A stretch of 64,000 nt of DNA from Roseospira goensis (GTDB taxonomy: Bacteria > Pseudomonadota > Alphaproteobacteria > Rhodospirillales > Rhodospirillaceae): contig NZ_JACIGI010000010.1 of NCBI RefSeq assembly GCF_014197795.1, forward strand, positions 1-64,000, given 5' to 3'. Positions 1-64,000 of this stretch are shown piece after piece. A program made the position numbers and the translations under genes. Each line of letters starts with the position of its first letter. The first letter of the stretch is position 1. Under the pieces are notes generated by a model, which did no database searches, had not been told where the DNA came from, and worked only from the letters and a program-made list of their open reading frames with translations.

Positions 1-132
1 TGGCGCCTCAACACCAGCGTCCTCGAAGGCATCAACAACCGCATCAAGGTCATCAAGCGGATGGCCTACGGCTTCCGCGATGACGCCTACTTCTTTCTCA
101 AGATCCGCGCCGCCTTCCCCGGAATTCCGTGA
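1..132 (+). mobile_element. ISL3-family transposase, C-terminal fragment cut by the window edge
   Basis: The first 43 codons read in frame from base 1 to a TGA at 130-132. They carry the signature C-terminus of the ISL3-family DDE transposases: a run beginning LEGINNRIKVIKRMAYGFRD, followed by a YFFLKIRAAFP ending. This conserved tail follows the last catalytic acidic residue in that family. Only the last tenth of the usual roughly 400-residue protein is in the window, so it is not possible to say whether the rest is intact. The right inverted repeat of the element cannot be placed with confidence, but the IS end must lie between here and the mutase stop at 197. Family assignment is confident; element name unknown. 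Confidence 0.85.
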
Positions 133-138
133 TGAACC

Positions 139-170
139 AAAAAACGGGGGGCGCCGGTCGCAACCCCCCG
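139..170 (-). terminator. Rho-independent terminator of the mutase operon
   Basis: Read on the minus strand there is a 7-bp GC stem (CGGGGGG with CCCCCCG, 164-170 pairing with 145-151) followed directly by six T residues (144-139). It lies 27 bases past the stop of the large mutase subunit. It sits between the mutase gene and the transposase fragment, so it may have been present before or have come with the IS end. Confidence 0.8.
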
Positions 171-196
171 ATCAGGTGATGGATAGCGTATCGGGC

Positions 197-2388
<2,192 letters not shown>

Positions 2389-2392
<4 letters not shown>

Positions 2393-4512
2393 CGGCTGGT
2401 CACTCCCAGATCGGCGTGCAGGCCGCGCAACGTGCCCAGCACGTCGCACCCCACGTAGATGAACCCGTCGATGCCGGCGGCCTCGTAGTCCGCCTTCTTC
2501 TCACCCGGTCGGCCGGCCAGCAGCAGGCGCGTACAGCCGGCGGCCTTCAGGGCCTCGGCCATGGCCACCGCGTGCGCCCCGTAGACCGCGTCGGACGAGC
2601 ACAGCACGGCCGCCGTGGTGCCGCTGTCCCGGAAGCCGGCCGCGCAGGCCTCGGGATCGGTGAAGCCGGCACCGGGCACCGCCTCGATACCCCCGGCCTC
2701 GACAAAGTTGCGGGTGTAGGTGGCGCGCGCCGTGTGCTGGGCGAGCGGCCCTAGGGTGGCGAGGAACACCCGCGGCCGCGCCCCGTGGGCCGCCTGGTGG
2801 GCGTCGGCGGCATCGCGCAGGGCCTCGAAGTCCTCGGCCAGCCGGTGCGACGGCAGCGGCACGCTCTCGGCCCCGCCGCCGGCGGCCACGGCGCCGTCGA
2901 GCCCACCCAGGGTAGCGCCCTTGATGGCGGCGGTGGCGATCGCCGTCGGCAGGTCGGCGACGGCCGGGGCCCCCGAGACCGCGCCGAGATCGGCCGTGGC
3001 CTCGGCGCGCACGCGGGCCAGCGCCGTGCCGGCGGCGTCGCGCAATGCCCCCAGGTCGGGATGGGCCAGATCCGGGCTCGGTTCGCCCAGATTGGGGAAC
3101 TCCGAAATGCCGGTGATCGGCGCCTTGCGCTTGCCGATGTCGGCCCGGCGCGCCTCGCGCACGGTCGCGATCTGCTCGGCGATACGGCCGGAGGTCAGGG
3201 CCGCGGCCATGCCGCCGCCCTTCTCGATGTCCTGGAACAGCGCCCAGGCCGAGCCCGCCAACTCCTCGGTCAGGCGTTCCAGCGCCCAGGAGCCGCCGGC
3301 CGGGTCGATCACCCGGTTGAGCTGGCTCTCCTCCTGGAGGATGAGCTGGGTGTTGCGGGCAATGCGCCGCGACGCCGCCGTCGGCTGACCGAGCGCGGCG
3401 TCGTGCGGCAGCACGGTGATGGCGTTGGCGCCGCCCACCGCAGCCGAGAAACAGGCCATGGTGGAGCGCAGCAGGTTGACCCAGGGATCGCGCCGGGTCA
3501 GGACGCGCGCCGCCGTGATGGCGTGGAGGCGCGCCGCCCGCGCCGGCTCCGACGCGCCGCAGGCCTCGGCGATGCGCGCCCACATCAGGCGCGCCGCCCG
3601 CAGCTTGGCGATGGACAGGTACTGATCGGTGCCCAGAGACAGGGAAAACTGGATCTGGCGGCAGGCGTCGTCGAGGCTCATCCCCGCCGCTTCCATGGCG
3701 CGCAGGTAGGCCACGCCGGTGGCCATGGCGCAGGCCAGGTCCTGGGCCTCGCTGGCGCCGGCGTCGTAGTACGCGGCCGAGTCCACCGAGACGGCCACCA
3801 CCGCCCCGGTCGGGAAGGTACGGGCCGCGTTATGCGCCACCGCCGCCATCAGGGACAGGGCGTCGTCGACCCCGGTCGGCAGCCGCCCGGTCTCGGCCAG
3901 GGCGCCCAGCGGGTCGATATGGAAGGCGCCGCGCGCCTGCTCTTCCTTGACGCCGCGCTGGCACCACAGCGCGGTCAGCATGGCCGCCGCCAACGGCGCC
4001 CGCGCACCGGCCTGCACCGCGATCGGCACCCGGGTCAGGTCGACGTCGGCCAGCAGCGCGTCCCAGTCCGCCACGCTCGACAGCGACAGGCCGTCACGCC
4101 CGAACAGATCCGCCGCCGCGTCCGCGTCGGCGTCCAGGCCGGCCCGCCCCGCGCGGTCGAGCCGCAGCAGCAGCGAGGTCACGCCGTTCTCCAGATCCTC
4201 CGCGATGGCCGACCGCGTGGCCGCCGGATCGGGATTGGCATGACACTGGCGGATGTCCCACCCGCTCTGCGCCTGCCCCAATGGACGCGCCGCGCGGGTG
4301 AACGGCATGGCCCCGGGCATGCCGGAGGGGTCGCCCTCGGCCGGCCAGTGCTCGCGCGTATAGAGCGGCTGGACGGCCAGCCCGTCCAGGGTGCGGGCCA
4401 CCAGCTTCTTGTCGAACGGCGCGCCATCCAGCGCCTTCTCGACCATGGCCATCCAGTCGGCATGCGTCGCCGGGGGGAAATCCCCCGCCAGGCGCAGCGG
4501 ATCATCCGTCAT
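2389..4512 (-). CDS. mutA: Methylmalonyl-CoA mutase, small subunit
   Basis: Catalytically inactive partner of the B12-binding mutase subunit in the heterodimeric enzyme. The 707-residue protein follows the mutase barrel along its length (for example the [19 protein letters not shown] segment, also present in the large subunit). Its C-terminal flavodoxin-like domain has lost the cobalamin motif: the region reading [14 protein letters not shown] stands where DxHxxG would be. It is somewhat longer than many small subunits (about 620-640), mainly through alanine-rich insertions in the C-terminal half. It is first in a two-gene operon with a 4-base ATGA overlap into the large subunit. The next gene upstream on the minus strand, a DksA-like protein, is 188 bp away. 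Confidence 0.95.
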
Positions 4513-4700
4513 CGCGAGGAGCCCTTGCTGTCACTATGGGCGGCCACCTTACCAGAGGACCGCGCGGCCTATCAACGCGACCCGCCGGGTCGTGCGGGAT
4601 GGCGGACCGCCGCGCCGTCCGGATTGGTCCGCCCCCTGACGTTACGCGGGCGATCCGAAAACGCAAGAGCCCTGTGCCCCCACAAAACCAGGAAAATGTC

Positions 4701-5057
4701 TCAGGATTTGGCCGCGCTCGCGCAGGTGATGCACAGCGGCGCGGCCGGATCGAAGTCCAGCCGCTTGGGCGCCACCTCGCCGCCACAGTGGACGCAATAG
4801 CCGTACTCGCCCGCCTCCATGCGGTGCAGCGCGGTGTCGATGCGCTTCAGTTCCACCTGGCGCCGGCGCTCGGTCTCCTGGGCCATGGCCTGCTGCTGCA
4901 ACGCGTCCATGCGCGACAGCCGCCCCATGGCGGTATCGCCGGCATCGACGGTGGCGCGGGCCTCCGCGGTGCTGGCCTCGTCCGCCAGCAACTCCTCCCG
5001 ATGGGCCAGAAGCTTCGCCCGCAGGGTCGCGATGTCCAGGTCGGTCCGCTCGGTCAA
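4701..5057 (-). CDS. TraR/DksA-type C4 zinc-finger protein
   Basis: A small predicted RNA-polymerase-binding or regulatory protein of the DksA/TraR superfamily. With a TTG start at 5057 it has 118 residues: a helical N-terminal part (the LSRMDALQQQAMAQ region) and a C-terminal zinc finger with Cys88, Cys91, Cys109 and Cys112 (CVHC and CITC). The start is uncertain. TTG at 5057 has a strong AGGGGAGAG upstream and gives the length usual for this subfamily; an ATG far upstream (5180) would add about 41 atypical residues. It is shorter than true DksA (about 150) and has no clear coiled-coil-tip DxxDxA motif, so I do not call it dksA. It stands alone between the glycosyltransferase gene and the mutase operon, all on the minus strand. 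Confidence 0.85.
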   Translation of the reverse strand: MTERTDLDIATLRAKLLAHREELLADEASTAEARATVDAGDTAMGRLSRMDALQQQAMAQETERRRQVELKRIDTALHRMEAGEYGYCVHCGGEVAPKRLDFDPAAPLCITCASAAKS

Positions 5058-5227
5058 GATACTCTCCCCTGCCACGCCACGGGCGCAAACCATGGACTGG
5101 GCGCGCCACGGCCGGAGTCGCCCCCACGGCGGCTCCGTTGTGCCATGACCAAAGCATGACACGATGCACCGCAACGGCAAAGGGAATCCGGCCCGAATCC
5201 GGCGGTCGCCGGCGGTCGCCGGCCGTC

Positions 5228-6394
5228 TCAGCGGCGCGGCCCGGACCCGGCGGGACGCAGCCGGTCCGGCTCCAGGTCAAGGTCGAGATCCAGCTCCAGG
5301 TCGAGGTCCAGATGCATATCGAACGCCACGTCCCGGCGCGCCAGGGCGGCGTCCCGGGCCGGCACGGTCGCGGCCCGCGGGATCGGCGCCAGCGCCTCCA
5401 GGAACTGCCCCGCCACGGCGTCCCAGCCGTGCCGGCGCGCGAACGCCCGGCAGTCCCCACGGTCGAGCCGCAGCGCCGCCAGCGCCGCCGCCCGCAGGTC
5501 CTCGTCCAGGACCCCGACGGGACGCTCCGCATCCTGCCCGGCCAGCACGTCGCGCGGCCCGGCCACGGGAAACGCGGCCACCGGAAGTCCGCAGGCCAGC
5601 GCCTCCAGCAGCACCAGGCCGAAGGTGTCGGTGCGGCTGGGGAACACCAGGGCGTCGGCGCCCGCGTAGCACTGGGCGATGGCCGTATCGTCCGGCGGGC
5701 TGGTGAAGAAGACCCCGGGATAGCGCCGCCGCAGCCCCTCCAGCGCCGGTCCGACCCCGGCCACCACCTTGGAGCCGGGCAGATCCAGGTTCAGGAACGC
5801 CGGCAGGTTCTTCTCCACCGCGATGCGCCCCAGGAACAGGAAGATCGGCCGCGGCAGATGGGCGAACGGTGCCGCCGCGCGGTCCATGGGCCGGAACACG
5901 GCGGTATCGACGCCGTGCGACCACACGTGAAGGCCGCGCAGCCCGCGCCGGTCCAGCGCGGCGCAGGTCGACGCCGCCGGCACCAGGACGCGCGCGGCCG
6001 GCCGGTGCACATGGCGCATCCAGGCGTACATCCACGCCAGCGGCACCCGGAACCGGGTGTGCATGTATTCGGGAAAGCGGGTGTGGTAGGCGGTGGTGAA
6101 CGGCCAGTCACGGCGCAGGCAGGCGGCCCGCGCGGCCAGGCCCAGCGGCCCCTCGGTGGCGATGTGCACGGCGTCGGGCCGGAACCCGTCGAGCAGCCGG
6201 CGCACCTTCGGCCCCGGCCGCAGGGCGAGCCGGATCTCCGGATAGGTGGGCATCGGCACGGTGCGGAAGGCCCCGGGTTCGATCACGCCGACCGTATGGC
6301 CGGCCGCCTCCAGCGCGGCGCGCACCGCCTCGACCACGCGCACCACGCCGTTGATCTGCGGTCGCCAGGCATCGGTCACGATACAGATGCGCAC
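5228..6394 (-). CDS. Family 4 glycosyltransferase (alpha-mannosyltransferase-like)
   Basis: Predicted retaining GT-B glycosyltransferase of 388 residues. It resembles the proteins that add sugars to lipids or glucosamine-type acceptors (the sulfoquinovosyl/digalactosyl diacylglycerol and GtfA-like branch). The N-terminus RICIVTDAWRPQINGVVRV has the glycine-rich acceptor loop; the C-terminal half has the PSRTDTFGLVLLEALACGLPVAA nucleotide-sugar signature. The start is taken as GTG at 6394, where homology begins; the frame stays open to 6511 but those residues look non-native. It lies 28 bp after mltG and may be the last gene of the fatty-acid block transcript. Oddly, the C-terminus ends in a run of alternating Leu and Asp/Glu (about 14 residues) encoded by a short tandem DNA repeat. 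Acceptor unknown. Confidence 0.88.
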   Translation of the reverse strand: MRICIVTDAWRPQINGVVRVVEAVRAALEAAGHTVGVIEPGAFRTVPMPTYPEIRLALRPGPKVRRLLDGFRPDAVHIATEGPLGLAARAACLRRDWPFTTAYHTRFPEYMHTRFRVPLAWMYAWMRHVHRPAARVLVPAASTCAALDRRGLRGLHVWSHGVDTAVFRPMDRAAAPFAHLPRPIFLFLGRIAVEKNLPAFLNLDLPGSKVVAGVGPALEGLRRRYPGVFFTSPPDDTAIAQCYAGADALVFPSRTDTFGLVLLEALACGLPVAAFPVAGPRDVLAGQDAERPVGVLDEDLRAAALAALRLDRGDCRAFARRHGWDAVAGQFLEALAPIPRAATVPARDAALARRDVAFDMHLDLDLELDLDLDLEPDRLRPAGSGPRR

Positions 6395-6422
6395 GCTCTC
6401 GGTCCTCGCTCCGGGTGGCGGC

Positions 6423-7415
6423 TCACTCCTGCTGCTGGCGTTGCTCGCGCAGGAACCGGCGCCACTTGGCCACGTTGCGGTTGTGCTCCTGGAGCGTCCG
6501 CGCGAAGGCATGCCCCCCGCTGCCGTCGGCCACGAAAAACAGGTCCTCGGTCTCTTTCGGGTTCAGCACGGCGGCGATGGCGTCGCGGCCCGGATTGCAG
6601 ATCGGACCGGGCGGCAGCCCGTCGATGACATATGTGTTGTAGGCGGTGGCCCTGTCCAGGTCCGAGCGCCGCAGCGGCCGGCCGAGCGCGCCGGTCGGCT
6701 CGATGCCGTAAATGACGGTCGGATCCGACTGCAACCGCATGCCCCGGTTCAGGCGGTTGATGAACACGCCGGCCACGTGGGCGCGCTCCTCGGGCAGGCC
6801 GGTCTCCTTCTCCACGATCGAGGCCAGGATCACCGCCTCCTCCGGCGTCTCCAGCGGCAGCCCCTCGGCGCGCGTGGGCCACAGCTCGGCCAGGGTGGCG
6901 TCCATCGCCGCCATCATGCGCCGCAGGATGTCGTCGCGGGTATCGCCCAGGGTGAAGTGGTAGGTTTCGGGCAGCAGCGTGCCCTCGTCGGGGCTGAGCG
7001 TGATCTCGCCCACCAGCCCCTCGGCCTCGCGCACGATCTCCAGCACGCGCGGCGTGGTCAGGCCCTCGGCCACCGTGACCCGGCGGGCCACCACGTCGCC
7101 GCGGGTCAGGATGTCGAGGGCGCCGCGCGGGGTCACCGCGACGTCGAAGCGGTATTCGCCGGCCTTCAGGTCGCGCGCCCGCTGCGCCAGCCGCGCCCCG
7201 GCCTCGAACACCAGCGGGTCGCGGACGACCCCGGCATCGGCCAGCCGGGCCGCGATGTCGGCCAGCCCGGCGCCCTGCGGCACCACCACCGTGACCGGCT
7301 CCGTCAGCGGTCCCGGCGCGGCGAAATGGTCCTCGACGTAGCGGTAGCCGGCATAGGCCGCGACCACGGCCAGACCGGCCACCACCATCAGCAGCGTGAC
7401 GACCGCGCGGATCAT
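6423..7415 (-). CDS. mltG: Endolytic peptidoglycan transglycosylase MltG (YceG-like)
   Basis: Cleaves nascent peptidoglycan strands at the inner membrane and is thought to set glycan chain ends. The 330-residue product has an N-terminal membrane anchor (roughly residues 4-24), a LysM-like segment and a YceG catalytic domain. The catalytic glutamate lies in the AVILASIVEKET motif, with the conserved LQSDPTVIYG segment following. Length fits the family (320-350). ATG at 7415 has a GGGGGAG ribosome site. It lies 91 bp after fabF in the same direction; fabF-mltG adjacency is common in alphaproteobacteria. Confidence 0.95.
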   Translation of the reverse strand: MIRAVVTLLMVVAGLAVVAAYAGYRYVEDHFAAPGPLTEPVTVVVPQGAGLADIAARLADAGVVRDPLVFEAGARLAQRARDLKAGEYRFDVAVTPRGALDILTRGDVVARRVTVAEGLTTPRVLEIVREAEGLVGEITLSPDEGTLLPETYHFTLGDTRDDILRRMMAAMDATLAELWPTRAEGLPLETPEEAVILASIVEKETGLPEERAHVAGVFINRLNRGMRLQSDPTVIYGIEPTGALGRPLRRSDLDRATAYNTYVIDGLPPGPICNPGRDAIAAVLNPKETEDLFFVADGSGGHAFARTLQEHNRNVAKWRRFLREQRQQQE

Positions 7416-7506
7416 CGGGCTCCCCCGCCGATCAAGTCGATCCTGGGGCCGTGGCGGTGACCGGCGGCGGCGCGGCCCCCACGGCTCGAACGGCCCACCG
7501 GCCGGT

Positions 7507-8778
7507 TCAGGACGGCTGCCCCACGATCAGGCACGCGTTGGTGCCACCGAACCCGAAGCTGTTGGACAGCACGTTGCGCAAGGGGCGCTCCTTGGCCTCC
7601 TTGGGCACCAGGTCCATGTCGCACCCGTCCGAGGGGTTCTCCAGGTTGAGCGTCGGCGGCAGCACGCCGTCGCGCAGGGCCAGGACCGAATAGATCGCCT
7701 CGACGCTGCCGGCGGCGCCGAGCAGGTGGCCGACGGCCGACTTGGTCGAGGACATGGACAGCCGGTCCGCCGCCGCACCGAACAGCCGCCTGACGGCGTC
7801 GTGCTCGATCTGATCGCCGAGCGGGGTCGAGGTCCCGTGCGCGTTGATGTAGTCGATGTCGTCCGGATTGAGCTGGGCATTGCGCAGCGCCGCCTTCATG
7901 GCGCGGTAGCCGCCGTTGCCGTCCTCTGCCGGTGCCGTGATGTGGTAGGCATCACCCGACAGGCCGTAGCCCTTGATCTCGGCATAGATGGTGGCGCCGC
8001 GCTTCTTGGCGTGCTCGTACTCCTCCAGCACGACCACACCAGCACCCTCGCCCATGACGAAGCCGTCGCGGTCGCGGTCCCAGGGGCGCGACGCCTCTGT
8101 CGGCCGGTCGTTGTAGCGGGTCGACAGCGCCTTGGCGGAGCAGAACCCGGCCAGACCCAGGCGGCAGACCGCCGATTCCGCGCCGCCCGCCACCATCACG
8201 TCGGCGTCGCCGAACACGATCAGGCGGCTGGCGTCGCCGATGGCGTGCGCGCCGGTCGAGCAGGCCGTCACCACGGCATGGTTCGGCCCCTTGAAGCCGT
8301 GCCGGATGGAGACGTTGCCGGAGACCAGGTTGATGAGGTTGGCCGGGATGAAGAACGGGCTGATGCGGCGCGGCCCGTGCTTGTCCAGCGTCAGCGCGCC
8401 CTCGGCGATGCCCTGGAGGCCCCCGATGCCGGACCCGATGATGACACCGGTGCGCTCGCGCTCCTCCTCGGTCTGCGGCACCCAGCCGGAGTCCACCACC
8501 GCCTCCTCGGCCGCCTTGAGGCCGAAGACGATGAACTCGTCCATGCGCCGGCGTTCCTTGGCGCTGGCGACCGTGTCGGGATCGAACGCGCCCGGCTCAT
8601 CCCCGCGCGGCACCAGCCCGGCCACGCGGGAGGTCAGGTCCGATACCTCGAAGTGCTCGATCGCCCGAAGGCCGGAAGCCCCATTCAGAATGCGGTCCCA
8701 GTTGTGCGCAACGCCCACGCCCAACGGGGTCACCATGCCCAGTCCGGTGACGACGACTCGTCTCATTGCACCTGCCAT
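7507..8778 (-). CDS. fabF: 3-oxoacyl-[acyl-carrier-protein] synthase II
   Basis: Elongating condensing enzyme of type II fatty acid synthesis, extending acyl-ACP with malonyl-ACP in the cytosol. The 423-residue sequence has the thiolase fold and the Cys-His-His triad: Cys173 in VVTACSTGAHA, a His in NAHGTSTPLGD and a His in SAVGHLLGAAG, with the C-terminal glycine-rich NSFGFGGTNA. Two starts are possible: ATG at 8778 (used here) and an internal ATG at 8766 that gives an MRRVVVTG N-terminus. It follows acpP by 218 bp on the same strand. Confidence 0.97.
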   Translation of the reverse strand: MAGAMRRVVVTGLGMVTPLGVGVAHNWDRILNGASGLRAIEHFEVSDLTSRVAGLVPRGDEPGAFDPDTVASAKERRRMDEFIVFGLKAAEEAVVDSGWVPQTEEERERTGVIIGSGIGGLQGIAEGALTLDKHGPRRISPFFIPANLINLVSGNVSIRHGFKGPNHAVVTACSTGAHAIGDASRLIVFGDADVMVAGGAESAVCRLGLAGFCSAKALSTRYNDRPTEASRPWDRDRDGFVMGEGAGVVVLEEYEHAKKRGATIYAEIKGYGLSGDAYHITAPAEDGNGGYRAMKAALRNAQLNPDDIDYINAHGTSTPLGDQIEHDAVRRLFGAAADRLSMSSTKSAVGHLLGAAGSVEAIYSVLALRDGVLPPTLNLENPSDGCDMDLVPKEAKERPLRNVLSNSFGFGGTNACLIVGQPS

Positions 8779-8996
8779 ATCTGGTCTGCCCCGCGCGGTT
8801 CACCCGACCGGGGCCAAGAGGCCGACCCGCGCCCAGGCCCACCCCGTCAAGCCCCGGGGCCGGCACCCCGCCTCACGGCACACCGGGTGCCGGTCGCGGG
8901 CCTGGTCCTGCGGCGCAGGTCACCCGTCCGGCGCGGCTCTCCGGATCCCGCCCGCGGGCGGGGTCGGGGCGCCGCCGAGCCGGGCGGGTCGACGCC

Positions 8997-9233
8997 CTAC
9001 TTGGTGTGTTCGTTGATGAAGTCGATGGCGTCCTTGACGGTCAGAATCTTCTCCGCCGCGTCGTCCGGAATCTCGCACTGGAACTCTTCTTCGAAGGCCA
9101 TGACCAGTTCGACGGTGTCCAGGCTGTCGGCGCCCAGATCGTCGATGAAGCTGGCGTTCTCCGTAACCTTGGACTCCTCGACGCCCAGGTGCTCGACCAC
9201 GATCTTCTTCACGCGCTCGGCGACATCGCTCAT
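8997..9233 (-). CDS. acpP: Acyl carrier protein
   Basis: Carries growing acyl chains on a phosphopantetheine arm. The 78-residue acidic protein has the [16 protein letters not shown] signature, with Ser37 of the DSL motif as the expected attachment site. Length and sequence are typical of alphaproteobacterial AcpP. It lies between fabG and fabF, the usual place, with unusually roomy flanks (277 and 218 bp) that hold no other gene I can support. Confidence 0.98.
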
Positions 9234-9510
9234 CTTGCTTCGTCCTTGAATTGGTTCCTTGGGGAATGGATGCTCGGGAGGACCCCGGCGTTGCGTCCAG
9301 ACAGCAGGCGGCCCGTGGACCCGGATCGCAGGGCCCGGCCCCCGCCCGACGGCGATACAGGGGGCGGCGAGCCAAGGGGCAGCGACGCGACAGGCGCCGG
9401 TGGCCGGACGCCCCCGACAACGCCGCAGGGGACCCCGGCCGACAGAGAGGCGGTTCCTATCATATTCACCCCCGCTTGACCAGCACCGCCGGGCCGCTGC
9501 GCCGGCCGTC

Positions 9511-10251
9511 TCAGATCATCGCCATGCCGCCGTTGACGTGCAGCGTCTGGCCGGTGACGTAGCCGGCCTCGGCGCTGGCCAGGTAGACCACGGCGGCGGC
9601 CACATCGGCCCCACTGCCCATGGTCCCGGCCGGGATGGCGCCCAGCAGGCGGCTCTTCTGGTCGTCGGACAGGGCATCGGTCATCGCCGAGGTGATGAAC
9701 CCGGGCGCGACACAGTTCACGGTGATGCCGCGCGGCGCCACCTCGCCGGCCAGGGACTTGCTCATCCCGATCAGCCCGGCCTTGGAGGCGGCGTAGTTCG
9801 CCTGCCCGGGGTTGCCGGTGACGCCGACGATGGAGGTGATGGAAATGATGCGGCCCCAGCGCCGCTTCATCATGCCCTTGAGGGCCGCGCGCGACAGCCG
9901 GAACGCGGCCGTCAGGTTGACGTCCAGGACGGTCTCCCAGTCGGCGTCCTTCATGCGCATCGCCAGCCCGTCCCGGGTCAGGCCGGCGTTGTTGACCAGG
10001 ATGTCGAGGCCGGTGCCGGCGGCGGCCTCGGCGGCCTCCACCAGGCCGGCGACGGCGTCGGGGTCCGACAGGTCGCAGGGCACCACATGCGCCCGCCCCC
10101 CCAGATCGGCGGCCGTCGCCTCCAGCGCCTCGCGCCGGGTCCCGGACAGCGCCACGGTCGCCCCCTGGTCGTGCAGCGCGCGCGCGATGGCGCCGCCGAT
10201 GCCGCCGGAGGCGCCGGTCACCAGCGCCGTCTTGCCGGTCAGATCGAACAT
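9511..10251 (-). CDS. fabG: 3-oxoacyl-[acyl-carrier-protein] reductase
   Basis: NADPH-dependent reduction of 3-oxoacyl-ACP in fatty acid elongation. The 246-residue short-chain dehydrogenase has the TGASGGIG cofactor loop near the N-terminus, the NNAG motif, and the active-site Ser (SITSIVG) with Tyr-x-x-x-Lys in YAASKAG; the C-terminus [14 protein letters not shown] is diagnostic. I use ATG at 10251, which follows GAGGATGATC and begins [13 protein letters not shown]. The frame is open to 10332, overlapping the fabD stop, but those extra residues are not family-like. It lies 77 bp after fabD. Confidence 0.97.
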
Positions 10252-10328
10252 ACGCGGATCATCCTCGTTCGGAGTATGCCATCGGATAAGGCGGGCGGCC
10301 CCCAACACGGACCGCCCGGCCGGGATCG

Positions 10329-11285
10329 TCACTGGGCCTTCAGGAAGGCCTCGATGTCGACCGGCGTCTGTACCGCCACGCCCCGCAGACCGCGGTCGAT
10401 GCGCCGCGCCAGCCCGGACAGCACCTTGCCGGCCCCCAGTTCGACCAGGGTATCAACCCCCTGATCCTTCATGTAGAGCACGCTCTCGCGCCAGCGGACC
10501 GCGCCAGTGACCTGATCCACCAGACGGGCCCGGATCTCGGCCGGATCGGTGATCGCGCTGGCCAGCACGTTGGCCACCAGCGGCGGCGCCGGCGGCCCCA
10601 TCTCGACCTCGGCCAGCGCCTCGGCCATGGCCTCGGCCGCCGGGGCCATCAGCGCGCAATGGAACGGGGCGCTCACCGGCAGCATGACCGCCCGCGTCGC
10701 CCCCCGGTCCGCGGCCAGATCCACCGCCAGCTTGACGGCCTCGGCGTGCCCGGAGACGACCACCTGGCCGGGCGCGTTGTCGTTGGCGGCGGTACAGACC
10801 CGATCGCCCGCCACCTCGGCCGCGATGGCCCGTGCCGCGTCGACGTCGAGGCCCAACAGCGCCGCCATCGCGCCCTGCCCGACCGGCACGGCGCGCTGCA
10901 TGGCGCGGCCGCGCGTCTTCAGCAGTCGCGCCGTGTCCGCGAGCGAGAACGTTCCCGCCGCCGCCAGGGCCGAGTACTCCCCGAGCGAATGGCCGGCCAC
11001 GAAGCGTGCCGCCTCGCCCAGGTTCAGACCCCCTTCGCGCTCCAGAACGCGCACCACGGCCATGGACACCGCCATCAGGGCCGGCTGGGCATTCTCGGTC
11101 AGGGTGAGGGTCTCGATCGGCCCGTCCCTCATGAGCCGCCACAGCGGTTGCGACAGGGCGTCGTCGACCTCCTCGAACACTTCGCGGGCAACCGCGAACG
11201 TCTCGGCCAGGGCCTGTCCCATGCCCACCGCCTGGGACCCTTGACCCGGAAAGACGAAGGCCCGCGCCTGGCTCGCCTGCGTCAT
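10329..11285 (-). CDS. fabD: Malonyl-CoA:ACP transacylase
   Basis: Transfers malonyl from CoA to ACP, supplying the extender unit. The 318-residue product starts with [15 protein letters not shown] (oxyanion loop) and has the nucleophile Ser in [14 protein letters not shown] and the catalytic His in SAPFHCALM. The start at 11285 gives the standard N-terminus and has AGGAGA upstream. The open frame continues almost to 11546 through non-coding-like sequence, which is not used. It is first in the block fabD-fabG-acpP-fabF-mltG and divergent from rpsF. Confidence 0.97.
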
Positions 11286-11787
11286 CGGTGATCCGTCTCC
11301 TGTTGCGGCCCGTTGCGACCGCGCCGCCACATGGGGCGGTCCTCCGGGCGGGACCGTGCGGTCGCGACTCCGGCCGGCCGGGGACCGCACGACCCCGCCC
11401 GGCGACGGACCGCCGCGACCGTTGAGCCGCTCCCGTCCGCCCCCCTCTGCCGTGCCGGAAAGCCCCTGTGTTTTCAGATCGCTGTGGCATGGCCGCGGGC
11501 CCCTGCGCAGGCCCGGCGGGCGGCACAGTGTGAAACCCTGTAACACTTGTCAAGCGCGGCTTGCACCAGGGCCAAGGATGTGTATAGTGCCGGCTCTTTC
11601 CGGCCCGCCGGCGTCGTCGGCGGGCGGGTCGTGTTTTGGCCGATGCCATCCCGCATGCCGCGTCCCGCGGTCTCGCGGACGGCGCGGCCACCCTTGCCGG
11701 CAGCGGCCGGCTATGCCCGACGACCGGACGAGGCCACAGCCTCCCGCAGCGGCCGGGCTGAGACAAGCCAAAAGGGATCTCCAGACC
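11286..11787. promoter_or_regulatory. Divergent intergenic region between fabD and rpsF
   Basis: A 502-bp gap without a supported gene. The half next to fabD is GC-rich and featureless. The other half holds a promoter for rpsF, a candidate minus-strand TTGACA (11553-11548) pointing to fabD, an AGTGT...ACACT dyad at about 11527-11547 overlapping that candidate, and a GC hairpin (about 11601-11632) in the rpsF leader. The dyad position suggests control of one or both promoters, but no regulator can be named. Confidence 0.5.
11561..11588 (+). promoter_or_regulatory. Sigma-70-type promoter for rpsF operon
   Basis: TTGCAC at 11561-11566 and TATAGT at 11583-11588 are separated by 16 bp, a good housekeeping-type match. 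They lie about 200 bp upstream of the rpsF ATG, leaving a long leader with a GC-rich hairpin. No other match of this quality was noticed in the gap. Confidence 0.6.
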
Positions 11788-12279
11788 ATGGGATTGTACG
11801 AGACCGTGGTGATCGCACGGCAGGATCTGTCCGCCAACCAGGTTGACCAGGTGGCGGAGCAGACCACGCAGGTGATCACCGAGATGGGTGGCAAGGTCAC
11901 CAAGAAGGAATACTGGGGGCTCCGCGGCCTCGCGTTCCGCATGAAGAAGAACCGCAAGGGCCACTACTTCATGCTCAACGTCGATGCTCCGCCGGCCGCC
12001 CTGCATGAGGCCGAGCGCCGCCTGCGCCTCAATGAAGACATCCTGCGCTTCATGAGCATCCGCGTCGAGGCTCTGGATGACAATCCCTCGATCATGATGC
12101 AGAAGAACGAGCGCGGCGACCGACCCGAGCGCGGCGGGCGCCGCGATCGCGGTGACCGGGGCGACCGCGGCGGCCGTGGGGATCGCGGCGACCGGGGCGA
12201 CCGGGGCGAGCGCGGGGATCGAGGCGAGCGCGAGGACCGCGGTCGTCGTCAGGAAGGCCGTCAGGAAGCAGGAGCGTAG
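11788..12279 (+). CDS. rpsF: 30S ribosomal protein S6 with Arg-Gly-Asp repeat tail
   Basis: Small-subunit protein that pairs with S18 on the 16S rRNA platform. The first about 110 residues are a normal S6 ([12 protein letters not shown], then [20 protein letters not shown] and the [18 protein letters not shown] core). ATG at 11788 follows an AGGGA site. The protein is 163 residues against about 100-130 usually. The extra C-terminus is about 50 residues of near-perfect RGD/RGE repeats encoded by imperfect 9-bp tandem repeats. It is followed 3 bp later by rpsR. The leader hairpin may be the S6:S18 autoregulatory site known in other bacteria; that is inference. Confidence 0.96.
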
Positions 12280-12282
12280 ACC

Positions 12283-12513
12283 ATGGCGCGACGTCCGTTT
12301 TTCCGTCGGCGCAAGACCTGCCCGTTCTCGGGGGCCAACGCGCCGAAGATCGACTACAAGGACATCCGGCTGCTGTCGCGGTACGTGTCCGAGCGCGGCA
12401 AGATCGTGCCGAGCCGCATCACGGCGGTGTCGGCGAAGAAGCAGCGCGAGTTGGCGCGCGCCATCAAGCGGGCGCGGTTCCTCGGCCTGCTGCCCTACGT
12501 CATCCGGCAGTAG
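12283..12513 (+). CDS. rpsR: 30S ribosomal protein S18
   Basis: Binds 16S rRNA as a heterodimer with S6. The 76 residues show the canonical [19 protein letters not shown] start, the [18 protein letters not shown] core and the C-terminal [11 protein letters not shown]. The start is 3 bp after the rpsF stop, so the pair is co-translated. It is followed by a membrane protein gene and rplI. Confidence 0.98.
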
Positions 12514-12615
12514 CCACGGCGCGCCGCGCCGGTGGTGCGCGCGGTTCGGGTCGCCCCGCGGCTCGGGCGTGCGTCACTCGCGCGAGCGCGACGCGCTCGA
12601 CAGGACGGCCTCACC

Positions 12616-13599
12616 ATGCCCCAGACCGTGCTGATCGCCCTGGCCGCCGGCATCGCCGGCGCGCTGCTTTATGCGGCGATGCTGGCCCTGGGGCCGGTGG
12701 CCGGCGCCATCCCTTGGTTCCTATCGCCGGTGCCGCTGCTGCTGGCCGGGTTCACCCTCGGCCGGGCCGGCGGCTTCGTCGCCTGCGGCGTCGGCGCCCT
12801 GGCCTTCGGTCTGGTCAGCCTGTCGGGCGGGGCCGGGACACTGTACCTGCTGTCGGACGCCCTTCCGGCCGCCCTGGTGGTGGCCTGGGCGCTGCGGCCG
12901 GCCCCCGGCCTGACCAACCCGGCCCCGGCGCGGTCCCGGGCCTGGATGCCGGCGGGGACGATCCTGGCCCGGCTGGCCCTGTTGCCGCCGCTGGGGATGG
13001 TCGTCCTGGCCCTGCTGGCCCCGTCCCACGCGGACGGCCTTCAGGGCCTGCTGCGCGAGCAGATCGGTGCCGGGCTGGACCGCATGCTGGCCGAGGCCGG
13101 GTCGGGGGCGATGCCGGCGCTGGACGGGGCCACCCGCGGCGCGGTGCTGGACAGCGCGGTCCAGTTCCTGCCCGGCGGCATGGCGATGTCCTGGCTGTTC
13201 CGGATCGTCGTCGCCGCCGTCCTGGCGCAGGCGCTGGCGCAGCGGCTGGGACGGGCGGTGCGGCCGTCGCCGGCCTATGGCGCGCTCGAACTGCCGGCCT
13301 GGTATGGCGCGGTCTTCGCCGCCGTCGTGCTGGCGTCGGTGGTGCTGGCGGGCGATGCCGGCTACGTGGCATGGTCGGCCGCGCTCGGCCTGTCGCTGCC
13401 GTTCCTGCTGTTGGGTTTCAAGCTGGTCCACCAGGTGGCCCGGCGCACGCCCCAGCCCACCCTGGTGCTGGTCGTGTTCTACATCGTGTTTCTGTCCGTG
13501 TCGGCCGTGGCCATCGTCGCCATGGTGCTGGCCGGACTGGTTGAGTATGCGGCCACGCTGCGCAGGCGTGCGGCCGGCCGGGCATCGGAGGAGGAATGA
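12616..13599 (+). CDS. DUF2232-like multi-pass membrane protein
   Basis: An inner-membrane protein of 327 residues, function unknown. Hydrophobic segments run through almost the whole length: about eight predicted helices, starting at residues 4-26 and 36-55, with a longer hydrophilic loop near residues 145-180 containing an amphipathic stretch. This position between rpsR and rplI is occupied by DUF2232 (YybS-like) proteins in many alphaproteobacteria, which is the basis for the name. ATG at 12616 gives a clean N-terminal membrane helix. The end of the gene overlaps the start region of rplI, so expression is coupled to the ribosomal genes. Confidence 0.8.
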
Positions 13600-14213
13600 T
13601 GGACGTCATTCTGCTGGAACGTATCGAAAACCTGGGCTTCATGGGCGACGTGGTGAAGGTGCGCCCGGGCTACGCCCGCAACTACCTGCTGCCGCAGCGC
13701 AAGGCCCTGCGCAAGACCGACGCCAACATGCGCTACTTCGAGGCGCAGAAGGCCGAGATCGAGGCCCGCAACCTGAAGCGCAAGGAGGAGGCCGAACAGG
13801 CCGCCGAGCGCATGGCCGGGGTCTCCCTGGTGCTGGTGCGCCAGGCCGCCGAGGGCGGTCAGCTCTACGGCTCCGTGACCGCCCGCGACATCGCGGACGA
13901 ACTCAAGGAGCAGGGCTACACCGTCGGCCGCTCGCAGGTGCAGCTCAACACCCCGATCAAGGTGCTGGGCACCACCGAGGTGCGGCTGTCCCTGCACTCG
14001 GAGGTGAGCGTCACCGTGCCGGTCACGGTGGCCCGCAGCCTGGAGGAGGCCGAGCGCGCCGCCGAGGCGGAAGCGGAGGCGGCCGAGGCCCGGGCGCTCG
14101 CCGAGGCGGATGAGGCCGAGAGCGAGGAAGCCGAGGCGCTGGGCGACATGGGCCTGGAGCCGGACGAGGTGCTGCCCGCCGACGGCGACATCGACGCGGC
14201 CCCGACCCCCTGA
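13599..14213 (+). CDS. rplI: 50S ribosomal protein L9 with long acidic tail
   Basis: Binds 23S rRNA domain V. The N-terminal [19 protein letters not shown] and the [17 protein letters not shown] segment are diagnostic, followed by the connecting helix and the C-terminal domain to about residue 150. I use the second of two adjacent ATGs (13599) because it is better spaced from the GGAGGA box and matches the usual N-terminus; the first (13596) adds one Met and overlaps the previous stop as ATGA. The last about 55 residues are Ala/Glu-rich and acidic, making the protein 204 residues against about 150-190 usually. A strong terminator follows. Confidence 0.96.
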
Positions 14214-14283
14214 GCCACACCGCCTGACCCAAGGCGGCTCGGCTCAGCGGGGGAGCCCCCGCCGTCCTCCCGTGATCCGGCCG

Positions 14284-14331
14284 AAGCCCGGCGCCCGGCG
14301 TCCCCCTAGGGACCGCCGGGGCCGGGCTTTT
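14284..14331 (+). terminator. Rho-independent terminator after rplI
   Basis: A perfect 9-bp outer stem AAGCCCGGC (14284-14292) with GCCGGGCTT (14321-14329), extended inward by GC pairing, then TTTT on the plus strand. It lies 71 bases after the rplI stop and faces the convergent ygfZ end; the AA start of the stem gives it only weak activity for the opposite strand. Confidence 0.85.
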
Positions 14332-14370
14332 CGGCGTGGGCGCTCCCGATTCGCGAACGGCCGGCGGCGG

Positions 14371-15333
14371 CTATCCCGCCCCGGCCGGCTCCGGCAGAAC
14401 CATCCAGTCCGGCACCCGCGGCGTCAGGCGGCTGTCGCCGCACACCAGCGGTGCCCCCGTGGCCAGCGCCTCCAGCCGGACCACGGCCAGGCCCAGGCCC
14501 TGGGTACCGTCCAGGGTCAGACCGGAGCGCATCTCGCCGGCGTCCTTGCCGGCCTCGGTGCGCAGCGGTGTGCCGGGCTCGGGCACCGGTCCCTCGACCG
14601 CAACCGGCATCAGCCGCCGCTTGAGCAGGCCGCGGTACTTGGTGCGCGCGGTCAGCTCCTGCCCCATGTAGCAGCCCTTCTTGAAGTCGACGCCCGCCAA
14701 CTCCTCCAGGCCCACTTCCAGGGCCGTGCTCTTCTCGACGATCATGTCGCGCGAGCCGTCCGGCAACCCCAGCGGCAAGCGGTGGCGGTCGTAGGCGTCC
14801 GGCTCGACCAGACGCGCCCCCAGGCCGTCCAGGATCGCCCCGGCACGCTCCGCCGGGAGATACAGGCGGGCCCCTCCGGCCGCCAGACGTGGATCCACCA
14901 TCGCCAGACCGTCACCGTCGCCGTCGCCGTTCCCCAGCCGGCGGACCGCCCCGGCCGTGGCGGGCAGGCCAAGGGCCGCCAGGGCGCCCGCACCCCACGC
15001 CGCCGCCACGGTCCAGCCCTCGGCCACCACCAGGGTGATCTTCGAGCGCAGACGGAACTTCCACAACCGCGCCCGCAGGTCCTCCAGCCGCGCCGCCTCG
15101 CTTTCGATCAGCCAGGCGTCGCCATGGGCCGCCAGGAACAGATCGAACAGGACCTTGCCCTGCGGCGTCAGCAAGGCGGCATGCACGGCGCGGTCGGGCG
15201 CCAGCCGCGTCACGTCATTGGTCACCAGGCCCTGAAGGAAGGGCGCCCGGTCCTCTCCGCTCAGGGACAGCAGGCCCCGGGTCTCCAGAATGGTGGCGTC
15301 GAACGCGGACGGCGCGGCGGCGGCGGCGGTCAT
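14371..15333 (-). CDS. ygfZ: Folate-binding protein YgfZ (IscA/GcvT-like)
   Basis: Tetrahydrofolate-dependent protein that supports maturation or repair of some iron-sulfur enzymes. The 320-residue sequence has the GcvT fold and the family signature KKGCYMGQELTARTKYRG near residue 220, with the conserved Cys. ATG at 15333 gives a normal N-terminus (AFDATILETRGLLSLSGEDRA). The frame stays open much further upstream, but that is antisense to the next gene. A GDGDGDG run lies near residue 185. Convergent with rplI; divergent from the glycosyltransferase at 15430. Confidence 0.92.
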   Translation of the reverse strand: MTAAAAAPSAFDATILETRGLLSLSGEDRAPFLQGLVTNDVTRLAPDRAVHAALLTPQGKVLFDLFLAAHGDAWLIESEAARLEDLRARLWKFRLRSKITLVVAEGWTVAAAWGAGALAALGLPATAGAVRRLGNGDGDGDGLAMVDPRLAAGGARLYLPAERAGAILDGLGARLVEPDAYDRHRLPLGLPDGSRDMIVEKSTALEVGLEELAGVDFKKGCYMGQELTARTKYRGLLKRRLMPVAVEGPVPEPGTPLRTEAGKDAGEMRSGLTLDGTQGLGLAVVRLEALATGAPLVCGDSRLTPRVPDWMVLPEPAGAG

Positions 15334-15429
15334 GGCGGGCGCTCCTTTCGGCACGCGGCGGGTCTGCGGGAGACGTAGGCCGCCGGCGCGGCTTGGCAAG
15401 GTCCCGGACGCGGGCGTATAAGGCGGCGC

Positions 15430-16488
15430 ATGCGCATCCTGTTTGCCGACGATGGCGTGGCCTACGATGGGCGGACGCCGGCCGAGGAGCCCCTGGGCGG
15501 TGGCGAGCGCGCCGTCGTGGGGCTGGCGCGGGCGCTGGCGGCGCGCGGCCATGTGGTGTCCGTCGCGACCCCGATCATCGACCCGGTGCGCGTCGACGGC
15601 GTGGCGTGGCTGCCGCTCCCGATGGACGAGGGCGACCGCTCGCTGCCCGACGAGGTCGACGTACTGGTCGCGGTGCGCCGGCCGTCGCTGCTGTCGCTGC
15701 CGGTGCGGCCGGGACGCCGGGTGCTGTGGGTACTGGGCCGGCCGGACTATCTGATCCGGCCGTCGGTGCGCGCGCGCCTCGCCAACCGCCATCCCGATCT
15801 GCTCTACATCAGCGAAAGCCAACGCGCCGCCGGCCCCGACAGCGCCGGCATGGGGGTCAGTGTGCTGGCGCCGGGCGTGGCGCCGGCCTTCCTCGACCGT
15901 GCGGCGCCGGCCCCCGCCGAGCCGCCGGTGGCGGTCGCCACCGTCCACCCCGTCCACGGCGACCTGGGATGGCTGCTGGATCGCTGGGAACACGGCATCG
16001 GCCCGGCGGTGCCCGCGGCCCGGCTGCACCTGTACTCCGCGCTGCTGTCCGCCGGGCTGGCCGGCGAGCCGGTGCCGGAGGCGCTGACGCCCACGGTGGC
16101 GCGGGTGCGCGCCCTGGCGGGGCACGGCGTCGAGGTGCGCGAGCCGCAACCCGAGGCCGCCCTGGCCGACGCCTGGCGCACGGCGCGCGTGTTCCTGCAT
16201 CCGGGGGCGCCCTGGGACCATGCCTGTTGGCCGTTGGCCGAGGCCCAGGCGCTCGGCCTGCCGGCGGTGGCACGTCCGCTGGGCGGGGCCTCCGAACGCA
16301 TATCCAACGGCGACAGCGGCATGCTGGTGCCGGATGACGACGCCTTCGTCAACGTGACGATTCAGATTCTGACCGACGACGGCCTGCACGCCGGCATGGT
16401 GGAGGAGGCCCGCGCCTCGACCCGGCGGCGCGGCTGGGGCACGGTCGCCGACGAGTTGGAGGCGCACTGGTTCCGGTTCGGCCGCTGA
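15430..16488 (+). CDS. GT-B type glycosyltransferase
   Basis: Predicted sugar transferase of 352 residues. The N-terminal RILFADDGVAYDG and the LGGGERAVVGLARALAARGH loop are typical of family 4 enzymes, and the C-terminal segment HACWPLAEAQALGLPAVARPLGGASERI resembles the donor-binding EX7E region. Acceptor and donor unknown. First of three glycosyltransferase genes in a row on the plus strand, followed 59 bp later by a GT9-type gene. Possible role in lipopolysaccharide or exopolysaccharide assembly. Confidence 0.8.
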   Translation: MRILFADDGVAYDGRTPAEEPLGGGERAVVGLARALAARGHVVSVATPIIDPVRVDGVAWLPLPMDEGDRSLPDEVDVLVAVRRPSLLSLPVRPGRRVLWVLGRPDYLIRPSVRARLANRHPDLLYISESQRAAGPDSAGMGVSVLAPGVAPAFLDRAAPAPAEPPVAVATVHPVHGDLGWLLDRWEHGIGPAVPAARLHLYSALLSAGLAGEPVPEALTPTVARVRALAGHGVEVREPQPEAALADAWRTARVFLHPGAPWDHACWPLAEAQALGLPAVARPLGGASERISNGDSGMLVPDDDAFVNVTIQILTDDGLHAGMVEEARASTRRRGWGTVADELEAHWFRFGR

Positions 16489-16547
16489 CCCGACCCGACC
16501 GGATCCGACCCGACGCCGGCCGGCACACGCCCCATCACCCGAGGACC

Positions 16548-17519
16548 ATGAGACTGCTGTTCATCACCAACAGCCGCATCGGCGATGCCGTGCTGTCGAC
16601 CGGATTGCTGGACCACCTGATCCGGACCCATCCGGGGGTTCGGGTCACGGTGGCCTGCGGCCGGGTGGCGGCGCCGCTGTTCGAAGGCGTACCGGGGCTG
16701 GAGCGCCTGCACGTGCTGGACAAGCGCCCGCGCGCCGGGCACTGGCGGGCGCTCTGGGCGGCCACCGTGGGCACGCGCTGGGACATCGTCGCCGACCTGC
16801 GCGGCTCGCCCGTGCCGTGGCTGCTGCGCGCCGGCCGCCGGTTGCGCCCGCGCGGCGATAGCGCGGCGCCCGTGCACCGGGTGCGCCGCATCGGCGCGGC
16901 GCTGGGGCCGGCGGGCCGTGCCGATCCGCCGGCGCCGCGGCTGTGGACCCGGCCGGCCGACGAGGCGGCGGCGGCCGCCGCCCTCGCCCCCGCCGGGGAC
17001 GCGCCCGTTCTGGCGCTGGCCCCGGCGGCCAACTGGATCGCCAAGACCTGGCCGGCCGACCGCTTCGTCGCCCTGGCGCGGCGCCTGACCGCGCCGGACG
17101 GCGCCCTGCCCGGCGCCGCCGTCGCGGTGTTCGGCGGCCCGCAGGACCGCGACGCCGCCCGTCCGGTGCTGGACGCGCTGGCCGGCCCGCGCCTGTTGGA
17201 TCTGGTCGGCGGGCTGCCGCTGCTCGGCGTCCACGCGGCGCTGGCCCGCTGCACGCTGTTCGTTGGCAACGATTCCGGCCTGATGCACATGGCTGCCGCC
17301 GCCGGCGTGCCGACGGTCGGTCTGTTCGGCCCGTCGCGCGACGACCATTATGCGCCCTGGGGACCCCGCAGCCGTGTCGTGCGCACCGACGAGCCCTATG
17401 CGGCGCTGTTCCCGCCCGACCTCGACCCGGCCACCGTGACCGAAAGCCGGATGACGTCGCTACCCGTCGGGCGGGTCGCGGCGGCCGCCGCCGCGGTGTT
17501 GCGAGAGACCGCCGCCTGA
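16548..17519 (+). CDS. Glycosyltransferase family 9 protein (heptosyltransferase-like)
   Basis: Predicted ADP-heptose:LPS heptosyltransferase-type enzyme, 323 residues. The start MRLLFITNSRIGDAVLSTGLL is the standard family 9 N-terminus with the GDAV loop. The C-terminal half has the LFVGNDSGLMHMAAAAGVPTVGLFGPS signature, with the conserved Asp-Ser-Gly in the nucleotide-sugar site and a substrate-binding KTWP (residues about 164-167). A GAGGACC ribosome site precedes ATG at 16548. Likely acts on the LPS core; the actual sugar cannot be read. Confidence 0.93.
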   Translation: MRLLFITNSRIGDAVLSTGLLDHLIRTHPGVRVTVACGRVAAPLFEGVPGLERLHVLDKRPRAGHWRALWAATVGTRWDIVADLRGSPVPWLLRAGRRLRPRGDSAAPVHRVRRIGAALGPAGRADPPAPRLWTRPADEAAAAAALAPAGDAPVLALAPAANWIAKTWPADRFVALARRLTAPDGALPGAAVAVFGGPQDRDAARPVLDALAGPRLLDLVGGLPLLGVHAALARCTLFVGNDSGLMHMAAAAGVPTVGLFGPSRDDHYAPWGPRSRVVRTDEPYAALFPPDLDPATVTESRMTSLPVGRVAAAAAAVLRETAA

Positions 17520-17634
17520 CGCCCCCACGCCCGGGCCGGACATTGACCGGCCGGCGCTTTTGGCCTGTGATGGGGGCGGCTCGCGGGACCCGGTGCGGGC
17601 GCCACCATCTCGCCACCGTCGGCCGTATGCTGGC

Positions 17635-17664
17635 CCCAGGTCCTGGGGTCCCAGGTCCTGGGGT
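17635..17664. repeat. Two tandem 15-bp near-palindromic units
   Basis: CCCAGGTCCTGGGGT occurs twice without a mismatch at 17635-17649 and 17650-17664, in the 220-bp gap upstream of the next glycosyltransferase. Each unit is itself near-palindromic (CCCAGG facing CCTGGG), so the pair could fold into alternative hairpins. Role unknown. Confidence 0.85.
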
Positions 17665-17739
17665 CCGGTGCGTCCGGCCCGGGGCAGCCGCCCGCCGTCC
17701 ACCGTCCCCTGACCCGCTGCCGCAAGGGAGCCCCGTTTC

Positions 17740-18771
17740 ATGGATCCGCGAGTCCTGCAGGCCATCACCGGTGACGCCATCGGCGGCACCGAGCGGTTCT
17801 TCGAACGCCTCGTGCTGGCCCTGCATCGCGACGGCATCCAGCAACTGGTGATGCTGCGGGACGTCCCCGACCGGGTGGCGCGGCTGCGCGAGGCCGGCCT
17901 GCATCCGGTGACGATGAAGTACGAAGGCCTGGAGTTCCTGGTGCGGCGGCGCATCAAGGGCTACCTGCGCAGCTTCCAGCCCGGCCTGGCGGTGGCCTGG
18001 ACGCCCGACACGGTGCCCCACCTGACCGGCATGGGGGTGCCGGTGCTGGGGCGCTGGGGGGTGGGCAAGCCTCTGGAGGCCTATCGCCACTGCCAGCACC
18101 TGCTGGTGCACAGCGGCGCCGAGCAGGACACCCTGCTGGCCCGCGGCTGGCCGCGCGAGCGGGTGCACCTGCTGCCGCCGCTGGTCGACCAGACGCCGCT
18201 GCCCCCGGTGGCGCGCAAGACGCTGTTCACGCCCGAACAGGCGCCGCTGCTGTTCACCGCCGGGCAGATGACCGACCGGCGCGACATCGCCACCATTCTG
18301 CGCGTCATGCAGCGGCTGCCCGAGGTCTATCTGTGGATCGCCGGCGATGGCCCCGAGCGCGACACCCTGGAGCACATCGCCTATGAGCTGGGAATCAAGC
18401 CGCGCGTGCGCTTCCTGGGCTGGCGCGAGGATCTGGGCGCGCTCTATGCCGCCAGCGACGTGGTGGTGTGCACCGGCCGCGACAGCGTGCCCGATCACGC
18501 CGCCCTGGAGGCCTGGGCGCATGGCAAGCCCGTGGTCGCGGTCGGCCGGCTGGATCCGCAAACGGTGATGCGCCCGAACGAGAACACCCTGCTGCTGCCC
18601 GCCGATGACCTGGTCACCGTCACCCAGGGCCTGAAATGGCTGCTGATGGAGCCGGGGGCACTGGACATTCTGATCCAGGCCGGGCAGGAGACGTTCGGAC
18701 ACGGGCATATGGTCTCGCAGGTGCTGGCGCGCTATCGCGGGCTGTTCTCCCAGGTGGCGAACCTGGACTAG
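17740..18771 (+). CDS. Family 4 glycosyltransferase
   Basis: Predicted GT-B enzyme, 343 residues. It shows an N-terminal GGTERFFERLVLALHRDG loop and a C-terminal domain with the GDGPERDTLEHIAYELGI region and GRDSVPDHAALEAWAHGKPVVAV. The latter takes the place of the EX7E donor motif and is less canonical than in most members. Start ATG at 17740 follows AGGGAG. It is the third of three glycosyltransferases on this strand; 220 bp with a tandem repeat separates it from the previous gene, so it may have its own promoter. Substrate unknown. Confidence 0.87.
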   Translation: MDPRVLQAITGDAIGGTERFFERLVLALHRDGIQQLVMLRDVPDRVARLREAGLHPVTMKYEGLEFLVRRRIKGYLRSFQPGLAVAWTPDTVPHLTGMGVPVLGRWGVGKPLEAYRHCQHLLVHSGAEQDTLLARGWPRERVHLLPPLVDQTPLPPVARKTLFTPEQAPLLFTAGQMTDRRDIATILRVMQRLPEVYLWIAGDGPERDTLEHIAYELGIKPRVRFLGWREDLGALYAASDVVVCTGRDSVPDHAALEAWAHGKPVVAVGRLDPQTVMRPNENTLLLPADDLVTVTQGLKWLLMEPGALDILIQAGQETFGHGHMVSQVLARYRGLFSQVANLD

Positions 18772-18857
18772 ACTGCACGGCAGCGGGGAGAGCGAGCCCG
18801 CCCCGAACGCAACACGATGAGATGAGACGACACGAGACGAGACGGGGGAGAGAGGGC

Positions 18858-20192
18858 GTGGACACAACGCGGTCTTACGATCTTCTGTTGCGGGGCGGCA
18901 CGGTGCTGACGCCATCGGGACCGCAGGCGACGACGGTCGCGGTCCAGGGCGGGCGGATCGCCGCGCTGGGCGTTCCGGCGACGACCCCGGCGCGCGAGGT
19001 GCTGGACCTGACCGGGCTGCACGTGCTGCCGGGCGTGATCGACAGTCAGGTGCACTTCCGCGAACCCGGCCTGGAGCACAAGGAGACCCTGGAGAGCGGC
19101 ACCCGCGCCGCCGTCCTGGGCGGGGTCACGGCGATCTTCGAGATGCCCAACACCAGCCCCAACACCGACAGCCCGGCGGCGCTGGCCGACAAGCTGGCGC
19201 GGTCCGAGGGCCGGGCCTGGTGCGATCATGCCTTCTTCCTGGGCGCCACCGACGCCAACGCCGACAGCCTGGGCGAGTGGGAGACCCTGCCCGGCTGCGC
19301 CGGCGTCAAGGTGTTCATGGGCTCGTCGACCGGCTCGCTGCTGGTGGAGGATGACACCGCCCTGCGCCGGGTGCTGGCCAGCGGCCGCCGCCGGGTGGCG
19401 GTGCACGCCGAGGATGAGGCGCGGCTGCGCGAGCGCAAGGCGATCGCGGAGGAGCGCGCCGACCCGGCCGCCCACCCCGACTGGCGCGACGTCGAGACCG
19501 CGGTGCGGGCCACGCGGCGGCTGCTGGCGCTGGCGCGCGAGACCGGCCGGCGGGTGCACGTGCTTCATGTCACGACCGCCGATGAAATGGAGATGCTGGC
19601 CGAGGCCCGTGACCTCGCCACCGTCGAGGTCACGCCCCAGCACCTGACCCTGGCCGCACCCGACTGCTACGAGGGCCTGGGCAGCTTCGCCCAGATGAAC
19701 CCGCCGATCCGCAACGCCTATCACCGCGCCGCGCTGTGGCGGGCGGTGACCGACGGACTGGTCGACGTCATCGGCTCCGACCATGCCCCGCACACGCGCG
19801 AGGAGAAGTCCCTGCCCTACCCGCAGTGCCCGTCCGGCATGCCGGGGGTACAGACGCTGGTGCCGGTGATGCTGGCGCACGTCCATGTCGGACGGCTCAG
19901 CCTGGCGCGGTTCGTCGACCTGACCAGCGCCGGCCCGGCGCGGCTGTACAACATCGCCGGCAAGGGGCGGATCGCGCGCGGCTATGACGCCGACTTCACC
20001 ATCGTCGACCTGAACGCGGACCACACCATCGACAACGCCTGGATCGCCAGCCTGTGCGGCTGGACCCCCTACCACCGCATGCCGGTGACCGGCTGGCCGG
20101 TGATGACGGTGATCCGCGGCCGGGTGGTGATGCGCGATGGCGCCGTGCTCGGCACCCCCCAGGGCCGGCCGGTGCGCTTCCAGGGGGTGTAG
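18858..20192 (+). CDS. pyrC: Dihydroorotase-type amidohydrolase
   Basis: Predicted to close carbamoyl aspartate to dihydroorotate in pyrimidine synthesis; type I amidohydrolase of 444 residues. A GTG start at 18858 follows GGGGGAGAG and gives the normal N-terminus (YDLLLRGGTVLTPSG). Metal-site elements seen: GVKVFMGSSTG (candidate carboxylated Lys), VAVHAEDEA, LHVTT and SDHAPHTREEK. The usual HxH of the first strand is Q-V-H instead (Gln64, His66, in IDSQVHFREPG). That substitution is the reason the dihydroorotase role is not certain; a related cyclic-amide hydrolase or a non-catalytic form is possible. It lies 86 bp after a glycosyltransferase gene and 111 bp before cimA. Confidence 0.75.
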   Translation: MDTTRSYDLLLRGGTVLTPSGPQATTVAVQGGRIAALGVPATTPAREVLDLTGLHVLPGVIDSQVHFREPGLEHKETLESGTRAAVLGGVTAIFEMPNTSPNTDSPAALADKLARSEGRAWCDHAFFLGATDANADSLGEWETLPGCAGVKVFMGSSTGSLLVEDDTALRRVLASGRRRVAVHAEDEARLRERKAIAEERADPAAHPDWRDVETAVRATRRLLALARETGRRVHVLHVTTADEMEMLAEARDLATVEVTPQHLTLAAPDCYEGLGSFAQMNPPIRNAYHRAALWRAVTDGLVDVIGSDHAPHTREEKSLPYPQCPSGMPGVQTLVPVMLAHVHVGRLSLARFVDLTSAGPARLYNIAGKGRIARGYDADFTIVDLNADHTIDNAWIASLCGWTPYHRMPVTGWPVMTVIRGRVVMRDGAVLGTPQGRPVRFQGV

Positions 20193-20303
20193 AGCGCGCT
20201 GCCCGTCGGCGTTGCGCCCGTCATGGCCCTGGTGCACAGTGCGCCGTTCGGGATCCGCGCCGCGCGCGCGCCGCCCACCGATGACAGCAGAGCGACCCCG
20301 GCC

Positions 20304-21932
20304 ATGAGCGACACCCGCGTTTATCTGTTCGACAGCACCCTGCGCGACGGCGCGCAGACCCATGGCGTCGACTTCTCGGCCCCCGACAAGGCGGCCATCG
20401 CGCAGGCGCTCGATGTTCTGGGGATCGACTACATCGAGGGCGGCTGGCCGGGGGCGAACCCCACCGACGACGCCCTGTTCGCCGACCCGCCGCCCCTGAA
20501 GCGGTCACGCCTGTGCGCCTTCGGCATGACCCGGCGGTCCGGCCGCAGCGCCGACAACGATCCCGGCCTGCGCGCCCTGGTGCAGGCCGAAGCCCCCGTG
20601 GCCGTGCTGGTCGGCAAGAGCTGGGACTTTCAGTGCCGGGTGGCCCTGGGGGTCGAACCCGACGAGAACCGCCGCATGATCGCCGAGAGCCTGGCCTTCA
20701 TGGCCCGCGAGAAGGCCGAGGTGATGTACGACGCCGAACACTTCTTCGACGGCTACAAGGCCAACCCCGCCTACGCCACCGCCTGTGTCGCGGCGGCGCT
20801 GGAGGCCGGCGCGCGCTGGGCGGTGCTGTGCGACACCAACGGCGGCGCCCTGCCGCACGAGGTGGGCGAGATCGTGGCCGCCCTGGTGGCGCAGGGCATC
20901 CCGGGCGACCGTCTGGGCATCCACTGCCACAACGACACCGACAACGCGGTCGCCAGTTCGCTGGCCGCCGTGCGCGCCGGCTGCCGCCAGGTGCAGGGCA
21001 CCATCAACGGCCTGGGCGAACGCTGCGGCAATGCCAACCTGATTTCGGTGATTCCCAACCTGGTCCTCAAGATGGGCTACGACGTCGGCCTGAAGCCGGA
21101 CGGGCTGGCCCAGCTCACCGAGGTCTCCCGCACCCTGGACGAGCGCCTGAACCGCGCGCCCAACCCCCATGCGCCCTACGTCGGCGAGTCGGCCTTCGCC
21201 CACAAGGGCGGCCTGCACGTCTCGGCGGTGGAGAAGGACCCGCGCTGCTACGAGCACATCGACCCCGCGCTGGTGGGCAACCGGCGCCAGATCCTGGTCT
21301 CGGATCAGGCCGGGCGCTCCAACGTGCTGGCACGGCTGCGCGAAATCGGGCTCGACGTCGATCCGAACGCGCCCCAGGTGGCCCGGGTCGTGGACGAGGT
21401 CAAGCTGCGCGAGTTCAAGGGCTACGCTTACGACGGCGCCGGCGCCTCGTTCGAGCTGCTGGCCCGGCGGCTGCTGCACCGGGTGCCGGACTACTTCCGC
21501 CTGACCAGCTTCCGCGTCATCGACGAACGGCGCTGGAACGCCCGTGGCGAACTCATCACCCTGTCCGAGGCCACCATCAAGGCGGTGATCGGCGACGAGC
21601 ACCACATGACGGTCGCGGAGGGCAACGGCCCCGTCAACGCGCTCGATGCGGCCCTGCGCAAGGTGCTGCTGCCGGTCTACCCGCAGCTCGCCGACCTGCG
21701 GCTGGTGGACTACAAGGTGCGCATCCTGACCCCGGAGGCCGCCACCGCCGCCGTCACGCGGGTGATGATCGAAAGCGCCGACAGCGCCGGCAACCGCTGG
21801 ACCACGGTCGGCGTGTCGCCGAACGTGATCGACGCGTCCTATAACGCGCTGCACGACTCGATCACCTACAAGCTGTTCTCGGCCGGCGTGGCGGCCGCGA
21901 CACACGGCGCCGACGCGACAGCGGCGGAATAG
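20304..21932 (+). CDS. cimA: (R)-citramalate synthase
   Basis: Condenses acetyl-CoA and pyruvate to citramalate, a threonine-independent entry into isoleucine synthesis. The 542-residue protein has the HMGL-like barrel with FDSTLRDGAQTHGVDFS at the N-terminus and the metal-binding HCHNDTDNAVA near residue 210. The region to about residue 390 has the accessory helices, then a LeuA-type dimerisation/regulatory domain. The CimA type 2 architecture (about 530 residues) and the DGAQTHGV form separate it from 2-isopropylmalate synthase. ATG at 20304 is chosen for the standard N-terminus; upstream in-frame codons are GC-rich filler. Likely feedback-sensitive through the C-terminal domain; family knowledge only. 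Confidence 0.93.
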   Translation: MSDTRVYLFDSTLRDGAQTHGVDFSAPDKAAIAQALDVLGIDYIEGGWPGANPTDDALFADPPPLKRSRLCAFGMTRRSGRSADNDPGLRALVQAEAPVAVLVGKSWDFQCRVALGVEPDENRRMIAESLAFMAREKAEVMYDAEHFFDGYKANPAYATACVAAALEAGARWAVLCDTNGGALPHEVGEIVAALVAQGIPGDRLGIHCHNDTDNAVASSLAAVRAGCRQVQGTINGLGERCGNANLISVIPNLVLKMGYDVGLKPDGLAQLTEVSRTLDERLNRAPNPHAPYVGESAFAHKGGLHVSAVEKDPRCYEHIDPALVGNRRQILVSDQAGRSNVLARLREIGLDVDPNAPQVARVVDEVKLREFKGYAYDGAGASFELLARRLLHRVPDYFRLTSFRVIDERRWNARGELITLSEATIKAVIGDEHHMTVAEGNGPVNALDAALRKVLLPVYPQLADLRLVDYKVRILTPEAATAAVTRVMIESADSAGNRWTTVGVSPNVIDASYNALHDSITYKLFSAGVAAATHGADATAAE

Positions 21933-21988
21933 GCCGCCGCGCCCCGGCGGATGGGCCGACTGACGCGGGCCGACTCCGGCCTGCGGGG

Positions 21989-22396
21989 CTACGTGGTCTG
22001 AGATTCGATCGACTGCGTCCGGGTCAGCCAGGCGACGAACGCGCGGATGTCCGCCTCGCGATAGCCCAGCAGCCGGCCCAGTTCGGTACACGCCTCCTCG
22101 CCCGGCACAGCGCGCAGGGCATGGGCCCTGTCGATGCGCCACTCCTCCCCGGGCAGCGCGTAGTACAGCCACCGCACGGTATGGCGCCCATCCGGCGTCG
22201 GCTCCCGATACTCCCACATCACCAGCCGTCCGGTGGCAACGTGCGGAGCGAAGCGGTCGTCGGGCCACACGTACGGCGACGGCACGATGTCGCAGAACAG
22301 GGCCAGCGGCTTCTCGCCGGCCAGCATGAGGGCCAGCTCGCGCCCCTCGTGGGGTCCGACGCCCGCAGGCGGATCAGGCTCAGGCCCGGATGTCAT
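21989..22396 (-). CDS. Hypothetical protein, last gene of the RND efflux operon
   Basis: A 135-residue soluble protein I do not recognise. It has no signal peptide or membrane segment. The C-terminal third (residues about 85-130) is helical: a YREADIRAFVAWLTRT stretch follows a GLLGY-like turn, and the middle is rich in Trp and Tyr (VMWEYREPTPDGRHTVRWLYYALPGEEW). The start ATG at 22396 overlaps the outer-membrane channel stop by 4 bases (ATGA), so it is coupled to efflux genes. Could be an accessory or unrelated passenger gene. Confidence 0.8.
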   Translation of the reverse strand: MTSGPEPDPPAGVGPHEGRELALMLAGEKPLALFCDIVPSPYVWPDDRFAPHVATGRLVMWEYREPTPDGRHTVRWLYYALPGEEWRIDRAHALRAVPGEEACTELGRLLGYREADIRAFVAWLTRTQSIESQTT

Positions 22397-23841
22397 GATC
22401 GCCGCCCCTCGGTTCGTCTGGACACCCCGTCGGCGCCCGGCCCAGGGACGGGCGCCCCCGCCGCCGCGTACAGATCGGCGATGGCCCGGGCCACGTCGGC
22501 CCGGGCGGTCACCAGCGCCTGGCGATTGTCGAGCCGCGTGCGTTCCGCGTCCAGCACATCCAGGAACCCCACCAGCCCCTGGGCGTATAGTCCGCGCGCC
22601 TGCCCCACGGCGGTCTCACTGGCGGTCACGGCCTCGGCCAGATCGTCGGCGCGGGTCCGCGCCGCGGCCAGCGCCCCCAAGGCGGTCTCGACCTCGGCCA
22701 CCGCCTGCACCAGCGTCGCGCGATAGGCCAGCAGGGCCTCGCGCGCCCGCGCCTCGGCGGCCGCGATCCGACCCCGGCGCGCCCCGCCGTCGAGCAGCGG
22801 GATGTCCAGACTCGCCGCCAGCGTCGCCACCAGCGACCGCACCACGTCGGCCGTGCCCAGCCCGGTGCTCGACAGCGTGAGGGTTCCCGGGAGGGTCAGA
22901 CGCGGGTACAGGGCCGCCTCGGCGACCCCGATCTCCGCCGTCGCGCGCGCCAGGTCGGCCTCCGCCGCGCGCACGTCGGGGCGCGCCCGCAGCAGGTCGC
23001 GCGGCAGCCCGATGTCCGGACCCCCGGCATAGGCCGGCACCGCCCCGGGCACCGGCGGATCGTCCGCCCCGTCGCCCCCGACCAGCACCGCCAGCGCGGC
23101 CTCCGACTCGGCCAGGCCGGTCCGCAGCGGCCCGCGCCGCGCCCGGGTGGCGGCCACCTGGGCCTCGGCGCGACTGACGTCCAGGGCGGCCGCCAGACCG
23201 GCCCGGAAGCGACGGCGCACCAGACCCAGGGTCTGGCGCTGCACCTCCAGCGAGGCGTCGATCAGATCCAGCCCGGCGCGGTCGCGGGCGATGTCCAGGT
23301 AGCGGCGCACCACGTCCGCCGCCACCTCGCGGCGCAGGTCGTCGCGCAACAACGCGCGGCGGCGCGCCTCGGCCGCGGCCGCCTCGACCGCGCGGCGCTG
23401 GCCGCCGAACAGGTCCGGCCCCCAGGAGAAGGCCAGACCCGCCCGGGCGGTCCCCGTCACGGTCTCCTGGTCGCGCGGCGGATCGCGAAGCAGGCGGGCG
23501 TCGGCATCGGCCCCGCCGGTGCCGTCGAGCGTGGGGCCGTCGGCCGCCGCCGCCACGCCCACCAGCGCCCGCGCTTCCGCCAGACGGGCACGCGCGGCGG
23601 CGATCTCCAGATTGCCCGCCAGCGCCCGCGCCACCAGGGCGTTCAGCCGCGCGTCCCCGAAGCCCCGCCACCAGGCGGCGTGGGCCGCCGCGCCCTCCGG
23701 CAGCCGCCCCCCGGCGTCCGCCCCGCCGCGATAGGCCGCCGGCGTCTCCAGGTCCGGCGGGGCGTAGTCCGGCCCCACGGTCGCCAGGCAGCCCGACAAC
23801 AGCAGCCCGACCCCGGCCACGAGCATGCGCGCGCGCGTCAT
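22393..23841 (-). CDS. RND efflux outer-membrane channel lipoprotein (NodT/OprM family)
   Basis: Trimeric outer-membrane exit duct of a tripartite pump. The 482-residue protein opens with a lipoprotein signal (MLVAGVGLLLSGC, Cys18 in the LSGC lipobox), then PDYAPPDLETPAAYRG typical of NodT-family channels, and two OEP repeats with long helical stretches (around residues 70-240 and 290-455). ATG at 23841 overlaps the stop of the pump gene by 4 bases. Length and domain order are normal. Substrate unknown. Confidence 0.93.
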   Translation of the reverse strand: MTRARMLVAGVGLLLSGCLATVGPDYAPPDLETPAAYRGGADAGGRLPEGAAAHAAWWRGFGDARLNALVARALAGNLEIAAARARLAEARALVGVAAAADGPTLDGTGGADADARLLRDPPRDQETVTGTARAGLAFSWGPDLFGGQRRAVEAAAAEARRRALLRDDLRREVAADVVRRYLDIARDRAGLDLIDASLEVQRQTLGLVRRRFRAGLAAALDVSRAEAQVAATRARRGPLRTGLAESEAALAVLVGGDGADDPPVPGAVPAYAGGPDIGLPRDLLRARPDVRAAEADLARATAEIGVAEAALYPRLTLPGTLTLSSTGLGTADVVRSLVATLAASLDIPLLDGGARRGRIAAAEARAREALLAYRATLVQAVAEVETALGALAAARTRADDLAEAVTASETAVGQARGLYAQGLVGFLDVLDAERTRLDNRQALVTARADVARAIADLYAAAGAPVPGPGADGVSRRTEGRRS

Positions 23842-26800
23842 TCCGCCGGGGCCTCCTCGCCGCGGTCGGGGATGGTGGCGGCGTGCGCCAGTTCGCGCTC
23901 CAGGCGCGCGCCCTCGGCGGCGCGCGGCCGCACCAGTCGTGCCAGCCCCAGATAGGCCAGCGGGGTGAGATAGAGCGTGATCAGCGCCGCCAGCCCGAGC
24001 CCGCCGAACACCACCCAGCCGATCGCCGCGCGGGCCTCGGCGCCCGGTCCGGTGCTCAGAATCAGCGGCAACCCGCCCAGCACGGTGGAGACCATGGTCA
24101 TGACGATGGGCCGCAGCCGCACGGAGGCGGCCGTGGTCACCGCCGCGCGCACAGACAGGCCACGGTCGCGCAATTGATCGGCGAACTCCACCAGCAGGAT
24201 GCCGTTCTTCGCCATCAGCCCGATCAGCATCACGAACCCGATCTGGGAATAGATGTTGAGCGAGGTCCCGGTCAGGTGCAGGGCCATCACCCCGGCAGCC
24301 AGGCCGAAGGGGACGGTGGTCATCACCACCAGGGCCGAGACCAGGCTTTCGAACTGCGCCGTCAGCACCAGGAACACCACCACCAGAGCCAGGGCATAGG
24401 TCAGGGCCATGTCGCGCCCGGTCTCCTCCAGCGCCTCGGCCTCGCCCAGCGGGATCATCTCGACGTCGGCCGGCAGCACCGCGGCGGCCAGCGCGCGCAG
24501 CTCCGCCAGCGCCTCGGCCAGCGGCACGCCGGGCGCGATCTCGGCGTCGATGTCGATGGCCCGGCGCTGCTCGCGGCGGTCCAGCTCGGCCGGGACCCCC
24601 GCCTCTTCCAGCGCGATCAGCCCGGACAGTGGCACCAGCGCCCCGCCCTCGGCGCGGACGTAGAGGTTGGCGAGGTCGCCCGGATCGTCGATGGCACCGC
24701 CGCGCGACTCCAGCACGATCGGGATCGCTTCGTCGTCCAGGCTCAGGTCGGCGATGTCGTCGCCGTCGATCATGGCGCGCAGGGTGGCGGCCAGCGCATC
24801 GAGGGAGATACCCAGGTCGGCGGCGGCGCGCCGGTCGAGCCGCACCGACAGCTCCGGCTGGGTGGGCTGATAGGCGATGTCGGGATCGCTCAGCGTGGTG
24901 GCGCGATCCTCGATGGCCCGGGCCAGGGCCTTGGCGGCCTCGAACAGGCGGCCGTAGTCGTTGCCGATCAGGGCGAGTTCCATGCCGCCGCCCTGACCAC
25001 GCAGGCCGAGCGAGTTCGACCCGAACACGCCGGCCCGCACCCCGGGCAGCGCCGCCAGCGGTCCACGCAGGTCGTTCATGATCTGCTGCTGGTTGCGCGC
25101 CCGCTCCGACCAGGGGGCCAGCGGCGCGATCACGAACACCCGGTTGGGATCCCAGCGCCCGACGATGGTCAGCGCCCGTTCGATCTCGCCCGACTCGATG
25201 AGCGGCGCCAGCAGGGCCTCGATGTGGTCGGCCTGACGCGCCGCGTAGGTCAGATTGGCACCGTCCGGGCCGCTGGCGGAGACGAACAGAACCCCCCGGT
25301 CTTCCGGCGGCAGCAGCTCGCGGTCGAGGTCCCGGTACAGCCCCCAGCCCAGCCCGCCGAACACGATCGCCCCCGCCAGAACCACCAGCGGCGCCGCCAG
25401 CACGGCGGCCAGCGAGCGATCATAGAGCCGGGCCAGGGCACGCCCCGCCACACCCAAGGGGCCGCGCCGCCCGCCGGGCGCGCCCGCCGGCAGCCGCGCG
25501 GCCAGCGCCGGCACCAGCGACAGCGCGACGAACGAGGAGATGGTCACCGCGATGGCCAGGACGACGCCGAACTCCTCGAACAGCCGGCCGGTCATGCCGG
25601 GCAGCAGCGAGATCGGCACGAACACCGACACCAGGGTCGCCGTCGTCGCCACCACCGCGAAGAACACCTGGCGGGTGCCCAGCACCGCGGCCGCGCGGCT
25701 GCCCAGGCCCTGGGCCTTGCGCCGCTGCACGTTCTCCAGCACGACGATGGAATCGTCTACGATCATGCCGGTCGCCAGCACCAGCGCCAGCAGGGTCAGG
25801 ATGTTGATAGAGAAACCCAGCAGCCAGATGGCAGACACCGTACCGACCAGGGCGATCGGGATGCTGACCGTCGGAATCAGGGTCGGCCGCAGCGCCCCGA
25901 TGAACACCCACAGGGTCACCACCACGATGACCACGGCCAGCACCAGCGTGGTCAGCACCTCCCGCACCGACCCCTTGATGAACACCGCGTCGTTCGAGGT
26001 CACCAGGATCTCGACGTCCCCCAGGCGGGCGTTCAGGCGCGCGACGGCGGCGGTGACGCCATCGGCGATCGCGATCGTGTTGGAGCGCGCCTGGCGGATG
26101 ATGCCGAGACCGATGACCCGGCGGCCGTCGAGCCGGAAGACGCTGGTGGCGTCTTCCGGGCCGAACCAGACCTCGGCCACGTCGCCGACGCGGACCGTCT
26201 CGCGGATCACCAGGGCCTCGATGTCGGCGGGCGTGACCACGCGGGCATCGGCGCGCACGATCAGGTCCATGTCCCGGGATTCGAAGCTGCCGGCCGGCAC
26301 ATCCAGCGGCGCCGTCCGCAGCACCGCCGCCACATCGCTGACCGACAGCCCGTGCGCCGCCAGCCGCAGCGGGTCCACGACCACGCGGAGCTGGCGCTCG
26401 CGGTCGCCATAGACCGAGACGTCGGCCACCCCCGGCACCGAGACCAGGGCCGGGACCACATCGGTCTCGACCACCCGGGTCAGGGCCGCTTCGTCCAGGG
26501 TCTCGCCGGACACGGCCAGCCGCAGGATCGGCTGGGCGTCGGCATCCGCCTTGACGACGGTCAGTTGTTCCACACCGTCGGGCAACTGGCGCTCGATCCG
26601 GCTGACGGCCTCGCGCACGTCGGCGGCGGCGGCCTCCAGATCGGCGCCGGGGTGGAACTCGGCGCGGATGCGGAAGTTGTTCTCCTCGCTGGCGGACCGC
26701 AGGCTGCGCAGCCCGGAGACGCGCGCCACCGCGGCCTCGACCACCGACGTGACCTCGGCGTCCATGGTCTCCGGCGCGGCACCGGGGAACTCGCCGCGGA

Positions 26801-26966
26801 CCGAGACGATGGGCCGGTCGACGTCGGGCAGTTCGCGCACCTCCACCCCCAGGATGGCGGCGATCCCGGCCAGCGCGATCAGCAGGTTCAGCACCAGCAC
26901 CAGCAGCGGCCGGCGGATCGCCAGCGAGGGCAGGTCGGCGCGCGCGGCCACAGGCTCATCGGACAC
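23838..26966 (-). CDS. RND-family efflux pump inner-membrane transporter (HAE1 type)
   Basis: Proton-driven pump protomer of 1042 residues, AcrB/MexF-like in layout. It has TM1 near residues 20-40, two large periplasmic loops, and the central helices with GMIVDDSIVVLENVQRRKAQG, whose paired Asp residues are the expected proton relay. The C-terminal helix bundle includes the FVMLIGLMAKNGILLVEFADQLR motif. Start ATG at 26966 is 16 bp after the adaptor stop. Length is typical (1020-1060). It works with the adaptor and channel as one operon; substrate not predictable, possibly multidrug. Confidence 0.96.
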   Translation of the reverse strand: MSDEPVAARADLPSLAIRRPLLVLVLNLLIALAGIAAILGVEVRELPDVDRPIVSVRGEFPGAAPETMDAEVTSVVEAAVARVSGLRSLRSASEENNFRIRAEFHPGADLEAAAADVREAVSRIERQLPDGVEQLTVVKADADAQPILRLAVSGETLDEAALTRVVETDVVPALVSVPGVADVSVYGDRERQLRVVVDPLRLAAHGLSVSDVAAVLRTAPLDVPAGSFESRDMDLIVRADARVVTPADIEALVIRETVRVGDVAEVWFGPEDATSVFRLDGRRVIGLGIIRQARSNTIAIADGVTAAVARLNARLGDVEILVTSNDAVFIKGSVREVLTTLVLAVVIVVVTLWVFIGALRPTLIPTVSIPIALVGTVSAIWLLGFSINILTLLALVLATGMIVDDSIVVLENVQRRKAQGLGSRAAAVLGTRQVFFAVVATTATLVSVFVPISLLPGMTGRLFEEFGVVLAIAVTISSFVALSLVPALAARLPAGAPGGRRGPLGVAGRALARLYDRSLAAVLAAPLVVLAGAIVFGGLGWGLYRDLDRELLPPEDRGVLFVSASGPDGANLTYAARQADHIEALLAPLIESGEIERALTIVGRWDPNRVFVIAPLAPWSERARNQQQIMNDLRGPLAALPGVRAGVFGSNSLGLRGQGGGMELALIGNDYGRLFEAAKALARAIEDRATTLSDPDIAYQPTQPELSVRLDRRAAADLGISLDALAATLRAMIDGDDIADLSLDDEAIPIVLESRGGAIDDPGDLANLYVRAEGGALVPLSGLIALEEAGVPAELDRREQRRAIDIDAEIAPGVPLAEALAELRALAAAVLPADVEMIPLGEAEALEETGRDMALTYALALVVVFLVLTAQFESLVSALVVMTTVPFGLAAGVMALHLTGTSLNIYSQIGFVMLIGLMAKNGILLVEFADQLRDRGLSVRAAVTTAASVRLRPIVMTMVSTVLGGLPLILSTGPGAEARAAIGWVVFGGLGLAALITLYLTPLAYLGLARLVRPRAAEGARLERELAHAATIPDRGEEAPAE

Positions 26967-26982
26967 GGCGGGCTCCTCCGCG

Positions 26983-28080
26983 CTAGCTGCCGGCCGTGGC
27001 GGCGGCGCTGGGCACCGGCTCGGTCAGGGTCACCGCGATGCCCGGGCGCATGCGCTGGATGCCCTCCACCACCACCGGCTCGCCGTCCTCCAGGGCGCCC
27101 TCGACCAGCGCGACACCCGCCCGGCGCTGGACGATGCGCACCGCCTCGCGCTCGGCCTGACCGCCGCGCACCACCCACAGGAACGGGCCGTCGGCCCCCC
27201 ATTGCACGGCGATCTCCGGCACCAGCGGGTGGCGCGGACCGGTCAGATCGACCCCCACAACGAAGCTCATGCCGGGGCGCAGCGTATCAGCGGGGTTGTC
27301 GACCCGGGCGCGCAGGGTGACGGTGCGGGTCTGCGGGTCCACGCGGCTGCCGATGTCGACCACCCGGCCGGACACCGGGGCCTCCCGGTCGCCCCAGGGG
27401 GCCACGTCCACGCTGTCGCCGACGCCGATGCGGCCGAGCGCGGTCTCCGGCAGCTCGAACCGCACCCGCAGCGCGCTGCGATCGTCCAGGGTCGTGACGG
27501 CCTGATCGGGCGTGACCCGATCGCCGACGTCGATGTCCGTCAGCCCGACGCGACCGGCGAACGGGGCCGTGAGGGTGCGGTCCTCCAGCGCCACCTCGGC
27601 CTGGCGGCGGGCGATGCGCGCGGCCTCCAGGGTGGTGCGGGCCTCATCCACGGTGGAGGCCGGCACCGCCCCGCGCCCGGCGCTCTCGTAGCGCGCCAGC
27701 AGGCGCTCGGCCTCGGCCACCCGGGCCTCGGCCAACTCCAGGGCCAGCGTCTCGCGGCGCGCATCCAGCGCCAGCAGCACGTCGCCCGCCGCCACGCGCT
27801 GGTCGGCGGTGAAGCGCACCGCCACCACCTCGCCGGCGGCCGCGGGATGCAGGGTGGCCGAGCGGATCGCCTCGCCGGTGCCGACGGCCTCCAGACGGGT
27901 GGTCTCGGGCCGCAGCACCACCGGCTCGACCACCACCCGGGGGCCGGCGCGCTCGGCCGTGGCGCCGGCCGGAGCGCCGCCGTCGCCGCCGGCGGCCAGC
28001 AACGGCCCGCCGTACTGGTAGGCGAGCGCGGCGCCGCCCAGGATCGCGGCGGCCACCAGGCCCTGATGGATCATCTTCAT
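26983..28080 (-). CDS. RND efflux periplasmic adaptor (HlyD/MexE-like)
   Basis: Membrane-fusion subunit linking pump to channel. The 365-residue product starts MKMIHQGLVAAAILGGAALAYQYG, an N-terminal signal or anchor. It then has the lipoyl/biotinyl-like hairpin (RFTADQRVAAGDVLLALDARR), a coiled-coil segment around residues 110-165, the second lipoyl half (LTAPFAGRVGLTDIDVGDRV) and a beta-barrel domain. ATG at 28080 follows AGGGGAC; an in-frame extension upstream to 28248 lacks sequence support. First gene of the four-gene efflux operon. Confidence 0.94.
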   Translation of the reverse strand: MKMIHQGLVAAAILGGAALAYQYGGPLLAAGGDGGAPAGATAERAGPRVVVEPVVLRPETTRLEAVGTGEAIRSATLHPAAAGEVVAVRFTADQRVAAGDVLLALDARRETLALELAEARVAEAERLLARYESAGRGAVPASTVDEARTTLEAARIARRQAEVALEDRTLTAPFAGRVGLTDIDVGDRVTPDQAVTTLDDRSALRVRFELPETALGRIGVGDSVDVAPWGDREAPVSGRVVDIGSRVDPQTRTVTLRARVDNPADTLRPGMSFVVGVDLTGPRHPLVPEIAVQWGADGPFLWVVRGGQAEREAVRIVQRRAGVALVEGALEDGEPVVVEGIQRMRPGIAVTLTEPVPSAAATAGS

Positions 28081-28258
28081 GGCTGTCCCCTGACGCCCGG
28101 TCCGGGTCCGCCGGCGCGGACCCGGGTGGGTCATGGCACGCCGGCGCGCACAGCGCGAACCGTTGCGTCGCCGTGGCAGGATACGGCGTCGTCCGGGGCG
28201 GGTCGAGGCATCATCCCGCCGGCTCCCGGACCCGCCGGCGCGGATCACCGCTGCCGGA

Positions 28259-31200
28259 TCAGTAGTCCATCTCCCACATCACGCCGACCTCGCCCTGGCC
28301 CGAGCGGGCCGCCTTGCTCTCCACCTTGAAGCCGGCGCCCAGGTCGACCTCCACGGTGACCCCGCCGCTGCCCGCTTCGATTCCCTGTTCGACGCCGACA
28401 TAGATGTCGTCGCCCAGATAGGTGCCGGCCTCCAGGCCTTCGCCGCCCACGCTCAGCACGTCGAGCCCGGTCGCGCGGCGCAGGCTGTCGACCACATTGA
28501 GCCCGTCGCCGTCGGTGGCGCCGCTGAGCGACGCCAGCACCCGCGCCACCTGCACCGTCTCGACCGTGGTCAGGGCACCGCTGCGCTTGCCGAACAGAAT
28601 GCGCGAAATCACCTCGTCGCGCGGCAACGGCGGCTGGGACTCCAGCACCAACGCCGGGTCGCGGGCCGGACCGCGCAGGCCCACCCGGGCCTCCAGGCCT
28701 GTGGTCTCGTAGACCGCGATCACCTCCAGCAGCGGATTGACCGGGGTGCCACCGGCGAACCGCACCTCGCCGGTCTCGACGGTGAAGGTCTTGCCGACCG
28801 CGTCCAGGGTGCCGCGGCGGACGGCGATGGTGCCGGTGATGCGCGGCGCCGCCGCCGTGCCGCCGACCGACAGGTCGCCGGCCCACTCCGACTCCAGCCC
28901 CTGGCCCGAGACATAGACCCGGTTGGGCATGCGCACGGCGATGTCGAGGCGAACGGGAAAGCCGGTGTCGGCCGGCCCGCCGCTTACCCCGGCGCCCGTC
29001 TCCTCCTCCGCCGTCGCCTCGGCCGCCGATGCATCCTCCAGCGCGGCCAGGGCGGACCGGCCGGCGTCGTCGATCTCGACCACCTCCAGGGTCTGTACGG
29101 ACCCTCCGCCCCCACCGATCAGCCGCACCCGCACCTCCTCGGTCTCGACCGTCCCGGTCAGCGCGGCCCCGGTGCCCTCCAGGTCGAACGCCAGGTCGGC
29201 ATCGGCCCGCGCCGTCACGTCGTCGCGGCGCAGCAGCACCATGTCGTCGAGCGTGGCGGTGACCCGCCCGGTGGGGCCGTCGCCGGCCAGACGCACGTCG
29301 CCCTCGGCGGACAGGCGCCCGGCCCCGCCGTCCCCACCCGTCAGCGACACGGTCACCCGGTCCGACCCGGCGGCGGTGGCGGACAGCGACAGGTCGTCCA
29401 GCAGCGTGCCCAGGGTCAGGTGTTCGTAACGGCCGCCGGCGAGGCGCACCTCGGCATCCACGGCCGGCGCCGCCAGCGACCCGGAGACCGCCGCGTGCAG
29501 GGTCAAGTCCCCGGCCAGCCGGTGCTCGACCAGGGGCAGCATCTCCCACACCCGGGCCACCGGCCCCTCCCAGTCCACGCGCGCCGACAGCGGGGCGGTC
29601 TCGGGCATCGCCGCCCCGCCGCCGAGCCGCAGCGGCAGATCCGCCGACAGCCGGGCGGGGGTGTCGGCGAACCCGCGCACCGTGGCCTCGGCGCCCAGGC
29701 GACCGTCCCGCAGGGTGCCCGAGACGTCGGCCGCCAGGGGCGGCGCCGCCTCGGCGCGGGCCAGGGCAACCTCGCGGGCGGTCAGCGACAGGGTGCCGCG
29801 CGGCGTCGGCAGCCGGCCCCGCAGGCTGGCCGACAGGTCCAGGCGGCCGCCCAGGCCGAGATCGGGCACCGCCAGATCGGCGAGACCGAGCGGCAGGTCC
29901 GCGCCGGTCACGGCCAGATCGAGCCCGCCGTCGGGCGCCAGGCCGCCCTCGACCGTCAGGGTGCCGTCATCGAGAGCCAGCGCCAGCCGGTCCACGCGCG
30001 CCGGGCCGTCCAGCGCCACCGTCGCCGGCCCGCGCAGCGCCACCCGGTGCCCGGCGCTGTCCAGCGCCAGCCGCTCCAGCACCACGCGGGCCGTCGCGGC
30101 CAGGCCCGGCGGCTGCACCCGGGCCGCCGTTTCCAGCGCCAGCGTGCCGGTCGGCCCCGCGCCCGCCAGTTCGGCCGTCACCGCAAGGTCGGCCAGTGGC
30201 CCGGCCGCTGTCGCGGTCAGCCGGTCCCAGGTCACCCCGCCGGCGGTGCCGTCGCGGGCCTGCACGCGGGCATCCAGACGCGGGGTGTCGAGGGCATCGG
30301 TGAGCGTGGCCTCCAGGTCCACCGCCCCGAGGGCACCGTCGGCGTCGGCGAGTCCGAGCGCCGGCGCCCGGGCCGTCACCTCGACCCGCTGGCGCCCCTC
30401 CGGAGCGGCCAGGGCCACGCGGGCGTCGAGCGACCCCGACAGCGGCGGCAGCCCCCAGCCGGCCAGCGCGCCGGGTTCCGAGACCGCCAGCGCCAGATCC
30501 CCGGTCGTCAGCAGGGTCGCGAAATCGGTCTCGGTGCCGCCGCTCAGGCGCGCCCCCGGCACCGTCAGCACCAGGTCGGAAACACGGACCCGGGCATAGC
30601 CCGGCAGGGCGAACGCGGTCTCCAGATCGAGCCGGCCGCCCGGCCCGGTGCCGTTCAAACGGGCGCTGCCGGTGGCCCCCGACGCCAGGCCGGCGGCGGC
30701 GGCTTCCAGCGTCACGTCGTCCCAGGCCATGCCGGCGAGGGTCGCGGCGGGCAGGCGCGCCGTGGCGGTGACGGCCGGGTCCGCGAGCGGTCCGGACAGG
30801 GCGGCATCGACGGTGACCGCGCCCCCCGCGGCCCCGTCCGTCACCCGGCCCAGGTCGTCGAGGGTCACGGTCGCGTCCGCGTCCAGGTGGGCAAACGCCG
30901 CGTCGATCGCCAGCGTGCCGGTCAACCCGGCGTGCGCGCCCTGCAGCGCCAGGTCCGCCACCCGCAGCCCGTCGGCCGGATCATAGGTCACGCGGCCGGA
31001 CAGGTCCGGCGCCGCGCCCAGCACGGCGTCGGCCGGGGCCACACCCAGCGCGGCGTCGGACAAGGCCAGCCGGACCATACCGGTCACCGGCGCGTCCGCC
31101 GTCACGGTCACCCCGGAGAGGGTCAGCACGCCGCCGCCGGTGGGGGAAAGGCCGCCCAGCACCGGGGCCAGACGGCCCAGATCCGCCACCTCCAGGCGGG

Positions 31201-32572
31201 CCGCCGCCGTCGCGTCGAGCGCGGGGGCGGTCGTCACGGTGCCGTCCGCGGTCAGCATCAGGCCCCGGTCGTCGGCCAGCCTGAGGCGACCGATCTCGGC
31301 CCGCCCGTCCGCGAGCGCATAGGTCGCCGCCGCCGTCAGGTCGAGCGGACGCGACAGCAGCCCGGTCACGGCCGGGGGCCCGCGCAGCCCCGCGACCCGC
31401 GCGCTCAGGTCGAGGGCCACCACGGGCGTGGGACCGTCCAGCGGACCGTCCGGCGTGGCGCTGGCGGTCAGGGTCAGGCTCGCAGCCCCGAAGGCGGCCG
31501 TGCCGCCCTCGCGCAGAGTGGCCTCGGCCGTCACCGTGGGCGCCGCCAGCGGCCCCTCGGCCCGCGCCGCCAGCGTCAGGCGCTCGCCCAGCACCGCCTG
31601 CCACATCGCCGGCGCCCCGGCGCCCGGCGTCGCGGCGAGGTCCAGCGTCAGCGACGGCGCCTCCGGATCGGCCAGGCCCAGGCCCACCGCGCCCGCCACC
31701 GACGCCAGTCCCTCGGCCGACGCCTCCAGCCGGCCGGTCCAGTCGGACAGCGGGCCGTCGCCGTCCAGGGTCATCGTCCAGCCGGCGGCCCCCGGCAGGC
31801 CGGCCAGGGCGGACAGCAGGCCGCCCTGCTCCTCCCCGGCCTCCAGCGTCACCGCCACGCGGTCCAGGGCGGGACCGTGCAGGCGGCCCTCCAGCGCCAC
31901 CCGGCCGGGCCGGCCGTCGATCCGGCGGGCCTCCAGCCGCGCCGTCACGGCGGTCGGCGCGCCCGCATCGCCGGCGCTGTCCACCCCGCCGGTCACATCA
32001 AGCAGCACCGACTGGCCCACCAGACCGGCGCCCAGGTGCGTGCCCTCCAGCGCCACGCGGTCGATCCGCAGCGCCCCCAGCAGGCGCGGATCCAGGCCCC
32101 CGCCGGTGTCCGGGTCGGCGGGCGCCCCGCCAGCAGACGGCAGCACCGGCGGGCGATCCACGGCCAGCGCCGACGCCGTGACCGCGGTGATGTGCAGCCG
32201 CCGCGACAGCAGCGCCAGCGGATCCCACGCCAGCCCGATGCTGTCGGCGCTCAGCCAGACCCCCTCGGCGTCGGCCACCGTCAGGTCGACCAGCCGCACC
32301 GAGACCGGCAGATCACCCTCCAGGGCGCCGAGCCGGACGGTGATCCCGTCGATGCCGTTGACCAGCTCGAGAACGGTGGCGGTCAGCCACGCCCGCCCCG
32401 GATCCGTCCGCACCACCCACACGGCCGCGCCGGCCAGGGCCAGGACCAGCACCAGGACGGCCAGCAGCCCGCGCGCCAGCCACCGCCGCAACCGGCGGCG
32501 GCGCGGACGGGGCGGCGGTGGCGACGGCGGCGGGGCGGCCGGCGCGGCGATGCGGTCGGAAGACTCCGCCAT
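28259..32572 (-). CDS. tamB: Translocation and assembly module protein TamB
   Basis: Inner-membrane-anchored periplasm-spanning protein that with TamA helps outer-membrane or lipid transport. The 1437-residue protein has a Pro/Arg-rich cytosolic start, one membrane helix (residues about 33-54), a long repetitive beta-rich body, and the C-terminal DUF490 domain (last about 330 residues, starting near GGRYEHLTLGTLLDD). It is one of the largest genes in the window. ATG at 32572 is 3 bp after the tamA stop, giving tight coupling. Confidence 0.93.
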   Translation of the reverse strand: MAESSDRIAAPAAPPPSPPPPRPRRRRLRRWLARGLLAVLVLVLALAGAAVWVVRTDPGRAWLTATVLELVNGIDGITVRLGALEGDLPVSVRLVDLTVADAEGVWLSADSIGLAWDPLALLSRRLHITAVTASALAVDRPPVLPSAGGAPADPDTGGGLDPRLLGALRIDRVALEGTHLGAGLVGQSVLLDVTGGVDSAGDAGAPTAVTARLEARRIDGRPGRVALEGRLHGPALDRVAVTLEAGEEQGGLLSALAGLPGAAGWTMTLDGDGPLSDWTGRLEASAEGLASVAGAVGLGLADPEAPSLTLDLAATPGAGAPAMWQAVLGERLTLAARAEGPLAAPTVTAEATLREGGTAAFGAASLTLTASATPDGPLDGPTPVVALDLSARVAGLRGPPAVTGLLSRPLDLTAAATYALADGRAEIGRLRLADDRGLMLTADGTVTTAPALDATAAARLEVADLGRLAPVLGGLSPTGGGVLTLSGVTVTADAPVTGMVRLALSDAALGVAPADAVLGAAPDLSGRVTYDPADGLRVADLALQGAHAGLTGTLAIDAAFAHLDADATVTLDDLGRVTDGAAGGAVTVDAALSGPLADPAVTATARLPAATLAGMAWDDVTLEAAAAGLASGATGSARLNGTGPGGRLDLETAFALPGYARVRVSDLVLTVPGARLSGGTETDFATLLTTGDLALAVSEPGALAGWGLPPLSGSLDARVALAAPEGRQRVEVTARAPALGLADADGALGAVDLEATLTDALDTPRLDARVQARDGTAGGVTWDRLTATAAGPLADLAVTAELAGAGPTGTLALETAARVQPPGLAATARVVLERLALDSAGHRVALRGPATVALDGPARVDRLALALDDGTLTVEGGLAPDGGLDLAVTGADLPLGLADLAVPDLGLGGRLDLSASLRGRLPTPRGTLSLTAREVALARAEAAPPLAADVSGTLRDGRLGAEATVRGFADTPARLSADLPLRLGGGAAMPETAPLSARVDWEGPVARVWEMLPLVEHRLAGDLTLHAAVSGSLAAPAVDAEVRLAGGRYEHLTLGTLLDDLSLSATAAGSDRVTVSLTGGDGGAGRLSAEGDVRLAGDGPTGRVTATLDDMVLLRRDDVTARADADLAFDLEGTGAALTGTVETEEVRVRLIGGGGGSVQTLEVVEIDDAGRSALAALEDASAAEATAEEETGAGVSGGPADTGFPVRLDIAVRMPNRVYVSGQGLESEWAGDLSVGGTAAAPRITGTIAVRRGTLDAVGKTFTVETGEVRFAGGTPVNPLLEVIAVYETTGLEARVGLRGPARDPALVLESQPPLPRDEVISRILFGKRSGALTTVETVQVARVLASLSGATDGDGLNVVDSLRRATGLDVLSVGGEGLEAGTYLGDDIYVGVEQGIEAGSGGVTVEVDLGAGFKVESKAARSGQGEVGVMWEMDY

Positions 32573-32575
32573 GGC

Positions 32576-34468
32576 TCAGAACGCCTGTCCCAGACTGATG
32601 TAGACCTGAAACCGGTCGTCGGCGTCGCGCGGGTTCAGGGGCACGCCGATATCGACGCGAAGTGGGCCGAAATCGGTGTAGTAGCGCGCCCCCAGGCCGG
32701 CCGCCCACAGCACATCGCCGCCCAGATCGGGGACCGCCTCGTCGCCGACCAGACCCGCGTCCACGAACGGGACCAGCCCGATGCTGTCCGTCACCTTGAT
32801 CCGCGCCTCCAGCCCCAGCTCCAGCGCCGAGCGCCCGCCGCGCGGGTCGCCGTCGTCGTCCAGCGGCCCCACCATCTGGTGACCGTAGCCGCGCACCGAG
32901 CCGCCGCCGCCGGCGTAGAGCCGGCGATGCGGCGGCACCGCGTCGGTCTCGGCGCCGACCAGGCTGGCAAGGCGTCCGCGTGCCGCCAGCACCAGGCCGT
33001 CGTCCTCCAGCGGCGTCCAGTAGGCCGACCCGGAGAGGTCGGCGACCGCGAAGCCGAGCGCGGCCCCCTCGCCCCGACCCGCGAACGGGGTCAGGGACAG
33101 CGACAGCCGGGTGCCGGCGGTCGGATCGAGCACATCGTCCACGGTCTCGCGCGCGACCCCGAGCGGCACCCCCACCAGATAGCTGCTGTCGGTGCCGTCC
33201 TCGTCCTTCAGCCGGGCCAGGTCCAGCGACACCCCGCCCGACAGGCGCCACACGTCGTTCAGCCGGCGTTCGACCCCGGCGCCGGCCCGCGCGGTCAGGC
33301 CGGTATAGGCCTCGCGCTCGACCCGCTCCAGATCGCCGGACAGTCGCAGCGACTGGTCCGGATGCAGGAACCAGGGCTTTTCGAACACCAAGCCGGCGGT
33401 CTGGCTCACCGGTGCCAGATCCACGGTACCGCGCAGCCGCTCGGCCCGGCCGAGAAGATTGCGGTGCGTCCAGTACAGCCGCACCCCCGGGCCGTCGTCG
33501 GTCGAATAGCGCAGGCCGCCGCCGACCGAGCGGGGCGGCGCCTCGGTGACCGCGACCACGACCGGTAGCCGTCCATCCGCCTCCGCGGCCTCCGCCGGGC
33601 GCACCGTCACGGAGGAGAACAGCCGCGTCTCCAGGATACGGTTGCGGTAGGCGTCGAGCTGGCGGGTATCGAAGACGGTGCCCGGCGTCCACGGCGCCAG
33701 ATCGCGCAGCACATCCGCCTTGAGCCGCTCCAGGCCCTCGATGCGGACGCCGCCGAAGCTGGCCGCCGGGCCGGGATCGACGCGTAGCCGCACCGCCATG
33801 GCGCGGCGGGCATGGTTGACGGCCACCCGGCGGTCGACGACCTCGGCGAACGGCCGTCCCTCGGCCCGCAGCCGGTCGATCAGCGCGCGTTCCGCCGCCA
33901 GCACGGCGTCCGACGTCGCCGGCTGTCCGGGGGCCAGGCCGACGCCGGCCAGGCTGGCGGGAAGGCTGGCGGGGCCACCGCTGGCGCCGGCGCCGGTGTA
34001 GGCGCCGGTGTACGCGACGGCGGTCTCGGCCACCGTGTAGCGCGGCCCCGGGGTCACCGACACCACCACCTGGACCTCGCGCGGCCCGTCCTCGATACGG
34101 CCGTCCACGTGGCCGGCGTAGAAGCCCTCGGCCCGCAGCACGTCACGGACGGTGGCCAGGTCGGACTCCAGGCGGCGGCGCAGCCCGAACCGGGTGGCCG
34201 GCGGCTCCCCCTCCAGCGCGCGCAGGGTCGACGCGCCCTCGACCGCGTCCATCAGGTCGACCGCCGCCGGCGGATCGGTCACACGCACCTCGACCGTGTA
34301 CGGCACGCGCGGATCCGCCGGCTCGTCCTCCTCGGCCAGGCTCGCGTGGGGCACGGCCAGGACGAGGGCGGCGGCGAGCAGGGCGCGGGCCACGACCGCG
34401 CCGCCCCGCTGGGCGAGGGTGCGCGAGAGGGGCCGGGTGTGACGGCATGGTCGCACGGGCAGAAACAC
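32576..34468 (-). CDS. tamA: Outer-membrane assembly factor TamA (Omp85 family)
   Basis: Omp85-type barrel that partners TamB. The 630-residue protein as annotated (GTG at 34468) has a signal peptide-like hydrophobic stretch ARALLAAALVLAVPHASLA, POTRA-like domains to about residue 260, and a surface-antigen barrel ending in VYISLGQAF with a terminal Phe (beta-signal). The start is uncertain: GTG at 34393 gives a shorter protein with a standard signal peptide and is perhaps more likely; neither has a strong ribosome site. The C-terminal half matches the typical TamA/BamA repeat pattern (GGGLRYSTDDGPGVRLYWTHRN). Operon with tamB. Confidence 0.93.
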   Translation of the reverse strand: MFLPVRPCRHTRPLSRTLAQRGGAVVARALLAAALVLAVPHASLAEEDEPADPRVPYTVEVRVTDPPAAVDLMDAVEGASTLRALEGEPPATRFGLRRRLESDLATVRDVLRAEGFYAGHVDGRIEDGPREVQVVVSVTPGPRYTVAETAVAYTGAYTGAGASGGPASLPASLAGVGLAPGQPATSDAVLAAERALIDRLRAEGRPFAEVVDRRVAVNHARRAMAVRLRVDPGPAASFGGVRIEGLERLKADVLRDLAPWTPGTVFDTRQLDAYRNRILETRLFSSVTVRPAEAAEADGRLPVVVAVTEAPPRSVGGGLRYSTDDGPGVRLYWTHRNLLGRAERLRGTVDLAPVSQTAGLVFEKPWFLHPDQSLRLSGDLERVEREAYTGLTARAGAGVERRLNDVWRLSGGVSLDLARLKDEDGTDSSYLVGVPLGVARETVDDVLDPTAGTRLSLSLTPFAGRGEGAALGFAVADLSGSAYWTPLEDDGLVLAARGRLASLVGAETDAVPPHRRLYAGGGGSVRGYGHQMVGPLDDDGDPRGGRSALELGLEARIKVTDSIGLVPFVDAGLVGDEAVPDLGGDVLWAAGLGARYYTDFGPLRVDIGVPLNPRDADDRFQVYISLGQAF

Positions 34469-34735
34469 CGATCCCGGGGTGGGGTGTGTCCAATGCCGCC
34501 GAGCCTACCCTCGCCCCGGCGGGCCTGTCACGTGGCAGCACCGCGACCCGCCAGCCCGCGCCGGGGACTGTCGCGGACCGCCGAACGGCCTCGGAAAAAG
34601 GCGTGCGCGCGCGGGGCACGGCCGGTACAAGGGCCGTCACGCCCGGGACGACACCCCCGGCGGCGCCGGCCCCGCGTCGACAGGATACCCGACAGGGCCG
34701 GCCGGCCGGTCTCACCACGAGTCTCACCGCGGATC

Positions 34736-35551
34736 ATGCAGGATACCACGTCACCCCCGGACCCCACCCCCGCCCCCGTCGTCGTGCTGGTGCGCCCGCA
34801 ACTGGCCGAGAACGTCGGAACCGCCGCGCGTGCCATGATGAACTGCGCGCTGCCCGAACTGCGCCTGGTGGCGCCGCGCGAGGACTGGCTGTCGGAGAAG
34901 GCCATCGCCGCCGCCTCCGGCGCCGACGTCCTCCTGCGCCACGCCCGGGCGTACGACTCGACCGAGGCGGCGCTGGCCGACTGCCACCGCGTCTACGCCA
35001 CCACCGCGCGCCGGCGCGACCTCATCAAGCCGCTGATGACGCCGCGCCACGCCGCCGGCGTGATGCGCGCGGCCGCCGATGCCGGCCAGCGCTGCGCGGT
35101 GCTGTTCGGACCGGAGCGCACCGGGCTGGCGAACGACGACGTGGCGCTGGCCGACGCCATCGTCGAGGTGCCCCTCAATCCGGTCCACTGCTCGCTGAAC
35201 CTGGCCCAGGCGGTGCTCCTGGTCGGCTACGAGTGGTTCCAGGCCGGGGTGGACCGACCGCCGGTGGAGCTGATCACCAACGGCGCCGACCTGGCCGACC
35301 GCGCCATGCTGATGAGCTTCTTCCGCCACCTGGAGGCGGAACTGGATGCCTGCGGGTTCCTGCGCAACGAGGAGAAGCGCCCCGGCATGATCCGCAACCT
35401 GCGCAGCCTGTTCGAGCGGGCCGAACTGACCGTGCCCGAGGTGCGCACCCTGCACGGCGTGGTCAAGGAACTGCGCTGGGGCCGCCGGCCCGACCGGCCC
35501 AGACGCACCCAGGGGGGCGTACCGGCGGACTGGGCCGAGCCACGCAGTTAA
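34736..35551 (+). CDS. SPOUT RNA 2'-O-methyltransferase (TrmJ-like)
   Basis: Predicted tRNA (or rRNA) ribose methyltransferase, 271 residues. SPOUT motif 1 is RPQLAENVGTAARAM, motif 2 LFGPERTGLANDDVALADAI, and motif 3 VPLNPVHCSLNLAQAVLLVGYEW, forming the trefoil-knot SAM site. The helical C-terminal extension (residues about 195-270) is that of the TrmJ branch. The N-terminus has an added Pro-rich stretch before the first strand. ATG at 34736 is chosen for this; upstream codons to 33812 are antisense to tamA. TrmJ is the likely role, but TrmL-type or LasT assignments cannot be excluded. Confidence 0.88.
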   Translation: MQDTTSPPDPTPAPVVVLVRPQLAENVGTAARAMMNCALPELRLVAPREDWLSEKAIAAASGADVLLRHARAYDSTEAALADCHRVYATTARRRDLIKPLMTPRHAAGVMRAAADAGQRCAVLFGPERTGLANDDVALADAIVEVPLNPVHCSLNLAQAVLLVGYEWFQAGVDRPPVELITNGADLADRAMLMSFFRHLEAELDACGFLRNEEKRPGMIRNLRSLFERAELTVPEVRTLHGVVKELRWGRRPDRPRRTQGGVPADWAEPRS

Positions 35552-35560
35552 AGCATGGCT

Positions 35561-35584
35561 CGGCGCCCCTCTCACGGGGCGCCG
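35561..35584 (+). promoter_or_regulatory. Stable hairpin between the methyltransferase and SulP genes
   Basis: CGGCGCCCC (35561-35569) and GGGGCGCCG (35576-35584) form a perfect 9-bp stem with a 6-base loop, 10 bp past the methyltransferase stop. There is no T-tract, so it is not a classic terminator; it could be a transcript processing or stability element. Confidence 0.6.
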
Positions 35585-35703
35585 GGGACAGAGCCATGCG
35601 TCTGGTGCATTGGTCGACCGTCCCCATCTGGCGTATGGTTTCGGTTCCGGTCCCGGTTCCCATCGGCGACCGCCCCTGTCCCACCGCCGAGAGACCGAGA
35701 CCC

Positions 35704-37452
35704 TTGCCCACGTCCCCCCTGCGGGCCGACGCCAGACCCGGTGTTGCCGCCCTGTACACCCCCAAGCTCGTCACCGTCCTGCGCGAGGGCTACGGCCTGG
35801 CGCAGCTCCGGGCCGACGCCATCGCCGGCCTCACCGTCGCCATCGTCGCCCTGCCGCTGTCGATGGCCATCGCCATCGCCTCCGGCGTCTCGCCCGACCG
35901 CGGCCTGTACACCGCCATCGTCGGCGGCTTCCTGGTGTCGCTGCTGGGCGGCAGCCGGTTCCAGATCGGCGGCCCGGCCGGCGCCTTCATCGTGCTGGTG
36001 GCCACCACCGTGCAGGTGCACGGGATCGACGGCCTGCTGGTCGCCACCCTGTTGTCGGGCCTGATCCTGCTGGCCATCGGGGCTTTGCGGCTCGGCACCT
36101 ACATCCAGTTCATCCCCTACCCCGTCACCGTCGGCTTCACCGCCGGTATCGGCGTCATCATCGCCGCCAGCCAGATCAAGGACCTGCTCGGCCTGACCCT
36201 GGGCCGGCCGGAGCCGGCGCCGCTGCTGGACAAGATCCCGGTGCTGTGGAACAGCCTGCCCACGGTGACGCCCGAGGCGGTGGCGGTGGCGCTCGGCACC
36301 ATCGCGGTCATCGCCGCGCTGAAGCGCTGGGCGCCGGCGTGGCCCAGCCTGCTCATTGCCGTCACCGGCGCCGCGGTCGTCGTGGTCGCCGCCGGCCTGC
36401 CCGTCGCCACCATCGGCAGCCACTTCGGCGGCATCCCGCAGGGCCTGCCGCTGCCGAGCCTGCCGACGCTGGACCTCGACCTGGTGCAGGCGGTGCTGCC
36501 CAACGCCATTGGCTTCGCGCTGCTCGGCTCCATTGAATCCCTGCTGTCGGCCGTGGTCGCCGACGGCATGACCGGCCGCCGGCACCGCTCCAACTGCGAG
36601 CTGGTGGCCCAGGGCGCGGCCAACATCGGCTCCGCCCTGTTCGGCGGCCTGTGTGTCACCGGCGCCATCGCGCGCACCGCCACCAACATCCGCGCCGGTG
36701 CGCATGGCCCGGTGGCCGGCATGCTTCATGCCCTGTTCCTGCTGGCCTTCGTGCTGGTGGCGGCCCCGCTGGCGTCGTACATCCCGCTGGCCGCGCTGGC
36801 CGGGGTGCTGACCGTGGTGGCCTGGAACATGGTGGAGAAGGACGCCATTGTCGCCCTGCTGCGCAGCTCGCGCGGGGATACCGCGGTGTTGCTGGTCACC
36901 TTCCTGCTGACCGTGTTCCGCGACCTGACCGAGGCCATCCTGGTCGGCTTCGCCCTGGGCGCGGTGCTGTTCATCCACCGCATGTCGCAGGCGATCTCGA
37001 TCGAGACCCACACCCCCTACGTGGCCGAGGACCGCGCCGACGGCGCGCCGGACGAGCGCACGCCGTACCACGCCGAGGACGCCAGCGACCCCTCCGTGGT
37101 GGTCTACCGCCTCAGCGGCGCGTTCTTCTTCGGGGCGGCGTCCACCCTGGGCTCGGTGCTGGACCGTATCGCCGACGCCCGGCGCGCCTTCGTGCTGGAC
37201 CTCTCGCAGGTGCCGTTCATCGACTCGTCGGCGGCGAACACCCTGGCCGGGCTGGCCCGCAAGGCCCACCGCCAGGGGGTGGCGATGGTCATCTCCGGCA
37301 CCACGGCGGGGGTGCGGCGCGAACTGTTGCTGCACGGCGTCCGGCGGCCGCTGGTCAGCTACGCGCGCACCATCGAGGATGCCATGGACCTCGCCCATGA
37401 GCCGCGCCCGGCCCCGGAGCGGTCGGAGCGGTCGGAGCCGTCGCAGCCCTGA
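35704..37452 (+). CDS. SulP-family anion transporter with STAS domain
   Basis: Predicted inner-membrane sulfate or bicarbonate transporter. With a TTG start at 35704 it is 582 residues: Sulfate_transp helices from about residue 30 to 420 (including GVSPDRGLYTAIVGGFLVSLLGGSRFQIGGPAGAF) and a cytosolic STAS domain in the last about 130 residues (YRLSGAFFFGAASTL, DLSQVPFIDSSAANTL). The start is uncertain: ATG at 35596 or 35635 in the same frame would add a poorly conserved N-terminus. Bicarbonate (BicA-like) versus sulfate selectivity cannot be read. It faces a convergent gene across a perfect inverted repeat. Confidence 0.9.
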   Translation: MPTSPLRADARPGVAALYTPKLVTVLREGYGLAQLRADAIAGLTVAIVALPLSMAIAIASGVSPDRGLYTAIVGGFLVSLLGGSRFQIGGPAGAFIVLVATTVQVHGIDGLLVATLLSGLILLAIGALRLGTYIQFIPYPVTVGFTAGIGVIIAASQIKDLLGLTLGRPEPAPLLDKIPVLWNSLPTVTPEAVAVALGTIAVIAALKRWAPAWPSLLIAVTGAAVVVVAAGLPVATIGSHFGGIPQGLPLPSLPTLDLDLVQAVLPNAIGFALLGSIESLLSAVVADGMTGRRHRSNCELVAQGAANIGSALFGGLCVTGAIARTATNIRAGAHGPVAGMLHALFLLAFVLVAAPLASYIPLAALAGVLTVVAWNMVEKDAIVALLRSSRGDTAVLLVTFLLTVFRDLTEAILVGFALGAVLFIHRMSQAISIETHTPYVAEDRADGAPDERTPYHAEDASDPSVVVYRLSGAFFFGAASTLGSVLDRIADARRAFVLDLSQVPFIDSSAANTLAGLARKAHRQGVAMVISGTTAGVRRELLLHGVRRPLVSYARTIEDAMDLAHEPRPAPERSERSEPSQP

Positions 37453-37482
37453 TCCGGATCGGCCACCGCCCCAGCGGCGGAG

Positions 37483-37514
37483 GATGGCGGGCCGCCCGAC
37501 GGCGGCCCGCCATC
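37483..37514. terminator. Perfect 14-bp inverted repeat between convergent genes
   Basis: GATGGCGGGCCGCC (37483-37496), a CGAC loop (37497-37500) and its exact complement (37501-37514), 30 bases after the SulP stop and 22 before the end of the convergent gene. There is no T-tract on either strand, so it is a likely bidirectional hairpin-type terminator or barrier. Confidence 0.6.
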
Positions 37515-37536
37515 GGCCTCACGGCCGCGCCGGCAC

Positions 37537-38334
37537 TCAGGCCCCTGGCGCCACCGTCGGCCCCGCGCCGGGCGACACCGCCCGCACCGCGCTCAGCCCC
37601 TCAAGGCCCAGGCGCTGCTCCCGGAAGTCGCGCCGGCTGGTGGTCAACAGGCACGCCGGCTCCTCCATGCGGAACAGCGGCGCGCTCAGCGTGAAGCCTA
37701 GTTCGGCCGTGCTGTGCCAGTACTTGTGGAAGGCGAAGCGGCGCAGCATGTCGATCACGCTGAAACCGACCAGATAGTCCGGGTCCCACAGCCCCACGCC
37801 GATCAGCTTGGTGAGCTGGGAGACCGTCTCGGCGAGGCCCTGGCCGGCCTCGGACTTCGCGGTCCAGACCGCGACCGAGCACAGGATCAGGCCCGAGATG
37901 GTGCGCGCCGACGGGGCGTCCATGCGACACCAGGTGTCCGGCGGGATGCGCGCCGGATCGTCGAAGAAGAACCGCAGGCTCTCCATCTCCTCGCGCAGGC
38001 TGGTGGGCACGTGGCGGAGCCGGACCGCCGTGGTCGCCACCAGGGTGTCGCCGCGCCAGCAGCCGACCCAGAAGGCCGTCCCGTCGCCCAGGTGCGACTG
38101 GTACGCCGGGTTGACCAGCGGCATGCGCATGGTGGTCTCGCCCACGCTGGCCGGCGCCTCCATGAGGGGTCGGAAATCGCGGCTGACGCCGACGCTGAGG
38201 CCCAGGTCCTGGAGCCGGGCGGCGCGCCGGACGATCTCGATGGACAGGCGGCGCTGGATCTCGCGCTCCTGGGACAGGCCGGCCTGCAGGAAGTCCAGAA
38301 CGGGGATATTCGCGGTGGCTGGATTCGTCATCAC
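37537..38334 (-). CDS. Acyltransferase-like protein (GNAT-fold?), unknown role
   Basis: Unrecognised 265-residue soluble protein. The middle (residues about 80-120, GTAFWVGCWRGDTLVATTAVRLRHVP) looks like the beta-2 to beta-4 strands of a GNAT acyltransferase. The segment from about residue 175 (AETVSQLTKLIGVGLWDPDYLVGFSVIDMLRRF, then KYWHS) may hold the acetyl-CoA region and the last strands. No signal peptide, membrane segment or catalytic triad can be named. It is translationally coupled (4-base overlap at 38331-38334) to the preceding HTH-PAS protein gene, suggesting a sensing or modification pair. Weak call; the fold assignment is an inference from pattern only. Confidence 0.72.
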   Translation of the reverse strand: MMTNPATANIPVLDFLQAGLSQEREIQRRLSIEIVRRAARLQDLGLSVGVSRDFRPLMEAPASVGETTMRMPLVNPAYQSHLGDGTAFWVGCWRGDTLVATTAVRLRHVPTSLREEMESLRFFFDDPARIPPDTWCRMDAPSARTISGLILCSVAVWTAKSEAGQGLAETVSQLTKLIGVGLWDPDYLVGFSVIDMLRRFAFHKYWHSTAELGFTLSAPLFRMEEPACLLTTSRRDFREQRLGLEGLSAVRAVSPGAGPTVAPGA

Positions 38335-39572
38335 GTACTCTCCGTGTTGCGAGCGTCGGAAAAGCCGATCACGGCGACGACTTTCCGACCCCGATGATCG
38401 AAGACGGGAAAGCTCACGCGCCGGTATGACCTTTGGCTCGTGACACGGACGAGATGTACCACCGGGGCCCGTTCATGGGCCGCCAATGCGAAATGGGCCG
38501 CAAGCATCGCGCCGTATCCGCGCGACGCCTGGACTTCGAGCACGTCGAGCCCGGTGACCCGCTCGCGCGTCACCCCCACGGGCAGACGCAGCTTCGGGCC
38601 GACGTAGGCGACTCGGAAATGATGGTCCTGGATCCCGTAGACACCTCCCAGATCGAACAGATCCGAACTCTCGATCCTGTGGATCAGGGCGGCGTCGATC
38701 ACGCCACCGGTCTGCTCCCACAGGCGCAAAAAAGCGCCGCCGCTGGGCGGTGCTTCCATGAGGGCGCGACGCTCCGAGGTCGGCGTGCCGGCGGGCTCGG
38801 GGGCGAGCCCGACGCGGGCGTCGTCGACCGCGTGCCGGCGCATCTGGCGCACCCGCTGCAATTCCGCAGCGAGCTGGTAGAGCGTGGCGCAGGGCATCGC
38901 CACCCAATCGGTGATGAAGACGCGTAGTTCGGCGCCCTGGCGCGGCATCTCCTGCTCCAGAAGATCGACCAAGGCGTTGCAGGCGGCGTCGGCCACCCAG
39001 AGGCCGTAACAGTGCACCACGGCCGGCTGGTCCGCCGCCTCCTCCAGCAGGATCCAGCCCATGTTGCGCATGACATAGTCCGCGGTGGCGCCCTCGGTCA
39101 CCTTCATCCCCAGCATGACGCGCGCCCCCTCCTCGGGGCAGTCCAGGGATTGCGTGACCGTGCCCTCGTCGGTCACGTAGCGGTACGAGCGCACAGGCCC
39201 GGCCATCACCCGCAGCACCTCGGTGGGCGTGTCCGCCAGGCCCGCGCGGCAGACCGCGAGCGCCATTTCCGCGCTGCCCATGCGGCGGCGCTGGAGCGCA
39301 ACGCCCAGTTCGCGGGCCCACGGCTCGTCGCCGCACACGTCGACAATAAAGGCGCTGGGATCCTCGGCGGCCCGGGCCACCAAACAAAGGTTGGCGATAG
39401 TCGGATGCCCACCCTTTCGGATCCAGGACTTCACCGTGGCAGGATTGAGTCCGCAGGCTGACAATTTATGCGCGGCAACGTTTCCCGTGCCGAACTCGCG
39501 CTTCAGCGCCGCCTGCCAGCGGGCGGTGAAAGTTTTATCCCAATCGGATATATCTTTACCCGGATCCGGCAT
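38331..39572 (-). CDS. HTH- and PAS-domain protein, putative transcriptional regulator
   Basis: 413 residues, not a known family member by name. Residues about 25-75 (GNVAAHKLSACGLNPATVKSWIRKGGHPTIANLCLVAR) have the shape of a lambda-repressor-like helix-turn-helix. The middle (about 90-270) is unassigned. The last about 115 residues (LFDLGGVYGIQDHHFRVAYVG, GYGAMLAAHFALAAHERAP, QRSYRRVSFPVFDHRGRKVVAVIGF) resemble a PAS_5-like sensory domain. ATG at 39572 starts opposite the small gene at 39663, with 90 bp between them. Base composition is lower in GC than its neighbours. It overlaps the acyltransferase-like gene by 4 bases. Could regulate that gene or the divergent one. Confidence 0.75.
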   Translation of the reverse strand: MPDPGKDISDWDKTFTARWQAALKREFGTGNVAAHKLSACGLNPATVKSWIRKGGHPTIANLCLVARAAEDPSAFIVDVCGDEPWARELGVALQRRRMGSAEMALAVCRAGLADTPTEVLRVMAGPVRSYRYVTDEGTVTQSLDCPEEGARVMLGMKVTEGATADYVMRNMGWILLEEAADQPAVVHCYGLWVADAACNALVDLLEQEMPRQGAELRVFITDWVAMPCATLYQLAAELQRVRQMRRHAVDDARVGLAPEPAGTPTSERRALMEAPPSGGAFLRLWEQTGGVIDAALIHRIESSDLFDLGGVYGIQDHHFRVAYVGPKLRLPVGVTRERVTGLDVLEVQASRGYGAMLAAHFALAAHERAPVVHLVRVTSQRSYRRVSFPVFDHRGRKVVAVIGFSDARNTEST

Positions 39573-39662
39573 TTACAGTTTCGACATGGCGTGTGGAGAC
39601 ACGAGGACGAGGGACGCTTGGGCGGTGGAGTGATTCACCTGATGGAGCGCCAGGGGGAGCCA

Positions 39663-39893
39663 ATGTCGAACGACACCGATGCTATTCGCGAACTCGGAAC
39701 CCGAATCGTCGATTTGTTGTTCGAGGCGGTTCGTCTTCAGGCCGTAGCGCGAGAGTCCGGCGATTCTGCCGCCGTCGAACGCATCGCCGCGTTCATCGCC
39801 GGGGTCTCGGCGGCGGAGAGCGCCTGCCTGCGGACCGACGAGAGCGCGGGCGCGTTTCTGCTGTCTCGGCTCGACGAACACCGCGTGCACTGA
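39663..39893 (+). CDS. Small hypothetical helical protein
   Basis: 76 residues, soluble, no recognised domain. Helix-forming throughout (IRELGTRIVDLLFEAVRLQAVA, then AAVERIAAFIAGVSAAESACL) with one Cys near residue 55. The start at ATG 39663 has a strong AGGGGGAG box 4 bases upstream; an in-frame ATG 21 bases earlier is less well placed. Divergent from the HTH-PAS gene, from which it could be controlled. AT-richer than its surroundings. Confidence 0.72.
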   Translation: MSNDTDAIRELGTRIVDLLFEAVRLQAVARESGDSAAVERIAAFIAGVSAAESACLRTDESAGAFLLSRLDEHRVH

Positions 39894-39990
39894 ACCTTTC
39901 CCCTGCTGCGCCCTGTCGCGGACCCTTCAGCGCCTGAACGGTCGCGCCCGGGATCCGGCGGTCATCGGTCGCGTCCGCGACCCCCGGCCC

Positions 39991-40035
39991 GTCCGCACAC
40001 CATCGGTCCGCACACCATCGGTCCGCACACCATCG
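39991..40035. repeat. Three perfect tandem copies of a 15-bp unit
   Basis: GTCCGCACACCATCG at 39991-40005, 40006-40020 and 40021-40035 without a mismatch. The core CACACCA is shared with the 14-bp array about 450 bp downstream. Function unknown; identical copies suggest recent expansion. Confidence 0.9.
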
Positions 40036-40086
40036 GATGGTCGAGGGCCGGGCATGTGTCGGCCGGCCCCGCCGCCGGTCCCGGAT

Positions 40087-40124
40087 GCCGCCCTCCCGCG
40101 GCACCGCCGCCCTCCCGCGGCACC
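40087..40124. repeat. Two perfect tandem copies of a 19-bp unit
   Basis: GCCGCCCTCCCGCGGCACC occurs at 40087-40105 and 40106-40124 with no mismatch. The unit is GC-rich with a CCGCGG core. No function can be assigned. Confidence 0.85.
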
Positions 40125-40472
40125 GTCGCCCGGCGGCTCAAGGGCCAGGGCGCGACGGCCCGGGTCGGAGGGCGGAACGACCGCCAGACTGTGGCATACC
40201 ATATCACGGACCGGAGCCCGGCCGTGCCATGGAATCTACACAGGGCTGATGCCCCGTCGCCGTGCACGCGGGCCGACCCCGCCACCGCCGGAACGCCAGA
40301 GAGCGTGAAGTGACGCGGAGACCGACTCACGGTGGGAGCGGTGCGGCGCCGCGGCGCCCTGAACAAATCTCTAAGCCCAACTTACATATTTATATACAGA
40401 GCCTTGCGGTCTCGTGCTGAAGTCGTTAGCATGCTGACTATTGAGGGTAAGAGCAAAGCCAGACCGCGGCAC

Positions 40473-40598
40473 GTGGACTCACGACGGTGAACTCGCGTCG
40501 GTGGACACAGGACGGTGAACACACCAAGGTGCACACACCAAGGTGCACACACCAAGGTGCACATACGATGGTGCACACACCAAGGTGCACACACGACG
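40473..40598. repeat. Nine tandem 14-bp units upstream of the XRE regulator
   Basis: Units start at 40473, 40487, 40501, 40515, 40529, 40543, 40557, 40571 and 40585 with strict 14-bp spacing. The consensus is GTGCACACACCAAG: units 5, 6 and 8 are identical and the first three are more diverged (GTGGACTCACGACG, GTGAACTCGCGTCG, GTGGACACAGGACG). Each consensus junction GGTGCACACACC contains a GGTG...CACC dyad. The array ends 57 bp before the GTG start of the regulator. It may be an iterated binding site or a variable-number repeat; not a CRISPR, since there are no spacers. Confidence 0.92.
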
Positions 40599-40655
40599 CG
40601 GGAGAGACCGGCGCGCACGGGAAAGGCTCTTGTCAAACGAAGGAGGACCGGCATC

Positions 40656-41093
40656 GTGGCAAGGGGAGAAGGGCCCGATCCCGTCGACGTGCACGTCGGC
40701 GAACGCATTCGGTTGAGACGCGCCGTGCTGCGGTTAACACAGCAGGATCTGGCGCGGTCCATCGGTATTTCGTTCCAGCAGCTTCAGAAATACGAACGCG
40801 GGGCCAACCGCGTCTCGGCCTCGCGCCTGTTCGACATCGCGAGCCATCTCGATGTGCCGATCTCGTTTTTCTTCCAGGACATCGACGAGGACATGCTGCG
40901 CAGCCGCGGCCTGCCCGGGCACCACACCGAAATTGATCCCGGGCTCACCAGCGAGGCACTCCGGCTGATGGCCGTCTTCAACCGGCTGCCGAACGACACC
41001 GTGCGCCAGAAGATCCTGGAGTTCCTGACCGCGGCGGCCACCCCCGCGGCCAAGGGCGATGACGAGCAGCGCGGCGACGGCGCCCTGAACTAA
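40656..41093 (+). CDS. XRE-family transcriptional regulator
   Basis: 145-residue DNA-binding protein with an N-terminal lambda-repressor HTH (residues about 14-68: VGERIRLRRAVLRLTQQDLA, then SFQQLQKYERGANRVSASRLFDIASHL). It resembles the small alphaproteobacterial regulators of the PraR type that follow the same VDVHVGERIRLRR start. The C-terminal about 70 residues are helical with an acidic tail. GTG at 40656 has a clean AGGAGG 9 bases upstream. Opening from 40515 in the same frame is possible but would translate the repeat array. It sits between repeat DNA and a palindrome, both candidate self-operators; that is inference. Confidence 0.9.
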   Translation: MARGEGPDPVDVHVGERIRLRRAVLRLTQQDLARSIGISFQQLQKYERGANRVSASRLFDIASHLDVPISFFFQDIDEDMLRSRGLPGHHTEIDPGLTSEALRLMAVFNRLPNDTVRQKILEFLTAAATPAAKGDDEQRGDGALN

Positions 41094-41100
41094 GGCGGAT

Positions 41101-41154
41101 CGCGATCAATCGGAACCACCAATCGGAACCACGACGTGGTTCGGATTGATCGCG
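41101..41154. repeat. Long inverted repeat with internal direct repeats, after the XRE gene
   Basis: Arms of 19 bases (41101-41119 and 41136-41154) match as inverted copies with one mismatch (CGCGATCAATCGGAACCAC). The left arm's last 13 bases, CAATCGGAACCAC, are repeated exactly next to it (41107-41119 and 41120-41132). There is no T-tract. It starts 7 bp after the XRE stop, so it may act as transcription end, protein-binding site or mobile REP-like element. AATCGGAACC recurs near rplQ. Confidence 0.75.
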
Positions 41155-41317
41155 TGACTGCGCGCAACCTATATGATTCTCAGCCGATTTTTGCGTCAAA
41201 CAGAAATCGCGCCGCGAGTCCGGTTTGTCGCAATCGGCGCTAAGCACGCCGGCGGTGGGCTCGTGGCGGGACCACTTCACGGCCCGGCCGGGCACCCCAC
41301 GCCACGACCGGGCACGC

Positions 41318-43009
41318 TCACCCCCGGAAGCGGTTGGTGATGGGATAGCGGCGGTCGCGACCGAACGCTCGCAGGGTGATCTTGACCCCGGGCGGGGCCT
41401 GTCGCCGCTTGTACTCCGCCACGTTCAGCAACCGCCAGACCTTTTGCACCATGGCGGCGTCGTGGCCCGCGGCGATCATGTCGGACACCCCGTGCTCGCC
41501 CTCGATCAGGCCGTTGAGGATGGCATCCAGCTCCGGATAGGGGGGCAGGCTGTCCTGGTCGGTCTGGTCCGGACGCAGTTCGGCGCTGGGCGGCTTGGTG
41601 ATGACGCGCTCCGGCATCACCGGTCCGTCCGGCCCCAGCATGCCGGCCGGCCGGTGGTGGTTGCGCCAGCGGCTGACATGCTCGACCGAGGTCTTGTAGA
41701 CATCCTTGAGCACCGAGAAGCCGCCGGCCATGTCGCCGTACAGGGTGGCATAGCCGACGCTCATCTCCGACTTGTTGCCGGTCGACAGCACCATCGGCCC
41801 GAACTTGTTCGACAGCGCCATCAGGATGGTGCCGCGGATGCGGGCCTGAATGTTCTCCTCGGTCACGTCGGCCGGGCGGTCCGCGAACAGCCCGCCCAGG
41901 GTCTGCTCGAACGCCCCCATGACCGGACCGATCGGCACGGTGTCGTAGCGCACCCCCAGCAGACGGGCGACGCCTTCGGCATCCTCCAGACTGTCGGGGG
42001 AGGTATAGGGCGACGGCATCATCACGCACCACACCCGGTCCCGGCCCAGGGCGTCGACCGCCACCGCGGCCGACAGGGCGCTGTCGATGCCGCCGGACAG
42101 ACCGATGATGACGCCGGGAAAGCCGTTCTTGTCGACGTAATCCGACAGCCCCAGGACCAGCGCGCGGTAGATGCTCTCCGCCTGCCCATAGCCCGGCGTC
42201 ATCGTGGCATCGCGGCAGCGCCACGCCGCATCGGCCCCGGGCGCGCGGGTCCAGGTGGTCGGCACCACCGTCTCGGCGAACGACGGCAGGCGGCCGATCA
42301 GCGCGCCGTCGGCGTCCAGGATGAAGGACTCCCCGTCGAACACCAGTTCGTCCTGGCCGCCGACCTGATTGACGTAGACCAGCGGCAGGCCGGTCTCCCG
42401 CACCCGCGGCCGGGCCTGCTCCAGACGCTGGCCGTGCTTGTCCAGCTCGAACGGGGAGCCGTTGACGATCAGCAGCAGCTCGGCGCCCTGGTTGGCCAGA
42501 TGACGCGCCACCTGCGGCCCCCACATGTCCTCGCACACCAGGATGCCCAGGCGGGCACCGCGCAGCGAGACCACGTCCGGCAGCGGGCCGCGCGCGAACA
42601 CCCGGACCTCGTCAAACACCCCGTAGTTCGGCAGCAGATACTTGAAGCCGACGAACCGCACCTCGCCGCCATCCAGCAGCACCGCGGCGTTGCCCAGCTT
42701 GCGGGTGTTGTCGTCGGGATCGGTGAAGCGCCAGGGCGCACCGATCAGGACCGCCGGACCGCCGTCACCGGTCTCCGCCGCCAGCGCCAGCACCGCCGCC
42801 TGGACGGTGTCGACGAAGGCGTTGCGGAACACGAGGTCCTCGGGCGGATAGCCGGTGATCACCAGCTCGGGGAACACGACCAGGTCGGCCCGGTCCCGCG
42901 CCGCGTCCGCCCGCACCGCGCGGATGTGGTCGGCGTTGCCGGCGATGTCGCCGACGGTCGGATTGATCTGGGCCAGGGCGATGACGAGACGGTCTTCGCG
43001 GTCGGGCAT
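41318..43009 (-). CDS. nadE: Glutamine-dependent NAD+ synthetase
   Basis: Amidates deamido-NAD+ with glutamine-derived ammonia, the last step of NAD synthesis. The 563-residue protein fuses an N-terminal nitrilase-type glutaminase (Glu48 in FPELV, Lys123 in GFKYLLPNYG, Cys159 in VCEDMW) to a C-terminal ATP pyrophosphatase with the SGGIDS loop at residues 305-310. The length is typical of the bacterial two-domain form without extra insertions. ATG at 43009 follows GGAGACC. It stands between the XRE region and a proline-rich exported protein, without an obvious operon partner. Confidence 0.96.
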   Translation of the reverse strand: MPDREDRLVIALAQINPTVGDIAGNADHIRAVRADAARDRADLVVFPELVITGYPPEDLVFRNAFVDTVQAAVLALAAETGDGGPAVLIGAPWRFTDPDDNTRKLGNAAVLLDGGEVRFVGFKYLLPNYGVFDEVRVFARGPLPDVVSLRGARLGILVCEDMWGPQVARHLANQGAELLLIVNGSPFELDKHGQRLEQARPRVRETGLPLVYVNQVGGQDELVFDGESFILDADGALIGRLPSFAETVVPTTWTRAPGADAAWRCRDATMTPGYGQAESIYRALVLGLSDYVDKNGFPGVIIGLSGGIDSALSAAVAVDALGRDRVWCVMMPSPYTSPDSLEDAEGVARLLGVRYDTVPIGPVMGAFEQTLGGLFADRPADVTEENIQARIRGTILMALSNKFGPMVLSTGNKSEMSVGYATLYGDMAGGFSVLKDVYKTSVEHVSRWRNHHRPAGMLGPDGPVMPERVITKPPSAELRPDQTDQDSLPPYPELDAILNGLIEGEHGVSDMIAAGHDAAMVQKVWRLLNVAEYKRRQAPPGVKITLRAFGRDRRYPITNRFRG

Positions 43010-43127
43010 GCTGGGTCTCCGCGCCGGTCAGGACGGCCCGGCGCCGGCAGCCGGGCCTTCCACTCATACGGCAGGCGGTTCGGGTCCGACCAGAGGCGAT
43101 TTCGCGACGGCCCCCCGCCCGCGGCCG

Positions 43128-44141
43128 TCAGGAGCCGCTGGCGGCGGTCGTGGGGGCCGGCCGCACGGCGCCGGGCGGCAGGTCCATGACCGAGGGATCG
43201 ACCGCCGGCGTGCCCGGCACCGGCTGCCCGGGGCCGATCCAGGGGGTCGCCGGCGGCGCGGGGGCGGCGGGCGCCGGCGCCCGATAGGCCGGCGCAGGAT
43301 AGCCGGGGGGCGGGTAGCCGGGTGCGGGCGCCGCGAAGCCGGGCGGCGCAGGGCCGGGTGATGGCGGAGCGGCATACCCTGGAGCCGGAGCGGCATACCC
43401 TGGAGGCGGCGCGACACCGGGCGACGGACCGTAGGGCGGCGCGTAGCCGGAAGGCGGCGCGTAGCCGGGGGGTGCCGGATAGGGCGACGGGGCCGCGGCC
43501 AGCCTGGGCGGTGGCGCCGGCTGGTCCGGCGCCGGCAACTCGCGGGTCAGCGCCGGTACACGGGGCGCCGCCCGGGGGAGCGGCGGTTCCGCCGTCCACG
43601 CGGGCGACACCGCCGGTGCGGGTGGCGCGGGTGGTGGTGGCGCCGCCGGCGTCATGCCGAACACCGGAACCGGCGGGGTGGACGGCGCCAATGGCGGTGC
43701 AGGTGGCGGCGCCTGAGGCGCCGGCGGCGCGCCCCCGCCGACACCAGCGGCCCGGCTGACCGATGTCAGCAGCACATCGCGCCGCCCCGGATCGAGCCGC
43801 CCGGCCCCGACCAGTTCGTTCAACGCCGCGCGCACGCCGCCCACGATCGCCGCCCGGCCGGACGCATCGGGGCGCGCGGCCCCCGCCACGCTGCCGAGGG
43901 AGACCACCGCCCCCGGCTCCGTCTGGGCGCGCTCCAGCGTCAGGGAGCGCGCCGCCGCCCCGAGGGCCGCCGGCTCCGCCGTCATCACCGCCTGCCCGGC
44001 CGGCAAGCGCGCCGTCAGCGCCGCGATCACATTGGCGAACGAGGCCGCCTCGTCGGCCTGCGCCGCCGCCGTGCACAGCAGTACGCCCAGCACCAGCCCC
44101 CGCCCGGCGCGGGTCATCATCCAACGCCCGACCGGCCCCAT
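43128..44141 (-). CDS. Exported proline-rich hypothetical protein
   Basis: 337 residues, unknown function. The N-terminus (about residues 8-28, MMTRAGRGLVLGVLLCTAAAQADE) is a signal peptide. Residues about 30-130 form a compact Ala-rich region, probably the only folded domain; the rest is Pro/Ala/Gly/Tyr-rich with repeated PGYA, PPGY and APGY units. Such tails are common in periplasmic or surface proteins that bind cell wall or polysaccharide, but no family signature is visible. ATG at 44141 is preceded by GGGAGGCGGG. Divergent from the O-antigen ligase gene and just upstream of nadE on its strand. Confidence 0.75.
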   Translation of the reverse strand: MGPVGRWMMTRAGRGLVLGVLLCTAAAQADEAASFANVIAALTARLPAGQAVMTAEPAALGAAARSLTLERAQTEPGAVVSLGSVAGAARPDASGRAAIVGGVRAALNELVGAGRLDPGRRDVLLTSVSRAAGVGGGAPPAPQAPPPAPPLAPSTPPVPVFGMTPAAPPPPAPPAPAVSPAWTAEPPLPRAAPRVPALTRELPAPDQPAPPPRLAAAPSPYPAPPGYAPPSGYAPPYGPSPGVAPPPGYAAPAPGYAAPPSPGPAPPGFAAPAPGYPPPGYPAPAYRAPAPAAPAPPATPWIGPGQPVPGTPAVDPSVMDLPPGAVRPAPTTAASGS

Positions 44142-44256
44142 GCCCGCCTCCCGTGTCCAGCCTGGGTGAAACGCCCCAAGGGGTCACAGTCTAGATCGAA
44201 TCCGTGATACTTGAAAAGCGTGTCTCGCGCGCGTCCCTGCACGTATCCTGGAACCC

Positions 44257-45615
44257 ATGGCCCCGCCCCGGATCCGTCTCCCCGTCCTTCGTGCCGACCG
44301 GCCCCCTGGTCCGCCGCGGCTGGTTCCGCTGGCGGCGATCCTGGTGTGGGCGCCGCTGCCGCTGGCCAGCAACCGGCCCTGGTCGACGGCGCTGCTTCTG
44401 CTGCTGCTGTTCGCGCTGGCGGCCTGGAGCGCCATGCGGGGGGATCGTCCGCCCCCCACCCGAGCGGGTGCGTGTGCGTTCACCCTGGCGGGGATTGCGG
44501 TCACCTGGGCGCTGGTGCAGGCCGCGCCGGGCCTGGGGACCGCGCTGCCGCACTGGCAGGACCTGGCCGCCCTGACCGGCCGGCCGCCCTGGGGCGCGCT
44601 GTCGCTGACGCCCGTTTCCACGGTCGAAGGCACCCTGCGGCTGATCGGTTACGGCACGGCAGCGTGGCTGGGCGCGGCCGTGCTCGGCCCGCCGGCCGCG
44701 CGCCTGGGTCTGATGCGGGTGCTGGCGGCCGGAACGGCCGGGCTGGCCATCTACGCGCTGGCCGACCTGCTCAGCGGCAGCCACCGCATCGGCTGGATCG
44801 ACAAGTGGATCTACCAGGACGTCGCCACCGCCACCTTCGTGAACCGCAACGCCTGGTGCGTCTACGCCGGCCTCGGCGCGGCGGCGGCCCTGGTCGCGGC
44901 CGGCGCGGCGGTCACACGGCAGCGCCGCCGGCTCTGGCAGGCCGCCGCCGCACTGACGCTGGTGGCGGCGTTGCTGTCGGAGTCGCGCTGGGGTCTGGTC
45001 AGCGTCGCCGCCGGTCTGGGCACGCTCGCCCTGCTGCGCCCGGGCCGGCCGCCGTGGCGGGCGCTCGCGGCCGGCGGCACCGCCCTGCTCGCAGCGCCGC
45101 TGGGGTTGGCCGCCCTGGGCTGGGACCGGCTGCTGGCGCGGCTGGACCCGGTCCTGGTGCTTGGCGATCTGCGCTGGGACCTGTACCGCGTGACCCTGGA
45201 GGCCATCGCCGCCGCCCCCTGGACCGGCCACGGCCTGGGCAGCTACCCGGTGCTCTACCACCACATCCGCGACGCCGCGCTGGCCGAGGCCCTGGTGCTG
45301 GAGGCGCATTCCGTGCCGCTGGAGCTGCTGGCCGAGCTCGGGATCCCGGCGGCGCTGGCGCTGATGGGCGCCTACGTCGTGCTGGTGGCGGCCGCCGTCC
45401 GGCGGGCGCGGCGGCACGGCGACCCGGTGGCGCGGCTGGCGGCGGCGGCCGGAGTGATGGCGGGCCTGCACGGGCTGCTCGACTTCTCGATGCAGACGCC
45501 GGCGCTGGCGGTCACGGTGCTGGTGCTGCTGGGGGCGGGCGCGACGCCGTCCACGCCGCCCGGGCCCGCGCGATCTCCGGCACCTGCGGCGCCAGCGCCG
45601 CCGCCCGGTCCATGA
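44257..45615 (+). CDS. O-antigen ligase/polymerase-like membrane protein (Wzy_C family)
   Basis: Predicted multi-pass inner-membrane glycan ligase or polymerase, 452 residues. Hydrophobic helices begin at residue about 23 and run to near 420. The periplasmic loop with TGHGLGSYPVLYHHIRDAALAEALVLEAHSVPLELLAELG is the Wzy_C signature. The last about 25 residues are Pro/Ala-rich, and their coding sequence is shared antisense with the end of the TPR-like gene (overlap 45512-45615, 104 bp). It belongs with the glycan genes on the other strand. Whether it ligates O-antigen or polymerises another polymer is not decided by sequence. Confidence 0.85.
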   Translation: MAPPRIRLPVLRADRPPGPPRLVPLAAILVWAPLPLASNRPWSTALLLLLLFALAAWSAMRGDRPPPTRAGACAFTLAGIAVTWALVQAAPGLGTALPHWQDLAALTGRPPWGALSLTPVSTVEGTLRLIGYGTAAWLGAAVLGPPAARLGLMRVLAAGTAGLAIYALADLLSGSHRIGWIDKWIYQDVATATFVNRNAWCVYAGLGAAAALVAAGAAVTRQRRRLWQAAAALTLVAALLSESRWGLVSVAAGLGTLALLRPGRPPWRALAAGGTALLAAPLGLAALGWDRLLARLDPVLVLGDLRWDLYRVTLEAIAAAPWTGHGLGSYPVLYHHIRDAALAEALVLEAHSVPLELLAELGIPAALALMGAYVVLVAAAVRRARRHGDPVARLAAAAGVMAGLHGLLDFSMQTPALAVTVLVLLGAGATPSTPPGPARSPAPAAPAPPPGP

Positions 45616-45886
45616 GACGGTCGACATAGGGCGCAGGCGCGCCGCGCGCGGCCTCCGTCCACGCCAGTCCGGTCCAGGCGAAGGGATCGGCGGGGGAGAG
45701 GGCCAGCGCATCCCGCCAGGCGTTCGCCGCATCGTGCCAGCGCGCCGGGCGGCCCTGGCCCAGGGCCTCGACGACGGCGGCCTCGGCCCGATCGGCCGGC
45801 GCCCCGCGCCCAAGGGCGTGCGCCAGCCACGCCGCCGCCAGCAGCGACAGCCCCAGGAAAGCGACCCCGCGCGCCGCCCGCCTCAT
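45512..45886 (-). CDS. Small TPR-like membrane protein at the end of the glycan operon
   Basis: 124 residues. It has an N-terminal membrane helix (RGVAFLGLSLLAAAWLAHALG), then helical pairs of TPR type (AANAWRDALALSPADPFAWTGLAWTEAARG and a following repeat). The ATG at 45886 overlaps the upstream gene's stop as ATGA, which supports it as a real, coupled gene despite its small size. The last 34 codons overlap antisense the end of the O-antigen ligase gene. It may act in the assembly of the glycan machinery; role inferred only from context. Confidence 0.72.
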   Translation of the reverse strand: MRRAARGVAFLGLSLLAAAWLAHALGRGAPADRAEAAVVEALGQGRPARWHDAANAWRDALALSPADPFAWTGLAWTEAARGAPAPYVDRLMDRAAALAPQVPEIARARAAWTASRPPPAAPAP

Positions 45887-48696
45887 GCCTGTCCCGCCAG
45901 GACGCGCAGCACCGCCGTGTAGGAGTCCAGCAGTGCGCCGTAGCGCGCGCCATCGTCGCCCGCCGGCGCGGCGGGTCGCGGCGCCCGCAGTGCCGCCGCC
46001 AGCCCCCGGGCCAGCGCCGGCGGGTCGGCCGGCGGCACCAGCCAGGTGGCGGGCCAGCGCGCCGCCTGTTCCGGGATGCCGCCGACCGCGGTCGCCACCA
46101 CGGGCAGACCGGCGCGGGCTGCCTCCAGCACCACCCGGGGCGCGGCCTCGGCCCGGCTGGGGCACACGGCCACGTCCGCCGCCGCCCACAGCGCGGCCAT
46201 GTCGGCCCGCTCCCCCAGCAACACGACCCGCCGCGGCCAGGGATCGGGCAGGCGCGCCACGGCGGCGCGCACGCGGCGGCCGTAGCCCTCGGCGTCGCGG
46301 CCGGCCCACAGCAGCCGCACCCGGCCGTGCAGGGCGTCGGGCAGCAGCGGGAGCGCGGCGATCAGGTCCAGCGGCCCCTTGCGCGGATCCAGCGCCCCGG
46401 CGGCCAGCAGGACCCGGTCCTCCCGGTCCCCCCCGGCGCCGGACGACATCCGGGACGGCGCCCCCTCCGCCCGCGGCGGCAGGGCGTTGGGGATCACCGT
46501 GGCGCGATCCGGCGCCACCCAGGCGGCCCAGGCCCGCGCCGTCGTATGGGAAACGAACACCACCCGGTCGGCCTCGGCCAGCGCCGCCAGCGCCCGCGCC
46601 TGCACCGAAACCGACAGGTCGGCCAGCGCCTCCGGTCCCGGCTCCCGGATCACCCATAGGGCGGGGCGTCCCAGCGTGCGGGCCGCGATCGCGCCGGCGA
46701 AGGCGCGCAGGCCGTTGACCAGCACCACCCCCGCCCCGCTGTCGGCCAGGGCCTGCGCCACGCGCGCGGCCAGCCGGTCCAGGTCCCGCACCCCCAGAAG
46801 CCGGCCCGGGGCGATGCGGGTCACGGGCCAGCCCGCCGCCGCCCACAGCGCACCGAGCGGACCGTCGTGCAGCACCAGCGACAGGGCCGGGGTCACCGCG
46901 CCCCGCCCCACGAGGCCGCTCGCCAGTTCCCACAGGCTGAGCGGGGCGCCATCACGCCTCCAGGTCTCGCCGACGCAGGCGAGCCGGAGCGGACCCTCCC
47001 CCGCCGGGGCGACCGGCAGCGGGCGGTGCCCTTCGAGGGACGGCGACAGCCGCGGCGGCTGCGCCGGCCGTGGCGGAGGCATCGCGGGCATGGGAGCGGG
47101 CCGCCCGCGCAGCCCCGCCACCCGGCGCGCGATCTCCCGCCCCTCGCCCCGCAGCCCCAGCCGCGCCAGCGTGCCCAGGCTGCGCGCCAGACCGGCCGGA
47201 CGGAGCCGTACCGCCCGGGCGTGGCGCCGGGTCTCGTCGCCCGGACACGGCGGGGTGTCGTACAGGCGCTCGTGACGGGCCACCAGGGCCGCCGGCGTCA
47301 GCCGCGCCATGTGTGCCCGCCCGGCCGCGGCCAGCCGCGCGCACGCCCCCGTATCGTTCAGCAGATCCACGACCCGCGCCGCCACCGCCGCCGGTGTCGG
47401 CGGCGCGACCGGCAGCCCGGCCAGCGCCTCCGCCACCCCACCGGCCGGGGCCGCCACCACCGGCACGCCGGCGGCCTGGGCCTCCAGGATGGCGTTGGGC
47501 AGGCCCTCGGCAGCGGAGACGTGCAGCAGCACGGCGGCCTCGGCCAGGTGTGGCCCGACCTCCGGCACCCAGCCGGGCGCCTCCACCGCCACCCCCAGGG
47601 CGGCGGCCCGCGCCGCCACCGCACCCCGCAGCGGCCCGTCCCCGAGCAGGCGGAACCGTACGTCCGGCCGCGCCGCCGCCACCCGCGCCGCCACATCCAG
47701 CCACAGCAGCGGCCGCTTGTGCGCCACCAGCCGGAACACCCCCAGGACCAGTGGCGCCAGCCCGGCCGGGGGTGGTCCCGACGCGGGGACGGCGACGCCG
47801 TTCGGGATCACCAGCGGCGCCGCGATGCCGGCCCAGCGCGCATGATCGGCCGCCACCGCCGCCGCGTTGCCGGTCACCGTCACCGCCGGATGGCGCGCCA
47901 GCGCCGCCAGCCCTGGCCGCAGCGCCCCGGCCAGCGGGTGGCCATGGCGGTCCGGCGCCCGGTTGCGCAGGCCCACCACCACCGCCGGCACCCCCAGTGC
48001 CGCCGCCACACCCGCCACCACGGCGGTGCCGTCGAGCCAGCCATGCACCGCCCGCGGCCGCCACGCCGCCAGCCAGCCGGCCACCGCCAGCAGGTCTCCG
48101 GCCAGGGCGTCGGGCAGGCCGGCCGCCGCCCGCTCCAGCCGCGCCAGCCCCGGGGTGTCATGGGGCGGCGGATCGGTCCACACCGCCACCGGGATCCCGG
48201 CCGCCGCCAGCCCCGGCGCGAGCGCCGCCGCCCCCGGCCGATCCCGCAGGTGCCGGACCAGCACCCGCACCGGCCAGCCCCGCGCCGCCAGCCCGCCCGC
48301 CAGCATCGCCATCTGCCGCTGGGCGCCGTCGCCGGCCAGCGAGGGAACCACCATCACCACCGGCCCCTCGGCCCGTCCGCACACCGGCCGATCGCAGGCC
48401 AGCACCCGTGCCCAGGCCAGCGCCGCCGCCCCCGGTCCCATCGCCCGCAACCGCCGCCCCGCCCGCCCGGCCAGCAGGGCGGCCGGCGTGGTCTCGCGCC
48501 AGACGCCGCCGGCGTCGCGGACCGCGACCACCGGCACGCGCTGGCGCCAGGCCGCCCACAGCACGGACGCGGTCAGCGACCGCACACCGCCCGGCGCCAC
48601 CAGCCGGTCGCACGGCGGCAGCACCAGCCGCCAGTCCCGCGCGTCACCGGGCTGGTGCGTCACGTCGGGGCCCACGACCACCGTCCGGCCGCTCAT
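45883..48696 (-). CDS. Double family 4 glycosyltransferase (two GT domains in one chain)
   Basis: A 937-residue protein with two complete GT-B modules. Module 1 (residues about 110-500) has GDGAQRQMAMLAGGLAARGWPV, the FRLVAHKRPLLWLDVAARVA linker strand and HVSAAEGLPNAILEAQAAGVPVVAAP. Module 2 (about 575-930) has RRDGAPLSLWELASGLVGRG, AAGALDPRKGPLDLIAALPL and CPSRAEAAPRVVLEAARAGLPVVATAVGGIPE. Both carry the EX7E-type donor motif. A disordered Pro-rich linker joins them. ATG at 48696 overlaps the preceding stop by 4 bases. The tandem could add two sugars in sequence; the donors and acceptor are unknown. Confidence 0.87.
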   Translation of the reverse strand: MSGRTVVVGPDVTHQPGDARDWRLVLPPCDRLVAPGGVRSLTASVLWAAWRQRVPVVAVRDAGGVWRETTPAALLAGRAGRRLRAMGPGAAALAWARVLACDRPVCGRAEGPVVMVVPSLAGDGAQRQMAMLAGGLAARGWPVRVLVRHLRDRPGAAALAPGLAAAGIPVAVWTDPPPHDTPGLARLERAAAGLPDALAGDLLAVAGWLAAWRPRAVHGWLDGTAVVAGVAAALGVPAVVVGLRNRAPDRHGHPLAGALRPGLAALARHPAVTVTGNAAAVAADHARWAGIAAPLVIPNGVAVPASGPPPAGLAPLVLGVFRLVAHKRPLLWLDVAARVAAARPDVRFRLLGDGPLRGAVAARAAALGVAVEAPGWVPEVGPHLAEAAVLLHVSAAEGLPNAILEAQAAGVPVVAAPAGGVAEALAGLPVAPPTPAAVAARVVDLLNDTGACARLAAAGRAHMARLTPAALVARHERLYDTPPCPGDETRRHARAVRLRPAGLARSLGTLARLGLRGEGREIARRVAGLRGRPAPMPAMPPPRPAQPPRLSPSLEGHRPLPVAPAGEGPLRLACVGETWRRDGAPLSLWELASGLVGRGAVTPALSLVLHDGPLGALWAAAGWPVTRIAPGRLLGVRDLDRLAARVAQALADSGAGVVLVNGLRAFAGAIAARTLGRPALWVIREPGPEALADLSVSVQARALAALAEADRVVFVSHTTARAWAAWVAPDRATVIPNALPPRAEGAPSRMSSGAGGDREDRVLLAAGALDPRKGPLDLIAALPLLPDALHGRVRLLWAGRDAEGYGRRVRAAVARLPDPWPRRVVLLGERADMAALWAAADVAVCPSRAEAAPRVVLEAARAGLPVVATAVGGIPEQAARWPATWLVPPADPPALARGLAAALRAPRPAAPAGDDGARYGALLDSYTAVLRVLAGQA

Positions 48697-49709
48697 GGGG
48701 GCCGCACCCGTCCCGGGGCCGGCGCCCGCGCCAGCCGCCGGCGCGGATCCCAGGTCAGGACGCCGGCGATCGTCCACCACGGCACCATGCGAGCGCGCTG
48801 GATCACCCGGCGCTGGCGCCACACCGCCGGCAGGGCCCGCAGCCCGTCCCGCACGCCGCGGGCGTCCACCGCCAGCCGGCCACGCCAGGCGGCCCGCCCC
48901 AGCAGCAGCAGGACCAGCCCCGCGAACCCCGGCAGCAGGGGCCAGAACAGCGGCCCGGGGGTGCAGCGCACGAACAGCCAGATCCGGTTGCGGCTGGTGT
49001 GGTAGCGGATGAAGTCGCTGTCGATCCCGTTGGTGGCCGAGCCCACGTGCGCCACGCGGGCCGTCGGCACGCACACCACGGCACCGCCGCGCAGCCTCAG
49101 GCGGTAGGCCAGGTCGGTGTCGTCGCAGTAACAGAAGAAGGCATCGGGAAACCCGCGGGCCGCATCCCAGGCGGCGCGCCGGTACAGCGCAGCCGCGGCG
49201 CAGGCGGAAAAGCACGGTCCCTCGACCAGCCGATGCGACGGCGGCAGCGGCCGCCCCTGACCGCCGCGCCAGGCCAGCGCCAGGGGCATCATCTCGTCGC
49301 CCAGGCCGTCGCACTGGGTGGGATCGGCGGCGTCGGAGAGCAGGCTGGCAAACGCGGTGACGCGCGGATGGCGCCGGCTCGCCGCCCGCAGCGCCGCCAG
49401 CCAGTCCGGATCCGGAAACGCGTCCGGGTTGAGGAGGGCCACGAACGGCGCCGGCGGCGCGCCGGTGTCGTGGGTCGCGCCCACGGTGTTGGCGCGGGAA
49501 TAGCCGATGTTGTCCGGCAGACGGACCACATGGATCCGCGCATCGTCGGGCAGCGCCGCAGCCAGCGCAGCGGGATCGCTGCCGTTGGCGACCACCACCG
49601 CCTCGAAGCCCGGATCGGTCTGCGCACACAGCGCCGCCAGGCAGCGCGCCAGCAGCGGTCCCTCGTTCAGGGTCACCACCACCACCCGCACCCACGGCCG
49701 CGCCGTCAT
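48693..49709 (-). CDS. Family 2 glycosyltransferase (rhamnosyltransferase-like)
   Basis: GT-A enzyme of 338 residues. The N-terminus RVVVVTLNEGPLLARCLAAL and VVVANGSDP fit family 2, ALLNPDAFPDPDWLAAL supplies the metal/donor Asp (DxD-like, N-P-D), and DAFFCYCDDTDLAYRLRLRGG gives the catalytic-base segment. A C-terminal hydrophobic stretch (about residues 255-275) may associate with the membrane. The ATG at 49709 overlaps the radical SAM stop by 4 bases. Part of a five-gene coupled operon. Confidence 0.92.
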   Translation of the reverse strand: MTARPWVRVVVVTLNEGPLLARCLAALCAQTDPGFEAVVVANGSDPAALAAALPDDARIHVVRLPDNIGYSRANTVGATHDTGAPPAPFVALLNPDAFPDPDWLAALRAASRRHPRVTAFASLLSDAADPTQCDGLGDEMMPLALAWRGGQGRPLPPSHRLVEGPCFSACAAAALYRRAAWDAARGFPDAFFCYCDDTDLAYRLRLRGGAVVCVPTARVAHVGSATNGIDSDFIRYHTSRNRIWLFVRCTPGPLFWPLLPGFAGLVLLLLGRAAWRGRLAVDARGVRDGLRALPAVWRQRRVIQRARMVPWWTIAGVLTWDPRRRLARAPAPGRVRPP

Positions 49710-50599
49710 GCCCCCACGGCCTCCGCCCCAGTCTCCGCCCCAGTCTCCGCCCCACCCAGCGGCTGCCGGCGCGTGAAGGTGCGGTCGCAGGCCTCGGTAC
49801 AGGCGGTATCACAGCGGTGATCGCCCGTCCGCCAGGCGAACGAGCCGTCGAACAGGTTGCCCAGTTCCAGCCGGTCGCGGGAGCACCGCCGCGCCGTCCC
49901 GAACGGGTCGATGTGGCAATAGGCCGTGCCCGCATCGCACAGCCGGGAGCCGGTCGACGGATACGCCTCCTGCCCCGGCCCGTCGCTGCTCATCGGTACG
50001 CCCGACGCCCGCAGCCGGGCCAGCGCGGCCGGGCTGTAGGTCGGCGTGGGATCACCCACCGGCCGGTTCAGATACTGGCCGCGCGCCGCCAGCCCCAGCG
50101 CCCGCAAGCGGGCGATCCAGCCGGGCAGCGCGTCGATCCAGCGCGGATCGGCCACGATCGTGCAGGTCAGGCGCGGCCGCAGCGCCGGGCGGCGGTCGAA
50201 CAGGCCGTGCAGGGCGGCGGCGCGGGCAACGAAGGCGTCGAAGCCGGTGAAGTCGGGATGGAACGACAGCGTGACGTACTCGAACCGCTCCCAGAACCCC
50301 GGTGGCCAGGCGGTGGGATCGCGCCACAGGTTGGTGGTCATGCGCAGCGGTGCCGGATATCCCAGCACGAAAGCCGCGAACCCCTTCAGCACCGTGGGCT
50401 CACCGCCCGCCACATGCACCAGCGGCGCGCCGATGCCGATCAGGGCCGCGCTCCAGTCCGACAGCGCATGCTCGCCCGGCTGGCGGCGCTTGCTCTTGAT
50501 GCGGCAATACGGGCAGTCGTAGTTGCACAACAGCGACGGCAGGATCACCGCCAGCCGCCGCCCGCCCGGCCCGCCGATGGGTTCGACCGGGCGGCTCAC
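49706..50599 (-). CDS. Radical SAM protein with extra C-terminal cysteines
   Basis: 297 residues. The N-terminal cluster motif is Cys25-x3-Cys29-x2-Cys32 (LLCNYDCPYCRIKSK), followed by a GGEPTV SAM-binding segment. The C-terminal part has several more Cys (LCDAGTAYCHIDPFGTARRCSRD and CDTACTEACDRTF), suggesting SPASM/twitch-type auxiliary iron-sulfur clusters. GTG at 50599 overlaps the upstream stop as GTGA, supporting the start; the open frame beyond is antisense filler. The last residues are a short GAET repeat. Placed among glycosyltransferases, it may modify a sugar, lipid or peptide; substrate unknown. Confidence 0.86.
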   Translation of the reverse strand: MSRPVEPIGGPGGRRLAVILPSLLCNYDCPYCRIKSKRRQPGEHALSDWSAALIGIGAPLVHVAGGEPTVLKGFAAFVLGYPAPLRMTTNLWRDPTAWPPGFWERFEYVTLSFHPDFTGFDAFVARAAALHGLFDRRPALRPRLTCTIVADPRWIDALPGWIARLRALGLAARGQYLNRPVGDPTPTYSPAALARLRASGVPMSSDGPGQEAYPSTGSRLCDAGTAYCHIDPFGTARRCSRDRLELGNLFDGSFAWRTGDHRCDTACTEACDRTFTRRQPLGGAETGAETGAEAVGA

Positions 50600-53500
50600 G
50601 GCACGGCCTCCCGGCGCAGCACGGCCGTCTCCCAATCCGTGCCCAGCAGGCGAACGCCGGGCGTCGTGGCGGCCACCTCGCGCACGAACGGCGCCACGTC
50701 CGGCCACGCGGCGGCGCCCACGTCGTCGATCAGCGCCAGCCCACCGGGCCGCAGCAGCGGCGCGAACCGGGCCCAGTCGGCGGCGAGCCCGGCGCGGTCG
50801 TGGCGCCCGTCCAGCACCAGCAGCCCCAGACCATCGGGCCGCGCCCAGGCCCGCACCCGCGCCAGCGCCACCGGGTCGTCGCTGCGCCGGCGCACCAGGG
50901 TGACGCCATGGCGCGGCAGCCCGGCCCGCGCCAGCACGGCGCGCACCATGGGCGCGGTGACCGGCGCGCCGGTGACCGGGTCGGCGGCGGCGCCGTAGCT
51001 GCCACCGTCCAGGGGATCGAGGCCAAGCAGCCGCAGCCGCCGCCCCTGCCCCTCCACCCCGGCGGCCAGGACGGCGAGGCCGAGGCCGAACAGCACCCCC
51101 ACCTCCAGGGCGCGCAGGTCCGGCCCCGGGCTGGCCCGCGCCGCCAGCGCCCGCAGCAGGGCCGCCGGCAGCGCACAGGCGAGGCGGCCGCCGCCGGCCC
51201 GTTCGCGGGCCAGCAGACGCTCCGCGAGGTAGCCAAGGGCGCGCGGCGTCATGTCGGGCAGGCCCAGGGCCGGCAGCCAGACGGTGCGCAGGCGCGCGAC
51301 GTCGGTGTCCGACAGGCCGCGCGGGAAGGGCTGGAAGCGGGCCGCCCCCAGCGCCCCGGCATGCTCCAGGTCGCAGCGCAGGGCCGCCAGGCGCGGCGCC
51401 AGAGACTGCTCCTCCAGGCGGCCGCGCAGCCCGGCCAGGGCAGCCCCGGTGCGCTGGCGGTCATCGGCCAGCGCCCCGGTCAAGCTCGCGGCCACGGCAC
51501 GGTCGCCCCGGGCGGCGGCGCGCTCGGCCTCGGTCACCGCCGCCTGCCAGGCCGCATCGCGGGCCGCGCCTTCGCGCGCCAGATCCGCCCGCATCCCGGA
51601 CACCGTCTCGGCCAGCCCGCGCCGGTCCCGGGCCTGGCGCGCGTCCAGCGCCGTCAGGTGGTTGGACAGCGACCCGGTCGCGGCCTCCAGATCCCGGGCC
51701 GACGCCGTCGCGGCCAGGGCCTCGCCCGCCTCCACAAGGGCGCGGTCCACGAACCGAACGGCAGCGGCGAGGTCCGCCGCCTGGGCGGCGAGACCGTCGG
51801 CGACCCGCCCGGCCAGCCGTCCGACCTCTTGCTCCCCGGCGCCAAGTCGGTCCTCGGCGGCCGCGAGGCGATCCTCGGCGGCGGCCAGCGCCGCGGCCAG
51901 CGCGTCGCGCACCCGCCCCAGGTGGCGCGTCAGGGCGGCCTCGACATGGCGATCGGCGTCCTCGCGCGCCCGGCGCTCGGCGTCGCGCGCGGTCGCCAGA
52001 TCGGCCGCCAGGGTCGCGGCCGGGCCGGCGCGGGCCGCCCCCTCCGCCGCAAGCCGGCCCTCCAGCCCGGCGAGGTCATCGCGCAGCCAGCCCACGTGGC
52101 GCTTCAGCTTGGTTTCCTGCGCCCGCGCCGCCGCGTGCCGGTCGAGCCGCTCCAGGCGGCGCCCGCGCACATGACCATAGGCCGCGAAGCCCAGCGCCCC
52201 GCTCATCGCCAGCGCGGCCAGCAGCGAGGACCCCGGCCACGGCACCAGCGGCGCGGCCCCGGCCGCCACCACCAGCCCCCCGGCCAGCGGCGCCCGCCAG
52301 CCGCCCAGGACCGCCGCCATCTCCCCGGCCAGCCCCCGCCCGCGCCGCCACCAGGGATCGGGGGGCGGCAGCGGGGACGGAGCCGGCGCGGCGGGCGGCG
52401 CGGCGAGTGGCGTGGTGTCGGGCGCCGGCGTCGGCGCGGCGGCCGGATCACCGGGCCGCGTCTCCAGCGGGGCCACGGGGTCGGTGTCCTGCACCGGCTC
52501 CGGTCGCGGATCGAGGGTCAGCGCCGCCCGCACCATGCCGGCCAGGGCGTCGTCGTTGGGCAGGCCGGCGTCCGGACACACGGCGATCACGTTGCCCCAG
52601 CCGTCAGGGTCGGGCAACGGGTCGGCATCTCCCGGCGGCCAGGGGATCAGGCGGCGCCAGTCGTGGCGCGCGCCGTAACGGACCACCGGGTGCCATTCGC
52701 TCACGAACACCCGGTAGCCGCGCCCCTCCAGCAGCGCCACCAGGTCCCCCAGCGACCAGCCCAGGCGCAGGGTCTTGCGGTTCTCGAACTCGGCCATGAC
52801 CACGCGCGGGCGCCAGCGCGCCCAGTCCAGGCCCAGCAGCACCCGCAGATCCCAGCCCTCGGCGTCCACCTTGAGCACGTCCACGGCATCCATGCCGTGA
52901 CGCTCCAGGAGGGTGGTCAGCGTCTCCACCGGCACCCGCGCGGTCTCGCGGTGGCCGTCCAGGAACGGCGCCAGGGTGGCCACCCCGGTGCTGTCCGGCG
53001 CGGTGTAGAGCGGCGCCGCCGCGGCGGGCGCATCGGACAGCGCCACCGGCTCGACCGTGACGGCCGCCGCGTCGGCCACGCGCGCCCGCAGCGCGGCGCG
53101 GTTGTCCGGCTCCGGCTCCACTGCCACCCCCGACCAGCCGGCCTCCAGGAACCGGGTCAGGAATCCGCCCCGGTGCGCGCCCACATCCACCAACAGGCCC
53201 GGCGCCGTGGTCTGGAACCGGGCCAGGCCGAGCAGCAGCGCGGTCTCGTCCAGTCGGGCGCCGTCCAGGCGCGGGTGGTCGGCGGACAGCACCCGCCGGC
53301 CGGCCCCGGCCGCGGCCCCGCGCACCAGCGTCCGCAAGCGGTCGCGGCGCGGCGCCAGGGCATAGGCCTCGCAGGCATGGGCGCGCCCCGCCGCCCCCAG
53401 GCGCGCCGCCAACGCCGGGTCCGACACCAGCCCCGACAGCGCCGCGCGCAGGGCGGCGGGATCGCGCTCCGTCACCCGCACCGCCGCCCCCGACTCGGCC

Positions 53501-55416
53501 AGGGCTGCCAGGGTGGCCTGCTCCGCCGGGCCGTAGCCGAACACCGCCGCCCCCGACGCCAGCGCCTCCGGCAGGGTATTGGCCAGGGAATGGCGGGTGT
53601 AGAGCCGGCTGTCCTCGTCGAACGCATAGGCGATCAGCACGCCGTCGGCCGCGCACAGGCGGGCGCGGTACGGGGCCGGGTCGGGATCGTCCGCCACCGT
53701 GGCGACAACCCCGGACCGGTCCGCCGCCAGCGCCCGCGCCGGCGCGATCCAGGGCGGCAGAACGCGCAGCTCCAGCCGCACCAGCGGCCGGCCGGCGGCA
53801 CGATTGAGAGCGTCCACCGCGTCCGCCACATCGCGCACGGCGGCGCGGTTCATGTCCTCGGCCAACGCCCCAGCGTAGAGCAGGTCGAACGGCCGGTCCG
53901 GACAGCCCGCCCCCGGCGACCGGTCGCGCGCCGGCCAGTCCGCCGGGTCGATGCCGTTGGCCAGCGCCTCCCACGTGCCGCCGCCGTACCGGTCGCGGAA
54001 CGCCACGACCATCGACGCGCCGATGCCGAGCCGCACGGCCGCTCGTCCGGCCAGCCACGCCAGGTCCTGCGCCCAGACCTGATGCACCAGGGGATCGGTG
54101 CGCGCCAGCAGCGCCGGCCAATCGTCCATCAGGTGCAGGATCAGGGGCGCCCCCAGGCCCTCGACCAGATCCAGGGCCAGCGGATGCAGATGGCCGCGCG
54201 TCGGCTGCGGCCGGTAGTACAGGGCCTCAGGCGCGAAGGCGCGCGCCCGCGCCGCCGCCGTGCCGGCGTCCACGCCGGCCTCGGCGCGACCGTCCGGGTG
54301 GTGCACGGTGAAGCGATCGGGCGCGCCATCGGGCGTGATCGCCAGCAGCCGCCCGCCGCACCACGGCGCCATCAGGGCGGCCTTCACCTGCCCGGTCGCC
54401 GACAGCCCGCCCACCGGCGTCAGATCCAGCACCAGCAGGCGCGGCGCGGGCGCGGTGCTGTCGGCCAGCACCCGGTCCAGCGGTACCCGTGGCACCAGGT
54501 CCATGCGCCCGCCCGGTGTGCCGTTGATCAGCCGCGCCCCCAGGCCCGCGAGCGCGTCGCGGGCGGCGGCGAAGGCCCGGCCCATGTTCTCCACCTGGGG
54601 ATCGTGCCAGCGCTTGCCCTTGCCGAAGTAGTCGGGGTGGAAGTGGTTGGGGTCGTCGCTGGCCATGTCCAGCACCCCGGGGCCGGCCCCCGCGCCGCCC
54701 GCCGTGCGGGTGGCGTCCGCCGGGATGGCGTAGTCGAGATCGACCCCCAGCAGCACCACCTCGCGCGCGCCCAGGAAGACGGCAAGCTGCACCGCGGTAA
54801 AGGCCACCGTGCAGCCGGCATAGGTGCAGCTCAGCGCGTCCAGCGAGACGTCGAAGCGGTCCGGATAGCCGGGCCGCGGGCGGTGGTCGAACCAGACCAC
54901 GTCCGGCCCTTCGTCGAGCGCATAGGCCAGGGTGATCGGGAACAGGCGCGTGAGGCCGGCCGGCAGCCCGTTGAGCGCAGCGGCCCGATCCTCGGCCACC
55001 AGGTGGTCCTCGACCAGGTAGTAGGTCGGCCGGAACCGGGTCTGCGGGAAGGCCAGGAACAGCCCGTTGACGCCGATGGTGACCTGATCGGCCAGGCTGT
55101 CCAGGTCGATCCGCCCCAGGCTGGGCCCGTTGCCCAGCACGAACACCCGCCGGCCCTTGTGGCGGTCGCGCAGCGCCGCCAGGCGCGGCCGGTGCGCGGC
55201 GGCCCAACGGCCGTCGTACAGGTCCACCACCCGGCGCAGGCCGGCGACCCGCGCCGCCGGCGTCAGGCGCGCGGTCGGCAGGAAGATCGGGGCGCGCAGG
55301 GAGGACGGCAGGCGGGCCACCAAAGCGGCCTCCTCGCGCGCCAGAGCCGCCGCCTCCGCTTCAGGGCTCTGTTCCGCTTGGGACAGTCCGACCGCCACCG
55401 GCATCCTCGTATGCAT
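50596..55416 (-). CDS. Very large multidomain protein: DUF115-like, glycosyltransferase, FkbM methyltransferase, coiled coil, second methyltransferase
   Basis: A 1606-residue protein of unusual architecture. Residues about 85-300 are a DUF115/MAF-like domain (VFVLGNGPSLGRIDLDSLAD, LLGVDLDY). About 325-700 form a GT-B-like module (LYAGALAEDMNRAAVRDV, SLANTLPEALASGAAVFGYG). About 735-945 are a FkbM-type SAM methyltransferase (LLVDVGAHRGGFLTRFLE, DVLKVDAEGWDLRVL). A Pro-rich linker follows to about 1020, then one or two membrane helices (about 1043-1082), a long coiled coil (about 1090-1350), and a last class I methyltransferase (about 1434-1600, LEVGVLFGLGLAVLAA, LLRPGGLALIDD). Start ATG at 55416 follows GAGG; ATG at 55404 is an alternative. 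First of five coupled genes. DUF115 proteins are linked to flagellin glycosylation in known cases. Confidence 0.85.
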   Translation of the reverse strand: MHTRMPVAVGLSQAEQSPEAEAAALAREEAALVARLPSSLRAPIFLPTARLTPAARVAGLRRVVDLYDGRWAAAHRPRLAALRDRHKGRRVFVLGNGPSLGRIDLDSLADQVTIGVNGLFLAFPQTRFRPTYYLVEDHLVAEDRAAALNGLPAGLTRLFPITLAYALDEGPDVVWFDHRPRPGYPDRFDVSLDALSCTYAGCTVAFTAVQLAVFLGAREVVLLGVDLDYAIPADATRTAGGAGAGPGVLDMASDDPNHFHPDYFGKGKRWHDPQVENMGRAFAAARDALAGLGARLINGTPGGRMDLVPRVPLDRVLADSTAPAPRLLVLDLTPVGGLSATGQVKAALMAPWCGGRLLAITPDGAPDRFTVHHPDGRAEAGVDAGTAAARARAFAPEALYYRPQPTRGHLHPLALDLVEGLGAPLILHLMDDWPALLARTDPLVHQVWAQDLAWLAGRAAVRLGIGASMVVAFRDRYGGGTWEALANGIDPADWPARDRSPGAGCPDRPFDLLYAGALAEDMNRAAVRDVADAVDALNRAAGRPLVRLELRVLPPWIAPARALAADRSGVVATVADDPDPAPYRARLCAADGVLIAYAFDEDSRLYTRHSLANTLPEALASGAAVFGYGPAEQATLAALAESGAAVRVTERDPAALRAALSGLVSDPALAARLGAAGRAHACEAYALAPRRDRLRTLVRGAAAGAGRRVLSADHPRLDGARLDETALLLGLARFQTTAPGLLVDVGAHRGGFLTRFLEAGWSGVAVEPEPDNRAALRARVADAAAVTVEPVALSDAPAAAAPLYTAPDSTGVATLAPFLDGHRETARVPVETLTTLLERHGMDAVDVLKVDAEGWDLRVLLGLDWARWRPRVVMAEFENRKTLRLGWSLGDLVALLEGRGYRVFVSEWHPVVRYGARHDWRRLIPWPPGDADPLPDPDGWGNVIAVCPDAGLPNDDALAGMVRAALTLDPRPEPVQDTDPVAPLETRPGDPAAAPTPAPDTTPLAAPPAAPAPSPLPPPDPWWRRGRGLAGEMAAVLGGWRAPLAGGLVVAAGAAPLVPWPGSSLLAALAMSGALGFAAYGHVRGRRLERLDRHAAARAQETKLKRHVGWLRDDLAGLEGRLAAEGAARAGPAATLAADLATARDAERRAREDADRHVEAALTRHLGRVRDALAAALAAAEDRLAAAEDRLGAGEQEVGRLAGRVADGLAAQAADLAAAVRFVDRALVEAGEALAATASARDLEAATGSLSNHLTALDARQARDRRGLAETVSGMRADLAREGAARDAAWQAAVTEAERAAARGDRAVAASLTGALADDRQRTGAALAGLRGRLEEQSLAPRLAALRCDLEHAGALGAARFQPFPRGLSDTDVARLRTVWLPALGLPDMTPRALGYLAERLLARERAGGGRLACALPAALLRALAARASPGPDLRALEVGVLFGLGLAVLAAGVEGQGRRLRLLGLDPLDGGSYGAAADPVTGAPVTAPMVRAVLARAGLPRHGVTLVRRRSDDPVALARVRAWARPDGLGLLVLDGRHDRAGLAADWARFAPLLRPGGLALIDDVGAAAWPDVAPFVREVAATTPGVRLLGTDWETAVLRREAVP

Positions 55417-55530
55417 CTGGCCTCGACCCGCATTCCGTGATACACGGTACTTTGCGTGTATACGCTCGGTCAACGCAAGCATTGTTATTGCCTGATGCTC
55501 GGCGTCTTCTGCTTCGGTACCGCTGCCCGG

Positions 55531-57717
55531 ATGCGACCCAGACCGTCGGCGCGCGGAGGCCCGCCGGGCCGGGCCGTTCTGCTCGCGGCCGTGCTGTCCC
55601 TTCCGGGCCTGCTGGCCGGATGCGGCACCGCGTCGGACGGCTTCCTCGCGCGTGGCGTCGCCGGGCATCACTACATCGAAGGGGCACGGCGCAACCTGGA
55701 AGGACAGGTTGAGGCCGCCCGCGACGCCTGGACCCGCGCCGCCGAGGCCGGCCACGCCAAGGCCCAGTTCCAGCTCGCCCACCTGTACGGGTCCGACGTG
55801 CTGGGGCCGCGCGACCAGGCCCGGGCGCTGGCCTATGCCCGCCGCGCGGCCAAGGACGGCTTCGCCCCCGCCGCGCACTACGTCGGCATGACGCTGCTGT
55901 ACGGCTGGGGCGGACTGGACAAGGACCCGGCGGCGGCGGAACCGTTCCTGCGCCGCGCCGTCGACGCCGACATCGACCGCGCTCGCGCCGACCTGGGCAC
56001 CCTGCTGCTGGACCGCGCCGGCGACGGCCGGGACGCGGCGGCGGCGGCGGACCGCGCCGAGGGTTTGGCGCTGCTGACGGCCGCCGTGGACGCCGGGGAA
56101 CCGACCGCCGGGCTGCACCTGGGCGAGGCGCTGATGGCCGGCACGCACACGGCCCGCGACCCGGGACGGGCGGCCGACCTGCTGACCGCGGCGGTCGAGG
56201 CCGGGGAGTACCGCGCCGCCCTGCCCCTGGCCCGCCTGCACCGGCTGGGCGACGGCGTGCCCGAGAATCCCGCCGCCGCGCTGGCGCTGCTGGATCGGGT
56301 CGAGGCCGAGGCCCCCGCCTACGTCCGCGTGCGCCTTGGGCGCGCCCTCCTCGACCCGGACGATCCCTTGCCCCTGGACCCGGCGCGGGCCCGCAGGGTG
56401 CTGCAACGGGCCGCCGACGAGGGCCGCGTCTCTGCCCATGTGGTTCTCGGCAAGCTGCTGGCGGAGGGCGCCCCGGGCCTGCCCCCCGACCCGGCCGCGG
56501 CCCTGGCCCACCTGCGCACCGCGGCCGAGGCCGGCAACGGCGAGGCCACCCGCTACATGGGGCGCCTGCTCCAGGACCAGGGGCGCGCCGACGACGCCAT
56601 CCGGTGGTTCCTGGAGGCGGCGGACCGGGGCCACGACCACGCGGCCGTGGAAGCGGCGCGCCTGCTGCTCAAGCGCGGCGATGCGGCGGCGGCGCGTCAG
56701 GCGGTGGCGCTGCTGGGCGGGGTGGCGCCGCGCCACACACCGGCGGCGATCCAGCTCGCGCGGGTGGCCCGGGACGGCGTGGACGGGGTGCTGCCGCCGG
56801 ATCCGGTGATGGCCCGACGCTGGCTCCAGCACGTGCGGGAAACAGGATCCGCCAAGGCGGCGGCGCAGGCCACCAACGACCTCGCCCGGCTGGTGTTGCG
56901 TGGCCAGGGCGGCCCGCCCGCGCCGCAGCAGGCGGCGGCGTTGTTCCGGGAGGCGGCGCGCGGCGGCCACGCCTGGGCGGCCCTGGAGTTGGGCCGCCTC
57001 TTCGAGGACGGGGCCGGCCCGCTGCCAGCGGATCCGCAGGCGGCCTGGGCCTGGTACACCGAGGCGGCGGCGCGCGGGGTGGCCCAGGCGCACACCGCGT
57101 TGGCGCGGATCCTGGTCCGCGACGGACGCGGTCCGGACACCCTGCGCCAGGCGTTCGCCCATTTCGCCAAGGCCGCCGAGGGCGGCCACGACTGGGCGCT
57201 GTACGAGGCCGGCAAGGCGGCGGAGCGCGGCGCTGCGGGCCTGCCCGCCGACCCGGCGATGGCCCGCGCCTGGTACGAGCAGGCCGCCGCGCAGGGTGTC
57301 GACGCGGCGCCCGGCGCCCTCGCCAGCCTGTACGAGCGCGGCCTGGGCGTGCCCCGCGACGACGGCCGCGCGCTCGCCCTGTACCAGCTCGGCGCCCGGG
57401 CCGGCAACGCCTGGGCCACCTACAAGGTCGGCCTCCTGCTGGCGGAGGGGCGCGGCGCCGCCGCCGATCCCATGGCAGCGCGGGCGTGGCTGCACACGGC
57501 CGCCGCCGCGGGCGTCGATCAGGCCACCGCCGCCCTGGCGCGCCTGGACGGGAACGGGGACGACACCGGCCGCACGGCCGCCGCCGGGCCGGACGCGGGA
57601 ACCGCGGGCGACGGCCCCCGGGGCAGCCCCAGCGACGATCACACCGGCACGCCGGGTCCGGAGCCGACGGGTCCCGATCTGCGGATCCCGGTCACCACCC
57701 CGCAGCCAGAGTCCTGA
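55531..57717 (+). CDS. SEL1-repeat lipoprotein
   Basis: 728 residues. An N-terminal lipoprotein signal (AVLLAAVLSLPGLLAGC, lipobox LAGC) is followed by many SEL1-type TPR repeats across nearly the whole length (for example AAEAGHAKAQFQLAHLYGSDVLGPRDQARALAYARRAAKDG). There are about 15 pairs, with AlgK-like spacing. ATG at 55531 places the lipobox normally; two in-frame starts upstream (55456, 55495) would add an unlikely stretch. Divergent from the large multidomain gene. SEL1 lipoproteins of this kind serve as scaffolds in polysaccharide export or secretion, which fits the neighbours; its partner is unknown. Confidence 0.85.
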   Translation: MRPRPSARGGPPGRAVLLAAVLSLPGLLAGCGTASDGFLARGVAGHHYIEGARRNLEGQVEAARDAWTRAAEAGHAKAQFQLAHLYGSDVLGPRDQARALAYARRAAKDGFAPAAHYVGMTLLYGWGGLDKDPAAAEPFLRRAVDADIDRARADLGTLLLDRAGDGRDAAAAADRAEGLALLTAAVDAGEPTAGLHLGEALMAGTHTARDPGRAADLLTAAVEAGEYRAALPLARLHRLGDGVPENPAAALALLDRVEAEAPAYVRVRLGRALLDPDDPLPLDPARARRVLQRAADEGRVSAHVVLGKLLAEGAPGLPPDPAAALAHLRTAAEAGNGEATRYMGRLLQDQGRADDAIRWFLEAADRGHDHAAVEAARLLLKRGDAAAARQAVALLGGVAPRHTPAAIQLARVARDGVDGVLPPDPVMARRWLQHVRETGSAKAAAQATNDLARLVLRGQGGPPAPQQAAALFREAARGGHAWAALELGRLFEDGAGPLPADPQAAWAWYTEAAARGVAQAHTALARILVRDGRGPDTLRQAFAHFAKAAEGGHDWALYEAGKAAERGAAGLPADPAMARAWYEQAAAQGVDAAPGALASLYERGLGVPRDDGRALALYQLGARAGNAWATYKVGLLLAEGRGAAADPMAARAWLHTAAAAGVDQATAALARLDGNGDDTGRTAAAGPDAGTAGDGPRGSPSDDHTGTPGPEPTGPDLRIPVTTPQPES

Positions 57718-57797
57718 GCCTCGCCGCCCCCGAAACCTGGAGTGGCATGATCCGTGCTCCACTCAACGCGCAACCCCACCCGCGCGGAGGATGCGTG

Positions 57798-58373
57798 ATG
57801 ACACCAGGTCTCGCCTCCCTGATCGCCCGCCCCACCGACGGCAGTTCCGGCGCCGGGGCGGCAAAGGCTGCCGCCCTCAACACCCGGAACGCGGCACAAA
57901 CGGCCGCCCGGACCGGGGAGACCGGCGGCCCGCCTCGGGAGACACCCCCGGACGGGCGCAGCCAGGCGGCCCAGACGTTCCTCGATCTCATCGACGGCTC
58001 CCTTGAGGAGCGCTACTTTGAAATGTTGCTGGCCGCGAAAGGCTATATGCGCGAGCAGTTCGAGGCGCTGCCGCCCGAGAAGAAGCGGGAGGTGGACGAC
58101 GCGATCCGCCAGGAGATCCGCCAGAAGACCAAGGCCAAGGTCGAGGCCGGGCCCCAGGCCGACCCCACGTCGGCCGGCACCGCCGCGATCCCCGGCGCGC
58201 GCCTGGCGCTCGGAACGCTGGCCGCGACCGGTCACGCACCCCCCGACGCGACCGCGGCCGGACCGGTGTGGGACCTCCTGGGGCAGCCGGCCCGCCGCGA
58301 CGGTGGACCGTTCCGCCCGCCCGGCGACGCCGAGCCGGGCACCGGCCGCCCGTCCCGAACCACGCAGGCGTGA
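57798..58373 (+). CDS. Hypothetical protein with a central helical motif
   Basis: 191 residues, no signal peptide or membrane segment, unrecognised. The ordered part is central (residues about 57-110: FLDLIDGSLEERYFEMLLAAKGYMREQFEALPPEKKREVDDAIRQEIRQKTKAK), flanked by low-complexity Ala/Pro/Gly sequence. The ATG at 57798 has GGAGG 7 bases upstream. It lies 80 bp after the SEL1 gene on the same strand and ends at the terminator shared with the convergent ribosomal operon. Could belong to the same transcript as SEL1. Confidence 0.75.
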   Translation: MTPGLASLIARPTDGSSGAGAAKAAALNTRNAAQTAARTGETGGPPRETPPDGRSQAAQTFLDLIDGSLEERYFEMLLAAKGYMREQFEALPPEKKREVDDAIRQEIRQKTKAKVEAGPQADPTSAGTAAIPGARLALGTLAATGHAPPDATAAGPVWDLLGQPARRDGGPFRPPGDAEPGTGRPSRTTQA

Positions 58374-58406
58374 AAAAAGGGGGCCGGCCCGTTGGCCCGC
58401 CCCCTT
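58373..58406 (-). terminator. Terminator of the rplQ-end ribosomal operon
   Basis: On the minus strand a GC-rich stem (AAGGGGGCGGGCC facing GGCCGGCCCCCTT, one mismatch) is followed by TTTTTT (58378-58373). It lies about 200 bp beyond the rplQ stop, just past two palindromic elements, and overlaps the stop of the convergent hypothetical gene, so it probably stops both. Confidence 0.8.
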
Positions 58407-58465
58407 GTTCACCTGTGTCTCGTCTCTGTCTCGTCGGCGTTCTGTCCGACCAGACCGCCGCGACC

Positions 58466-58529
58466 TAGAGCCGATTGTACGAAATCGGAACCGCAAATGC
58501 GGTCCGATTTCGAACGTGACTCGGCTCTA
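58466..58529. repeat. REP-like palindromic element 1
   Basis: Terminal arms TAGAGCCGA (58466-58474) and TCGGCTCTA (58521-58529) enclose an inner inverted repeat (CGAAATCGGAACCGC facing GCGGTCCGATTTCG, one extra base). The whole 64 bp could form one long hairpin. It holds the sequence AATCGGAACC also found at 41101-41154. Likely a dispersed element; type not determined. Confidence 0.75.
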
Positions 58530-58541
58530 CATTGTTGATTT

Positions 58542-58605
58542 TAGAGCAGAGTACCGTGCCAAAATGGGACCGCGGCGCGATTCCATTTTGGCGCGATCTG
58601 CTCTA
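58542..58605. repeat. REP-like palindromic element 2, overlapping the rplQ stop
   Basis: Arms TAGAGCAG (58542-58549) and CTGCTCTA (58598-58605) flank an inner inverted repeat (GCCAAAATGG with CCATTTTGGC, a mismatched centre). The right arm's last three bases are the rplQ stop codon. It is 64 bp long like element 1, and the two are only 12 bp apart. Confidence 0.75.
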
Positions 58606-59031
58606 TGCCTCGTCGTCGTCGTCCTGGCCCCGGTTTTCCCAGGTCGGTCCGGCGTCGGTCGCCTTGGCGTCGGGGTCGCGGTCCACCAGTTCAATCACCG
58701 CCATCGGCGCCGCGTCGCCGTAGCGGAAACCGGCCTTCAGGACCCGGGTGTAGCCGCCGGGACGGGCCTGGTAGCGCTCGGCCAGGGTGGAGAACAGTTT
58801 CGCCACCACCTTCTCATCGCGCAGCTGTGCGAACGCCTGACGGCGGGCGTGTAGATCGCCGCGCTTGCCCAGCGTGATGAGCTTCTCGGCGATGGGCCGC
58901 AGTTCCTTGGCCTTGGGCAGGGTGGTCTTGATCTGCTCGTGCTTGAGCAGCGAGGCCGCCATGTTGGCGAACAGCGCCCGGCGGTGGCCGCGGGTGCGGC
59001 TGAACTTGCGATGCGCCATGCCGTGTCGCAT
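58603..59031 (-). CDS. rplQ: 50S ribosomal protein L17
   Basis: Large-subunit protein, 142 residues. The [24 protein letters not shown] start and the [22 protein letters not shown] core are diagnostic, with a short acidic tail ending in DDDDEA. The N-terminus has three added residues (GMA) against the E. coli MRHRK. It is last in the secY to rplQ gene order and lies 150 bp after rpoA. The stop codon is part of a palindromic element. Confidence 0.97.
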
Positions 59032-59181
59032 GGGAGGCTCCTTTCACGTCTGGGCTTCGCGCGCGAAGCGGATCGGGGGACCCGCCACCACCCGGCCGCT
59101 CCGAAGAGGCGGCCGCGATGCCATGGCGGGCGGGGCCCGGGACGGGCCGGTGCGGGGCCGTTGGCCTCGGCCCCGCGGGGA

Positions 59182-60204
59182 TCAGTACGGCTCTTCGAGT
59201 TTCTTGGCCAGGTCCTCGATGTTCTCCGGCGGCCAGTTCGGAATCTCCATGCCCAGATGCAAGCCCATCTGGGACAGGACCTCCTTGATCTCGTTGAGCG
59301 ACTTGCGGCCGAAGTTCGGGGTGCGCAGCATCTCGGCCTCGGTCTTCTGGACCAGATCGCCGATGTAGATGATGTTGTCGTTCTTCAGGCAGTTGGCCGA
59401 GCGCACCGACAGCTCCAGTTCGTCCACCTTGCGCAGCAGGTTCTTGTTGAACGGCAGCTCCTCGTCCTCGCGCTCGGTCGGGGCGTGCTGCGGCTCCTCG
59501 AAGTTGATGAAGAGCTGAAGCTGGTCCTGAAGAATGCGGGCCGCCAGCGCCACGGCGTCGTCGGGCGTGATCGAGCCGTCGGTCTCCACCTGCATGGAGA
59601 GCTTGTCGAAGTCCGTCACCTGACCGACGCGGGTGTTCTCCACCTTGTACGAGACGCGGCGCACGGGGCTGAAGATGGCGTCGATCGGAATCAGGCCGAT
59701 GGGCGCATCCTCCGGCCGGTTCATCGGACCCGGGACATAGCCCTTGCCGGTGTTGACCGTCAGCTCCATCGACAGCGTGGCGCCCTCGTCCAGGTGGCAC
59801 AGCACCAGCTCGCCGTTCATGATCTCGATGTCGGCGCTGGTCTCGATCTGGCCGGCGGTGACCGGCCCGGGGCCGGTGGCCTTCAGGATCATGCGTCGCG
59901 GTCCCTCGACGTGCATGCGCACGGCGATGGACTTGACGTTGAGGATCACATCGGTGACATCCTCACGCACGCCCGGGATCGACGAGAACTCGTGCAGCAC
60001 ACCCTCGATCTGGATCGCGGTCACCGCCGCGCCCTGGAGCGACGACAGCAGCACGCGGCGCAGCGCATTGCCCAGGGTGATGCCGAAACCGCGCTCCAGG
60101 GGCTCGGCCACCACCGTGGCCAGGCGGCGCGGATCGGCGCCCGGCTGGACATTGAGCTTGTTGGGCTTGATGAGCTCCTGCCAGTTTTTCTGGATCAGCG
60201 ACAT
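59182..60204 (-). CDS. rpoA: DNA-directed RNA polymerase alpha subunit
   Basis: Dimerising scaffold of RNA polymerase and contact for UP elements and activators. 340 residues: N-terminal assembly domain (residues about 1-235, with [23 protein letters not shown]) and the C-terminal DNA-binding domain (about 255-325, [23 protein letters not shown] then [14 protein letters not shown]). Length is typical. It follows rpsK after 361 bp of gene-free sequence. Confidence 0.98.
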
Positions 60205-60565
60205 GGCGGTTTCCTGCGGCCGGGGTTGGCGGGGTCGGCTCCGCGCCGTTCTTCGGCGGCGGCGGGGGGCTGGCGCGGCGGTTCGCCAGCCCGGTCCCGA
60301 ACCGGAACCCGCTGGCCAGGGTGGCGGTGCCGTCGGACACCGGGACCCTGGACCGGGGACATGTTTCGCGGCGGGGGGACGCGGCGGCCCTCACCGGAGG
60401 GCCGGGGGCATGGGGCGGCGGACCGACCACCGCGACCGGGCGCCGCCCCTGCGCACGCACGACGGCGCCGGTCGGCGCGGCCCGGACGTCCCACAGCCCC
60501 CCGAACACGGTCGGTGGCGGGGACGACGCGGGGCCGCGCGCCCCGGCGCGCGCCCCTGATCCGCG
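60205..60565. other. Gene-free spacer between rpsK and rpoA
   Basis: 361 bp of GC-rich DNA with no supported gene. I see no clear promoter or T-tract terminator on the minus strand. It is longer than the usual rpsK-rpoA gap in a ribosomal operon. Confidence 0.6.
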
Positions 60566-60955
60566 TTACACGCGCCGGCGCTTGCGCGGCCGGCACCCGT
60601 TGTGCGGAATCGGTGTAACATCGCGGATGGCGGACACCGTGAAGCCGACGGCCTGAAGCGCACGCAGGGCCGATTCACGGCCCGAACCCGGCCCCTTCAC
60701 CTGCACCTCCAGGGTCTTCATGCCGTGCTCCTGGGCCTTGCGGCCGGCGTCCTCGGCCGCCACCTGCGCCGCGTACGGCGTGGACTTGCGCGAGCCCTTG
60801 AAGCCCTGCGAACCCGACGAAGACCAGGAAATGGCGTTGCCCTGGACGTCGGTGATGGTGATCTTGGTGTTGTTGAAGCTGGCGTTGACGTGCGCGATGC
60901 CGGAGGTGATGTTCTTCCGCTCGCGACGCTTGGGCCTCGCTGCTGGTTTGGCCAT
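60566..60955 (-). CDS. rpsK: 30S ribosomal protein S11
   Basis: Small-subunit platform protein, 129 residues. The [30 protein letters not shown] and [20 protein letters not shown] segments and the C-terminal [13 protein letters not shown] are diagnostic. Length fits exactly. Followed by rpoA, preceded by rpsM with a 177-bp gap. Confidence 0.98.
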
Positions 60956-61132
60956 GGACTTGTCCTGTCTCGGCTGCGTCGTGATAGGGGCGTGATCGGG
61001 AGAGGCGCCATCGCCCGGGCACGGCGAGCGCCGCGTCCGGGCCAGGGTCGCCAGGGTCGGCGCGGGTCGCAGGCCCGGCGCCGCCCACCGGCTCCGAGGC
61101 CGGCGGGCGCGGACCGACCGGGCGGACGCCTG

Positions 61133-61501
61133 CTATTTCTTCTTGCCGGCGATCGGCTTGGCCGGCCCCTTGCGGGTCCGGGCGTTGGTGTGCGTCCGCT
61201 GACCGCGCACCGGCAGGCCCTTGCGGTGACGCAGGCCGCGGTAGCAGCCCAGGTCCATCAGCCGCTTGATGTTCATCGCCGTTTCGCGCCGCAGATCGCC
61301 CTCGACCTTGTAGTCGTTGTCGATCAGCTCGCGGATGCGCTGAATCTCGTCTTCGCCCAGATCATTGACCCGGCGCCCCCAGTCCACACCGACCTGCGAA
61401 CAGATCTGGCTGGCCTTGGTCCGCCCGATCCCGTAGACGTAGGTGAGCGCGACGCCCACCGGCTTTCCGCTCGGGACATTCACACCAGCGATTCGTGCCA
61501 A
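61133..61501 (-). CDS. rpsM: 30S ribosomal protein S13
   Basis: Head protein contacting tRNA and 16S rRNA, 122 residues. The N-terminal [29 protein letters not shown], the helix-two-turn-helix, and the C-terminal [19 protein letters not shown] with a basic tail are all present. Located 182 bp after adk. Confidence 0.98.
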
Positions 61502-61683
61502 AACCCGCTCTCCTCAACCCAACAAACGAATGCTCGGCCCGTCACATCATGGGAGGGGCCGAATACAGCACAGACTGTCCTGGGGCGACGGCGACCGCCA
61601 AGGGCGCGGATTATAGGAACCCGCCGCCCCCTGTCAACCGCTGAGTCGCCACCGGTTTCGATTTCCCCGCCGCGGGGCAGGGC

Positions 61684-62346
61684 TCAGGCCACCCCCACCA
61701 CGCGCTCCATATCGGCGGTGACCGCATCCATATCCTGGGTGCCATCCACCACGCGCAGCAAGTCCCGCGCCTCATAGAATGGCTTCAGGGGCTCGGTCTG
61801 CTCGTGATAGGCGGCCAGCCGGCCCTTCACCGTCTCGGGATTGTCGTCCGACCGGCGCGTGAACTCGGTGTGGCCACAGTAGTCGCACTTGCCCTGGACC
61901 TCGGGCTGATGGAACGTGTCGTGGTAGTTGGCGCCGCAGTGGGCGCAGAAGAACCGCCCCGTCAGCCGCTCCAGCAGCCGCTCGTCCGGCACCCGCAACT
62001 CGATCACGGCGTCCAGCGGCGTGCCCTTGTCCCGCAGCAACGCCTCCAGCGCCTCGGCCTGGCCCACCGTGCGCGGCACGCCGTCCAGGATGAAGCCGTT
62101 GGCGCAGTCGGGCTGATCCAGCCGCTCCGAGATCACGCCCATGATCTCGTCGTCCGACACCAGCCGCCCCTCGTCGAGGATCGCCTTGACGCGCTGCCCG
62201 AGCGGCGTACCGTCGGCGATCGCCTTGCGCAGGATGTCCCCGGTGGAGAGCTGAGGCCAGCCGTGTTTTTCTTCCAAACGCTTCGCCTGGGTTCCCTTGC
62301 CACCGCCCGGCGGGCCCAGAAGGACGATCCGACGCGCCTCGCTCAT
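61684..62346 (-). CDS. adk: Adenylate kinase, zinc-binding long form
   Basis: Interconverts AMP, ATP and ADP. 220 residues: P-loop GPPGGGKGTQAKRL at the N-terminus, AMP-binding LSTGDILR and DGVPRTVGQAEAL, then a lid (residues about 125-165) with four Cys (CAHC and CDYC), so zinc-stabilised. ATG at 62346 overlaps the secY stop (4 bases), so it is coupled to it. The usual secY-adk pairing. Confidence 0.97.
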   Translation of the reverse strand: MSEARRIVLLGPPGGGKGTQAKRLEEKHGWPQLSTGDILRKAIADGTPLGQRVKAILDEGRLVSDDEIMGVISERLDQPDCANGFILDGVPRTVGQAEALEALLRDKGTPLDAVIELRVPDERLLERLTGRFFCAHCGANYHDTFHQPEVQGKCDYCGHTEFTRRSDDNPETVKGRLAAYHEQTEPLKPFYEARDLLRVVDGTQDMDAVTADMERVVGVA

Positions 62347-63692
62347 CCCCGTCTTCCCCTCAGCTTCGATTTCTTGATCAGGCCCTCGTACTGATGGGCC
62401 AACAGATGGCTCTGGACCTGGGCCACGGTGTCCATGGTGACCGTGACCACAATCAGGAGGCTGGTGCCGCCGAAGTAGAACGGCACGCCGACCTCGGCGA
62501 TCAGATACTCCGGCATGACGGAGATGGCGACCAGGTACAGCGCGCCGACCGCCGTCAGCCGCGTCAACACGTAGTCGAGATACTCCGCCGTGTTCTTGCC
62601 CGGCCGGATGCCCGGCACGAACCCACCGTACTTCTTCAGGTTCTCCGCCGTGTCCTCGGGGTTGAACACAACCGCAGTGTAGAAGAAGGCGAAGAAGATG
62701 ATGAGGGCCGAGTAGAGCGCCAGATAGAGCGGCTGCCCGTGACCCAACAGCGCGGTGATGCCGGTCAGCCACTCCGGCCCGCCCTGGCCGCCGCCGCTGA
62801 ACCCGGCCACCGTCATCGGCAGCAGCAGCAGCGAGCTGGCGAAGATCGGCGGAATCACGCCCGGCGTATTGATCTTCAGCGGCAGATGCGTGCTCTCGCC
62901 ACCGAACATCTTGTTGCCGCGTTGGCGCTTTGGATATTGCACCAGGATGCGCCGCTGCGCCCGCTCGATGAACACGATGAAGGCGATCACCGCCACCGCC
63001 AGAACCAGCAGGCCGACGATGATGACCGGCGACAGCGCCCCGGTGCGGCCCAACTCCAGGGTACTCGCCAACGCCACGGGCAGGTTGGCCACGATGCCGG
63101 CGAAGATGATGAGCGAGATGCCGTTGCCCACACCGCGGGCGGTGATCTGTTCGCCCAGCCACATCAGGAACAGCGTGCCCCCCACCAGGGTGACCACCGT
63201 CGTGAAGCGGAAGAACCACCCCGGGTCGATGACGGCGCTGGAGCCACCCGCGCTCATGCCCTCCAGGCCGACCGCGATGCCGTAGGCCTGCAAGGTGGTG
63301 ATGAACACCGTGAGGTAGCGGGTGTACTGGTTGATCTTCTTGCGGCCGGTCTCGCCCTCTTTCTTGAGCTGCTCCATCGTCGGGCTGATGGAGGTCATGA
63401 GCTGCATGATGATGGCGGCCGAAATGTACGGCATGATGTTCAGGGCAAAGATCGTCATGCGCGACAGCGCACCCCCGGCGAACATGTCGAACATGCCGAG
63501 GATGCCGCCCTGCTGCTGGGCGAAAATCGCCTCCAGCGCCACCGGGTCGATGCCCGGCAGGGGAATGTAGGTCCCCAGGCGATAAACGATGAGCGCACCC
63601 AGCGTGAACCAGATGCGCTTCTTGAGTTCGGTGGCCTTGGCGAGGACGCCGAAGTTGAGATTGGCGGCAAGCTGTTCGGCGGCGGACGCCAT
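62343..63692 (-). CDS. secY: Preprotein translocase subunit SecY
   Basis: Channel subunit of the Sec translocon, 449 residues with ten predicted membrane helices. Characteristic segments: YRLGTYIPLPGIDPVALEA at the first loop, LNIMPYISAAIIMQLMTSISPTMEQLKKEGE, RITARGVGNGISLIIFAGI-like (here EQITARGVGNGISLI), and the C-terminal cytosolic loop near GFVPGIRPGKNTAEYLDYVL. Length is normal. ATG at 63692 is 308 bp from the window end; no rplO end is seen before it. Confidence 0.97.
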   Translation of the reverse strand: MASAAEQLAANLNFGVLAKATELKKRIWFTLGALIVYRLGTYIPLPGIDPVALEAIFAQQQGGILGMFDMFAGGALSRMTIFALNIMPYISAAIIMQLMTSISPTMEQLKKEGETGRKKINQYTRYLTVFITTLQAYGIAVGLEGMSAGGSSAVIDPGWFFRFTTVVTLVGGTLFLMWLGEQITARGVGNGISLIIFAGIVANLPVALASTLELGRTGALSPVIIVGLLVLAVAVIAFIVFIERAQRRILVQYPKRQRGNKMFGGESTHLPLKINTPGVIPPIFASSLLLLPMTVAGFSGGGQGGPEWLTGITALLGHGQPLYLALYSALIIFFAFFYTAVVFNPEDTAENLKKYGGFVPGIRPGKNTAEYLDYVLTRLTAVGALYLVAISVMPEYLIAEVGVPFYFGGTSLLIVVTVTMDTVAQVQSHLLAHQYEGLIKKSKLRGRRG

Positions 63693-64000
63693 GCTCTACT
63701 CCCAAATCCGCGGACGGCCGGCCCCGGTGGTCGGCCCCGACCGTCCCTTCCGTGTGCGGCTTCGTGCGCGGCGCGGCCGGCGGCCGCTGCGGCCCCCGGC
63801 GCCGCCGGTGCGCGACTGCGCCCCCCGCTGCGACGACGAGGCGTCACGGCCTGTCCGTCCGTCCGACCAGCAGCCCGCGATTACACCCAGTTCGGGCGTC
63901 AGACGCAACCCCTGGGAGGATCGGGTCAACACCGACCACGCGGCCACCCGACCCTCCGAGGGGCAGCGTCGCCCCGCCGCGGCGGGGCGACGGCCCGTCG
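63693..64000. other. Gene-free sequence upstream of secY
   Basis: 308 bp to the window edge with no supported gene. It contains the palindrome at 63967-63992. The usual upstream neighbour rplO does not appear, so it either ends beyond the window or is absent here. Confidence 0.6.
63967..63992. promoter_or_regulatory. Perfect 26-bp palindrome upstream of secY
   Basis: CGTCGCCCCGCCG (63967-63979) directly adjoins its exact reverse complement (63980-63992), with no loop. There is no T-tract on either side. Could be a transcript end or protein-binding site about 275 bp before secY. Confidence 0.6.

Follow-up and report, generated by a model that had tools for sequence, protein, structure and literature searches.

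A predicted single-chain multi-enzyme for surface polysaccharide synthesis in Roseospira goensis and other bacteria

The 64,000-nucleotide stretch of the Roseospira goensis genome analysed here (the window) encodes a giant protein of 1606 residues that is real, conserved and common to other lineages. In a single chain it carries a DUF115/MptE-like domain, a glycosyltransferase, an FkbM methyltransferase, a membrane hairpin with long helices, and a second methyltransferase, in this order. This protein is very probably a multi-enzyme for a surface polysaccharide (probability about 0.85). Its parts are of known kinds and their arrangement is undescribed as far as the open literature shows. No protein or family recognisable by title or abstract start had such an architecture there, and none of established function was found with this exact order. 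The gene, its domains and its neighbours are listed below, with the basis of each assignment in brackets.

50596..55416, minus strand: whole gene, 1606 aa, start codon uncertain (reading frame and matches in congeners)
54442..55209, minus strand: DUF115/MptE-like domain, residues 70-325, predicted CMP-sugar-dependent glycosyltransferase related to GT42 (profiles, alignment, model)
53302..54441, minus strand: GT-B/GT4-type glycosyltransferase, residues 326-705 (profiles, model, fold search)
52708..53187, minus strand: FkbM methyltransferase, residues 744-903 (Pfam PF05050, TIGR01444)
52168..52293, minus strand: predicted membrane hairpin, residues 1042-1083, borderline hydrophobicity (hydropathy, model)
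51406..52167, minus strand: long helical segment, possible coiled coil, residues 1084-1337 (model with moderate pLDDT; heptad test negative in this copy)
50599..51318, minus strand: second methyltransferase, residues 1367-1606, Methyltransf_24, closest solved structure MeT1 (Pfam, PDB profile search, model)
49706..50599, minus strand: downstream radical SAM gene, its start overlapping the stop of the giant gene (GTGA) (family scan, sequence)
45883..49935, minus strand: gene with two GT4 glycosyltransferase domains, true start probably later (family scan)
44257..45615, plus strand: Wzy_C O-antigen ligase/polymerase family gene (family scan)

The frame, for which no strand had been given originally, lies on the minus strand and runs through 1606 codons from ATG to TGA with no internal stop. 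It is still open upstream as far as 57762, so the exact start is uncertain. The protein is present in all seven genus genomes searched (Rhodospira/Roseospira); Rhodospira trueperi and Roseospira marina each have a copy. In the six congeners a single frame preserves the order. The best pieces of these copies start at residues 7-28, end at 1168-1215 and are 69-77% identical, and the C-terminal pieces are 68-74% identical. A chance or shadow frame is ruled out by this conservation of the whole order in six other genomes. The proposal of five blocks in a single open frame was borne out, and the motifs named for the blocks are present in the translation.

The architecture was followed across 79 named loci (L023-L101). 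The four enzyme domains (DUF115, glycosyltransferase, FkbM and last methyltransferase) occur in the same order and in one frame in 11 of them, so the order is not unique to this genome. Six of the 11 belong to the genus and five lie outside it (L029, L030, L031, L036 and L040); a filamentous cyanobacterium is among the bearers. The first three domains are found in three loci (one of which, L032, ends at a contig end) and the first two alone in seven. In Niveispirillum and an Azospirillum MAG, DUF115 and GT-FkbM are adjacent genes; five of their six neighbouring genes are 89-100% alike, so the two loci are hardly independent. The module order is permuted in L043, with the methyltransferase separate, and in L058 DUF115, GT-FkbM and the methyltransferase occupy separate frames. 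That the same parts are fused in some genomes and split in others suggests that they work on one glycan. Within a sample of 41 genomes of the family, the full DUF115-GT protein was found in the three genus members only; it was absent at full length from the other 38, four of which gave weak partial matches. No phage matched the giant protein, and eight plasmid records did so in part.

In the domain annotation, both methyltransferases lie above the Pfam cut-off. FkbM (PF05050) covers residues 744-903 at E 3e-19 (70.2 bits, cut-off 22.7) and TIGR01444 scores 74.9 bits against a cut-off of 37.7; a search of PDB sequences with just the FkbM segment gave no match at E 0.01. Methyltransf_24 (PF13578) covers residues 1437-1566 at E 1.4e-10. 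The best match of the last-domain profile among PDB sequences is MeT1 (6g7d, E 2.7e-6). Together with the fold and the invariant D and H residues, these matches place the last domain with sugar O-methyltransferases of the MeT1/MycF/NovP type, which it resembles, the mycobacterial MeT1 being nearest.

The glycosyltransferase assignment held in the model but not in Pfam: no Pfam glycosyltransferase family reaches E 1 in the R. goensis copy. Such families match up to 19 of 48 rows in an alignment of relatives, many rows of which contain the DUF115 domain alone. The model of residues 55-740 (mean pLDDT 91.9) has a GT-B fold at 324-707. A C-terminal E/G motif is a GT4-like feature, and with this motif and fold the module falls in the GT4/GT-B group. 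Its profile matches ManT best among PDB sequences (7qsg, E 1.8e-5); by structure, ManT ranks only 12th.

The original prediction of a coiled coil after two membrane helices stands in part. The 42 uncharged residues at 1042-1083 are consistent with a hairpin, but the Kyte-Doolittle maximum of 1.49 falls under the threshold of 1.6. At that threshold a membrane segment appears there in four of six congeners, three of which have two segments. Membrane segments also precede the last methyltransferase in L029, L030, L036 and L040, and none was found ahead of it in L031. The model places four helices across 1062-1337 at moderate confidence, but the heptad score of the R. goensis copy is not above that of shuffled sequences (285 of 500 shuffles reach it). 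The same is true of three of the seven genus copies, this one included; in the other four, 2 to 22 of 200 shuffles reach the score.

The annotated neighbours of the giant gene are polysaccharide genes. Downstream of it in the genus loci lies a radical SAM gene (with homologues in three of the six), a GT2 gene or both, and the double GT4 gene and the convergent Wzy_C gene each have homologues in all six. The cluster in L030 (Henriciella) contains a GDP-mannose dehydratase and a GDP-fucose synthase. Around other DUF115 genes, 90 neighbour proteins were scanned; among the best 25 of 106 families, GT2 was counted 13 times, methyltransferases up to 9 times per family, ABC 7 times, 2-hydroxyacid dehydrogenase, TPR, FkbM, Methyltransf_24 and radical SAM 4 times each, and Wzy_C 3 times. 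The idea that one chain unites several enzyme modules for a surface glycan is supported by the domains, by the radical SAM, double GT4 and Wzy_C neighbours, and by Wzm/Wzt-type exporters encoded nearby in relatives.

A fuller model, to which we give slightly less than an even chance as a whole, is cytoplasmic, membrane-anchored polysaccharide assembly with capping by the last methyltransferase. Sugars would be added by the DUF115 domain, using a CMP-activated donor, and by the GT4 domain, using a nucleotide-diphosphate donor; O-methylation of a sugar would fall to the FkbM domain. The hairpin would keep these modules at the inner membrane, the site of lipid-linked chain growth, and the helical rod may act as a ruler that holds the last O-methyltransferase at a distance from them. 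That enzyme would most likely finish chains grown long enough, and a Wzm-Wzt transporter equipped with a sugar-binding domain would then export the capped chain. Of the three steps originally proposed, extension and capping are plausible, and priming found no supporting evidence.

The exporter evidence comes from the genome and from relatives. R. goensis has a Wzm-Wzt_C pair beside GT2 genes on contig C54, a different contig from that of the giant gene, and C9 carries a second ABC-2 match with a weak Wzt_C match. Among relatives, ABC-2 permeases occur in L030 and L043, and Wzt_C exceeds its cut-off in L036 and narrowly misses it in L030 and L043. An association between Wzt and the last methyltransferase was rejected as proof of a terminator, as it was not significant (P 0.17).

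Three observations keep the capping role tentative: the coiled-coil signal is weak in the R. goensis copy, the scanned cluster has Wzy_C and lacks Wzm/Wzt, and MeT1 itself acts on the reducing end (PMC9883506). The first two also bear on the main alternative, in which the protein makes a repeat unit: two sugars would be added, two methyls placed on internal residues, and Wzx/Wzy-type polymerisation would follow, the last methyltransferase being no terminator and the rod a mere scaffold. The adjoining Wzy_C gene with its homologues in all six genus loci, the lack of Wzm/Wzt in the scanned cluster genes and, by homology, in those six loci, and the negative heptad test favour this reading. We nevertheless consider it possible rather than probable. 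Some relatives' clusters hold Wzm with a Wzt that bears Wzt_C, and such a pair exists in the R. goensis genome. The Wzy_C family includes O-antigen ligases, which ABC-type O-polysaccharide requires. Moreover, the membrane-helix-methyltransferase module is a gene of its own in L058, where one membrane segment is followed by a helical stretch and the methyltransferase, and in L059, where two membrane segments lie ahead of it.

In the R. goensis copy, PF01973 (MptE-like/DUF115) matches residues 79-230 with 26.6 bits, under the Pfam cut-off of 34.6; among relatives, the family matches 45 of the 48 rows at E 0.1 (best 8e-25). The motifs GxGPSL and DxNHFxPxYFGxGxxW are invariant in the domain. Searched against the PDB, the DUF115 profile matches GT42 sialyltransferases best (E 4e-7), ahead of MptE (8sd5, 0.0025) and Maf (5mu5, 0.014). 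The match to 1ro8 (E 4.2e-7) spans profile positions 25-171 of 252, includes the NGPSL motif and constitutes a detectable sequence relationship to GT42. A catalytic His, as in CstII, is a feature of the GT42 family; the invariant His of the DUF115 domain sits in DxNHF, and the GT42 profile alignment ends before reaching it. A fold search with the model of residues 55-740 returned rows filled by the GT-B domain and no GT42 row. The profile comparison puts the first domain closer to the GT42 sialyltransferases than to Maf, and the use of a CMP-sugar donor is somewhat better than an even bet.

Gene association also points to such a donor. In 38 of 84 DUF115 loci the fetched stretch contains a predicted CMP-sugar synthetase, a cytidylyltransferase that belongs to one family (E ≤ 1e-15). 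The comparison genes in the same loci were fewer (galE 17, gmd 15, fcl 13, rfbB 9, ugd 2 and the presumed KdsB of R. goensis 0). At an identity of at least 45%, the count is 32, against 5, 13, 12, 5, 2 and 0, respectively. The 2-hydroxyacid dehydrogenase and the GT2 of the block described below were found in 36 and 22 loci, respectively, Wzt in 28 and Wzm in 12. In the split-form loci, genes for GT2, cytidylyltransferase, dehydrogenase, sulfotransferase, DUF115 and GT-FkbM adjoin one another. GT2, cytidylyltransferase and 2-hydroxyacid dehydrogenase genes form a recurring block, which is annotated beside MptE-like genes on plasmids of the roseobacters Sulfitobacter, Thalassovita and Gemmobacter. 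Leisingera has an NTP-transferase and a dehydrogenase, with GT2 absent from the stretch seen and no match to the cytidylyltransferase queries; in Acuticoccus the block is absent.

The six genus loci lack the cytidylyltransferase, which those genomes encode elsewhere; all seven genus genomes have it (at least 65%). Among the 38 family genomes of the sample outside the genus, no near-full-length match exceeds 38%. R. goensis itself has two CTP_transf_3 genes, one of which we take, from its sequence, to be KdsB; the second is 49% identical to the cytidylyltransferase of the Niveispirillum cluster. Co-occurrence of the cytidylyltransferase with DUF115-GT gave P 2e-8 in a Fisher test that compares one clade with the rest, so this low value cannot be read as evidence that the events were independent. 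The GT42 link and the recurring cytidylyltransferase-dehydrogenase pair together suggest a testable donor class for the DUF115 domain.

The same data bear on flagellin, to which the original prediction had linked the DUF115 domain through Maf. Maf-like glycosylation of flagellin or another protein has the 5mu5 match behind it, but that match is far outscored by the GT42 enzymes, and the families listed for the scanned neighbours include no flagellar one. No NeuB match was found in the R. goensis genome, whereas the search found it in 9 of 14 control genomes. The occurrence of this domain order in a filamentous cyanobacterium and the polysaccharide genes around relatives also argue against a Maf enzyme, and this reading was rejected as improbable. 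The likeness to CstII and Maf lies in the profile matches, and the giant protein differs from both in its own signature, DPNHFHPDYFGxGxxWHDP, and in a genome lacking a NeuB match. DUF115/MptE-like domains are seen in polysaccharide loci of many phyla, and the Pfam name points to pterin metabolism. A first domain acting as a pterin diphosphokinase, as this name, the PF01973 matches and the MptE match would have it, is highly improbable given its fusion to sugar enzymes, its place in polysaccharide clusters and the stronger GT42 matches.

Several known systems share features with the giant protein. ManT and MeT1 are enzymes of mycobacterial methylmannose polysaccharide synthesis and the best PDB sequence-profile matches of its GT4 module and last methyltransferase (PMC9883506). 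That pathway likewise brings a glycosyltransferase, putative internal methylation and end methylation to one glycan; its enzymes are separate proteins, and MeT1 methylates the reducing end. WbdD of E. coli O9a also joins a methyltransferase to a coiled coil and controls O-polysaccharide length, but it has a kinase and no glycosyltransferase modules (PMC3482155).

Close parallels are found in ABC-type O-polysaccharide assembly, in which a coiled coil separates the polymerase modules from the terminator at its far end, and the sugar-binding domain of Wzt recognises the finished chain (PMC11231755). WbbB (Klebsiella O12) and ORF6-O7 (Klebsiella O7) are single chains with a polymerase, a coiled-coil ruler and a distal terminator; the finisher is a Kdo transferase in O12 and a methyltransferase-kinase in O7 (PMC11231755). 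The giant protein resembles them in having glycosyltransferase modules, a possible coiled-coil segment and, at its far end, a putative finishing module in one chain, and its succession of catalytic modules, hairpin, rod and distal methyltransferase may follow the same logic. Known from sequence alone, it differs in its reversed order, its predicted membrane hairpin, its GT42-related and GT4 modules, its FkbM and MeT1-like methyltransferases, its weak coiled coil and the lack of any kinase found (compared with PMC11231755). We tentatively propose, with the odds against it, a new single-chain class that unites a GT42-related CMP-sugar transferase, a GT4 enzyme and an internal methyltransferase at the membrane and links them by a helical ruler to a MeT1-like capping methyltransferase, within a DUF115 family that would across phyla consist largely of CMP-sugar transferases with a dedicated, NeuB-independent CMP-sugar synthetase. 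The giant protein itself offers, next to WbbB and ORF6-O7, a second design in which one chain might both control polymer length and cap the end.

The 1606-residue fusion (hereafter the giant protein) has counterparts outside the genus, and in four of the five non-genus loci with the same enzyme-domain order in one frame (L029, L030, L031 and L036) the frame is extended N-terminally by 630-860 residues. This extension holds a second DUF115 match in L031 and L036. Within the genus, a second DUF115 match per genome was found in 7/7 genomes, with internal stops in two of the matches. The copy in the genome of R. goensis and the genes bordering the giant gene are as follows:

L132:8379-9731 (own contig C6), DUF115 paralogue of ~450 aa, flanked by EAL/GGDEF signalling genes
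Window 55456-57717 (+), divergent gene for a Sel1-repeat protein
Window 49706-50599 (-), radical SAM gene, its start overlapping the stop of the giant gene

A divergent frame of 717-871 aa lies upstream of the giant gene in five of the six other genus loci, and homology was established among those five. Homologues of the radical SAM gene are present at 3/6 of these loci; a GT2 gene occupies its position in some others. Its likeness to the STM4011 family is weak, scoring 33 bits where the family cut-off is 200.

Three further features lie elsewhere:

L130:9789-13991 (own contig C54), protein of 1400 aa that matches an RTX-type repeat; wzm-wzt and GT2 genes lie upstream of it
L103, own contig C63:1907-2647, second cytidylyltransferase
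L045:6418-13218, L043:1226-5898 and L135-L137, GT2 - cytidylyltransferase - 2-hydroxyacid dehydrogenase block

Judged by the appearance of translations across 3.5 kb, no sugar genes were evident around the second cytidylyltransferase, and its apparent neighbours include genes for a glutaredoxin and for a peptide ABC permease. The three-gene block is a repeated neighbour of DUF115 genes; several phyla have it in this setting, as do plasmids of roseobacters.
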